38,436 bases of DNA from positions 1 to 38,436 of the forward strand of contig NZ_JASAMB010000037.1 of assembly GCF_029948125.1 (NCBI RefSeq). Direction: 5' to 3'. The notes under the pieces are model-generated. The model made no database searches. It was not told the DNA's origin and saw nothing but the letters and a program-made list of their open reading frames with translations. This stretch comes from Catellatospora sp. KI3. GTDB lineage: Bacteria > Actinomycetota > Actinomycetes > Mycobacteriales > Micromonosporaceae. Shown here in pieces: positions 1-38,436 of this stretch. Position 1 is the first letter of the stretch. Each line of letters opens with the position of its first letter. A program made the translations under genes and the position numbers.

Positions 1-314
1 CCCCCGACGACCGGTCCGGCGCCGCACATCTGACGGTCAGCGTGGGCGCGTACGGCCGCCGCGGCTGGGACGGCCCGCAGGCCCTGGCCGCGAACTATGT
101 CTCCCAGATGCGCTTCGCCGGTGTGCAGCGGTTCGCGGTGCCGGAGCTGGGACCCGGCGCCTGCTACTGGTTCGGCCAGGACGAGACGGTCTACGTGGTG
201 TCGCAGCTGGGCGGTTGGGCCGTCACCGTGCAGTACGTCAACCTGGGTGTCTCGCCGGAGCGGCGGATCGAGGCGGCGGTCCTGGCCGCGCGGGAAGTGC
301 GGGCGGCCCTGTGA
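1..314 (+). CDS. C-terminal part of an unrecognised protein (gene enters from the left edge)
   Basis: The frame is open from the window edge (first full codon at base 3), so the gene starts outside the window. A GTG at 42 is only an internal candidate start. About 103 residues are visible. They contain GGWAVTVQYV and end in an alanine- and arginine-rich helix (EAAVLAAREVRAAL). No membrane segment or catalytic motif is visible and I do not recognise the family. The TGA at 312-314 shares its last base with the ATG of the next gene, so the two are probably translationally coupled. Confidence 0.6.
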   Translation, partial: PDDRSGAAHLTVSVGAYGRRGWDGPQALAANYVSQMRFAGVQRFAVPELGPGACYWFGQDETVYVVSQLGGWAVTVQYVNLGVSPERRIEAAVLAAREVRAAL

Positions 315-571
315 TGAACGACGGTTTCTCCCGCCCGAACGCCACCGCGTGGGCGCGGGAGCAGGAGCGGCTGGGGCGGCCCGCGCCGGACTGGTTCGTG
401 CGCAACCTGATCGGCGGCCTGGTGCTGGTGGCGTGCGCGATGGGCGGCTACAAGGTCGCGCAGAGCCTGGTCGAGCCGGTCACCCGCTGGCAGTTCGAGC
501 AGGTCGACCGGGACACGGTCCGCCCGCCGCGGCCGCCGCTGCCGACGGCACCGTTCACCGGTCCGCGCTGA
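314..571 (+). CDS. Small single-pass membrane protein, unknown function
   Basis: An 85-residue protein. The ATG at 314 overlaps the stop of the upstream gene by one base, which decides the start; the open frame extends further upstream but only inside the other gene. A charged, probably cytoplasmic N-terminus (about residues 1-28) is followed by one hydrophobic segment (about 30-48, containing LIGGLVLVACAMGG) and a proline-rich tail. The pairing suggests a partner for the upstream product. No family is recognised. Confidence 0.6.
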   Translation: MNDGFSRPNATAWAREQERLGRPAPDWFVRNLIGGLVLVACAMGGYKVAQSLVEPVTRWQFEQVDRDTVRPPRPPLPTAPFTGPR

Positions 572-575
572 CCGG

Positions 576-1460
576 TCAGTGGCAGGCGCCGGTCCCGCTG
601 TCGGTGAAGGTCTTGCCGCGCTGCGGGACGAAGCGCCACTCGTAGCCGTCGGCGTGCAGCGTGAACGCGATGACGCCGAAGGTGGTGTTGTCGCGCACCT
701 CGCTGTTGGGCTGGATCGTGCCGAACTGGTAGAGCCCGCCTCCGCCCGTGCCCACCACGAACGTGCGCAGCCCGCGGGCCTGGTCGAGGTTGCCGGCGGG
801 GTCCATCGGGGCGAAGCGTTCGTACTGGTGGTTGTGCCCGGCGACGACGACCTCGGCGCCACTGTCGTAGAGGGCCTGGTAGAGCGGCAGCGTCGCGGTG
901 TCCGGCGCGTGGTTGGCGCCCGAGGTGAACAGCGGATGATGCCAGTACGCCAGGGTGCAGCGCCTGCCGCTGGCGGCCAGATCGGCGCGCAGCCACCGCT
1001 CCTGCTTCGACCCGGGCGTCATGTCGACGTTGGAATTGAGCGACACGATGTGCCAGGTGCCCAGGTCGAAGGAGTAGTAGCCGAGGCCCGGCGGTCCGGC
1101 CGCGGCGCCGAAGTAGTCGTAGTACGCGGCCGCGCCGGCGGTCCGGTAGTCGTGGTTGCCCGGCACGGGGCGGGTGCGGGACTTGTGCCTGCCCCACGTC
1201 GGGCCGTACAGCTTGGCGAACTGCTTGGCGGTGCCGCTGTCATAGGCGTTGTCGCCGAGGGTGAAGACGGTGCCGCCGATCTCGTCGAGCAGCGCCGCGG
1301 TGGCGCTGTCGCCCTTGCCGGTGGTCGCGATGTCACCTGCGCCGACCAGCACCGGGTCCTGCGACCAGGCCGGTGGGGTGTCCTGTGCGCCGCCGGGGCC
1401 GCAGCCGGTGAGCGCGAGGACTGCGGCGAGCAGGGCAGCGGTGAGCAGGGGCGTCTTCAT
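576..1460 (-). CDS. Secreted lipoprotein metallophosphoesterase (calcineurin-like / purple acid phosphatase type)
   Basis: A 294-residue protein. The start at 1460 gives a clean lipoprotein signal, MKTPLLTAALLAAVLALTGC, with lipobox Cys at about residue 20; ATGs further upstream (1472, 1553) would place a charged extension before it. Metal-ligand motifs of the calcineurin-like fold appear in order: GAGDIA (41-45), GDNAYD (69-74), GNHDY (101-105), a YWHHPLF block, and GHNHQYER near the C-terminal third. The YER after GHxH is typical of the purple-acid-phosphatase-like branch. It probably hydrolyses phosphate esters on the outer face of the membrane; the substrate cannot be read from sequence. 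It lies 55 bases downstream of the MBL-fold gene on the same strand. Confidence 0.88.
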   Translation of the reverse strand: MKTPLLTAALLAAVLALTGCGPGGAQDTPPAWSQDPVLVGAGDIATTGKGDSATAALLDEIGGTVFTLGDNAYDSGTAKQFAKLYGPTWGRHKSRTRPVPGNHDYRTAGAAAYYDYFGAAAGPPGLGYYSFDLGTWHIVSLNSNVDMTPGSKQERWLRADLAASGRRCTLAYWHHPLFTSGANHAPDTATLPLYQALYDSGAEVVVAGHNHQYERFAPMDPAGNLDQARGLRTFVVGTGGGGLYQFGTIQPNSEVRDNTTFGVIAFTLHADGYEWRFVPQRGKTFTDSGTGACH

Positions 1461-1515
1461 GATGTACGGCATGTTAGGCGCGAGCGGCTCGGAGCGGGGT
1501 GAACGGGCGGCGCAG

Positions 1516-1974
1516 TCAGCGCGGAGTGTTCTCGTCGGGTACGAACGCGGCACCGTGGCCAGGCACGATCAGCGACGGCCGCAGCGCCAGCACCCGGGCC
1601 CGGGACGCGGTCAGCGCGGCGGAGTCGGTCGCCTTCGGGTCGTGCGCGGGTCCGCCGGAGTGCCACCACACGTGCGTCAGCGCGACGAGGCCGTCGGCGG
1701 TGTCGACGAGCGTGGTGATGTCCTCGGCGGTGTGGCCGGGGGTGCGGATCAGGCGGATCGCGTCGGTCAGCGCGAAGCCCTCGGCATCCCGGCTGACCCA
1801 CTGGTCGTCCACGCCCAGTTCGCGCATCGGTGCCAGGATCTGCTGCCGGTCGGCGACCATGCCGGGGTCGACGACCGCCAGGGTGTCGCCGTCGCGCAGC
1901 AGCGCCACCGTGCTGGCCACCCGGTCGCCGACGTAGCCGTTGTTGAGCACCCACAGTTCCGCGGTCACCCGCAC
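1516..1974 (-). CDS. MBL-fold hydrolase-like protein lacking the HxHxDH metal motif
   Basis: A 152-residue protein from a GTG at 1974. Flanking blocks match metallo-beta-lactamase-fold hydrolases: STVALLRDGDTLAVVDPGM (21-39), RLIRTPGHTAEDITTLV (74-90, with GHT), ALTHVWWHSGGP (98-109), and IVPGHGAAF near the end. Between LGV (53-55) and SRDAEGF (61-67), where relatives carry the HxHxDH zinc motif and about 40 further residues, there are only five residues (DDQWV). The frame is intact, so this looks like an in-frame deletion. Without that motif, normal dinuclear metal catalysis is doubtful. It may be a degenerate gene or a repurposed scaffold. Confidence 0.8.
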   Translation of the reverse strand: MRVTAELWVLNNGYVGDRVASTVALLRDGDTLAVVDPGMVADRQQILAPMRELGVDDQWVSRDAEGFALTDAIRLIRTPGHTAEDITTLVDTADGLVALTHVWWHSGGPAHDPKATDSAALTASRARVLALRPSLIVPGHGAAFVPDENTPR

Positions 1975-2021
1975 AGGCTATCCCGATCTTCGGGCGGTAC
2001 GTGCACCGACATCCGGTTGGC

Positions 2022-2055
2022 GGCGGTACGGAGGGTCTGAGGCCTTCCGTCCGCC
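2022..2055. repeat. Imperfect inverted repeat in the divergent intergenic region
   Basis: GGCGG-t-ACGGAGG pairs with CCTTCCGT-CCGCC with two single-base bulges. It lies between the MBL-like gene (leftward) and the LLM oxidoreductase gene (rightward). It could be a leader hairpin or an operator; nothing shows which. Confidence 0.3.
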
Positions 2056-2131
2056 CGCGCGGCATATTACGGTCGGGAGGCAGTCAAAACGCCCATATGA
2101 TGGCCGAGGGGCCTGACGGCTGGAGGCAGGG

Positions 2132-2962
2132 ATGGAGTTCGGCGTCGGTTACTTCCCGACCCATGACGGGATGCGGCCCGGGGAGGTGGCGAGGCTGGTC
2201 GAGGAGCGGGGCCAGGACGCGCTGTTCTTCGCCGAGCACAGCCACATCCCGGCCAGCCGCGAGTCGCCGTTCCCGTACGGCGAGATGCCGCCCAAGTACT
2301 GGCACTGCTACGACCTGTTCGTCGCGCTCACCGCCGCGGCCGAGGCGACCTCGCGGCTGCGCGTGGGCAGCGGCATCTGCCTGGTCATCCAGCGCGACCC
2401 GATCCATACCGCCAAGGCCGTGGCCAGTGTGGACCACCTGTCGGGCGGCCGGTTTGAGTTCGGCGTCGGGGCCGGCTGGAACCGGGAGGAGATGCGCAAC
2501 CACGGCACCGATCCGAAGACGCGGATGGCACTGCTGCACGAGCGGGTCGAGGCCATGAAGGCGATCTGGGCCGACCACGAGGCGAGCTACCAGGGGCGGC
2601 ACGTGTCGTTCGACCGGATCTGGTCGTACCCGAAGCCGGCGCAGTGGCCGCACCCGCCGGTGCTGGTCGGCGGCTCCGGCCCGACGGTGCTGGAGCGGGT
2701 GCTGGCCTTCGGCGACGGCTGGCTGCCCAACTACGGCGACGACCCGGGGGTGTTCGAGCGGATCGAGCAGCTGCGGGCGCGGGCGCAGCGGCCGGTGCAG
2801 GTGCAGTTCCTGTCGGTGCCGTCCGACCCGAAGGTGCTGGAGAAGCTGGCCGGGGCCGGGGTGCACCGCGCGATGGCCTGGCTGCCGTCCGGCCCGCGCG
2901 GCCCGGTCGAGCGGGCGCTGGACCGGTGGGAGCACGCGATCGCGGAGTTCACGGCCGGGTGA
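2132..2962 (+). CDS. LLM-class (luciferase-like) F420-dependent oxidoreductase
   Basis: A 276-residue TIM-barrel protein. The start is supported by GGAGG at 2122-2126, just before ATG 2132. Family blocks: FGVGYFPTHDG (N-terminus), ALFFAEHSHIP, TSRLRVGSGICLVIQRDPI, VASVDHLSGGRFEFGVGAGWN and PPVLVGGSGP. These are typical of actinobacterial F420-dependent luciferase-like oxidoreductases; the hydride acceptor or donor substrate is unknown. Its stop overlaps the GTG of the next gene (GTGA), so the two F420-type enzymes are probably co-translated and may act on related substrates. Confidence 0.88.
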   Translation: MEFGVGYFPTHDGMRPGEVARLVEERGQDALFFAEHSHIPASRESPFPYGEMPPKYWHCYDLFVALTAAAEATSRLRVGSGICLVIQRDPIHTAKAVASVDHLSGGRFEFGVGAGWNREEMRNHGTDPKTRMALLHERVEAMKAIWADHEASYQGRHVSFDRIWSYPKPAQWPHPPVLVGGSGPTVLERVLAFGDGWLPNYGDDPGVFERIEQLRARAQRPVQVQFLSVPSDPKVLEKLAGAGVHRAMAWLPSGPRGPVERALDRWEHAIAEFTAG

Positions 2963-3360
2963 CCCCCGCCGAGCGGTTCGCCTCGGCCCGCGTCGCGCGG
3001 CTGGCCACCGTCGACCCGGCCGGGCGCCCGCACCTGGTCCCGATCGTGTTCGCGCTGGACGGCGACACCCTGTACAGCGCGGTCGACCGCAAGCCCAAGC
3101 GGAGCACGGCGCTGCGGCGCCTGGCCAACGTGGCCGTGCATCCGCTGGTATCGGTGCTCGCGGACCACTACGAGGACGACTGGTCGCGGCTGTGGTGGGT
3201 GCGCGCCGACGGCTCGGCCCGGGTGCTGCCGCTGGCCGACCCGGAGGCGGCGCGCGCCCTGCTCCTGCTCACCGCCCGCTACCCGCAGTACGCCGCGCAG
3301 CCGCCGCCCGGCCCGGTCCTCGCGGTGGACGTGGACCGGTGGACCGCGTGGCAGGGTTGA
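2959..3360 (+). CDS. PPOX-class F420-dependent oxidoreductase (TIGR03668-like, split beta-barrel)
   Basis: A 133-residue protein. The GTG at 2959 overlaps the upstream TGA (GTGA), which fixes the start. The fold is the pyridoxamine-phosphate-oxidase split barrel: RVARLATVDPAGRPHLVPIVFALDG opens the domain, followed by KPKRSTALRRLANV, the DHYEDDWSRLWWVRADG block and a C-terminal PQYAAQPPPGPVLAVDV. These blocks are characteristic of the small F420-binding PPOX subfamily. Its reaction is unknown. It shares an operon with the LLM oxidoreductase. Confidence 0.85.
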   Translation: MTPAERFASARVARLATVDPAGRPHLVPIVFALDGDTLYSAVDRKPKRSTALRRLANVAVHPLVSVLADHYEDDWSRLWWVRADGSARVLPLADPEAARALLLLTARYPQYAAQPPPGPVLAVDVDRWTAWQG

Positions 3361-3384
3361 CAGCTTTTCGAACACCTGTACTAC
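3357..3384 (+). promoter_or_regulatory. Probable dinB promoter with LexA/SOS-like half-sites
   Basis: TTGACA (3357-3362) and TACTAC (3379-3384) are separated by 16 bases. Overlapping the -10 region is TCGAAC-ACCT-GTACTA (3368-3383). The left half is identical to the actinobacterial LexA box TCGAAC(N4)GTTCGA and the right half matches 4 of 6 positions. The -35 overlaps the stop of the upstream gene, so dinB can be transcribed independently of the oxidoreductase operon. SOS control is inferred. Confidence 0.55.
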
Positions 3385-3394
3385 CATGCTGGTC

Positions 3395-4585
3395 ATGCGG
3401 AGCGTGGCGTCGATCATGCACGCGGATCTCGACTCGTTCTACGCCTCGGTGGAGCAGCGCGACGATCCGCGACTGCGCGGCCGACCGGTGATCGTCGGCG
3501 GCGGGGTGGTGCTCGCCGCCAGCTACGAGGCCAAGGCGTACGGCGTGCGTACCGCGATGAGCGGCCGTGCCGCCCGCGACCTGTGCCCGCAGGCGATCGT
3601 GGTCCAGCCGCGCATGGCGGCGTACACGCAGGCCAGCCGGGACGTGTTCGAAGTGTTCGACGACACCACCCCGATCGTCGAACCGCTCTCCATCGACGAG
3701 GCGTTCCTGGACGTCGGCGGCCTGCACCGGATCAGCGGCAGCCCGGCCGAGATCGCCGCGAAGCTGCGCCGCGACGTGCTGGCGCGGGTCGGCCTGCCGA
3801 TCACGGTCGGGATCGCCCGGACCAAGTTCCTGGCCAAGGTCGCGAGCCGGGTCGCCAAGCCGGACGGGCTGCTCGCCGTGGCCCCCGACGAGGAGCTGTC
3901 GTTCCTGCACCGGCTGCCGGTCGAGGTGCTGTGGGGCGTCGGCGCCGTCACCGCCGGCAAGCTGCACCAGCGCGGCATCCGCAAGGTGGGGCAGGTCGCC
4001 CGCCTGGGCGAGGCCGCACTCGTGTCGATGCTCGGCCAGGCCTCCGGCCGCCACCTGCACGCGCTCGCGCACAACCACGACCCGCGCCCGGTGGTCACCG
4101 GCCGCCGCTGCGGCTCGATGGGCGCCCAGCGGGCCCTCGGCCGGGGCCCGCACACCGCCGAGTACCTGGATGCGACGCTGGCCGGGCTGGTCGAACGGGT
4201 CACCCGCCGGATGCGCCGCGCCGAATGCCCCGGCCGGACCGTCGTGCTGCGGCTCCGCTTCGCCGACTACACCCGCGCCACCCGCTCGTTCACCCTGGCC
4301 AAGGCGACCGAGCAGACCGAGGCGATCCTCGCCGCCGTCCGCGCCCTGCTGGCGACCGCCGGTCCGCTCATCGCCGAGCGCGGTCTGACCCTGATCGGCG
4401 TATCGGTCGGCAACCTCGACCGCGACGGTCATGTGCAGCTTGAGCTGCCGTTCGCGCAGGTGCACCGCGACGCGCTGGACACCGCCGTCGACGCGGTGCG
4501 CGAGCGCTTCGGCACCGCCTCACTCCAGCGCGGCACCCTGCTCGGCCGCGATCCTGGCCTGGTCATGCCCATGCTCCCCGACTGA
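3395..4585 (+). CDS. dinB: DNA polymerase IV (Y-family translesion polymerase)
   Basis: A 396-residue protein from ATG 3395; ATG 3386 adds three residues and lies close to the -10, so 3395 is preferred and the transcript may be nearly leaderless. Y-family motifs: MHADLDSFYASVEQ (first catalytic Asp), YEAKAYGVRTAM, PLSIDEAFLDV (second acidic pair), GIARTKFLAKVAS, and the WGVG helix-hairpin-helix (thumb). The little-finger domain follows. Near the C-terminus VQLELPF (about residue 347) fits a beta-clamp-binding motif, so it probably works at the replisome. Length is normal for actinobacterial Pol IV. It makes error-prone bypass products at lesions. Confidence 0.94.
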   Translation: MRSVASIMHADLDSFYASVEQRDDPRLRGRPVIVGGGVVLAASYEAKAYGVRTAMSGRAARDLCPQAIVVQPRMAAYTQASRDVFEVFDDTTPIVEPLSIDEAFLDVGGLHRISGSPAEIAAKLRRDVLARVGLPITVGIARTKFLAKVASRVAKPDGLLAVAPDEELSFLHRLPVEVLWGVGAVTAGKLHQRGIRKVGQVARLGEAALVSMLGQASGRHLHALAHNHDPRPVVTGRRCGSMGAQRALGRGPHTAEYLDATLAGLVERVTRRMRRAECPGRTVVLRLRFADYTRATRSFTLAKATEQTEAILAAVRALLATAGPLIAERGLTLIGVSVGNLDRDGHVQLELPFAQVHRDALDTAVDAVRERFGTASLQRGTLLGRDPGLVMPMLPD

Positions 4586-4644
4586 CCGCTGTCCCGGATC
4601 CGACCGGATCCCCGTCGGCAGCGGACTCCCGGCCAGGACCTGCC

Positions 4645-4816
4645 AAGATCGCCGACTATGGGCGCGCGGCGTGCATTCGTCGACATGGATTCATCTGCTG
4701 CTCCCGCATCGCGGGACGGCGGCGTTCAAGATCGTCGCCTTCGGTCACTTTCCTGCGGGCCTTCGCCTTGCCCTCCGCCGATTCCGGCCCCGAAACACCG
4801 ATCTTGCCGAATGATC
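4645..4816 (-). repeat. Dispersed intergenic repeat element, copy R1
   Basis: Read leftward, this block is co-linear with 27293-27464 read rightward. Shared words are TGACCGAAG, CGATCTT, GTCCCGC followed by ATRCGGGA, ATCCA, and TGCAC, in the same order. GATC-containing sites recur at 4645, 4728 and 4811, exactly 83 bases apart, so each copy may itself be built of degenerate units of about 83 bases. A 68-residue reading frame crosses it but is not credible as a gene. The rest of the gap from 4586 shows only a weak hairpin just after dinB (CCGCTG 4586-4591 / CAGCGG 4619-4624). Confidence 0.6.
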
Positions 4817-4876
4817 TGCGCTTGCGGTCATTCCCTGCGCCCCAGGACCCCACTCTGACCACAAACGGCGATCATC

Positions 4877-4966
4877 CTGCCGCTGCCGCTGCCGCTGCCG
4901 CTGCCGCTGCCGCTGCCGCTGCCGCTGCCGCTGCCGCTGCCGCTGCCGCTGCCGCTGCCGCTGCCG
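4877..4966. repeat. Perfect hexanucleotide tandem array, 15 copies of CTGCCG
   Basis: Ninety bases of uninterrupted CTGCCG lie between the R1 element and the 3' end of the GH3 gene. No mismatch is visible, which suggests recent expansion or slippage. It is outside any credible coding region: the frame that reads poly-alanine has no ribosome binding site and runs antisense into the GH3 gene. Confidence 0.95.
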
Positions 4967-5025
4967 CGCGAATCCGCGTCCGAGCTGGAGTTTCGCCCCA
5001 GTGCGGTGCGGCGGTGCGGTGGGAC

Positions 5026-5063
5026 GGCCCGGGCGCGCCCAGCGGGGTGGGTGCGTCCGGGCC
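5026..5063 (-). terminator. Hairpin downstream of the GH3 gene
   Basis: A 16-pair stem with two G-U pairs (5026-5041 with 5048-5063) and a 6-base loop, starting 14 bases after the leftward GH3 stop. There is no U-run. This is typical of actinobacterial GC-rich terminators. Confidence 0.6.
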
Positions 5064-5076
5064 GGTCGGCGTCGGG

Positions 5077-8000
5077 TCAGTCGACCCGGTGGTATGCCTG
5101 GCCGAGCAGCCCGACCGCCGTGGCCGGGTTGCCGAGCAGCAGCTGGTGCTCGGCGTCGGCGGTCAGCGACGCGGTGTACGCCATCGCGCCCGGCCCCGCC
5201 TCGACCACCGCCGCCTGCGCGATGTCACGCGCCACCGACACCAGCGGATCGTCGTAGCCGAACCCGTCGTGCGCCGACCGCTGCAGTGACCGCGCCGCGT
5301 CCTGCAGCGCGGCCAGCACCCGCGCCCCGTCGCGGGCGGTCCCGTCGGCCCGCCACCAGCCCGGGGTCAGCGCCCGGTCCAGTGCGCGAACCGCCGCCGC
5401 CGCGTCCCGGTCGTCCCCGAGCACGGCCAGCTTCGCGCGCAGTGACTGCAGCCGCGCGCGACCGCTGTCGGTGCGCAGCCCCCAGCCGTACGCGTACAGC
5501 GGGTCGTAGTACCGGTCGCCGAGGTTCAGCGGCAGCTGGCTCTCGCTGAGGAACCAGCTGACCGGCAGCCGCCCGGTGAACGGCTTGTCGCCGAACAGCA
5601 CGTCGGCCACGCCCGCGCCCTCGCTGCCCGGCAGCCACGACGCGACCACCCCGGCCGCGCGCGGCACGACCCCGGTCAGGTCGAGCGGCCGACCGGACAC
5701 GGTCATGACCACGCACCGCACGGCCGCGCACACCTTGTCGACTGCGGCCCGGTCGGCTGGCGACAGCTGCAGCGTGTGCCCGTTGCCGACGTCGCCGACG
5801 CCCTCGGCGTACGGCGTCTCGCCGACCACGACCACGCCGACGCTCGCCGAGCCGATGGGCGCCGACGCGTCCTTGCTGTACGTGACCGTCGCGTGCGGTG
5901 CGACCTGCCGGATGCCGTCCAGGATGGTGGTGCCGGTCCCGGCGTCGCCGGAGCCGCCCTGCCAGCTCAGCGTCCAGCCGCCCGCCTGGTTGCCCAGGTC
6001 GTCGGCGTTGGAGCCGGCCACGTAGATCTTGGCGTTCTTGCTCAGCGGCAGGATCCGGCCGTCGTTCTTGAGCAGCACCTGCGACTTGGCCGCGGCCTGC
6101 CGGGCCACCTGCCGGTGCGCCGCGCTGCCGATGTCGGCCAGCCCGGTGCGGTCGGAGAACGGGTGCTCGAACAGCCCGAGCGCGAACTTCTGGGTCAGGA
6201 TCCGGGCCACCGCGTCGTCGATGCGCGCCGCGCTGACGTCGCCGCTGGTGGCGAGCTCGGTCAGGGCGGTGGTGAAGCCCTGCACGTTGAACGGCACCAT
6301 CACCATGTCGATGCCAGCGTTGACGCCGACCTTCACGTCGCTCTTGTAATCGGGTCCGAGCTGGTCGATGCCGGCCCAGTCGCTGATCACGAAGCCCTTG
6401 AACCCGAGCTGCTGCTTGAGTACGCCGGTGAGCTGGTCGGCGCGGCCGTGCATCTTCACCGGTGCGCTGTCCTCGCCGAGGATCTGCAAGCTGGAGTAGG
6501 ACGGCATGACCGAGCCGACGCCTTTGCGGACCGCGGTCTTGAACGGGGCCAGGTGGATGGCCTCGAGCTGGTCCCGGGTGCCGTAGGTGACGCCCTGGTC
6601 GGTGGTGTACGACCCGTTGGTGGACGAGCCGTAGCGGGTGCCGCCGTCGCCGAAGTAGTGCTTGGCGGTGGCGAGCACGGCGCCCCGGTCGGCGAGGTTG
6701 CCGTCGTGCTGCAGGCCGTCGATGATGGTCTCCAGCAGCTGTACCAGCGCCGGGTCCTCGCCGAACGACTCGTACGACCGGCCCCACCGCTCGTCGCGGC
6801 TCACGCACAGGCAGGGGGAGAACGTCCACGGGATGCCGGTGGCCCGGGTCTCCTGCGCGGTCAGCTCACCGGTCCGCTTGACCAGGTCGGGGTCGCGGCT
6901 GGCGCCCAGGCCGATGTTGTGGGGGAAGACGGTGGCGCCGTCGAGGTTGTTGTCGCCGTGCACCGCGTCGATGCCGTAGATCAGCGGGATCTGCAGCGGG
7001 GTGGCGCGGGCGTGCAGCTGGAAGTTGTCGATCATGTCGGCCCAGGCGGTGGGCGTGTTCGGGTTCGGCACCGAGCCGCCGCCCGACAGCAGCGAGCCCA
7101 GCCGGTACGTGATGATCGGCGTCCCGCTGCCGACCGCGGCCCGCTCGGCCTGCGTCATCTGCCCGACCTTCTCGGCCAGGCTCATCCGGCCCAGCAGGTC
7201 GGCCACGCGCTGCGGCACGGGCAGGCCCGCGTCCAGGTACGGCAGCCCGTGCGCGTTGATGACGACGGTGGCCGTGTCGCCGCCGAGTGTGGCGCCCTCG
7301 GCGGTCAGCTTCACCGGGATGGTCCTGCCGACCGAGGCGGGCGTGCCGCCGATCGTCGCCACGGTGATGCGCTGCGTCGTGCCCGAGGCGGTCCCGGCCG
7401 GGAAGGTGAGCGTGCCGGTGGCGGCGTGGAAGTCGGTGCCGTCCACGGCGGTGCCGCCCCCGACGGTGTAGTGCACGGTGATCGCGTTGCTCAGCGGCCC
7501 GTCGCCGGGCTGGGTCGCGGTGACGGTCACGTCGACCGAGCCGCCCGCGTCGGTGGTGTACGCGTCCTGGACCAGGCCGACCCGGGGCTGGGCGCTGCCG
7601 TAGAGCGCGATGTCGTCCAGCAGCAGCTCGCCGGTGACGTTGCTGCCCAGGTTGACCGCGTAGCCCCACATCTGCGTCAGGGTCAGCGTGCCGTCGGTGG
7701 GGCCGCCGCCGGGCTGGTAGTCGGTGCGCTTGGTGAAGCTGCCGAACGGGATCTTCACCTGCTGCCAGTCGGCGGTGTCGGTGAAGTGCGACTCCCACAG
7801 CTCGGAGTGCTCGCCGTCGGCCCCGCCGTCCTTGACCTCGACCTGGATCTGGCGACCGGAGCCGCTGCCCTTGGCCCAGAAGCTGAACCCGCCGTACGCG
7901 GTCCAGTCCTGGGACGCGGTCAGGTTGTGCGAGTGGCCGCCGTACGCGGTGGTGGTGTAGGCGACCTTGAGGGCGTGGTTGTCCATGCCGGCGCCGGGCC

Positions 8001-8241
8001 GGTCGCTCGCCGCGGCCTGGCTCAGGGTGGGCGTGCTGGCCGCGTCGTTGCCGAACGGGAAGATGCCGGGGCTGGTGGTGGTGATGGGCAGGTCGCCCTC
8101 GTAATCGGCCACGATCGGCAGGCCCGCGGCGTACGCGGGGTCGGGGGAGGCAGACAGCAGCGACGCGGCGAGCGCGGCGGCGGCCATCGCCGCGAGATGC
8201 CTTCGGCGCGGGTGTGGAGACTTTCCGGCTTCGCCAGACAT
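5077..8241 (-). CDS. Secreted multidomain glycoside hydrolase family 3 enzyme (beta-glucosidase / exo-glucanase type)
   Basis: A 1054-residue protein. The start at 8241 is set by GGAGGTG a few bases upstream and by the signal peptide that follows (PRRRHLAAMAAAALAASLL, Tat-like, cleavage near PAYA-A). Order: a CBM11-like beta-sandwich (about 40-210, with FSFWAKGSGSG and LLLDDIALYG), a Calx-beta-like linker domain (about 215-330), then GH3 (RMSLAEKVGQMTQAER, DAVHGDNN, KHYFGDGG). The nucleophile Asp621 lies in FVISDWAG. The GH3 C-terminal domain carries SNADDLGNQAGGW. The last 120 or so residues form an extra helical domain with no recognised function. It probably releases glucose from beta-glucans outside the cell. 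The longer open frame to 8952 has no signal peptide at its start and is rejected. Confidence 0.92.
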   Translation of the reverse strand: MSGEAGKSPHPRRRHLAAMAAAALAASLLSASPDPAYAAGLPIVADYEGDLPITTTSPGIFPFGNDAASTPTLSQAAASDRPGAGMDNHALKVAYTTTAYGGHSHNLTASQDWTAYGGFSFWAKGSGSGRQIQVEVKDGGADGEHSELWESHFTDTADWQQVKIPFGSFTKRTDYQPGGGPTDGTLTLTQMWGYAVNLGSNVTGELLLDDIALYGSAQPRVGLVQDAYTTDAGGSVDVTVTATQPGDGPLSNAITVHYTVGGGTAVDGTDFHAATGTLTFPAGTASGTTQRITVATIGGTPASVGRTIPVKLTAEGATLGGDTATVVINAHGLPYLDAGLPVPQRVADLLGRMSLAEKVGQMTQAERAAVGSGTPIITYRLGSLLSGGGSVPNPNTPTAWADMIDNFQLHARATPLQIPLIYGIDAVHGDNNLDGATVFPHNIGLGASRDPDLVKRTGELTAQETRATGIPWTFSPCLCVSRDERWGRSYESFGEDPALVQLLETIIDGLQHDGNLADRGAVLATAKHYFGDGGTRYGSSTNGSYTTDQGVTYGTRDQLEAIHLAPFKTAVRKGVGSVMPSYSSLQILGEDSAPVKMHGRADQLTGVLKQQLGFKGFVISDWAGIDQLGPDYKSDVKVGVNAGIDMVMVPFNVQGFTTALTELATSGDVSAARIDDAVARILTQKFALGLFEHPFSDRTGLADIGSAAHRQVARQAAAKSQVLLKNDGRILPLSKNAKIYVAGSNADDLGNQAGGWTLSWQGGSGDAGTGTTILDGIRQVAPHATVTYSKDASAPIGSASVGVVVVGETPYAEGVGDVGNGHTLQLSPADRAAVDKVCAAVRCVVMTVSGRPLDLTGVVPRAAGVVASWLPGSEGAGVADVLFGDKPFTGRLPVSWFLSESQLPLNLGDRYYDPLYAYGWGLRTDSGRARLQSLRAKLAVLGDDRDAAAAVRALDRALTPGWWRADGTARDGARVLAALQDAARSLQRSAHDGFGYDDPLVSVARDIAQAAVVEAGPGAMAYTASLTADAEHQLLLGNPATAVGLLGQAYHRVD

Positions 8242-8352
8242 GGGTGACACCTCCGAGGAGCAGTCGAAGGACGCCGACCAGTCGGCCGAGCGGAGCCGAG
8301 CTGCGATCCGGCGCGCGCCGGACCAGCGACCATCATCGATTAGGACGATCGG

Positions 8353-8382
8353 ACAATAACGATTTTCATGGATGCCAGTCAA
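8353..8382 (-). promoter_or_regulatory. Probable GH3 promoter
   Basis: Read leftward: TTGACT (8382-8377), an 18-base spacer, and TATTGT (8358-8353). Transcription would begin near 8346, leaving a leader of about 100 bases before the GH3 start. Confidence 0.45.
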
Positions 8383-8406
8383 GGTTCCCGACTTTCCCGG
8401 TGCGAC

Positions 8407-8420
8407 GGAGAGCGCTCTCT
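8407..8420. promoter_or_regulatory. LacI/CebR-type operator candidate, distal site
   Basis: GAGAGCGCTCTC (8408-8419) is a perfect 12-base palindrome. It matches 10 of 14 positions of the TGGGAGCGCTCCCA operator known for CebR-type LacI regulators. It sits upstream of the GH3 -35 region in the 505-base divergent gap. Between it and 8620 I see no gene; only short unconvincing frames. Confidence 0.55.
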
Positions 8421-8624
8421 GCGTGCGGTGCGCGGGAGCGGTCGGCGGTGCGGACGCGGCGGAGAAGGGCGCCACTTCGGCCGGTCGACGTCGATATGGA
8501 GCGTGTCGGAAAGGCGTTCGGAGTATCCGCGCATGGCAGCTGAACTGCGATGCGACAACGTGGACACCAGGTATGCCGGATAGTTCGGAGTTGGCGCTCG
8601 GCTGCCAACTCCGCCCGCCCCGTA

Positions 8625-8654
8625 TTGACAACATTGTTTGCAGAAGCGGACCAT
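8625..8654 (+). promoter_or_regulatory. Probable GH16 promoter
   Basis: TTGACA (8625-8630), an 18-base spacer and GACCAT (8649-8654). The operator at 8660-8673 covers the expected transcription start. Confidence 0.45.
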
Positions 8655-8659
8655 CCTGC

Positions 8660-8673
8660 TGAGAGCGCTCCCT
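8660..8673. promoter_or_regulatory. LacI/CebR-type operator at the GH16 transcription start
   Basis: TGAGAGCGCTCCCT matches 12 of 14 positions of TGGGAGCGCTCCCA. It lies just downstream of the candidate -10, the classic position for repression. It shares its core with the 8407-8420 site. Confidence 0.65.
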
Positions 8674-8746
8674 CTCCTGTCCACGACCGGCGGCCCCGTC
8701 GGAAGTGGACCGCCTGCCCGCCCCGTCCCCCTGAAAGGGCAACCAC

Positions 8747-10093
8747 ATGACCGCCTTCCGCACCGGCTGGCGCCGCGCGCGCGTGGCCGCGCTCACCTTC
8801 GCGGTCGCCGTCACCGGCGCCGTCGTCACCTCGCCGCCCGAGGCCACCGCGGGCCTGCCGGGCGTCCCGTCCGGCTGGACCCAGGTGTTCGGCGAGGACT
8901 TCAACGGCTCCGCGGGCTCCGGCCTGAACACCGCCAACTGGCTGTACGACATCGGCCACGGCTACCCCGGCGGCGCCGCCAACTGGGGTACCGGCGAGAT
9001 CGAGTACATGACCAACAGCACCCAGAACGTCTACCTCGACGGCAACGGCAACCTGGTCATCAAGCCGATCCGCGACGGGGCCGGCAACTGGACCAGCGGC
9101 CGGGTCGAGACCCAGCGCACCGACTTCGCCGCCCCGGCCGGCGGCAAGCTGCGCCTGGAGGGCCGCCTGCAGCAGCCCAACGTCAGCGGCGCGGCGGCGG
9201 CCGGCTACTGGCCCGCCTTCTGGACGCTCGGCGCGGCCGCCCGTGGCACCGGTGCCAGCGGCTGGCCCGGCATCGGCGAGATCGACCTGATGGAGGACAT
9301 CAACGGTCGCAGCTCCGAGTTCGCCACCCTGCACTGCGGCGTCGCGCCCGGCGGCCCGTGCAACGAGTACACCGGCCTCGGCAGCGGCGAGCGCGCCTGC
9401 GGCGGCTGCCAGACCGGCTTCCACACGTACGCGATGGAGCTGGACCGCAGCGTGTCGCCGGAGCAGATCCGGTGGTACCTGGACGGCAGCAACTTCTTCA
9501 CCGTCAACGCCAACCAGGTCGACGCGACCACCTGGAACAACGCCACCCACCACGGCTTCTTCATGATCCTGAACGTGGCGATCGGCGGCTCGTTCCCGGG
9601 CGCGTTCGGCGGCGGCCCCACCGGCTCGACCGTGTCGGGCGTGCCGATGATCGTGGACTACGTCGCGGCGTACACCGCCGGTGGCGGCGGTGGCAACCCG
9701 CAGCCCGGCGGCAAGGCGATCAAGGCCGCCAACGGGCTGTGCCTGGACGTCCGCGCCTCCGGCACCGCCAACGGCACCGCGGTCCAGACCTACACCTGCA
9801 ACGGCACCGGCGCGCAGCAGTGGACCTACGTCGAGGCGGGCACCACGCTGCACGCGCTCGGCAAGTGCGCCGACATCACCGGCGCGGGCACCGCCAACGG
9901 CACGAAGATCCAGCTGTGGGACTGCAACAACACCGGGGCCCAGGTGTTCATCCACCGGGCGGACGGGTCGTACTACAACCCGCAGTCCAACCGCTGCCTG
10001 GACATCCCGAACAACACCACCACCCCGGGCACGCAGTCGCAGATCTGGGACTGCAACGGCTCGGCGGCCCAGCGCTGGTCGCTGCCCGCCTGA
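8747..10093 (+). CDS. Secreted GH16 endo-beta-glucanase (laminarinase type) with C-terminal ricin-type lectin domain
   Basis: A 448-residue protein with a signal peptide (RRARVAALTFAVAVTGAVV, cleavage near EATA-G). The GH16 catalytic centre is GEIDLMEDI: Glu178 nucleophile, Asp180, and Glu183 acid/base. GYWPAFWTLG and FHTYAMELD are typical flanking family blocks. After a glycine-rich linker (about 308-320) comes a beta-trefoil ricin/CBM13-like domain with repeated QxW motifs (GAQQWTYV, a KIQLWDCNNTGAQ block, and SAAQRWSLP). The domain carries paired cysteines (CLDVRA...YTCNG). It probably cuts beta-1,3 or mixed beta-glucans extracellularly, with the divergent GH3 enzyme finishing the oligosaccharides. 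The ribosome binding site is weak (AAAGGG). Confidence 0.92.
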   Translation: MTAFRTGWRRARVAALTFAVAVTGAVVTSPPEATAGLPGVPSGWTQVFGEDFNGSAGSGLNTANWLYDIGHGYPGGAANWGTGEIEYMTNSTQNVYLDGNGNLVIKPIRDGAGNWTSGRVETQRTDFAAPAGGKLRLEGRLQQPNVSGAAAAGYWPAFWTLGAAARGTGASGWPGIGEIDLMEDINGRSSEFATLHCGVAPGGPCNEYTGLGSGERACGGCQTGFHTYAMELDRSVSPEQIRWYLDGSNFFTVNANQVDATTWNNATHHGFFMILNVAIGGSFPGAFGGGPTGSTVSGVPMIVDYVAAYTAGGGGGNPQPGGKAIKAANGLCLDVRASGTANGTAVQTYTCNGTGAQQWTYVEAGTTLHALGKCADITGAGTANGTKIQLWDCNNTGAQVFIHRADGSYYNPQSNRCLDIPNNTTTPGTQSQIWDCNGSAAQRWSLPA

Positions 10094-10102
10094 CCGAGGT
10101 AC

Positions 10103-10132
10103 GCCGGGTGCGGCGCGTACGCCGCGCCCGGC
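10103..10132. terminator. Bidirectional hairpin between GH16 and rho
   Basis: A 13-pair stem (one G-U) with a CGTA loop, 10103-10115 with 10120-10132. It fills the 39-base space between convergent genes and touches the rho stop codon. Confidence 0.7.
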
Positions 10133-11347
10133 TCAACCCTGCCGGCTCTGCGCCAGCTGGAGCAGGAACTCGGCGTTGCTGGCGGTCTTGCCGAGCCGGT
10201 CCACCAGCTGCTCGCCGGCCGACTGGCCGTCCATCGAGCGCATCGCGCGGCGCAGGCGCCGCACCAGGTCCAGCTCGCGCGGGTCGAGTAGCAGCTCCTC
10301 GCGGCGGGTGCCGGAGGCGTCGACGTCGACCGCCGGGAAGACGCGCCGCTCGGCCAGGCCGCGCAGCAGGCGCAGCTCGGCGTTGCCGGTGCTCTTGAAC
10401 TCCTCGAAGATGACCGTGTCGCCCAGCGAACCGGTCTCCACCAGCGCGGTGGCGATGATGGTCAGCGAGCCGCCGCCCTCGATGTTGCGGGCCGCGCCGA
10501 GGAAGCGCTTGGGCCCGTACAGGGCGCCGGCCTCGATGCCGCCGGACATGACCCGGCCGCCGGAGGGGGCGGCGAGGTTGTAGGCGCGGCCCAGCCGGGT
10601 GATGGAGTCGAGCAGCACGATCACGTCGCGGCCGCCCTCGACCAGGCGCTTGGCCCGCTCGATGGCCAGTTCGGCCACGGCGGTGTGCTCGGCCGGCGGC
10701 TGGTCGAAGGTGGACGAGACGACCTCACCGCGTACGGTGCGGCGCATGTCGGTGACCTCTTCGGGCCGCTCGTCGATGAGGATCGCCATCAGGTGGCAGT
10801 CGGGGTGGTTGATCGAGACGGCGCGGGCGATCGCCTGCAGCACCTGCGTCTTGCCCGCCTTGGGGGGCGACACGATCAGGGCCCGCTGGCCCTTGCCGAT
10901 GGGGCTGAGCAGGTCGATGACACGGGTGGTGAGCACCTGCGGCTCGACCTCCAGCCGCAGCCGCTCCTGCGGGAACAGCGGCGTGAGCCGGTAGAAGTCG
11001 GGGCGGGGCGCGGGCGGGTCGGCGGGGTCGCCGTTGACCGTGTGCGCCGCCGTCACGGTCGGGCGGCGGCCGGAGCGGCCGTCGCCGCGTTCGGCCGGGG
11101 CCGCCATGGCGCCGGTGAGCACGTCGCCGCGCCGCAGGTCGTGCTGCCGGACCAGGGCGGGCGGCAGGTACGGGTCGCGGGGGTCGGGCAGGTAGCCGCG
11201 CAGGCGTACGAACGCGTGGTGGTCGCGGGTGTCGACGATGCCGGTGAAGGCCGTGGCGGTGTCGTCGGGGCTCGGTTCGGACGTGGTGGCGGTGCCGCGG
11301 CGGCGGTGCCGGGCGGGGGACTGCGCCTTGACGGCCAGTTCGGTCAT
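10133..11347 (-). CDS. rho: Short-form transcription termination factor Rho
   Basis: A 404-residue protein. The start is set by AGGAG seven bases before ATG 11347; the longer frame to 11602 is mostly non-coding leader. An RNA-binding cold-shock-like domain (FTGIVDTRDHHAFVRLRGYL) is followed by the Rho ATPase: P-loop SPPKAGKT (Lys166), the LIDERPEEVTDM block, Walker B-type DVIVLLDSITRL, GGRVMSGGIE (Q-loop region), and SLTIIATALVETGS with GNAELRL. Main Rho proteins of actinobacteria usually carry a long charged N-terminal insertion of several hundred residues. Here the N-terminus is only a short basic stretch (RHRRRGTATT), so this is probably a second, paralogous Rho. It would be a hexameric RNA-dependent translocase acting on untranslated RNA. 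Confidence 0.93.
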   Translation of the reverse strand: MTELAVKAQSPARHRRRGTATTSEPSPDDTATAFTGIVDTRDHHAFVRLRGYLPDPRDPYLPPALVRQHDLRRGDVLTGAMAAPAERGDGRSGRRPTVTAAHTVNGDPADPPAPRPDFYRLTPLFPQERLRLEVEPQVLTTRVIDLLSPIGKGQRALIVSPPKAGKTQVLQAIARAVSINHPDCHLMAILIDERPEEVTDMRRTVRGEVVSSTFDQPPAEHTAVAELAIERAKRLVEGGRDVIVLLDSITRLGRAYNLAAPSGGRVMSGGIEAGALYGPKRFLGAARNIEGGGSLTIIATALVETGSLGDTVIFEEFKSTGNAELRLLRGLAERRVFPAVDVDASGTRREELLLDPRELDLVRRLRRAMRSMDGQSAGEQLVDRLGKTASNAEFLLQLAQSRQG

Positions 11348-11460
11348 GGTGGTGCTCCTGGGTGGGTTCGGCCGCGCACGGCGGTGCCGCGGCGGTGACG
11401 GCGCGGACGCGGGCCGATGGCGGTATGGCGATACCGGGCGGCGCGTCGTGGCGCGGTGGG

Positions 11461-11499
11461 AAGCCGGGCGGGAGCGAAAGTTTCCCGCTGCTGCGGCTT
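11461..11499 (-). promoter_or_regulatory. Structured hairpin in the rho 5' leader
   Basis: AAGCCG/CGGCTT outer stem and GCGGGA/TCCCGC inner stem (11461-11466 with 11494-11499; 11468-11473 with 11483-11488). A second small hairpin, CGGTAT-GGCG-ATACCG, lies at 11421-11436. Both would be in the roughly 200-base leader if the promoter at 11552-11580 is used. Leader-based autoregulation is known for rho in enterobacteria; here it is inference. Confidence 0.4.
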
Positions 11500-11551
11500 G
11501 AGATCGGCAAGCCCTGGGGGTCGATGCCTCCAGCGAGGGCTGCTGTGGCCC

Positions 11552-11580
11552 ACGGTAGCCCATACCGTCACCGTCGGCAA
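11552..11580 (-). promoter_or_regulatory. Probable rho promoter
   Basis: Read leftward: TTGCCG (11580-11575), a 17-base spacer, and TACCGT (11557-11552). The spacing is good and both hexamers are actinobacterial in style. Confidence 0.5.
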
Positions 11581-11625
11581 GCACCACCGCTGTCGTGCGC
11601 ACTTTCGACCGATGATCATTGGCCC

Positions 11626-11655
11626 TTGTGGTGATCCGTTTGTGACCCTTAGTCT
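11626..11655 (+). promoter_or_regulatory. Possible methyltransferase promoter
   Basis: TTGTGG (11626-11631), an 18-base spacer and TAGTCT (11650-11655). A CTCCTC/GAGGAG inverted repeat (11672-11677 with 11688-11693) follows in the leader. The rest of the 376-base divergent gap (11348-11723) shows no gene. Confidence 0.35.
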
Positions 11656-11723
11656 CATCCGTTACTGAGAACTCCTCGATTTCCGCTGAGGAGGAGCGAC
11701 TGGGTCAAGGATGGGGGACGCCC

Positions 11724-12434
11724 ATGGACGCGGATGACATCCGCGCCGCCACCGCCGTGGAGAACCGGCACTGGTGGTATCGGGAACGCCGCGCGATCAT
11801 CGCCCGCGAGCTGCGCCGGATCGGCACTCCGGGCAAGGCCGTGGAGATCGGAGCGTCCGGCGGCGGCAACAGCCAGACCCTGCGGGACATGGGCTGGGAC
11901 GTGCTGGTCACCGAGTACATCCAGGAGGGCGTCGACATCGCCCGGCAGCGGGGCTTCGACGCGATCCAGGCCGACGCCCGGGACCTGCCGCTGGCGGACG
12001 GCTCCTTCGACCTGCTCGTCGCGTTCGACGTGCTGGAGCACATCGAGGAGGACGACCAGGCGGCCGCCGAGATCCACCGGGTGCTGCGCCCCGGCGGCAC
12101 GGCGCTGATCGCGGTGCCGTGCGACATGGAGCTGTGGTCCAAGCATGACGTCGCCACCGGGCACTTCCGCCGCTACGACCGGGCGGGCCTGGTCAAGCTG
12201 ATGGAGGGCGCCGGGATGGTCGTCGAGACGCTGTGGAGCTGGAACGTGCTGCTGCGCCCGGTGGTCAAGCTGCGGCGCCGCAACGCCGACGACGCGCAGA
12301 ACGAGCACGACATCGTCGCCGTACCGTGGCTGGTCAACTTCGGGCTCGGCCTGATCATCAAGTTCGAGCGGCTGCTGCCGGTGAAGAACCGGCGCGGGGT
12401 GTCGCTGATGATGCGGGCCGTCAAGCCGATGTGA
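11724..12434 (+). CDS. Class I SAM-dependent methyltransferase
   Basis: A 236-residue Rossmann-type methyltransferase. ATG 11724 is preceded by ATGGGGGACGCCC, containing a G-rich ribosome site. N-terminal NRHWWYRERRAII is typical of sugar/lipid-associated methyltransferases. Motif I is VEIGASGGGNSQTL, the acidic loop is VTEYI, motif IV is LLVAFDVLEHIEED, and LRPGGTALIAVPCD follows. GHFRRYDRAGL is a familiar block in exopolysaccharide and cell-envelope methyltransferases. The next gene on the same strand is a GT39-like membrane glycosyltransferase, which supports a role in envelope glycan modification, though the 196-base gap argues for separate promoters. The exact substrate is unknown. Confidence 0.85.
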   Translation: MDADDIRAATAVENRHWWYRERRAIIARELRRIGTPGKAVEIGASGGGNSQTLRDMGWDVLVTEYIQEGVDIARQRGFDAIQADARDLPLADGSFDLLVAFDVLEHIEEDDQAAAEIHRVLRPGGTALIAVPCDMELWSKHDVATGHFRRYDRAGLVKLMEGAGMVVETLWSWNVLLRPVVKLRRRNADDAQNEHDIVAVPWLVNFGLGLIIKFERLLPVKNRRGVSLMMRAVKPM

Positions 12435-12519
12435 CGGGGCATCCATCGGCGGCGATCGACGTCGATGGCGCCGGGGTCGGGGTGGTGCCGGTCGGCGACC
12501 TGCGTCACAATGCTGCGGT

Positions 12520-12554
12520 GGGTGCGCCGGGCCGAACGCGGTCCGGGCGCACCC
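12520..12554. repeat. Inverted repeat in the leader of the GT39-like gene
   Basis: GGGTGCGCC (12520-12528) pairs with GGCGCACCC (12546-12554). It lies between the methyltransferase stop and the glycosyltransferase start. It could be a terminator for the former or a leader hairpin for the latter. Confidence 0.4.
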
Positions 12555-12630
12555 CTGCGGCGGGGCAGCGCCGCGACCCGGCTGGCCCCGTCCGCCGCGC
12601 GTGCGGACCCCTGAAGAATCGGAGCAGGTA

Positions 12631-14301
12631 GTGTCCGACGTCGATGTCGAACCAGGTTTGCCGACCCCGTCGGACGACATCCCACCGCCGCAGGCCCCGG
12701 CGCAGGCGCCCCCGCCCCCGCCCCCGCCCTGGTGGCAGGTGCGGCTGCCCAACGCGCTGACCGGTCTGCTGCTACTGCTCATGTCGTGGTTCGTGATCGC
12801 CCAGGGGCGGTTCCACGGCCGCACCTACGACGAGTACATGCAGGACGACTACGGCGCCCGGGTGCTGAAGTTCTACCTCAGCTGGGGCGAGGACCGCTCG
12901 TTCCTCGACTTCCCGGACTACATCTACATGCCGCAGCACGGCTCCGGCGCCGAGGTGATCGTCGCGTTCTTCCAGCACCTCACCGGCGAGGTGTGGCAGA
13001 CCCGAACCATGGTCTGCGGCGCCATGGGCGTGCTCGGCATCCTGGTCATGTGGCTGGCGGGCCGCGAGATGGCCGGGCCGTGGGGCGGGTTCGCCGCCGC
13101 GCTCGGGCTGGCGCTGTACCCGCGCTACACCGGCCAGATGCCCAACAACTCCAAGGACATCCCGCTGGCCGGGGCGATGCTGCTGGTGCTGTGGCTGGTG
13201 CTGCGCCTGATGCGCCGCTGGTCGCAGCCCGACCGCAAGCACGAGGTGCTGGAACTCGCCGCGATCGGTGCCGCGATCGGCTTCGCCGCCTCGATCCGGG
13301 TCACCTCACTGCTCTGGTTCGGCCTGCTCGGACTGCTGGCCCTGGGCTACTGGGTGCGCAACTGGCGCAGGCTGCGCGGCCCGGCGCTGCGCGCCGAGCT
13401 GAGCAACCAGTTCAGCGCCGCCATCGTCATCGCGCCGACGGCCTACCTGGTGATGTCGCTGCTGTGGCCGTACCTGCTGACCAACCCCGGGGACGGGCTG
13501 AAGGCGTCGATCTCGTCGATGTCGAAGTACGACTGGAACCACGACATCATGTTCGCGGGCTCCTGGGTCCGCTCCACCGACCTGCCGTGGGACTTCGCCC
13601 CGCGCTGGCTGATCGTCGGGTCGCCGCTGCCGGTGGTCCTGCTGACCCTGGCCGCGGCCGTGGCGCTGGTGGTGGCACTGGTCCGGCGGCAGACCCTCGA
13701 CGGGCGGCTGCTGCTGATCGGCGCGTACATCGTGGTGCCGATCCTGATGGTGATCGTCGCCCAGGCCACGCTCTACAACGGGCTGCGGCACTTCCTGTTC
13801 GTGGTGCCGGGCATGCTGCTGCTGGCGGCCACGGTGCTGGTGCGCTGGGTGCGGCAGTCCTTCGACTCCGGCCGCGCGGTGCTGGCCTGGGCGCTGATCG
13901 GCGCGGCGGTGCTCGGGCAGGCGGAGGTCGTGGTCTCCTCGGCGCGCATCTACCCGTACGAGTACTCGTACTTCAGCCCGCTGGTCGGCAGCTACGACCG
14001 GGGCCACCTCAACTACGAGAACCTCTACTACGGCTCGTGCACCCGGGCCGCGGCGGTGTGGATGGCCGAGAACTACCAGCAGTACACCGACGAGGCCAAC
14101 CCGACGTTCCGCGACGAGAACCAGTGGAACACACTGGCCAAGGCGGACCTGCCGGACAACTTCGTCGACATCGGCGACGGGCAGCCGCTGTTCCGGATCA
14201 CCTCCGGCGAGCCCGGCGCCGGCTACCGGGAGATCCACGCCGAGGTGCTGCTGGGCGAGAAGATCTGCCGCGTCTCGGTGCTCGACCCGACCGTGTACTG
14301 A
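12631..14301 (+). CDS. GT39/ArnT-like polyprenyl-phosphate-dependent membrane glycosyltransferase
   Basis: A 556-residue protein. GTG 12631 follows GGAGCAGG, which decides the start over an open frame from 12601. A cytoplasmic proline-rich N-terminus (PPPPPPPWWQV) precedes about ten to twelve hydrophobic helices. The first outer loop holds acidic residues (YDEYMQDDYG), as in GT-C enzymes that take sugar from polyprenyl phosphate. PRYTGQMPNNSKDIPLAGAM matches the SKDIP block of actinobacterial family 39 proteins. The C-terminal part (from about residue 445) is extracytoplasmic, with YEYSYFSPLVG and YYGSCTRAA. The acceptor is unknown: lipid, glycan or protein are all possible. Confidence 0.83.
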   Translation: MSDVDVEPGLPTPSDDIPPPQAPAQAPPPPPPPWWQVRLPNALTGLLLLLMSWFVIAQGRFHGRTYDEYMQDDYGARVLKFYLSWGEDRSFLDFPDYIYMPQHGSGAEVIVAFFQHLTGEVWQTRTMVCGAMGVLGILVMWLAGREMAGPWGGFAAALGLALYPRYTGQMPNNSKDIPLAGAMLLVLWLVLRLMRRWSQPDRKHEVLELAAIGAAIGFAASIRVTSLLWFGLLGLLALGYWVRNWRRLRGPALRAELSNQFSAAIVIAPTAYLVMSLLWPYLLTNPGDGLKASISSMSKYDWNHDIMFAGSWVRSTDLPWDFAPRWLIVGSPLPVVLLTLAAAVALVVALVRRQTLDGRLLLIGAYIVVPILMVIVAQATLYNGLRHFLFVVPGMLLLAATVLVRWVRQSFDSGRAVLAWALIGAAVLGQAEVVVSSARIYPYEYSYFSPLVGSYDRGHLNYENLYYGSCTRAAAVWMAENYQQYTDEANPTFRDENQWNTLAKADLPDNFVDIGDGQPLFRITSGEPGAGYREIHAEVLLGEKICRVSVLDPTVY

Positions 14302-14327
14302 ACCCCGGGCGCCCGACCGACGGTGAA

Positions 14328-14371
14328 GAAGGGCCCCTTCTACATCGCATTGCGATAAGAAGGGGCCCTTC
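14328..14371. terminator. Convergent terminator, GAAGGGCCCCTTCT type
   Basis: A 14-pair perfect stem (14328-14341 with 14358-14371) with a 16-base loop that itself contains ATCGCATTGCGAT. It is placed between two convergent genes and can act on both strands. The arm resembles a terminator common in Micromonosporaceae (from memory, not checked). Confidence 0.8.
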
Positions 14372-14383
14372 CTTACCGCACGG

Positions 14384-17245
14384 TCACTGCGGGTCGGGGA
14401 GGTCGTGCTCTTTGCGGAGTTTGCGGGCGCGGCGGTGCTCGCCCTGCTCGTCCAGGGCGCGGGCCAGCCAGCCCGCGGTGTCGCGGCGGCCCTCGTGGTC
14501 GCGCGGCAGCTCCTCCAGCACCCGCCGCAGCACCGGCTCGGCCGCCGCGGGCTGCCCCGACACGACCAGCACCTGGCCCTGCCGCAGGTCGCACAGCAGC
14601 GCCTCGCCGTAGGCCTCGATGGATCGGAACAGCCCGGCCGCCGTGGTCACCCGCGCGATCGCCGCCAGGTGGTCGGGGGTGTCGTTGTTGGTCAGCACCT
14701 GGGCGGCCTCGTAGCTGGCCATGGCGCGCTCCCAGGTCAGCTGCGCCTCCTGCTCCTGCGGCACCTCGGTGACGGCCATCAGCTCCTGCAGCCGCGCGAC
14801 CGCGGCCCTGGCGTCGTCGGGCCGCCCCGCGTGGTGCAGCGCCATCACCTGGCGGCGCCGCGCGTGCACCGTGGCCAGGGCCAGGTCCGCCTGCCCGAAC
14901 GCCTGGGCGGCGGCGTCGAAGCGCTCGGCCGCCTCGGCGTCCCGGTCGACCTGCCACAGCAGCTCCCCGGCCCGCATCAGCAGCCGCGCCCGCAGCGGCA
15001 GCTGCTCCACTCCGGTGACCAGCGGCAGCACCGCGTCGACCTGGCCGACCGCGACGTGCGGTTCACCCAGCTCGGCGTAGACGCCGGAGAGCAGGTCCCG
15101 CAGCTCCACCAGGATCTCGGTCCCGTCCTCGTCCAGGTGGCGGACGAACCACGCGACCGCCTCCTCGGCCACCTCCGCGGCCTCGGTGAACCGGCCGGTG
15201 TTCGCCAGCGCCAGCGCCAGCCGGTGCCGGGTGTACGCCGCCGCGCGGGCCTGGCCCTCGGCCTCCATCAGGCAGATGTGCTCGACGATGTCGTCGATCA
15301 CCTCCCCGGCCCGGTCCGTGGTGACGAGCATGAACGCGGCGTTGGCCCGGGCGGTGCGCCGCAGCTCCGGGTCCTGCGCCACCGCCGCCGCCTCCTCGAA
15401 CGCGGCGATCGTGGCCGTGTTGTCGCCCCGGTCGCCCAGCGCCCGGGCCAGGCCGATCAGCGTGTTGGCGAGCTGGTCGCGGTGCTCGGTGCCGCGCAGC
15501 AGCCCGGCCGCCTCCTGGATCAGGGCCAGCGCCTGCTCGTCGTGGCCCTGCCGACCGAGCACGGCGGCGCGCAGCTGCGTGAGCTGCGCGCGGCGCCCCG
15601 CCGAGACCGGGCCGGGCTCGGCCTCGGCACGGCCGATCAGGCTCAGCGCCCGGTCGTCGTCGCCGCTCATCGCCGCGACCCAGGCGGCGCGGCCCAGCGC
15701 GCCGTGGCGCACCGCCGGGTCGGTCGAGGCCGCCAGGACCTGCTCGGTCGCCTCGTACGCCCCGGCGATGTGCGACTCGTCGCCGGACAGGCGCAGCATG
15801 GTGATCGACCACTGGGCGCGGGCCGCCCACTCGCGGGCGAGGTCGCCCGCGCGGACGAAGCCGTCGATGGCCTCCTGCAGCGCCTCCGCGGCGCCGGGCA
15901 GGTCGTCCTCGCCCAGCTGCGCGGCCCGCTGCCGGGCCAGCCGGCCGCGCTGCAGGTCCGTGAGCTCGGCATCGGCGTACTCGGCCAGCACCCGCGCCCG
16001 CAGCGCCCGGGCCCGGACCTCCTGATCCTGCTGGGACCACTCGTCGATCAGGTCGAGCTGCTCGTCCAGCGGCGCGTCGGCCGGGGCGGCCGACAGGTCG
16101 ACCTCCGGCGGGGCCGCTTCGGCGGCCGGGACCGGGCGGGGGTGGGCCGCCGTGACCGACAGCGGCAGGTAGTCCACCAGCGCGGCCGCGTCCATCAGGG
16201 CGGCGATGCGGCCGCTCTGGTAGGTGTTGCCGTTGCGGGCGTCGAAGCGGCGGGCCAGGCCCTCGGCCCGCTCGCGCAGCTGCGCCAGCAGCTCGGCCGC
16301 GGCGACCGGCCCGGCGGCCCGGCGCACCGGCAGCTCGCCCTGCCCGCCCTCGACCAGGTGCCGCAGCACCAGCGCCGCCGCCGCGGCGAACTCCATCTCG
16401 GTCTTCGGCTCGGGGGCCTCGTCCAGCCACGGCAGGTGGCGCTCGATCAGCTCCAGGCCGCGCACCTCGTTGCCGGTCAGCCCGCAGAACTCCAGGTGCG
16501 TCGCGACGCGGCCGAGCTCCGACTTGTTCTGGGCCAGCGCCCGGTAGGCCCGCCGGTGCGCGTCGCGCGCCAGTTCCAGCTGCCCGGTGCGCACGTAGGG
16601 CAGCAGCAGGCTGGTGAGGATGCCGTGGGGCTGCTCGGCGCAGGTCAGGTGGCCGTCGAGCGCGGGCTGCGCCACCGCGATGGCGTCGGTGTCGCGCCCC
16701 CGCCACGCGTGGTGGTACACCTTCGACGACGGGTCGCAGCCCGCGCAGTCCGACAGCCGGTCGCGCGGGGCCGTGTCCCACATCCGGAACCAGTGGTCGG
16801 CCAGCACCGTGTCGCCCAGGTGGTAGGCGACCGAGTGCCGGTAGGCGTATACGGCGTGCAGGCTGTGCCCGGCGGACTGGTAGCGGCGCTGCATGTCGTC
16901 GAGCACCGCCTGGGTGCGCTCCAGCGGCATCTCCGGGAAGCGGGGCATCGCCGCGACGACGAACTTGAAGTGCCACAGCAGCAGGTGCTCGTCGCGCTCG
17001 CTGCGCCGACCCGGGTCCGCGTCGTATGCCGACAGGCAGCGCGCGAACGACACCATCGCCTTCATCGGCTCGCCGCCCTGGTGGTAGGCGGTGGTCGCCA
17101 GCGTGTTGGCCGCGTACTCCAGGTCGGCGTCGCCCAGGGCCTCGGCCCCGGCCAGGGCCTGCTCGGCCAGCGCGATGCGGGCCGGGCCGTCAGCGGTGTC
17201 CCAGGCGCGGTGGATCAGGTCGTGGACCTGCTCGTGGGTCGTCAT
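14384..17245 (-). CDS. Large TPR-like helical repeat protein, coupled to an Hsp90-family gene
   Basis: A 953-residue, almost wholly alpha-helical protein of tetratricopeptide type. The ATG at 17245 overlaps the Hsp90 stop (ATGA), which fixes the start; the open frame upstream of it is antisense-like background. The N-terminal third is distinctive. It carries CAGC (Cys167-Cys170), then VYHHAWRGRDTDAI, then HLTCAEQPHG (Cys202, His207), a possible metal or redox site. From about residue 360 on, helix pairs with TPR spacing continue to the end. Examples are ARALGDRGDNTATIAAFEEA, ALANTGRFTEAAEVAEEAV and LMRAGELLWQVDRDAEAAER. There is no membrane segment or enzymatic motif. By analogy with eukaryotic TPR co-chaperones it may guide clients of the upstream ATPase, but the Hsp90 tail is not the MEEVD that those proteins bind. 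This role is inference. Confidence 0.82.
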   Translation of the reverse strand: MTTHEQVHDLIHRAWDTADGPARIALAEQALAGAEALGDADLEYAANTLATTAYHQGGEPMKAMVSFARCLSAYDADPGRRSERDEHLLLWHFKFVVAAMPRFPEMPLERTQAVLDDMQRRYQSAGHSLHAVYAYRHSVAYHLGDTVLADHWFRMWDTAPRDRLSDCAGCDPSSKVYHHAWRGRDTDAIAVAQPALDGHLTCAEQPHGILTSLLLPYVRTGQLELARDAHRRAYRALAQNKSELGRVATHLEFCGLTGNEVRGLELIERHLPWLDEAPEPKTEMEFAAAAALVLRHLVEGGQGELPVRRAAGPVAAAELLAQLRERAEGLARRFDARNGNTYQSGRIAALMDAAALVDYLPLSVTAAHPRPVPAAEAAPPEVDLSAAPADAPLDEQLDLIDEWSQQDQEVRARALRARVLAEYADAELTDLQRGRLARQRAAQLGEDDLPGAAEALQEAIDGFVRAGDLAREWAARAQWSITMLRLSGDESHIAGAYEATEQVLAASTDPAVRHGALGRAAWVAAMSGDDDRALSLIGRAEAEPGPVSAGRRAQLTQLRAAVLGRQGHDEQALALIQEAAGLLRGTEHRDQLANTLIGLARALGDRGDNTATIAAFEEAAAVAQDPELRRTARANAAFMLVTTDRAGEVIDDIVEHICLMEAEGQARAAAYTRHRLALALANTGRFTEAAEVAEEAVAWFVRHLDEDGTEILVELRDLLSGVYAELGEPHVAVGQVDAVLPLVTGVEQLPLRARLLMRAGELLWQVDRDAEAAERFDAAAQAFGQADLALATVHARRRQVMALHHAGRPDDARAAVARLQELMAVTEVPQEQEAQLTWERAMASYEAAQVLTNNDTPDHLAAIARVTTAAGLFRSIEAYGEALLCDLRQGQVLVVSGQPAAAEPVLRRVLEELPRDHEGRRDTAGWLARALDEQGEHRRARKLRKEHDLPDPQ

Positions 17246-19017
17246 GAGTCCTCCCGGGAGGTGTGCGGGACAGCCAGGTCGATCAGGTCGAGGAAGGAGC
17301 GGTTCAGCAGGGCGGTGTCGGCCGGGCGCAGCGGGTGGTGGCCGAACAGCAGGGCCTGGCCGTACAGCGACTGCACGGTCAGCCCGACCAGCTCCGGGGT
17401 GGGCAGGCCGACGACGCGGCGCACCAGCGGGTTGCGGTGGTTGAGCACCAGCTGCGGGCGTACCTGCGCCTCGGCCTTCTCGAACGCCGACAGCACCCCC
17501 GCCCACAGGTCGTCGGCGCGCTGCGCGGTCTCCCGCAGGCGCCGCTGGAAGGTGGCGTCGCGGTCGGTCAGGTACAGCGCGGGCATGGTCGGCGGGTCGA
17601 ACGCGCGCAGCACCACCTCGCAGCCCAGCGGGTCCAGGGTGCGCTGGGCGGCGGCCAGGAACGGGCGCAGGTCCAGCTCGGTGCCGGGGTCGAGGGTGTC
17701 GAACCGGGTCGACAGGTCGCTGGGGTCCAGCCGGTCCACCAGGATCGAGGAGTCCAGCAGCGGCAGCCGCTCGATCAGCTCCGCGTCGTAGGTGTAGCCG
17801 CCGTTGACCACGAGCAGGCCCTGGGCCGCCGCGACCGCCGCCAGCTGCCGGAACTCGTCGTTGTCGGCGCTGTAGCGGACCACGTCGTGGCGGCGGCGCA
17901 CCTCGCTCAGCGTCATCCGGCCCATGTTCGTCTCCATCGGCCACCACTGGTCGACCAGGCGCAGCATCTCCTCGTCGTGCAGGGCCAGCGCCTTCACGCC
18001 CAGGTGGTGCACGGCCAGGAACCGGTTCATCCGGTCCGGTTCGTGCCGGGCCAGGTTCACCAGCCAGCCGCGCAGCTGCTCGCCGAGCTGCTCGCGCACC
18101 GACTCCAGCAGGCCGTCCTCGTACAGGGCCTCGCGGCTGGCGGTGGGGCGCAGCTCGGTGGCGTCCACGACGCAGCGGGCGAAGAACGCCCACGGCGGCA
18201 GCACGTCCTCGGCCCCCTCGGCCAGCAGCATGCGCTTGAGGTAGACCCGGTGCCCGGACTTCGCGGCCGGGTTGACGGCGGTCGGCAGCACCAGTGCCAC
18301 GCCCGTCAGCCCGGCCTCGGGCACGTTCAGCTCGATCACGTCGAACGGGGTGAACGCGAACGCCTGCTCGGCCAGCGCGGTCGCCGCGGCCCGGTTGCCC
18401 GCCTGCCAGGGCAGTGCCTCGGCGGTGACCAGTTCCCCGTCGACGCGCACCGGGTACGGCAGCATCTCGCCGTACAGCGCGGCTAGGTCCCGGACCCGCT
18501 CGGCCTCCAGCCAGGAGACGGCGTCGCGGCGCGGCACCAGGGTGACCGTGGTGCCGACCTCCTGCCGGTCCGGGCCGGGCGCGACCTGGTAGCGGCCGTC
18601 GGAGAAGCCGGTCCAGTAGACGGTCGGGTGGCCCTCGTGGCGGGTCTGCACCCGGATCTCGTCGGCGACCAGGAAGCACGACAGCAGGCCGATGCCGAAC
18701 TGGCCCAGGAACTCGTGCCGCGAGAAGCCCAGCTCGTCGCGCTTGCCGCTGCGGCCGATGGTGGCCAGCAGCTCGTGCACCTGCTGCTTGGTCAGGCCGA
18801 GGCCGGTGTCGTGCACCCGCAGCGTGCCGTCGCCGGTGGTGGTCGGGGTCTCCAGCCATACCGAGGCGGGGGAGGTGGGGGCGGCGGCCCGGCGGGCGGT
18901 GATGGCGTCCACGGCGTTCTGCATGAGTTCGCGCACGTATACGCGCGGGCTGCTGTAGAGGTGGTGGCTCAGCAGATCGACGATGCCGCGGAGGTCCACC
19001 TGGAACGACTGGTTCAC
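17242..19017 (-). CDS. Hsp90-family molecular chaperone ATPase (HtpG-like)
   Basis: A 591-residue protein from GTG 19017. No strong ribosome site is near, but TAGCCT at 19030-19025 lies seven bases before the GTG, so translation may be leaderless. All GHKL nucleotide motifs are present: ELMQNAVDA (Glu30 and Asn34), HDTGLGL (Asp70), the IGRSGK lid start, and FLGQFGIGLLSCF (103-115). The middle-domain catalytic arginine is in the PTASREALYEDG stretch (Arg295). It is shorter than typical HtpG and clearly divergent in the middle and C-terminal parts. It ends in TSREDS rather than an MEEVD-like tail. It should be an active ATP-driven dimeric chaperone. The directly coupled TPR-like gene suggests a dedicated partner. 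Confidence 0.9.
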   Translation of the reverse strand: MNQSFQVDLRGIVDLLSHHLYSSPRVYVRELMQNAVDAITARRAAAPTSPASVWLETPTTTGDGTLRVHDTGLGLTKQQVHELLATIGRSGKRDELGFSRHEFLGQFGIGLLSCFLVADEIRVQTRHEGHPTVYWTGFSDGRYQVAPGPDRQEVGTTVTLVPRRDAVSWLEAERVRDLAALYGEMLPYPVRVDGELVTAEALPWQAGNRAAATALAEQAFAFTPFDVIELNVPEAGLTGVALVLPTAVNPAAKSGHRVYLKRMLLAEGAEDVLPPWAFFARCVVDATELRPTASREALYEDGLLESVREQLGEQLRGWLVNLARHEPDRMNRFLAVHHLGVKALALHDEEMLRLVDQWWPMETNMGRMTLSEVRRRHDVVRYSADNDEFRQLAAVAAAQGLLVVNGGYTYDAELIERLPLLDSSILVDRLDPSDLSTRFDTLDPGTELDLRPFLAAAQRTLDPLGCEVVLRAFDPPTMPALYLTDRDATFQRRLRETAQRADDLWAGVLSAFEKAEAQVRPQLVLNHRNPLVRRVVGLPTPELVGLTVQSLYGQALLFGHHPLRPADTALLNRSFLDLIDLAVPHTSREDS

Positions 19018-19081
19018 GCGCCGAAGGCTACCCCCGCCGCCTGACGTGCGGGGACCGGGTTTCCGGCCCGTTGACGGAGCA

Positions 19082-19143
19082 TGCGGTTTCGGGGAGATTG
19101 CACGAATCTCGGCCGAGATTCCCGCGCTTTCCCCGAAACCGCA
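19082..19143. repeat. Nested palindromes between the pentapeptide and Hsp90 genes
   Basis: TGCGGTTTCGGGGA (19082-19095) pairs perfectly with 19130-19143 (14 bases). Inside it lies a second perfect 18-base palindrome, GAATCTCGGCCGAGATTC (19104-19121). It could be a terminator for the pentapeptide gene, or a cruciform-like regulatory site upstream of the Hsp90 promoter. Confidence 0.7.
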
Positions 19144-19161
19144 CCGGACCGCGGCGCGGGG

Positions 19162-19839
19162 TCACGCGTCCGCGATGGTGATGCCCAACGCGGTGGCCAG
19201 GGTGAAGGAGAGGGCGGCGAGGTCGCGGGAGGTGATGGTGGCGCCGCGCAGGCTGGCGACGCTGCCGATGCCGCCCAGCTCGCACTGGCTGAAGCTGGTG
19301 TCGCGGCAGTCGGCCTGGGCGAACTGCGCCCCGGACAGGTCGCAGCCGGAGAACCGCGCGCCGCGCAGGTCGGCCTGGGTGAAGTCGGCCCGGGTGAGGT
19401 TGCAGTCGACGAACGACACGTCCTTGAACGAGCTGAACCGGAACACCGCCAGGTCCATCCGGCACTCGCGCAGCGACACGTCGCGCAGCGCGCCGTCGAC
19501 CCAGTGCAGGCCGGTGAGGCGTACCGCCTCGATGTCGACCCGCAGCAGCGACGACCGGGTGGCGCGCAGATTGGCCCAGTCGCTGCCGCGCACCTGGCAG
19601 TCGGTGAACGCCGCCCGCTCCAGGGCGGTCCCGGCCAGCGGCGTACGGGTGAACCGGCACTGCTCGAACTCGACCCCGTGCCCGCTCTGCCCGCTCAGGT
19701 CGAGTCCGTCGAAGGACAGCTGCCGGAATCTCGCCTCGTCCTCCAGGTCGTGGTCGGGCGACGAGGCCGGCGAGGTCGTCGCGGACAGCCGCGGCGGGGC
19801 TGGTGTCGGCGTCGGGGTGCTGCTGTTGCGTACCGGCAT
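19162..19839 (-). CDS. Pentapeptide-repeat protein
   Basis: A 225-residue protein. After a proline/serine/threonine-rich N-terminus (about 1-30) the sequence follows a five-residue periodicity with central Leu/Phe: FDGLDLSGQS, CRFTRTPLAGTAL, CNLTRADFTQADLRGARFSGCDLSGAQFAQADCRDTSF. This predicts a right-handed quadrilateral beta-helix. Cysteine recurs at one face (QCRF, DCQV, ECRM, DCNL, GCDL, QCEL). Some family members bind DNA gyrase; most are unassigned. It lies about 145 bases upstream of the Hsp90-TPR operon on the same strand, with a strong palindrome between them, so co-regulation is possible but not shown. Confidence 0.85.
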   Translation of the reverse strand: MPVRNSSTPTPTPAPPRLSATTSPASSPDHDLEDEARFRQLSFDGLDLSGQSGHGVEFEQCRFTRTPLAGTALERAAFTDCQVRGSDWANLRATRSSLLRVDIEAVRLTGLHWVDGALRDVSLRECRMDLAVFRFSSFKDVSFVDCNLTRADFTQADLRGARFSGCDLSGAQFAQADCRDTSFSQCELGGIGSVASLRGATITSRDLAALSFTLATALGITIADA

Positions 19840-19870
19840 CCTGGAGATCCTAGGCGGCCGGGCCGCCGCT

Positions 19871-20401
19871 TCACCGCCCGACGGCGGCGGCTCGCGGCAC
19901 CTGCTCCAGCCGCTCGGCCGGGGTCTGGCCGCGCCGGTACAGGACCAGCAGGATGATGGCCAGCAGCGGCATCAGGATGTCGGAGGGCAGCGCCCAGACG
20001 TTGGCCGGGGCGTGGTTGTCGTGGAAGACGAGCTGGTTGAAGTGCCCCCAGGCGTCGCCCCAGAACGAGATGGCCAGCGCGGTGACGGCGGCGGTCATCC
20101 AGGTCCCGCGCAGGCGCCGCCAGGCGCAGCCGATGCCCAGGACGCTGACCGCGATGTCGTTCCAGCCCACCTCCCACTGGAACATCGACTGGGTGTACCC
20201 GATCTGCTCGGCGACCTGGTCCGACTGCGGGCCGATGTGGCTGAGCCCGGCGAGGACGCCCCAGGCGCCACCGCCGACGAGGATCCAGAGCAGGGCCAGT
20301 TCGACCACGCGGTGCCTGGTGCGGCGGCCCGGATGCTTGTCGACCGCGACGTGGATGAGCCAGCCGACGACGATCGTGAACCAGATGGCAGCGAAGAACA
20401 T
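19871..20401 (-). CDS. Four-helix integral membrane protein, unknown function
   Basis: A 176-residue protein. ATG 20401 has GGAGGTG upstream; the open frame beyond it (to 20692) lacks membrane character and is rejected. Hydrophobic segments are near residues 2-18 (FFAAIWFTIVVGWLIHV), 33-52, 80-98, 105-120 and 140-158. Conserved-looking loops are IGYTQSMFQWEVGWNDIA and FWGDAWGHFNQLVFHDNHAP. The overall pattern resembles small membrane proteins of the DUF6790 type (from memory, not checked). It is polar at both ends and ends in a positively charged tail. Neighbouring genes on the same strand are spaced too widely to infer an operon. Confidence 0.7.
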   Translation of the reverse strand: MFFAAIWFTIVVGWLIHVAVDKHPGRRTRHRVVELALLWILVGGGAWGVLAGLSHIGPQSDQVAEQIGYTQSMFQWEVGWNDIAVSVLGIGCAWRRLRGTWMTAAVTALAISFWGDAWGHFNQLVFHDNHAPANVWALPSDILMPLLAIILLVLYRRGQTPAERLEQVPRAAAVGR

Positions 20402-20567
20402 GGTTTGCACCTCCGGCGACTCCGACGCTACCCGCCCAGGGCCCGTCCGGGTGCGACTTGGCAAGGTCCGGGGCGGCTGGTCCGGCGGGTCGTCCCCGGA
20501 TGTCCGGTGCCGCCGGACAGGCGGCGGGGCGGCCACCCGATGGCAGCCGCCCCGCAGGTCGCCCGGT

Positions 20568-21206
20568 TCAGGCCTCGACGCGCTCCCGGGCCGGTTCGAC
20601 CGGGGCGAAGGCCGCGGTGCGCGGGGTGGTCCAGGCGTGCACGAACCCGGCCAGGGCCAGCAGCGCCATGAGCAGCGCGGCGAGGTAGGCAACCAGGGCC
20701 GCCTGACCCGCCTTGGTGCCGAACTCGCTGAAGCCGTACGTGGTCAGCAGCAGGCCGCGCAGGGTCTCGCCCTTGAACACGGTCTCCCGCTGGGCGGTGA
20801 CGTCGGCCAGCTGCTGCTGCAGCTCGGCGAGGTTCGGGTCGTTGCTCTTGGCCGCCTCGGCGACCTTGGCGCGCAGCTCGGTCTGCGGTGCGCCGAGGTC
20901 GGCGTAGGTCCTGCCGCCCGCGATGCCCTTCAGGTGCAGGCCGATGAACTCGTTGGCGTACACCTCGGCCTGCTTGCCGGTGCTCAGCTGCTGTCCGGCG
21001 TACTCGACCAGGCCGGGCTGCCGGCGCTCCTCGTCGGTGAGGGTGTCGGCGGTCTTGAACGTGATGTTCTGGGCGCGCAGCTGCGTGGCCACGTAGTCGT
21101 CGGCGAAGTCGGCGTTGGACTTCAGCACGAATCCGGCTACCGCGAGCAGGACTGCCACGAGCAGGCCGCCGATGCTGAACATGAGGTCGAGGGTCCGGCG
21201 CTTCAC
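20568..21206 (-). CDS. Two-helix membrane protein with extracytoplasmic coiled domain, unknown function
   Basis: A 212-residue protein. GTG 21206 is preceded by AAGGAG at good spacing, so the ATG at 21245 is not used. One helix lies near residues 9-28 (FSIGGLLVAVLLAVAGFVL) and another near 172-195 (ALVAYLAALLMALLALAGFV). Between them is a charged, helical outer domain with LAELQQQLADVTAQRE (coiled-coil character). I do not recognise a catalytic motif. A DosR-like box (21293-21306) lies 87 bases upstream, so it may belong to the same stress regulon as the nitroreductase at 25242. Confidence 0.72.
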   Translation of the reverse strand: MKRRTLDLMFSIGGLLVAVLLAVAGFVLKSNADFADDYVATQLRAQNITFKTADTLTDEERRQPGLVEYAGQQLSTGKQAEVYANEFIGLHLKGIAGGRTYADLGAPQTELRAKVAEAAKSNDPNLAELQQQLADVTAQRETVFKGETLRGLLLTTYGFSEFGTKAGQAALVAYLAALLMALLALAGFVHAWTTPRTAAFAPVEPARERVEA

Positions 21207-21292
21207 GGTCGTCTCCTTGGGACGCTGGGGGTCTGCACCCAGCATCGCGCCGCGCGGCGGCCGGCCGGCAGAGTTGCAGGGCCCGTCCCGGC

Positions 21293-21306
21293 GGGACCAA
21301 AGCCCT
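21293..21306. promoter_or_regulatory. DosR-like box, weaker site
   Basis: GGGACCAAAGCCCT shares GGGACCAAAG with the box at 25167-25186, but lacks one base in the right arm. It lies upstream of the two-helix membrane protein gene. Only these two places in the window carry GGGACCAAAG. Confidence 0.4.
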
Positions 21307-21349
21307 TACCCGGTGCTGCCGACAGGCCCGGGAGATCCGGATGGGACGG

Positions 21350-21925
21350 TCACGACCGGCTGGTCGCGGCGGTCACCAGGGCTCGGGCGGCGGCCTTGGC
21401 GGCCTGGGCCGCGGCCGGGTCGGCGTCGAGCACCCCGGCGGACAGGCCGCCGTCGAGCAGCAGGGTGAGCTGCCGGGCGAGCAGGTCCGGGTCGGCCGCC
21501 GCGGCCCGGCGGGCCAGGTCGGTGATCCAGGCCCGGACGACCTGCTTGTGCTCGACGGTACGGGCGTGCACGTCGCTGCCCAGCGCCGATTCGGCGGCGG
21601 TGTTGATGAACGCGCAGCCGTGGTACCCCTCGCGGCGGCAGGCCCCGGCCAGCGCGTCGAACATGCCGACCAGCTGGTCGCGCGGATCCTCGCCCGCGGC
21701 CCGCGCGGCCGCCCGCAGGCCGCCGAACCAGGCCTGGTCCACCCGCTCCAGGTAGGCCAGGACCAGGTCGTCCTTGCGCGGGAAGTGCTTGTACAGCGTC
21801 GCCTTGGCCACGCCGGACTCGGCGATGACGGTGTCCACGCCCACGCCGCGCGGTCCGTGGGCGTAGAAGAGGCGGAACGCCGTGTCCAGGATCCGCTCGC
21901 GGGCCGGCTGGCGGGTCGGGTGCAT
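21350..21925 (-). CDS. TetR-family transcriptional repressor
   Basis: A 191-residue protein with GGAGGTC before ATG 21925. The N-terminal helix-turn-helix is RILDTAFRLFYAHGPRGVGVDTVIAESGVAKATLYKHF (TLYKHF being the recognition-helix end), followed by PRKDDLVLAYLERV. The C-terminal ligand domain has YHGCAFINTAAE, typical of TetR proteins near quinone or electrophile-response genes. It is divergent from an NADP-binding reductase gene with two palindromic operators between them, so it most likely represses both itself and the reductase. The ligand is unknown. Confidence 0.9.
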   Translation of the reverse strand: MHPTRQPARERILDTAFRLFYAHGPRGVGVDTVIAESGVAKATLYKHFPRKDDLVLAYLERVDQAWFGGLRAAARAAGEDPRDQLVGMFDALAGACRREGYHGCAFINTAAESALGSDVHARTVEHKQVVRAWITDLARRAAAADPDLLARQLTLLLDGGLSAGVLDADPAAAQAAKAAARALVTAATSRS

Positions 21926-21957
21926 GGGCTGACCTCCGTCACGTCACCGCTCATCGT

Positions 21958-21975
21958 ACAGACGACCCGGTCTGT
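21958..21975. promoter_or_regulatory. TetR operator O1, in the regulator's own promoter
   Basis: ACAGAC-N6-GTCTGT, perfect arms. It sits in the spacer between a leftward TACGAT -10 (21958-21953) and the -35 region of the tetR promoter, which would give autorepression. Confidence 0.65.
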
Positions 21976-22002
21976 GCGTTCCGCTTGACCTGCCGCTATC
22001 AG

Positions 22003-22042
22003 TTGGCGTGCCAGCGGCCGAGGGGTAGACAGACCTGTCTGT
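22003..22042 (+). promoter_or_regulatory. Reductase promoter with TetR operator O2
   Basis: TTGGCG (22003-22008), a 17-base spacer and TAGACA (22026-22031). ACAGAC-CT-GTCTGT (22029-22042) overlaps the -10 and start. The same half-sites as O1 occur with a spacing of two instead of six bases. Confidence 0.55.
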
Positions 22043-22090
22043 TAGTCTCTGCCCGGTGAGTCCTGATCGAAGGATGGAAGAGGGCAGCTG

Positions 22091-22771
22091 ATGAGGATCG
22101 CAGTACTGGGCACCGGCTCGGTGGGCCGGACGCTGGCGTCGGCGTTCGCGCGGCTCGGGCACGAGGTCACCGTCGGCACCCGCGACGTGGCGGGCACCCT
22201 GGCCCGGACCGGACCCGACGGCATGGGCAACGAGCCGTACAGCGCGTGGGCGCAGGCCAACCCGGAGGTGCGGCTGGCCGCCTTCGCCGACGTGGCGGCC
22301 GACGCCGACCTGGTCGTGAACGCGACGTCGGGCGATGCCTCGCTCGCGGCCCTGCGGGCGGTGGGCGAGGACGGGCTGGCGGGCAGGGTCGTCCTGGACG
22401 TCGCCAACCCGCTCGACTTCTCCAGGGGCTTCCCGCCGACGCTGTCGGTGCAGGGCACCGACTCGCTGGCCGAGCAGCTCCAGCGGGCGTTCCCGCAGGC
22501 CCGGGTGGTCAAGGCGCTGAACACCATGACCGCCTCCGTCATGGCCGACCCGCGCGGTCTGGCCGACGGGCAGCACACCGTGTTCGTCTGCGGAGACGAC
22601 GCGGCGGCCAAGAAGACGGTGACCGGGCTGCTCGCGCAGCTGGGCCACCGGGACGTGCTGGACCTGGGCGACCTGTCCACCGCGCGCGGCGCCGAGATGC
22701 TGCTGCCGCTGTGGCTGCGCCTGTACGCGGCCCTGGGCACGAGCGAGTTCAATTTCAAGATCGTCCGCTGA
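22091..22771 (+). CDS. NADP-binding F420-reductase-like oxidoreductase
   Basis: A 226-residue protein. N-terminal dinucleotide fold MRIAVLGTGSVGRTLASAFARLGHEVTVGTRD has GxGxxG and then a TRD, where Arg suits NADPH. Further family blocks: ADLVVNATSGDASLAAL, VVLDVANPLDF, LAEQLQRAFPQARVVKALNTM (typical of F420H2:NADP oxidoreductase-like proteins), and a C-terminal DLSTARGAEMLLPLWLRLYAALG. The family includes true Fno enzymes and many reductases of unknown substrate; short members with a TetR neighbour are common in actinobacteria. Weak AGAGGG ribosome site. Control is by the divergent TetR. Confidence 0.85.
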   Translation: MRIAVLGTGSVGRTLASAFARLGHEVTVGTRDVAGTLARTGPDGMGNEPYSAWAQANPEVRLAAFADVAADADLVVNATSGDASLAALRAVGEDGLAGRVVLDVANPLDFSRGFPPTLSVQGTDSLAEQLQRAFPQARVVKALNTMTASVMADPRGLADGQHTVFVCGDDAAAKKTVTGLLAQLGHRDVLDLGDLSTARGAEMLLPLWLRLYAALGTSEFNFKIVR

Positions 22772-22821
22772 GTACGAGCCGGGCTCGGCCCACCCGGGCC
22801 CGGCTCACTACGATCGGCACT

Positions 22822-24495
22822 GTGGAACCGCAGTGGGCGTCGCTTGGCCTCTCGCCGCTGTCGCGCGTGCAGCTCGACGAGCTGCTGCAGGAGCTGCTGG
22901 ACCGCGTCTCGGAGGTGATGGCCAGCCGCGAGCGGCTGCGCAGCCTGCTGGACGCGGTCGTCGGCATCGGCACCGACCTGGACCTGCGCTCGACCCTGGA
23001 GCGGATCGTGGTCGCGGCCTGCCAGCTGTCCGGGGCGCGCTACGGCGCGCTCGGGGTGCTGGGCCCGGACGACCGGCTGGTCGAGTTCATCACCCACGGG
23101 GTGTCGCCGGACCAGCACGCGGCCATCGGCGACCTGCCGACCGGCCACGGCGTGCTCGGGCTGCTGATCTCGCACCCGGAGCCGGTGCGGGTGCCCGACA
23201 TCTCGGCGCATCCGCGCTCGGTCGGCTTCCCGCCGCACCATCCGCCCATGCACAGCTTCCTGGGCGTGCCGATCCGCATCCGCGAGCAGGTGTTCGGCAA
23301 CCTGTACCTGGCCGACAAGGCCAACGCGCCGGAGTTCACCGACGACGACCAGGAGATCACCATCGCGCTGGCCGCGGCTGCCGGCGCCGCGATCGAGAAC
23401 GCCCGCCTGTACGCCGTCGGCCAGCGCCGCCAGCGGTGGCTGGCGGCCACGGCGGAGATCATCAACTCGCTGGGCGAGGACACCACCACAGCCGACGCCC
23501 TGGCCCTGGTCGCCCGGCGCGCCCGCGAGGTCGCCGAGGCGGACCTGGTCGCGATCCTGCTGTACGACGAGCAGACGGCCACCCTGCGGGTGGCCGTGGT
23601 CGACGCGGCCGAGCCCGTGCCGGGGCTGCTCGGGGCGGTGCTGCCGGTCGCCGAGACGGGCTTCGCGCCCGTGCTGGCCAGCCAGGAGGTGGTCCGGCTC
23701 GACCAGCTGGCGAAGGCGGCGCCGTGGCCCGCCGGGCTGCCCGACCTGCGGGCGGTCGCCGCCCCGTTCGCCGACGGCCAGGGCGTGCTGCTGGTCGCCC
23801 ACTCCGGCCCGGCCCGGCCCGACGACGCGCTGATGCTCACCGCCTTCGCGGGCCAGGCGGGGCTGGCGCTGCACCGGGCGCAGGCGCGCGAGGACCGCGA
23901 GCAGCTGCTGGTGCTGTCCGACCGGGAGCGCATCGCCCGCGACCTGCACGACGTGGTCATCCAGCGGCTGTTCGCTACCGGCCTGCAGCTGCAGATGGTC
24001 GCCACCATGCCGTCAGTGAAGCCGGAACTGGCCGAGCGGATCGGGTCCGCCGTCGACGAGCTGGACAGCACCATCCGCGACATTCGCGGGGCGATCTTCG
24101 AACTGCGCAGCCCGGCCGGGCAGTCGCTGCGCGCCGAGCTGCGCGCCCTGGCCGACGGGGCGGCCGAGGCGCTCGGGTTCCGGCCGGAGCTGGTGCTGGA
24201 CGGTCCGCTGGACAGCGCCGTGCCTGACGAACTGCGCGCCGACCTGCTCGCCGTGGTGCGCGAGGCGCTGTCCAACGTGGTCCGGCACGCGGCGGCCGGC
24301 AGCGTCGGGGTGCACGTACGGGTGGGCGGCGGCAGGCTGTCGGCGACGGTCTCCGACGACGGGCGCGGCGGCGCGGTCCCGCGCGGGGGCCTGGTCAACC
24401 TCGGCGAGCGGGCGGCCCTGCGCGGCGGCACGCTGTCGCTCGAACCCGCCCGGCCGTCCGGCACCGTGCTGCGCTGGACCGCCCCGACGCACTAG
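22822..24495 (+). CDS. DosS/DevS-like sensor histidine kinase with two GAF domains
   Basis: A 557-residue protein. GTG 22822 follows TACGAT (22809-22814), so translation may be leaderless. GAF-A lies about residues 50-195 with VGFPPHHPPMHSFLGVPIRIREQVFGNLYLADK. The HHPPMH (139-144) region corresponds to where DosS/DosT carry their haem-ligand histidine (inference). GAF-B covers about 210-355. The HisKA_3 dimerisation motif is RERIARDLHDVVIQRLF with phospho-acceptor His376. The HATPase_c has REALSNVVRHA, SDDGRGG and LVNLGERAALRGG. It probably senses redox or gas (O2, NO, CO) and phosphorylates the convergent regulator. The stops of the two genes overlap in CTAG. Confidence 0.9.
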   Translation: MEPQWASLGLSPLSRVQLDELLQELLDRVSEVMASRERLRSLLDAVVGIGTDLDLRSTLERIVVAACQLSGARYGALGVLGPDDRLVEFITHGVSPDQHAAIGDLPTGHGVLGLLISHPEPVRVPDISAHPRSVGFPPHHPPMHSFLGVPIRIREQVFGNLYLADKANAPEFTDDDQEITIALAAAAGAAIENARLYAVGQRRQRWLAATAEIINSLGEDTTTADALALVARRAREVAEADLVAILLYDEQTATLRVAVVDAAEPVPGLLGAVLPVAETGFAPVLASQEVVRLDQLAKAAPWPAGLPDLRAVAAPFADGQGVLLVAHSGPARPDDALMLTAFAGQAGLALHRAQAREDREQLLVLSDRERIARDLHDVVIQRLFATGLQLQMVATMPSVKPELAERIGSAVDELDSTIRDIRGAIFELRSPAGQSLRAELRALADGAAEALGFRPELVLDGPLDSAVPDELRADLLAVVREALSNVVRHAAAGSVGVHVRVGGGRLSATVSDDGRGGAVPRGGLVNLGERAALRGGTLSLEPARPSGTVLRWTAPTH

Positions 24496-25133
24496 CGGCG
24501 GTGCTGGTCGCCGAGCTTCACGGCGAAGACCGCGGCCTGGGTGCGGCGCTCCAGCCCGAGCTTGGTGAGCAGGCTGGACACGTAGTTCTTGACGGTCTTC
24601 TCGGCCAGGAACATCTGGGCGGCGATCTGCCGGTTGGTCAGCCCGTCGGCGACGTAGCCGAGGATCTTGCGCTCCTGCTCGGTCAGGGCCTTGAGCTGGT
24701 CGGGCTCGTGCCGGGGGTGGCGGATGCGGTCGAGCACCCGCTGGGTGACGGCCGGATCGAGCAGCGACTGGCCCGCCGCGACCCGCCGTACGCCGTCGAC
24801 CAGGTCGGTGCCCCTGATCTGCTTGAGGACGTACCCGGCGGCACCGGCCATGATCGCCGCGAACAGGGCCTCGTCATCCTCGTACGAGGTGAGGATCAGC
24901 CCCTGGATGCCCGGATCGACCGACCGGATGTCGCGGCACACGTCGATGCCGCTGCCGTCGGGCAGCCGCGCGTCCAGCACCGCCACGTCCGGGCGCAGCG
25001 CGGGGATGAGCCTGGTCGCCTCGGCGGCCGAGCCGGACTCGCCGACGACCTCGATGTCGCCCGCCGCCTGGAGCAGGTCGCGCAGGCCGCGCCGGACCAC
25101 CTCGTGGTCGTCGAGCAGGAACACACGGATCAC
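24492..25133 (-). CDS. DosR/DevR-like LuxR-family response regulator
   Basis: A 213-residue protein. A GTG at 25133 follows AGGA immediately; a GTG at 25124 (nine bases on) has better spacing to GCAGGAG and would shorten it by three residues. The receiver domain has FLLDDHEVV (acidic pair), phospho-acceptor Asp54 in DVAVLDARLPDGSG, the TSYEDDEAL loop and YVLKQIRG. The effector is a LuxR helix-turn-helix: LTEQERKILGYVADGLTNRQIA and EKTVKNYVSSLLTKLG, nearly the DosR recognition-helix sequence. It convergently overlaps the kinase gene. A DosR-type palindrome lies just upstream of its start, which suggests autoregulation. Confidence 0.92.
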   Translation of the reverse strand: MIRVFLLDDHEVVRRGLRDLLQAAGDIEVVGESGSAAEATRLIPALRPDVAVLDARLPDGSGIDVCRDIRSVDPGIQGLILTSYEDDEALFAAIMAGAAGYVLKQIRGTDLVDGVRRVAAGQSLLDPAVTQRVLDRIRHPRHEPDQLKALTEQERKILGYVADGLTNRQIAAQMFLAEKTVKNYVSSLLTKLGLERRTQAAVFAVKLGDQHRR

Positions 25134-25166
25134 TCCTGCATTCTGCGCCCCCAGCAGCAACGCCGG

Positions 25167-25186
25167 ACAGGGACCAAAGTCCCGCC
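25167..25186. promoter_or_regulatory. DosR-type box between the regulator and the nitroreductase
   Basis: The core GGGACCAAAGTCCC (25170-25183) matches 13 of 14 core positions of the mycobacterial DosR consensus TTSGGGACTWWAGTCCCSAA; the outer flanks do not match. It lies 34 bases upstream of the regulator start and 56 bases upstream of the nitroreductase start, and could serve both directions. Confidence 0.65.
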
Positions 25187-25241
25187 CGGGAGGGACGCGC
25201 AGCACTGCCGCCCGCCCGGGTCGCGGGCGCACGGTGAAGGC

Positions 25242-26222
25242 ATGTCCACGGTCATCTCATCTGAGCAGGCGTTGCGAAGCGCGGTTCGGTCCGCGCTGGT
25301 CGCGCCGTCGATCTTCAACACGCAGCCGTGGCGCTGGCAGCTCGATCCGCCGCGCGCGCGGCTGTACGCCGACCGCAGCCGCCAGCTGCTGGTGGCCGAC
25401 CCGACCGGCCGGCTGCTTACGATCAGCTGCGGGGTGGCGCTGCACCACGCCCGTACCGTGCTGGCCGCGACCGGCCAGATCGCGGACGTCGCCCGGCTGC
25501 CCGACCCCGCCGACCGCGACCTGCTCGCCGAGCTGACGGTCGAGGGCTGCGCCGAACCGCAGCTGGAGCAGCTGCTGGCCGCCGGTGCGATCCAGCGGCG
25601 GCGCACCGACCGCCGCCCGTTCAGCCCCCGGCCGGTGCCGGAGGCGGCCTGCCGCACCCTGGCCCGCGCCGCCGGGCGGCAGGGCGCGCACGCGCTCGCG
25701 CTCGACCGCGACCGGGTGCCGCTGTTCGCGCTCACCGCCGTCCGCGCCTCGCTGATGGAGCTGGCCGATCCGGACTACCGCGCCGAGCTGGCCGACTGGA
25801 CCCACCGTCCGCCGTGGAGCGGAGACGGCGTCGACACGGGCAGCTCGGTCCGGGCGGTGGCCCGGCGCGTGCCGGTACGCGACTACGCGCCCTTCGGCGG
25901 GCCGACCCTGCCCGCCGGTCCGGAGGACGACCGGGGCGCCCGCTACCTGCTGATCTATACCGACACCGATCTGCCGGGCGACTGGATCCGGGCCGGGGAG
26001 GCGCTGTCGGCGGTGCTGCTGTCGGCGGTGTCCGCGGGGCTGGCCACGGCGCCGATCAGCGACGTCACCGAGCTGTCCGCGACCCGCGACGAGCTGCGCG
26101 AGCTGCTGCCCAGGCCCGGCTGTCCGCAGATCGCGGTGCGCATCGGCTACCCGCCCGACGGCACGCCGCCGCCGACGGCCCGGCGGCTGCCCGAGGAGGT
26201 CGTCGAGCTGCCGCCGTGCTGA
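25242..26222 (+). CDS. Acg-like (Rv2032-type) nitroreductase-family protein
   Basis: A 326-residue protein from ATG 25242, with GAAGG upstream. Opening VRSALVAPSIFNTQPWRWQL is the FMN-nitroreductase entry block. Other blocks: LYADRSRQLLVADPTGRLLTISCGVALHHARTVL, QRRRTDRRPFSPRPVPE, and C-terminal AGEALSAVLLSAVSAGLATAPISDVTEL. These are diagnostic of the Acg subfamily, which in mycobacteria belongs to the DosR regulon. Some members have a lid that limits access to the flavin, so enzymatic activity may be low and flavin storage has been proposed. The DosR-type box upstream supports the same regulation here. Confidence 0.85.
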   Translation: MSTVISSEQALRSAVRSALVAPSIFNTQPWRWQLDPPRARLYADRSRQLLVADPTGRLLTISCGVALHHARTVLAATGQIADVARLPDPADRDLLAELTVEGCAEPQLEQLLAAGAIQRRRTDRRPFSPRPVPEAACRTLARAAGRQGAHALALDRDRVPLFALTAVRASLMELADPDYRAELADWTHRPPWSGDGVDTGSSVRAVARRVPVRDYAPFGGPTLPAGPEDDRGARYLLIYTDTDLPGDWIRAGEALSAVLLSAVSAGLATAPISDVTELSATRDELRELLPRPGCPQIAVRIGYPPDGTPPPTARRLPEEVVELPPC

Positions 26223-26259
26223 GCCGCCGCCGCTGAAGCGCCGCTACCCTGGCGGGGAC

Positions 26260-27033
26260 ATGAGTAGCCTGCGCCGGGTAGAGATGATCATGGGTACGGC
26301 GATCAGCGTCGACATCGCCGACGCCGCCCCGCCCGAAGTGGCCGCCGCCTGTGCCGAGCAGGCCTTCGCCTGGTTCCGCGAGGTGGATGAGCGGTTCAGC
26401 ACGTACAAGGAGCACAGCGAGGTCAGCCGGCTGCGGCGGGGCGAGATCTCCGCCGGTCAGGCGTCGGACGGGCTGCGGCAGGTGCTGGCGGCCTGCGCTG
26501 ACCTGTGGACCGAGACCGGGGGCTTCTTCGACGCGTCGGCCACCGGGCTGCTGGACCCGTCCGGGTACGTGAAGGGCTGGTCGGCGCAGGTGGCCTCCGA
26601 CCGGCTCGCGGCGGCCGGGCTGGGGAACCACTGCGTCAACGCGGGCGGCGACGTGTGCGTACACGGTCGGCCGGGGCCAGGCCGGTCCTGGCGCGTCGGC
26701 GTGCAGCATCCGTGGGAGCGGGATCGGCTGGCCTGGGTGCTCGCGGTCGAGGACGTGGCGGTGGCCACCTCGGGCACGTACGAGCGCGGACTGCACGTGG
26801 TCGACCCGTTCACGGGGCGGCCCGCCGCTGAGCTGCGATCGGTGACCGTCGTGGGCGCGGACCTGGGCGCGGCGGACGCCTACGCCACGGCGGCGTTCGC
26901 GATGGGGCGGGCCGGGATCGACTGGCTGGCGGCCCGGGGGGACGTCGAATGGGCCGTGATCTGCGAGGACGGCCGGGCGTACCGCTCACCCGGCCTGCCC
27001 CTCGCCCCCGACGACGCGACCCTGGCCCCCTGA
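26260..27033 (+). CDS. apbE: ApbE-type FAD:protein FMN transferase
   Basis: A 257-residue protein; GGCGGGG lies just before ATG 26260. ApbE motifs: MGTAISVDI (11-19), EVDERFSTYKEHSEVSRL, FDASATGLLDPSGYVKGWSAQ, CVNAGGDVCVHG, VATSGTYERGLHVVDPFTGRPA and VVGADLGAADAYATAAFAMG. It is near the short end for the family and has no signal peptide or lipobox, so it probably acts in the cytoplasm or leaves by another route. ApbE enzymes attach FMN to Thr in DxxSGAT motifs, and exactly such a motif occurs in the small protein at 29009-29407. That makes a target pair in one locus. Confidence 0.9.
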   Translation: MSSLRRVEMIMGTAISVDIADAAPPEVAAACAEQAFAWFREVDERFSTYKEHSEVSRLRRGEISAGQASDGLRQVLAACADLWTETGGFFDASATGLLDPSGYVKGWSAQVASDRLAAAGLGNHCVNAGGDVCVHGRPGPGRSWRVGVQHPWERDRLAWVLAVEDVAVATSGTYERGLHVVDPFTGRPAAELRSVTVVGADLGAADAYATAAFAMGRAGIDWLAARGDVEWAVICEDGRAYRSPGLPLAPDDATLAP

Positions 27034-27102
27034 ACCCGCGCCCGGAAACCACTGCGCCCTCGCCCGCGCGGAGCCTGGCGGACGCTGTCCGCCCGAGGCC
27101 GC

Positions 27103-27178
27103 GTCGCGGTTCAGCCCGACTGCGCGTCGCGGTTCAGCCCGAGTGCGTGTCGCGGTTCAGTCCGAGTGCGCGTCGCGC
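27103..27178. repeat. Tandem array of a 23-base unit, about 3.3 copies
   Basis: Units GTCGCGGTTCAG(C/T)CCGA(C/G)TGCG(C/T) begin at 27103, 27126 and 27149, followed by a partial copy at 27172. It lies after apbE and about 115 bases before the R2 element. The stretch between 27179 and 27292 is GATC-rich and shows no gene. Confidence 0.85.
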
Positions 27179-27292
27179 ATCGCGTTGCGGTGCGCGCGGA
27201 GATCAAGTCATGGATCGGGTCGCGGTGCGGGTGGAGATCGCGGCTCGGGGTCGGAAAGTGGCGCTGGAGTCCAGGCTTCGACCCCAAATGCT

Positions 27293-27464
27293 GATCTTCG
27301 AGAGGAGATCGGCACTTGTGGACGGAATCCGGGGTTCTAGGCCAGGCCCGCGCACGCGAATGACCGAAGACGGCGATCTTCGAGGCCGAGGGTCCCGCCA
27401 TACGGGAACGGTCGTCGCATCCACTGTGGTCACTGCACCGAAAGCGTCCCCAGGCCGCGATCTT
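27293..27464 (+). repeat. Dispersed intergenic repeat element, copy R2
   Basis: Co-linear with 4816-4645 read leftward. The two copies share AGATCGG, GGAATC, GGCCCGC/AGGCCCGC, TGACCGAAG, CGATCTT, GTCCCGC followed by ATRCGGGA, ATCCA and TGCAC. GATCTT occurs at 27293, 27375 and 27459 (82 and 84 bases apart). It sits in a 548-base gap between apbE and the ferric-reductase-like gene. The tail to 27563 (including a CTCAGGGGACTCCCAGCC stretch) shows no clear promoter. Confidence 0.6.
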
Positions 27465-27581
27465 CCGGGCGTGGGGAGCGAGGGGACGCCCCAGGTCCGA
27501 TGCCCGCCGGAAGCGGTGCCTCTCAGGGGACTCCCAGCCTGCGGTGAGGCGAACGTGAACCGGATGCCGCATCGTGATGAC

Positions 27582-28991
27582 ATGAGCGCGGTTCAGCACA
27601 CCAGCACAGGGCCCGGCCACGGGCAGGTCCGGGTCGCCGGATCCGCCCGCGCCGACGTGTACGCCGTGCTCGCGACCGCGCTCGCCGCACTCAGCCTGCT
27701 GATCGTCGCACTGCTGTGGACGGGCGGCGGCGGTCTGCGCGAGCTGGCCGACGGCGGCACCGCGGCGCTGGCGTCGGCCGGGCGGCTCACCGGGCTGCTC
27801 TCGGCCGACCTCCTGCTGCTCCAGGTGCTGCTGCTGGCCCGGATCCCGCTGGCGGAGCGGGCCTTCGGGCAGGACCGGCTGGCCCGCTGGCACCGGTGGG
27901 CCGGCTTCACCTCGTTCCACCTGCTGCTGGCGCACCTCGTCCTGATCACCCTCGGCTACACGGGCGCCGGTGGCGGCGGTCCGGTCGCCGTCTTCGTCGA
28001 CCTGGTCGTGACGTACCCGGGCATGCTGCTCGCGCTGGCGGGCACGCTGCTGCTGGTCCTGGTGGTGGTCACCTCGCTGCGGGCGGCGCGGCGGCGGCTG
28101 CGCTACGAGTCCTGGCACCTGCTGCACCTGTACGCCTACCTCGGCATCGCCCTGGCCGTGCCGCACCAGCTGTGGACCGGTGCCGAGTTCGTCTCGTCCC
28201 CGGCCGCCACGGCCTACTGGTGGTCGCTGTACCTCCTCGCCACCGCCGCGGTGCTGGCGTACCGCGTGGCGCTGCCGCTGTGGCGCAGCCTCTACCACCG
28301 GCTGGCGGTGTCCCACGTGGTCGCCGAGGCGCCCGGCCTGGTCTCGGTCTACCTGCGCGGGCGCGGGCTGCGCCGGCTGCCGGTGCGGGCCGGGCAGTTC
28401 TTCCTGTGGCGGTTCCGGGACGGGCCCGGCTGGACCCGCGCCCACCCGTACTCGCTGTCGGGTCCGCCGCGCGGCGACCTGCTGCGCATCACGGTCAAGG
28501 ACCTGGGCGACGGCAGCGCCCGCGCCGCGAGCCTGCGGCCGGGCACCCGGGTCTACGTCGAGGGGCCGTACGGGCGGCTGACCGGCGAGCACTACCGCGG
28601 CGGCCCGGTCACCATGCTGGCCTGCGGGGTCGGCATCACGCCGCTGCTGGCGCTGCTGTGGGAGCTGCCGTACCGGCCCGGTCAGGCGACCCTGCTCTAC
28701 CGCGCCCGCGACGCGGCCGACCTCGCCTTCCGGGCCGAGCTGGACTGGCTGGCCGAGCACCGGGGCGTACGCGTGGTGACCCTGCTCGGCCCGCGCGCCC
28801 GGCCGGGCTCCTGGCTGCCGTACGGCCACTCCGGACCGCCCGCCGAGGCGCTGCGCCGCCTCGTCCCCGACCTGCCCCTGCACGACGTGTACGTCTGCGG
28901 CCCCGACGAGTGGACCGAAGCCGTCCGCCGCGCCGCCCGCGCCGCGGGCATCCCGGCCGAGCAGCTGCACACCGAACGTTTCGCCTGGTGA
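27582..28991 (+). CDS. Ferric-reductase-like membrane flavohaem oxidoreductase (FAD/NAD-binding)
   Basis: A 469-residue protein; ATG 27564 would add six residues, and no ribosome site separates the two. About six helices (residues 25-235) contain haem-ligand candidates His104, His113 and His118 in WHRWAGFTSFHLLLAH, and His179, His182 and His195 in SWHLLHLYAYLGIALAVPH. The C-terminal half is a ferredoxin-reductase-type domain: FAD block RAHPYSLS (287-293), PYGRLTGEH, NAD block CGVGITPLLALL, and the terminal YVCGPDEW. This fits transfer of electrons from cytoplasmic NAD(P)H through FAD and two haems to the outer face. It lies 17 bases from the FMN-binding gene, so both form an operon. Confidence 0.88.
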   Translation: MSAVQHTSTGPGHGQVRVAGSARADVYAVLATALAALSLLIVALLWTGGGGLRELADGGTAALASAGRLTGLLSADLLLLQVLLLARIPLAERAFGQDRLARWHRWAGFTSFHLLLAHLVLITLGYTGAGGGGPVAVFVDLVVTYPGMLLALAGTLLLVLVVVTSLRAARRRLRYESWHLLHLYAYLGIALAVPHQLWTGAEFVSSPAATAYWWSLYLLATAAVLAYRVALPLWRSLYHRLAVSHVVAEAPGLVSVYLRGRGLRRLPVRAGQFFLWRFRDGPGWTRAHPYSLSGPPRGDLLRITVKDLGDGSARAASLRPGTRVYVEGPYGRLTGEHYRGGPVTMLACGVGITPLLALLWELPYRPGQATLLYRARDAADLAFRAELDWLAEHRGVRVVTLLGPRARPGSWLPYGHSGPPAEALRRLVPDLPLHDVYVCGPDEWTEAVRRAARAAGIPAEQLHTERFAW

Positions 28992-29008
28992 CCGGAGAGG
29001 ATCGACGG

Positions 29009-29407
29009 ATGAGGCGCAACCTGCTCTGGCTGCTGTCGACGGTCACCGGGCTCGTCCTGCTGCTGTCGTACCGGACCAGCACCATGGGCGCGGACCCCGG
29101 CTCGGCCGCGCACGCCGACGCCCCGGCGACCGGTGCCGGCTACGACGGGTCGGTGGCGCACACCCGCTGGGGCGACGTGCAGGTGCGCATCACCGTCGAC
29201 GGCGGCCGGATCACCGACGTCAAGGTGCTGGCCTTCCCCGACGGCAACCGCCGCGACCAGGAGATCAACGACTACGCCCTGCCGATCCTGCGGGACGAGG
29301 TAATCGCGGCGCAGAGCGCCGACATCGACACCGTCTCCGGCGCGACCGTCACCAGCGACGGCTACCGCGAGTCGCTGCAGGCGGCGATCGACGCGGCCCG
29401 CCTCTGA
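29009..29407 (+). CDS. Secreted or anchored FMN-binding-domain protein
   Basis: A 132-residue protein; GGAGAGG (28994-29000) precedes ATG 29009. An N-terminal hydrophobic segment (NLLWLLSTVTGLVLLLS) acts as a signal or anchor, so the domain faces outward. The FMN_bind domain has GDVQVRITVDGGRITDVKVL and the flavinylation motif DTVSGAT, with Thr113 the expected attachment site of FMN by ApbE. It forms an operon with the flavohaem reductase and probably receives its electrons, passing them to an outside acceptor that is not identified here. Confidence 0.9.
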   Translation: MRRNLLWLLSTVTGLVLLLSYRTSTMGADPGSAAHADAPATGAGYDGSVAHTRWGDVQVRITVDGGRITDVKVLAFPDGNRRDQEINDYALPILRDEVIAAQSADIDTVSGATVTSDGYRESLQAAIDAARL

Positions 29408-29544
29408 ACGACCCGGTTCCAGGCGGCGCCCGGCCGGCCACCGTCTACTCAGGCACCTCGCCGGTCTGCTGACCGGGGCCGTGAGCTGGCCCAATCGGGC
29501 TCGCGGCGCGGGCGCGCCGCCTACGGTGGGGTGGGGGGTGTGCC

Positions 29545-31869
29545 ATGTCGCAGGCGCAGTTCAAGGGTGTCATCAAGCTGGACGTGCGGGACTCGGTCGC
29601 GGACTGGACGCCGTACGAGTCGCCGAAGGCGCCCGAGGGCGCGCCGAACGTCCTGATCGTGCTGTTCGACGACACCGGCCTGGCCGCGTGGGAGCCGTTC
29701 GGCGGGCGCATCGAGATGCCGACGCTGAAGCGGCTGGCCGACAACGGGCTGCGCTACACGCAGTGGCATACCACGGCGCTGTGCTCGCCGACCCGGTCGG
29801 TCTTCCTGACCGGCCGCAACCACCACCAGAACGGCATGGCCTGCATCACCGAGGGCTCGATCGGGTTCCCCGGCGCCAACGGCCACATCCCGGCCGAGTG
29901 CGCGACGGTCGCGCAGGTGCTGCGGGACCGGGGCTGGAACACGTACTGGGTGGGCAAGAACCACAGCGTGCCGGTGGAGGAGGCCAACCCGGGCGCGAGC
30001 AAGCGCGGCTGGCCGCTGCTGAAGGGCTGGGACCGGTTCTACGGCTTCATCGGCGGTGAGACCAACCAGTGGTATCCGACGCTGGTCGAGGACAACCACT
30101 ACATCGACCAGCCCTACCAGCCCGAGGACGGCTACCACCTGTCCAAGGACCTGGCCGACCGGGCGATCCAGATGCTGCGCGACAGCCGGGCCTGCGCCCC
30201 GGGCAAGCCGTGGCTGATGTGGTTCAACCCGGGCGCCAACCACGCCCCGCACCACGTGGCCACGGAGTGGGCGGACCGCTACCGGGGCAGGTTCGACGAC
30301 GGGTACGAGTCGTACCGCGACTGGGCGCTCAAGCGGATGACCGAGCTGGGGGTCATGCCGCAGGGCACCCGGTTGACCGAGCTGAACCCGATGCCGGAGG
30401 GCACGTTCGACCCCAATGACACGGTACGGCCGTGGGATTCGCTGTCCGCGGACGAGCAGCGGCTGTTCGCGCGGATGGCCGAGGTGTACGCCGGGTTCTC
30501 CGAGTACACCGACCACCAGATCGGCCGGATCGTCGAGTTCCTGGAGCAGACCGAGCAGCTCGACAACACCCTGATCCTGTACTGCGCCGACAACGGCGCC
30601 TCGGCCGAGGGCGGCCCGAACGGGTCGGTCAACGAGAACAAGTTCTTCAACGGCTGGCCCGACGAGATGGCCGAGAACATGCGCCACCTCGACGACCTGG
30701 GCAGCCCGGACACCTACAACCACTACCCGACGGGCTGGACCGCGGCGTTCAGCACCCCGTTCAAGATGTTCAAGCGCTACTCGTACGCGGGCGGTACCGC
30801 CGATCCGCTGGTGATCTCGTGGCCGAAGGGGATCCGGGCGCGGGGCGAGATCCGGCACCAGTACCACCACGTCACCGACATCGTGCCGACGATCCTCGAC
30901 TGCTGCGGCGTCGAGTTCCCCGACACGGTCGCGGGGGTGCGGCAGGTGCCGCTGCCCGGCGTGTCGATGCGGTACAGCTTCGACGACGCCGACGCGGCCA
31001 CCACCAAGCGGCAGCAGTACTACGCGATGCTCGGCACCCGGGGCATCTGGCAGGACGGCTGGAAGGCCGTCGCCGTGCACGGCCCGACCTCGGGCCTGGG
31101 CCGCTTCGACGCCGACGCGTGGGAGCTGTACTACACCGACGACGACCGGGCCGAGGCCGTCGACGTCGCCGCGAAGCATCCGGAGAAGCTCGAAGAGTTG
31201 ACGGCGCTGTGGCTGTCGGAGGCGCAGCGGTACCAGGTGCTGCCGCTGGACGACCGGTTCCCGCGCGAGATCCTGGCCGATCCGCGTCCGCAGCCGTTCC
31301 CGGCGACCGACAGCTACGTCTACTACCCGGACGCGGCCGAGGTGCCCGAGGCGATCGCGGCGAACACGCGCGGCCGGTCGTACCGGCTGCTGGCCAGCGT
31401 CGAGATCGCCGATCCAGACGCGGCCGGGGTGATCTTCGCGCACGGCTCGCGGTTCGGCGGGCACGCGCTGTTCCTCAAGGACCGCAGGGTCCATTACGTG
31501 TATAACTTCCTGGGTGTGCCGCCGGAGCAGCGCTTCGTCTCCGAACCGCTGACGCCCGGCCGGTACGTCCTGGGCGTGGAGTTCGCCAAGCAGGGCGAGG
31601 GCGAGCACCACGAGACGCTGGGCCATACGAAGCTGTGGGTCAACGACACGATGGTCGCCGAGGGTCCGATGCGGACCCAGATCGGGATGTTCTCGCTGTG
31701 CGGCGACGGCCTGTGTGTGGGGCGTGACAGCAGCGACCCGGTCTGCGCCGACTACCCCCAGCCGTCGGTGTTCCGGGGCGGCACCATCAGCCAGGTCGAG
31801 GTCTACGTCGGCCAGGACCAGTACCTGGACCTGGAGAAGGAGGCCTTCGCCGCGCTGGCCCGCGACTGA
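29545..31869 (+). CDS. Arylsulfatase
   Basis: A 774-residue protein with GGGGGT before ATG 29545. The sulfatase opening NVLIVLFDDTG gives metal ligands Asp42 and Asp43. The formylglycine site is CSPTRSVFLTGR (Cys80, the C-x-P-x-R core), which needs a formylglycine-generating enzyme from elsewhere in the genome. NPGANHAPHHV and LYCADNGASAEGG are further metal and sulfate-binding blocks. There is no signal peptide, and the length fits the large cytoplasmic AslA type. It hydrolyses sulfate esters, probably for sulfur scavenging. A -10-like TACGGT precedes it, after a GCGGCGC/GCGCCGC hairpin. Confidence 0.92.
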   Translation: MSQAQFKGVIKLDVRDSVADWTPYESPKAPEGAPNVLIVLFDDTGLAAWEPFGGRIEMPTLKRLADNGLRYTQWHTTALCSPTRSVFLTGRNHHQNGMACITEGSIGFPGANGHIPAECATVAQVLRDRGWNTYWVGKNHSVPVEEANPGASKRGWPLLKGWDRFYGFIGGETNQWYPTLVEDNHYIDQPYQPEDGYHLSKDLADRAIQMLRDSRACAPGKPWLMWFNPGANHAPHHVATEWADRYRGRFDDGYESYRDWALKRMTELGVMPQGTRLTELNPMPEGTFDPNDTVRPWDSLSADEQRLFARMAEVYAGFSEYTDHQIGRIVEFLEQTEQLDNTLILYCADNGASAEGGPNGSVNENKFFNGWPDEMAENMRHLDDLGSPDTYNHYPTGWTAAFSTPFKMFKRYSYAGGTADPLVISWPKGIRARGEIRHQYHHVTDIVPTILDCCGVEFPDTVAGVRQVPLPGVSMRYSFDDADAATTKRQQYYAMLGTRGIWQDGWKAVAVHGPTSGLGRFDADAWELYYTDDDRAEAVDVAAKHPEKLEELTALWLSEAQRYQVLPLDDRFPREILADPRPQPFPATDSYVYYPDAAEVPEAIAANTRGRSYRLLASVEIADPDAAGVIFAHGSRFGGHALFLKDRRVHYVYNFLGVPPEQRFVSEPLTPGRYVLGVEFAKQGEGEHHETLGHTKLWVNDTMVAEGPMRTQIGMFSLCGDGLCVGRDSSDPVCADYPQPSVFRGGTISQVEVYVGQDQYLDLEKEAFAALARD

Positions 31870-31903
31870 CCACCCGGCACCCGCCGTATCGCGCCCCGTC
31901 GCG

Positions 31904-31930
31904 CAAGACCGCTCAACTTTGATGGTCTTG
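31904..31930. terminator. Inverted repeat after the arylsulfatase gene
   Basis: CAAGACC (31904-31910) pairs with GGTCTTG (31924-31930), loop 13. The stem is short and not GC-extreme, so the terminator reading is tentative. Confidence 0.35.
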
Positions 31931-31973
31931 GGAGTGGGTGGCGGGAGGGAGGGCCGGTGTGCCAGGATGGGCA

Positions 31974-32001
31974 ACAGTTCTAGAACAGTTGGAGGAACTG
32001 T
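31974..32001 (+). promoter_or_regulatory. ACAGTT repeats overlapping the trpB ribosome site
   Basis: ACAGTT at 31974-31979 and again at 31985-31990 (11 bases apart, one helical turn), then inverted AACTGT at 31996-32001. The last two copies flank GGAGG, the ribosome binding site, and run into the GTG start. This could be an operator or an RNA hairpin that hides the ribosome site. Confidence 0.5.
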
Positions 32002-33211
32002 GGGAACCGTCGCTGCTCAGAGCCCTGCGCTGCTGCCCGCCGCCGGGCTGATGCGTGATCCGGGAGGCACCGGCCGCTTCGGCGAGTTCGGGGGCCGCTT
32101 CGTGCCCGAGTCGCTGATCCCGGCCTGCGCCGAGGTGGAGGAGGCGTTCCGGCAGGCGTGGTCGGACGCGGGCTTCCGCCAGGACCTGGACCGCCTGCTG
32201 GCCGTGTACGCGGGCCGCCCGACCGCCCTCACCCCGGCCTGGAGCCTGTCCGCCGAACTGGGCATCACCCTGCTGCTCAAGCGGGAGGACCTGGCGCACA
32301 CCGGCTCCCACAAAATCAACAACGTGCTCGGTCAGGCGCTGCTCGCCCGGCGGATGGGCCGCACCCGGCTGATCGCCGAGACCGGGGCGGGGCAGCACGG
32401 CGTCGCCACCGCCACCGCCGCCGCGCTGCTGGGCCTGGGCGCCACCGTCTTCATGGGCGAGAAGGACATGGCCCGCCAGGAGCTGAACGTGCACCGGATG
32501 CGGGTGCTCGGCGCCGAGGTCGTCCCGGTCACCAGCGGCAGCCGTACGCTGAAGGACGCCACCAGCGAGGCGATGCGCCACTGGGTGACCTGCGTCGACG
32601 AGGCCTACTACTGCCTCGGGTCGGTCATGGGCCCGCACCCGTACCCGTGGATGGTGCGCGAGTTCCAGCGCGTCATCGGCACCGAGGCCAGGGCGCAGTG
32701 CGCCACCGAACTGCCCGCCGCGATCCCGGACTACGTCGTCGCCTGCGTCGGCGGCGGCTCCAACGCGGCCGGCACCTTCGCCGGGTTCGCCGACACGACC
32801 GCGCAGCTCATCGGGGTCGAGGCGGCCGGGGGTGCCGCGATCGCCGACGGGCGGGTCGCGGTGATGCACGGGCACCGCTCGTACGCGGTCCAGGACGAGC
32901 ACGGGCAGATCCTGGAGGCCGAGTCGATCGCGGCCGGGCTTGACTACCCCGGCGTCGGACCGGAGCACGCGCACCTGCACGACATCGGCCGCGCCCGCTA
33001 CGTCACCGTCACCGACGACGAGGTGCTCGCCGCCGTACGCCGGCTCGCCCGCGCCGAGGGGATCCTGCCCGCGCTGGAGTCCGCGCACGCCGTGGCCTGG
33101 GTGATCCGGGCCGCCGAGGGCGGCGAGCTGCCGCCGCGCGCCACCGTGCTGCTCACCCTGTCCGGCCGGGGCGACAAGGACACCGCGACCCTGCTGGAGG
33201 TGGCCCGATGA
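32000..33211 (+). CDS. trpB: Tryptophan synthase beta chain
   Basis: A 403-residue protein from GTG 32000, with GGAGG ideally placed. The PLP lysine is Lys105 in HTGSHKINN, and the catalytic block ETGAGQHG is intact. KDMARQELNVHRMRVLGAEVV, MGPHPYPWMVREFQ, the phosphate-binding CVGGGSNAAG, and the closing SGRGDKD are all typical of the TrpB1 form that pairs with TrpA. It converts indole and serine to tryptophan. The ATGA overlap with trpA shows coupling. No other trp genes are present here, so this is an isolated trpBA pair; whether a second set exists cannot be seen. Confidence 0.93.
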   Translation: MGTVAAQSPALLPAAGLMRDPGGTGRFGEFGGRFVPESLIPACAEVEEAFRQAWSDAGFRQDLDRLLAVYAGRPTALTPAWSLSAELGITLLLKREDLAHTGSHKINNVLGQALLARRMGRTRLIAETGAGQHGVATATAAALLGLGATVFMGEKDMARQELNVHRMRVLGAEVVPVTSGSRTLKDATSEAMRHWVTCVDEAYYCLGSVMGPHPYPWMVREFQRVIGTEARAQCATELPAAIPDYVVACVGGGSNAAGTFAGFADTTAQLIGVEAAGGAAIADGRVAVMHGHRSYAVQDEHGQILEAESIAAGLDYPGVGPEHAHLHDIGRARYVTVTDDEVLAAVRRLARAEGILPALESAHAVAWVIRAAEGGELPPRATVLLTLSGRGDKDTATLLEVAR

Positions 33212-34008
33212 CCGCGACGATCAGCGGCACCGCGCTCGGACCGCACCTGCGGCGGCGCCGCGACGCCGGCCGCAAGCTGCTCGCGCCGTACCTGACCGGC
33301 GGCGTCCGTGCCGACTGGACCGACTACCTGCTCGCCTACGCCGAGGCGGGCGCCGACACGATCGAGGTCGGGCTGCCGTTCTCCGAACCGGTGGTCGACG
33401 GGCCGACCGTGCAGGAGGCGTCCCACCTGGCGCTGCGTCGGGGCGCCAACGTCCGCGACATCCTGGCCGACCTGCGGCGGGTGCGGGTCGGCATCCCGCT
33501 CACCGTGATGACCTACTACCACCTGGTGCAGCGCGAGGGTGCCGAGGTGTTCTGCGCGAACCTCGCCGGGGCGGGGGTGCGCGGGCTGATCGTGCCGGAC
33601 CTGCCGGTGGACGAGCTGGGCACGCTGGAGCGCGCGGCCACGGCCGCCGGGGTGGACCTGGTGCTGGTCGCCGCGCCCAGCAGCACCCCGGCCCGGCTGC
33701 GGGAGATCGGGACCAGGAGCAGAGGTTTCGTGTACGCGGTCAGCGTGATGGCCCCCACCGGGGTCCGCGACGAACTAGCCGACACCGCCGGCGTGCTCGC
33801 CGGGCAGCTCAAGCAGGCCACCGACCTGCCGGTGCTGCTCGGCTTCGGCATCGCCACCCCCGCGCACGCCGTGGCCGGGGCGCACGTCGCCGACGGGGTC
33901 GCGGTCGGCTCCGCGCTGATGCGCGCCGTCCTCGACGGAGAGTCTCCGGCCCAGGTCGGGGCGCGGGTGGCGGCGATGCGCGACGCGCTGGACCGGGCGT
34001 ACCCCTGA
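33208..34008 (+). CDS. trpA: Tryptophan synthase alpha chain
   Basis: A 266-residue TIM barrel. The ATG at 33208 overlaps the trpB stop by four bases. Catalytic residues are Glu53 in DTIEVGLPFSEP and Asp64 in VDGPTVQ. The phosphate-binding and gate regions follow: GLIVPDLPVDE, YAVSVMAPTGVRD, LGFGIATPAHA and DGVAVGSAL. It cleaves indole-3-glycerol phosphate and channels indole to the beta chain. Length is normal. Transcription may end or pause at the strong hairpin 34009-34054. Confidence 0.92.
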   Translation: MTATISGTALGPHLRRRRDAGRKLLAPYLTGGVRADWTDYLLAYAEAGADTIEVGLPFSEPVVDGPTVQEASHLALRRGANVRDILADLRRVRVGIPLTVMTYYHLVQREGAEVFCANLAGAGVRGLIVPDLPVDELGTLERAATAAGVDLVLVAAPSSTPARLREIGTRSRGFVYAVSVMAPTGVRDELADTAGVLAGQLKQATDLPVLLGFGIATPAHAVAGAHVADGVAVGSALMRAVLDGESPAQVGARVAAMRDALDRAYP

Positions 34009-34054
34009 GCGGTGCGGCGGGGGCGCGATACTGCTCGCGTCCCCGCCGCACCGC
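34009..34054 (+). terminator. Strong hairpin immediately after trpA
   Basis: A perfect 14-pair stem (34009-34022 with 34041-34054), extended by five more pairs (one G-T) to an 8-base loop (ATACTGCT). It starts right after the trpA TGA and ends 18 bases before the GntR start. It may be a terminator separating the two, or an attenuator. Confidence 0.65.
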
Positions 34055-34072
34055 CGACAGGAGCGCCCGCGC

Positions 34073-34819
34073 ATGCCAGGTCCCCGCTACCGGGCCATCG
34101 CCGCCGACATCGCCGACCGCATCCGCCGGGGCGAGTACGCCCCCGGCACCGCCCTGCCCGCCCAGCGCGAGCTCGGGGCCAGCTACGACGTGGCGCTGGC
34201 GACGGTGCGGCAGGCGCTGCAGGCCCTGGTAGACGACGGGCTGATCGTGGTCGAGGCCGGTCGCGGCACCTTCGTCGCGCCGACCCGCCCCGCGTACCGG
34301 CTCGACACGCTGCGCAGCTTCGTCGACGACCTGCGCGACCAGGGGCACCAGGTGGCCACCCGGGTCGTGTCGTGCTCGCTGCGGACCATGCCCGCCTGGG
34401 CCGCCGCGCAGTGGGGCGAGCGCGACGCCGCCGCCCGCGCGCTGCGGCTGGAGCGGGTGCGGCTCGTCGACGGGGCACCCGCCATCCACCAGGTCTCCTG
34501 GGTCGACCAGCCGTACGCCGACCAGTTGCGCACCTGCGACTTCACCACCACCGCGCTGTACGCGGCGCTCGCCGACGCCGGGATGCTGATCGCCTCGGCG
34601 GGCGAGCAGATCGCCGCCCAGGCGCTGCCCGCCGCCAGTGCCGCGCTGCTGGAGCGGGCCGAGGGGACACCGGTGCTGGTCAGCGAGCGGGTCACCCGCA
34701 CGGTCGCCGGGACGGTCGGCGTGGTGGACCGGGCCGTCATCGCCGCCGAACTGGCCATCCGGGCCCAGCGGACGGTGACCCAGGTGTCGGTCCAGTGGGG
34801 CGCCCCCGGGAGAGCCTAG
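34073..34819 (+). CDS. GntR-family regulator (HutC/UTRA type)
   Basis: A 248-residue protein; AGGAG precedes ATG 34073. The N-terminal winged helix is AADIADRIRRGEYAPGTALPAQRELGASYDVALATVRQALQALVDDGLIVVEAGRGTFVA, whose LPAQRELGASYDVALATVRQAL part is the DNA-contact block. The C-terminal UTRA ligand domain ends in VLVSERVTRT and AELAIRAQ. The effector is unknown. The position after trpBA hints at a link with that operon, but the strong hairpin between them weakens the case. Confidence 0.88.
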   Translation: MPGPRYRAIAADIADRIRRGEYAPGTALPAQRELGASYDVALATVRQALQALVDDGLIVVEAGRGTFVAPTRPAYRLDTLRSFVDDLRDQGHQVATRVVSCSLRTMPAWAAAQWGERDAAARALRLERVRLVDGAPAIHQVSWVDQPYADQLRTCDFTTTALYAALADAGMLIASAGEQIAAQALPAASAALLERAEGTPVLVSERVTRTVAGTVGVVDRAVIAAELAIRAQRTVTQVSVQWGAPGRA

Positions 34820-34866
34820 ATCTTGTGCACTTTCCGTCGTTCCAGCAGCGGAAAGTGCACAAGATC
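34819..34866. terminator. Convergent terminator with an 18-base perfect stem
   Basis: GATCTTGTGCACTTTCCG (34819-34836) pairs perfectly with 34849-34866, loop 12. The left arm begins at the last base of the GntR stop codon and the right arm ends 12 bases before the AhpD-like stop. It works for both convergent genes. Confidence 0.8.
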
Positions 34867-34878
34867 CGGCTGCTCGCC

Positions 34879-35442
34879 TCAGGCGGCCGGGGTGGCCTCC
34901 TTGGCGAGCACGCCCAGGTAGCCGTTGGCGACGATCAGCTTGGCCCGGTCGGTGTAGAAGTCCGGATCGTCGGGCAGCGTGGTGGCCAGCCCGTCGACGT
35001 AGCGGTTGAACATGCAGAACGCCGCCGCGATCAGCACCGTGTCGTGGATCTCCAGGTCGGAGGCGCCCTCGGCCTTGGCCGCGGCGACGAGCTCTCCGGT
35101 GACCTCGCGACCGCTGCGCTGGACCGCCCCCGCGATCGCCAGCAGTGCCCGCAGCTTCGCCGAGACCGGGGCCGCTCCGGCGTCGGCGCACACCGACTCG
35201 ACCAGCTCCATGCCCTCCGGCAGCTGCGCGGCGGCATAGGCGGCGTGCGCCGAGTAGCAGTACCGGCACTCGTTGCGCCCCGACACGTAGGCGGCGATCA
35301 GCTCCCGTTCGCCCCGGGTCAGCGTGCTCGGCCCGCACAGCAGCGCCTCGACGAGCCCGTTGAGCGGAACCGCGGTCTCGGGGCGGAAGCGGAACAGGCC
35401 CCGGATGCCCGGCTGGTCGGTGGGCAGGGTCACGTGCGGCAT
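34879..35442 (-). CDS. AhpD/carboxymuconolactone-decarboxylase-family protein
   Basis: A 187-residue protein. AAGGAGTACCC before ATG 35442 decides the start over the ATG at 35484. The active-site block is NECRYCYSAHAAY, a CxxC pair (Cys59, Cys62) with His66, as in AhpD-type peroxidase-associated proteins. LTRGERELIAAYVSG before it and AAFCMFNRYVDGLAT later are family blocks. It probably acts as a thiol-based peroxidase or its reductant. It is divergent from a GNAT gene. An interrupted palindrome (35519-35535) lies upstream. Confidence 0.87.
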   Translation of the reverse strand: MPHVTLPTDQPGIRGLFRFRPETAVPLNGLVEALLCGPSTLTRGERELIAAYVSGRNECRYCYSAHAAYAAAQLPEGMELVESVCADAGAAPVSAKLRALLAIAGAVQRSGREVTGELVAAAKAEGASDLEIHDTVLIAAAFCMFNRYVDGLATTLPDDPDFYTDRAKLIVANGYLGVLAKEATPAA

Positions 35443-35518
35443 GGGTACTCCTTCACGGAGGGCGGACACCGGGTGCGGCACCACGGCTCACCACCGGCCA
35501 AAGTCATAGACAACTCTA

Positions 35519-35535
35519 GATCAGTCGATCTGATC
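35519..35535. promoter_or_regulatory. Interrupted palindrome upstream of the AhpD-like gene
   Basis: GATCAG-TCGAT-CTGATC, perfect six-base arms, in the 204-base divergent gap. It resembles an operator; no regulator is adjacent. Confidence 0.35.
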
Positions 35536-35646
35536 CGCGAATGGGCGCACGAGTCTTGCGGCGCGGCAGTACCATCCCGCGTGACCGGCACCCCATCGGC
35601 CGCGGCGGCGGCGCAGCCCCGGACGGGCCGTTCTAGGCTGTCGGTC

Positions 35647-36093
35647 ATGATCTTCCGGGAGGCGACGCGGGCCGAGCTGCCCGCCATCATCGCGCTGCTG
35701 GCCGACGACGTGCTCGGCAAGGCCCGCGACTTCACCGAGGTGGACGAAGCCTACGAGCGCGCCTTCGCCGCGATCGACGCCGACCCCCGCAACCTGCTGA
35801 TCGTCGCCGACGACGCGGGCGAGATCGTCGGCTGCTTCCAGCTCACCTACATCCCGGGCCTGGGCCGCCACGGTGCCGAGCGGTCGCTGATCGAGGCGGT
35901 CCGGGTGCGTTCGGACCGGCGCGGGCAGGGCATCGGCGAGCGGATGATGCGGTGGGCGATCGACCAGGCGCAGGCCCGCGGCTGCGCCCTGGTGCAGCTG
36001 ACCACCGACAAGACCCGCCAGGACGCGCACCGCTTCTACCAGCGGCTCGGCTTCGTGGCCAGCCACGAGGGCATGAAGCTCAGCCTGAGCTGA
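35647..36093 (+). CDS. GNAT-family N-acetyltransferase
   Basis: A 148-residue protein from ATG 35647. FREATRAELPAIIALL opens the fold. The acetyl-CoA pyrophosphate loop is EAVRVRSDRRGQGIGERMM (RGQGIG), and LVQLTTDKTRQDAHRFYQRLGF is motif B with the usual FYxRLGF. A single domain of normal length. The acceptor amine is unknown. Convergent with the MFS gene, with only two bases between the stops. Confidence 0.88.
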   Translation: MIFREATRAELPAIIALLADDVLGKARDFTEVDEAYERAFAAIDADPRNLLIVADDAGEIVGCFQLTYIPGLGRHGAERSLIEAVRVRSDRRGQGIGERMMRWAIDQAQARGCALVQLTTDKTRQDAHRFYQRLGFVASHEGMKLSLS

Positions 36094-36095
36094 GG

Positions 36096-37316
36096 TCAGC
36101 CGCCCGAGCGGCGCAGATGCCCGGCCAGCGGCGACCACAGTCCCAGTTGCACGGCCGCGAGCAGCGTCGCGAACGGCAGCAGGATCCAGGTGCCGCTGGT
36201 CTGCGCGAGCGTGCCCGCCAGCCAGGGCAGGGTGGCGCCGCCGACGGTGGTCAGGCCGTTGGTGATGCCGATGGCGGTCGGGACCAGCCGCTGCTCGGTC
36301 AGCCGGGGCATGACCGCCATGATGGTGGGGAAGATCGGGCCGAGGAAGAACCCCAGCACGGCCAGCCCCGCCGCTGCCGCGGCCGGATGCGGCACCGCCC
36401 AGATGAGCAGGCAGGCGGCGGCGGTGCCGCCGAGGCACGCGTACGCCATGGCGGCGGTGCCCAGCCGCAGCCGCCCCGCGATCGGGCTGATCAGGAAGCG
36501 GCCCAGGGTCAGGCCCAGCCAGTAGCCGCTGACCGCGTAACCGGCGTCCAGGTCGGACAGGGCGCGCTCGGCGCGCAGGTAGCTGTAGCCCCAGCTGCCG
36601 ACGCTGATCTCCAGGCCGACGTACACGGCCAGGAAGATGCCGGCGATGATGACGCGCGGCCTGCGGATGGTCGTGGCTAGCAGGCCCGGTCCGGCGGACG
36701 ACTCCGCCCGGGCGGGGCGGGGCGTGGGGGGATGGGCCCGCAGGAAGCCGACCAGCAGGGGCAGGCAGATCAGCGCCTGCACCGCCCATACCGCGGTCCA
36801 GGCGGTGCGGGTGAGCAGCCACGCGGCCAGCAGCGGGCCGAGCAGCGCGCCCACGCCGAAGAAGGCGTGCAGCCGGTTGATGCGGTCGGTGGCGTGCGGC
36901 AGGTCGGCCAGGTGGGCGTTGAGCGCCGCCTCCAGCAGGCCGGTGCCGACCCCGGCCAGCAGCGCCACGGCGACGAAGGCCGCCAGCGGCGGGCGGGTCG
37001 CGGTGTAGAGCGCGGCCGCGGCGAAGGCGGTGGTCCCGGTCAGCAGCGTCGTGCGTACGCCGTACCGGTGTATCAGCGCGCCCGCTCCCGTCGCACCCAG
37101 CAGGAAGCCCGCCCCGGAGGTGAAGAACGTCAACCCGATGGTGGCCTTGTCCACCCCGTAGTCGGTGATCTGCGCGGGCAGCAGCACCCCGCCGACCCCC
37201 GAACTGATCCCGACCAGCAGGAACGCCGCGTACGCCAGCAGCACCGAGGCCCGGACGCCGGGCTGTGCCGGCGCGGGCGCCGCCTGCTCAGCCACGCGGG
37301 GCGCAGGCGCTGTCAC
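36096..37316 (-). CDS. MFS transporter, FucP/sugar-permease-like
   Basis: A 406-residue protein with about twelve hydrophobic helices. GTG 37316 overlaps the lacI stop by 29 bases; GTG 37295 would reduce the overlap to eight and remove seven residues. MFS signatures: FLLGATGAGALIHRYGVRTTLL (loop 2-3), GVGTGLLEAALNAHLADLPH, LHAFFGVGALLGPL and YWLGLTLGRFLISPIAGRL. The ALNAHL and FHAxFGVGALxGP-type blocks suggest the FHS-like branch that includes sugar permeases. The direct link to a LacI regulator makes a sugar or glycoside a likely substrate; the exact one is unknown. Confidence 0.85.
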   Translation of the reverse strand: MTAPAPRVAEQAAPAPAQPGVRASVLLAYAAFLLVGISSGVGGVLLPAQITDYGVDKATIGLTFFTSGAGFLLGATGAGALIHRYGVRTTLLTGTTAFAAAALYTATRPPLAAFVAVALLAGVGTGLLEAALNAHLADLPHATDRINRLHAFFGVGALLGPLLAAWLLTRTAWTAVWAVQALICLPLLVGFLRAHPPTPRPARAESSAGPGLLATTIRRPRVIIAGIFLAVYVGLEISVGSWGYSYLRAERALSDLDAGYAVSGYWLGLTLGRFLISPIAGRLRLGTAAMAYACLGGTAAACLLIWAVPHPAAAAAGLAVLGFFLGPIFPTIMAVMPRLTEQRLVPTAIGITNGLTTVGGATLPWLAGTLAQTSGTWILLPFATLLAAVQLGLWSPLAGHLRRSGG

Positions 37317-38301
37317 GGATCACCAGCTCGGTGGCGAGTTCGACCCGCGGGCTCTCGATCTTCTCCCGCTGCGCCAGCCGCAGCACGGTACGTGCCGCGA
37401 GCAGTCCCATCTCGGCCAGCGGTTGGCGGACCGTGGTCAGCGGCGGGGAGCACCAGCGGACTTCGGGCAGGTCGTCGAAGCCGACGACGCTGATGTCGTC
37501 GCCGACGCGCAGTCCCTTGCGGCGGATCGCCTCGTACACGCCGAGGGCCATCTGGTCGCTGGAGGCGAAGATGGCCGTCGGCGGTTCGGCCAGCTCCAGC
37601 AGCTGGGTGCCGCCGGTGTACCCGGCCTCGTGGTAGAAGTTGCCCGGGTAGATCAGCTTGTCGTCGGCGGGCAGCCTGGCGGCGTCGAGCGCGGTGCGGT
37701 AGCCGTCGAGGCGGGCGCGGCTGCACAGCAGCTGCGGCGGCCCGGCGATGAACCCGATCCGCTGGTGGCCGAGGTTGATCAGGTATTCGGTGGCGCGCAG
37801 GGCGCCGTTCCAGTTGGTGGCGCCGATGGTCGGCGCCTCCTGCGGCGGCACCCCGGCGGGGTCGACGATGACCACGGGGATGTTAAGGCGGCGCAGCTCG
37901 GCCTGCAGCGGGGGCTCCAGGGTGGACGTGACGAAGATGACGCCCTCGGTGGAGCGCGAGCGCATGTTGTCCAGCCACTGCTTGGCCGAGGAGGCGCGGC
38001 GGTGGATGGCCGAGACCACGGTGCCGACCCCGGCGGCGTGGGCGACGTCCTCGACCCCGCGGATGATCTCGACGGCCCAGGGGCTGTCCAGGTCGTTGAA
38101 GACGAGGTCGATCAGGCCGGAGGTGCTGCGGACCGAGGTGGTGCGGCGCTGGTAGCCGTACCGGTTGAGCAGCTCTTCCACGCGTTGGCGGGTGGTGGGG
38201 GAGACGTCGGAGCGGCCGTTGATGACCCGGGAGACGGTCGGCACGGAGACGCCTGCCTCGCGGGCGATCGCCGCGATGGTGACCTTGCGGTTGTCGTCCA
38301 C
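37288..38301 (-). CDS. LacI-family transcriptional regulator
   Basis: A 337-residue protein from GTG 38301, with AAGGAG upstream. The helix-turn-helix is TIAAIAREAGVSVPTVSRVINGRSDVSPTTRQRVEELLNRYGY (TVSRVINGR is the recognition part). The periplasmic-binding-protein-like effector domain has VIIVDPAGV, GHQRIGFIAGP, TAIFASSDQMALGVYEAIRR and SVVGFDDLPEVRWCSPPLTTVRQP. It is an allosteric repressor, most likely binding a sugar or glycoside. It overlaps the MFS gene, so the two form an operon. It could also act on the GAGAGCGCTC sites at the GH3/GH16 promoters, 29 kb away; this is inference. Confidence 0.92.
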   Translation of the reverse strand: MDDNRKVTIAAIAREAGVSVPTVSRVINGRSDVSPTTRQRVEELLNRYGYQRRTTSVRSTSGLIDLVFNDLDSPWAVEIIRGVEDVAHAAGVGTVVSAIHRRASSAKQWLDNMRSRSTEGVIFVTSTLEPPLQAELRRLNIPVVIVDPAGVPPQEAPTIGATNWNGALRATEYLINLGHQRIGFIAGPPQLLCSRARLDGYRTALDAARLPADDKLIYPGNFYHEAGYTGGTQLLELAEPPTAIFASSDQMALGVYEAIRRKGLRVGDDISVVGFDDLPEVRWCSPPLTTVRQPLAEMGLLAARTVLRLAQREKIESPRVELATELVIRDSACAPRG

Positions 38302-38302
38302 T

Positions 38303-38316
38303 CGGGAGTGCTCCTT
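38303..38316. promoter_or_regulatory. Possible auto-operator of the LacI regulator
   Basis: CGGGAGTGCTCCTT matches 10 of 14 positions of TGGGAGCGCTCCCA and overlaps the lacI ribosome binding site. The match is modest. Confidence 0.3.
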
Positions 38317-38350
38317 CGGTGCTCGGTGCGGCCGCCGGATCGGTGGCCAG

Positions 38351-38378
38351 CGGGGAGGGCGCTGGACGGCCCTCCCCG
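38351..38378. terminator. GC-rich hairpin upstream of lacI
   Basis: CGGGGAGGGC pairs with GCCCTCCCCG (38351-38360 with 38369-38378), loop 8. It probably ends a gene outside the window. From 38379 to the edge nothing is recognisable. Confidence 0.5.
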
Positions 38379-38436
38379 GCGGGGGAGTCCGGGTGACCTT
38401 GGAGGGTACCCGGCGGTCGGTCCGGGTCAGCCCTTA

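Follow-up and report, generated by a model that had tools for sequence, protein, structure and literature searches.

An Hsp90 of the PRK14083 family and its adjoining TPR-like protein: a candidate chaperone and co-chaperone pair in Catellatospora sp. KI3

The window analysed here, a 38,436-nucleotide stretch of Catellatospora sp. KI3 (contig NZ_JASAMB010000037.1), holds on its minus strand two intact genes, which encode an Hsp90-family ATPase (17242..19017; GTG start, 591 amino acids; NCBIfam NF010683, PRK14083 'HSP90 family protein') and a TPR-like protein, hereafter the partner (14384..17245; ATG start, 953 amino acids), composed of an N-terminal TPR/MalT-like superhelix and a C-terminal TPR region. 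The stop and start codons of the two genes overlap at ATGA (17242..17245, minus strand), as the first-pass annotation of this DNA had read, and a ribosome-binding-like GGGAGG lies 5' of the partner gene, within the end of the Hsp90 gene (17250..17255, minus strand); judging from the sequence, translational coupling via the overlap is likely. No CIRCE or HAIR-type operator was found within 3 mismatches in the window. A pentapeptide-repeat gene (19162-19839; PF13599, E 8.2e-25) was rightly placed just upstream of the Hsp90 gene, 144 bp away, but it does not form part of the pair unit: among 40 loci searched, of which 30, counting the window, have flanking sequence of no more than about 1.5 kb, it stands beside the pair solely in the window and its close relative L006, and as a third component it was rejected.

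By its sequence, the ATPase belongs to the PRK14083/NF010683 family and is not an ordinary HtpG. It scores 815.7 bits against NF010683 (cut-off 455), with residues 1-589 aligned to positions 4-602 of 604, a full-length member therefore, and 165 bits against the HtpG model NF003555, under the cut-off of 371. In a tree, window-type Hsp90s form a clade separate from HtpG (support 0.955), and the protein is shorter than the HtpG of the same genome (591 vs 623 amino acids, gene as called), which bears out the earlier description of it as divergent and short. The residues by which GHKL/Hsp90 ATPases are recognised were likewise all found at the positions first proposed, namely Glu30, Asn34, Asp70, the FLGQFGIG loop and the middle-domain Arg295, and the glycine-rich lid has G105/G108/G110; E30, N34, D70 and R295 are kept in 99/99 members of the family. 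These catalytic residues are shared with HtpG. The tail reads PHTSREDS, so that the protein ends in SREDS and lacks MEEVD, as had been noted, and MEEVD is also absent from the twelve commonest last-five-residue tails of its relatives. Chen et al. (2006; PMC1525184) divided HtpG into groups A to C and listed two HTPG copies, of 638 and 615 amino acids, for Streptomyces coelicolor; we suspect that PRK14083 is equivalent to the shorter of these copies and to group C. The NF010683 database entry names no partner, and no published description of the pair was recognised in the literature searched.

The second protein is assigned to the TPR superfamily by its fold, because no Pfam TPR model exceeds its cut-off on it. 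The conserved domain (residues 1-365; 16151..17245, minus strand), which is common to partners across phyla and has no Pfam match in the window protein, is predicted to form a TPR/MalT-like superhelix of 18 helices (pLDDT 97.0, pTM 0.93). This confident model upholds the original view of the protein as TPR-like, as do the profile hits on structures of designed PPR (E 3.8e-14) and of consensus TPR (E 9.8e-8). Foldseek alone returned weak fold matches to the N-terminal domain, one of them at E 0.001 or better, and a PDB sequence search with the full partner gave nothing at E 0.1. Pfam TPR_12 matches the C-terminal part only (E 1.1e-5; 25.9 bits, under the cut-off of 30.1), and the partner of one relative, L156, exceeds the TPR_14 cut-off (26.0 vs 23.5). 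Identity to MalT domain III and Rap/NprR is 7-12% in the aligned rows. An alternative is a sensor-regulator pair, in which the superhelix, in the manner of MalT domain III, Rap and NprR, would bind a small ligand or a peptide and the Hsp90-like ATPase would set its active state. This seems unlikely to us: functionally unrelated TPR proteins score alike (an APC/C subunit, 22.9), and the domain search of the window partner returned no effector domain, neither a DNA-binding nor a phosphatase part.

From about residue 401, the C-terminal TPR region of the partner (14384..16045, minus strand) is a variable module, represented among relatives by TPR repeats, YbjN, DUF4026 or nothing; perhaps it is the part that binds clients or targets. 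The second paralogous pair of the Catellatospora genome, for instance, carries YbjN (PF10722), a family not found in the window pair, as the C-terminal module of its partner and, a second time, as a small gene before its Hsp90. Outside Actinomycetota, 63 of the 66 domain copies counted stop within 60 residues of the domain end, such that the partner, first described as much larger than its Hsp90, is so here (953 amino acids) but not in general.

The most conserved residues of the partner family lie in an FDxRN(G) motif at residues 335-339 (D335, R337, N338, G339; 16229..16243, minus strand), with R337 present in 149/150, N338 in 148/150 and D335 in 143/150 aligned sequences. A CxxC...C cluster (16640..16747, minus strand), made up of Cys167 (codon 16747-16745), Cys170 (16738-16736) and Cys202 (16642-16640), is placed by the predicted model at two successive inter-repeat loops. 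In the same alignment, in which close relatives are over-represented, all three cysteines occur in 137/150 sequences and none in 12 of the remaining 13, so that they are retained or lost jointly with one exception. The Cys/His group proposed at first thus holds for its cysteines and fails for His207, a position occupied by His in 72 and by Gln in 48 of the 150 sequences. Position 230 is His in 96, and both histidines were rejected as a fourth ligand, neither being invariant; a cysteine near position 230 in Listeria, considered as a ligand swap, falls one column off in a wider alignment. The alignment contains no invariant fourth metal ligand, only the three cysteines, which probably constitute a metal or redox site. 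CnoX/YbbN, a protein quality control factor, likewise combines TPR repeats with a CXXC motif (PMC10490939). In CnoX the CXXC sits within a thioredoxin domain, whereas the partner has no thioredoxin domain match.

The pairing of these genes is the rule in the family, far beyond chance. In a sample of 296 genomes of the class, the N-terminal domain of the partner lies directly downstream of 41/42 NF010683-type Hsp90s, and where Hsp90 matches reach at least 455 bits, 41/41 have it downstream on the same strand with hit edges no more than 82 bp apart, the inclusion of G206 accounting for the difference between the two counts. Among 61 close relatives, it lies beside 40/43 Hsp90s. It never adjoins HtpG-like genes in either sample (0/54 and 0/31, respectively). 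In a genome scan that used only the Hsp90 as query, the best 80 of 552 relatives, all named loci, have the partner in 77 cases, 76 by profile and one more cut by a contig end, and span nine phyla, the phylum names being assigned from the record titles. The first-pass annotation had proposed a co-occurrence check in which Hsp90 homologues mostly standing without the TPR gene would tell against the pair; these three counts show the opposite. The partner is, moreover, the sole common neighbour, its cluster spanning 74/80 of these best loci of 552 and the next-largest 10. In the class and close-relative counts, 'beside' means less than 300 bp between hit edges. The two samples share G000, G013, G043, G050 and G056, and the close-relative count omits 5/81 rows of one search (fragments that scored 19 to 56 bits) and 2/62 of the other (second pieces of the same protein). 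The profile for the 80 named loci was built without any of those loci, and a match anywhere in the locus stretch was counted. Genes were called in our scripts by a simple codon-usage caller, which may miss some, and absence of a family from the VIA list does not in itself exclude it.

Exceptions to the pairing are few on the side of the Hsp90. In the class sample the partnerless member is G206, whose score of 479.7 bits passes the family cut-off only with neighbours in frame; among the best 80 of 552 they are L204, L205 and L223, for which the sequence covered downstream came to 2.8, 2.3 and 1.9 kb. The residues changed in these four Hsp90s amount to three columns only, with no clear lost surface. 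Three close relatives were counted as unpaired: in G015 the contig breaks off but still includes part of the domain, in G014 a distant homologue lies about 4 kb downstream, and in G053 two diverged copies directly follow the Hsp90, one of them a direct match (E 9.6e-7). Later profiles included both G053 copies, so their profile hits there are not independent. Within the 77 paired loci, the partner is on the opposite strand in L181, upstream in L212 and 779 bp off in L157, while L199 gives a weak match (E 1e-7) and L201 has broken frames.

Partner genes without an adjoining Hsp90 are more frequent (5/46 in the class sample and 20/60 in the relatives, where one is a piece divided by a contig break and another two follow a pair as second copies). 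Their persistence makes an independent job seem likely and, with the varying C-terminal modules, speaks for the partner as a dedicated client, which would need the Hsp90 for folding or metal loading and act elsewhere. Against this, orphan partners whose genomes gave no Hsp90 hit of the family (G011, G013 and G023 among relatives; G013, G147 and G351 in the class sample) would need to fold unaided, and in many phyla the partner is the small N-terminal domain alone. Sequence cannot discriminate a client from a co-chaperone, and we regard the client as a possible, though less probable, identity.

Co-inheritance predicts that the distances among Hsp90s and among partners should correlate, which they do (Mantel r 0.939, 88 pairs, 0/500 permutations as high); congruent distances are also expected from linkage alone. 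Inertia could account for such linkage inside one order, as if the genes were neighbours by descent only with no joint function, but the pair persists in nine phyla with otherwise different surroundings (best 80 of 552), and two diverged copies of it are maintained within the Catellatospora genome itself, which together make mere descent highly improbable. The pair also occurs in a plasmid collection, where 6/9 Hsp90 records match over the full length, all 6 with the partner; the other three (two from Xanthomonas and one from Pseudanabaena, about 63% covered) are without it, and an Actinomyces oris record has the partner and no Hsp90 match. Natural Hsp90-TPR fusion proteins were absent among the best 80 of 552 named loci. 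Some open frames seem fused only because stops are missing from high-GC frames.

A 784-amino-acid neighbour of more distant HtpG-like genes (L076, L077) was rejected as a relative of the partner (probability 1.6%, two sequences only). In one Listeria record an SMI1/KNR4 gene comes directly after the pair, and in PADLOC the ATPase domain weakly matches TmtA (best E 1.3e-6) and also a type II restriction enzyme, which could hint at a defence or conflict module. Those matches, however, cover about the first 130 residues, that is, the shared ATPase domain rather than a full-length component, and the partner has none. The location looks stable, since four further genera of Catellatospora's family (L066, L067, L078, L081) have comparable genes on its flanks, no third gene occurs in more than 10/80 loci (best 80 of 552), and the word Hsp90 is absent from the main text of an account of chaperone-based conflict systems (eLife 2020, e52696). 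We thus hold a defence role to be very doubtful.

Taken together, these observations make the partner a strong candidate for a co-chaperone of a bacterial Hsp90, and we think it rather probable that the two proteins form one functional unit, an ATP-driven Hsp90 of the PRK14083 branch with a dedicated TPR co-chaperone or adaptor. The chaperone/co-chaperone pair suggested at the outset is partly supported, in its gene coupling, predicted TPR fold and three cysteines, and not in its pentapeptide gene or His207. The conserved N-terminal superhelix of the partner may dock on the Hsp90 dimer, with no need of an MEEVD tail, and would in this way connect clients with the ATP-driven cycle of the Hsp90, or connect that cycle with a C-terminal module that binds them, which is TPR in the window and YbjN or DUF4026 in relatives. 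At two neighbouring inter-repeat loops, the three cysteines could bind a metal, probably zinc, or form a thiol switch, either of which might set the shape of the partner. Eukaryotic TPR co-chaperones of Hsp90, including Hop/Sti1, FKBP51/52 and PP5, use a three-repeat clamp. The likeness lies in an Hsp90 with a TPR-repeat partner; the system described here differs in lacking MEEVD, in the long superhelix of 18 predicted helices and in the three conserved cysteines, and the partner would act like its eukaryotic counterparts through a different contact. More tentatively, and with somewhat less than even confidence, we propose that a whole Hsp90 branch, which occurs in nine phyla or more, is an MEEVD-independent machine of two proteins, whose co-chaperone is a TPR superhelix with a three-Cys metal or redox switch at its core and with client-binding modules grafted on by lineage, and that many actinomycetes would have no Hsp90 system besides this one; 24/35 class-sample genomes with a paired Hsp90 have no HtpG-like gene by the same model at E 1e-30 or better.

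Bacterial Hsp90 is not known to have a co-chaperone. Genome context in nine phyla (best 80 of 552) now offers a candidate partner with a predicted fold and conserved residues to mutate, and its minimal form, of about 350 amino acids, suits biochemistry, so that whether bacterial Hsp90s have co-chaperones becomes directly testable. If they do so in this manner, the pair would provide a comparison for the origin of the eukaryotic Hsp90-TPR systems.

In the window, contig 31 of the 8.2 Mb source genome, the genes for a 591-aa Hsp90-family ATPase (17242-19017, minus strand) and a 953-aa TPR-like partner (14384-17245, minus strand) overlap at ATGA, with GGGAGG a few bases 5' of the partner start codon. 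The nearest homologues of the partner are other Catellatospora proteins (87% and 83%). The first-pass annotation had read these genes as a possible chaperone/co-chaperone pair; every residue it named was found at its position, and the finding proved real, with a scope far wider than is visible from the window sequence alone. The ATPase is certainly a member of the known family NF010683 (PRK14083), scoring 815.7 bits against a cut-off of 455, and is not HtpG (165 bits, under that model's cut-off of 371). Elsewhere in the same genome are a second PRK14083 gene (contig C23, 784 bits) and an HtpG-like gene (contig C13, 189 bits to NF010683). In an HtpG-rooted tree of 99 PRK14083 members, 12 HtpGs and two intermediate proteins, the PRK14083 family forms a clade (support 0.955); Glu30, Asn34, Asp70 and Arg295 are kept in all 99 members, among which no common C-terminal tail was seen. 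A PRK14083-like Hsp90 without a partner (L228:5734-7479) groups in this tree with the diverged L074 and L075.

Two further features of the window deserve mention. Between the Hsp90 gene and the pentapeptide gene lies a 62-bp palindromic element (19082-19143) with 14-bp perfect arms and an inner palindrome, and the surrounding 75 bases have a folding energy of -45.6 kcal/mol (z -6.2). Counting both strands, it matches 77 times in this genome and 13-75 times in each of eight further members of the genus, and has no match in four genomes from other families of the order; the element is a genus-specific REP-like repeat. A Rho-like protein of 404 aa, shorter than usual Rho, is encoded at 10133-11347 (RNA-binding domain E 1.7e-10, ATPase domain E 8.5e-26).

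The positions of the genes were compared after searching 61 relatives and 296 genomes of the class with both the Hsp90 model and the partner. The co-occurrence check proposed in the first-pass annotation came out in favor of the pairing in both sets. In the class sample, the partner domain lies 3' on the same strand in 41 of 41 Hsp90s of at least 455 bits, with at most 82 bp separating the hit edges; a forty-second Hsp90, in genome G206, exceeds the cut-off only when frame neighbours are counted, and has no partner. Among the relatives, 40 of 43 Hsp90s have a partner, upstream instead in one of the 40, and the three exceptions comprise a contig end, a distant partner homologue lying about 4 kb away, and a case of two diverged partner copies. 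HtpG-like genes never have a partner alongside (0/54 in the class sample, 0/31 in the relatives), nor do the two intermediate proteins among the relatives. Conversely, 41 of 46 partners in the class sample and 40 of 60 in the relatives adjoin an Hsp90.

This coupling is general, extending well beyond Actinomycetota. From a one-genome-per-species scan with the Hsp90 alignment we took the best 80 of 552 loci, and a partner-domain profile built without sequences from those loci found the domain (partner residues 1-365) in 76 of the 80, a seventy-seventh holding a cut copy at a contig end. Within these best 80, the partner is present in 34/36 loci of Bacillota, 16/16 of Actinomycetota, 9/10 of Planctomycetota, 8/8 of Myxococcota, 4/4 of Bacteroidota, 2/2 of Acidobacteriota, 1/1 each of Pseudomonadota, Deinococcota and Desulfobacterota, and 1/1 in an unclassified MAG. 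When called neighbours were clustered, the partner cluster occurred in 74 of the same 80 loci and the next-largest in 10. Protein distances of Hsp90 and partner are strongly correlated (r 0.939, 88 pairs; 0/500 permutations as high), which shows co-inheritance, not by itself contact. In a plasmid collection, every Hsp90 hit of full length has a partner match beside it (six records: three from Streptomyces, two from Listeria and one from Paenibacillus, three of the six exceeding 2.5 Mb), and none of three partial hits does. In one Listeria record (L143:6980-12078), fri adjoins Hsp90. Behind this Hsp90 come two partner genes in tandem, whose products of 324 and about 320 aa bear the annotation "hypothetical protein", and then SMI1/KNR4 and low-molecular-weight tyrosine phosphatase genes.

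Partners away from Hsp90 number 20 among the relatives; eleven are long copies, one for each of the eleven genomes of the same genus, and the rest include one fragment of a gene divided over two contigs and two additional copies that follow a complete pair. The long orphan of the source genome (contig C9, L064:8410-11223) sits without Hsp90 beside what we take, from protein starts, to be liu-type leucine-degradation genes. Because the complete pair is retained at this site in four further genera of the family (L066, L067, L078, L081), it looks as if the source genome first acquired a copy of the pair at another location and then lost the Hsp90 here. On C23 (L063:8717-12494), a second paralogous unit comprises a YbjN gene, the PRK14083 Hsp90 and a partner whose C-terminal end is a YbjN domain. 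In two genomes of one genus (L242:5532-7609, L243:4969-7019), a small gene, YbjN in the former and a look-alike in the latter, overlaps the partner gene with no Hsp90 in between. Distant HtpG-like genes at L076:6920-11130 and L077:3808-8005 (284 and 281 bits to NF010683) lie directly 5' of a gene whose product (784/783 aa) carries the motifs CPQSVC and NCFDC; the one copy scanned had no Pfam match, and no relation to the TPR partner was detectable. This couple is perhaps a second, independent Hsp90-partner pair.

The C-terminal part of the partner is variable. Outside Actinomycetota, 63 of the 66 counted proteins with the partner domain extend no more than 60 residues past it. The window protein adds an extra TPR region, the second-pair partner of the same genome a YbjN domain (PF10722, E 1.1e-16; the separate YbjN gene before its Hsp90, E 7.3e-24), and two Clostridia MAG proteins a DUF4026 (E 2.6e-6 and 3.2e-13). 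Such exchange of modules would follow from a division of labor in which the N-domain contacts Hsp90 and the C-terminal part contacts clients.

The N-domain also carries the putative cysteine site, for which the first-pass annotation had grouped Cys167, Cys170, Cys202 and His207. The cysteines are conserved, all three being present in 137 of 150 distinct partner sequences, while the histidine is not (His in 72, Gln in 48; position 230 is His in 96). Twelve of the other 13 have none of the three and one has one, a nearly all-or-none pattern that fits a joint site; for nine of the 13, the same locus has another copy in which the three cysteines are present. Six loci of Bacteroidota and Clostridia (L208, L214, L215, L224, L197, L210) have two to four partner copies, with the three cysteines in only one. 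In the predicted secondary structure, Cys167 lies in one inter-repeat loop, Cys170 starts the next helix and Cys202 lies in the following inter-repeat loop, and from these successive positions the three are probably close in space. As an acid follows Cys170 in 129/150 and Asp precedes Cys167 in 135/150, an acidic residue or water may serve as a further ligand, or the site may bind no metal.

Of the mechanism that we consider most likely, the analysis shows the pairing of the genes, the residues, the fold as a prediction and the exchange of modules; the rest is proposed. The Hsp90 dimer, given its residues, would bind and hydrolyze ATP; the modeled N-domain superhelix would dock on it via a surface other than a tail; a client might be held by the C-terminal module or by the superhelix groove; and the cysteine site could stabilize the superhelix, or unlatch it upon oxidation or metal loss. 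According to a statement in PMC7926864, no co-chaperones participating in remodeling have been identified for bacterial Hsp90. An entry in PMC1525184 already catalogues two HTPG copies in S. coelicolor, and the words operon, tetratricopeptide and TPR are absent from its main text. No paper on the pair was recognized in searches of an open-access library, most subscription journals lying outside its scope, and within the reach of these searches neither the partner family nor its constant pairing has been described. The best reading of the sequences is that the partner is a putative co-chaperone of Hsp90. Of the 35 class-sample genomes that have a paired Hsp90, 24 gave no HtpG-like hit at E 1e-30 or better in the search with the Hsp90 model, so in those cells the pair may make up the entire Hsp90 system.
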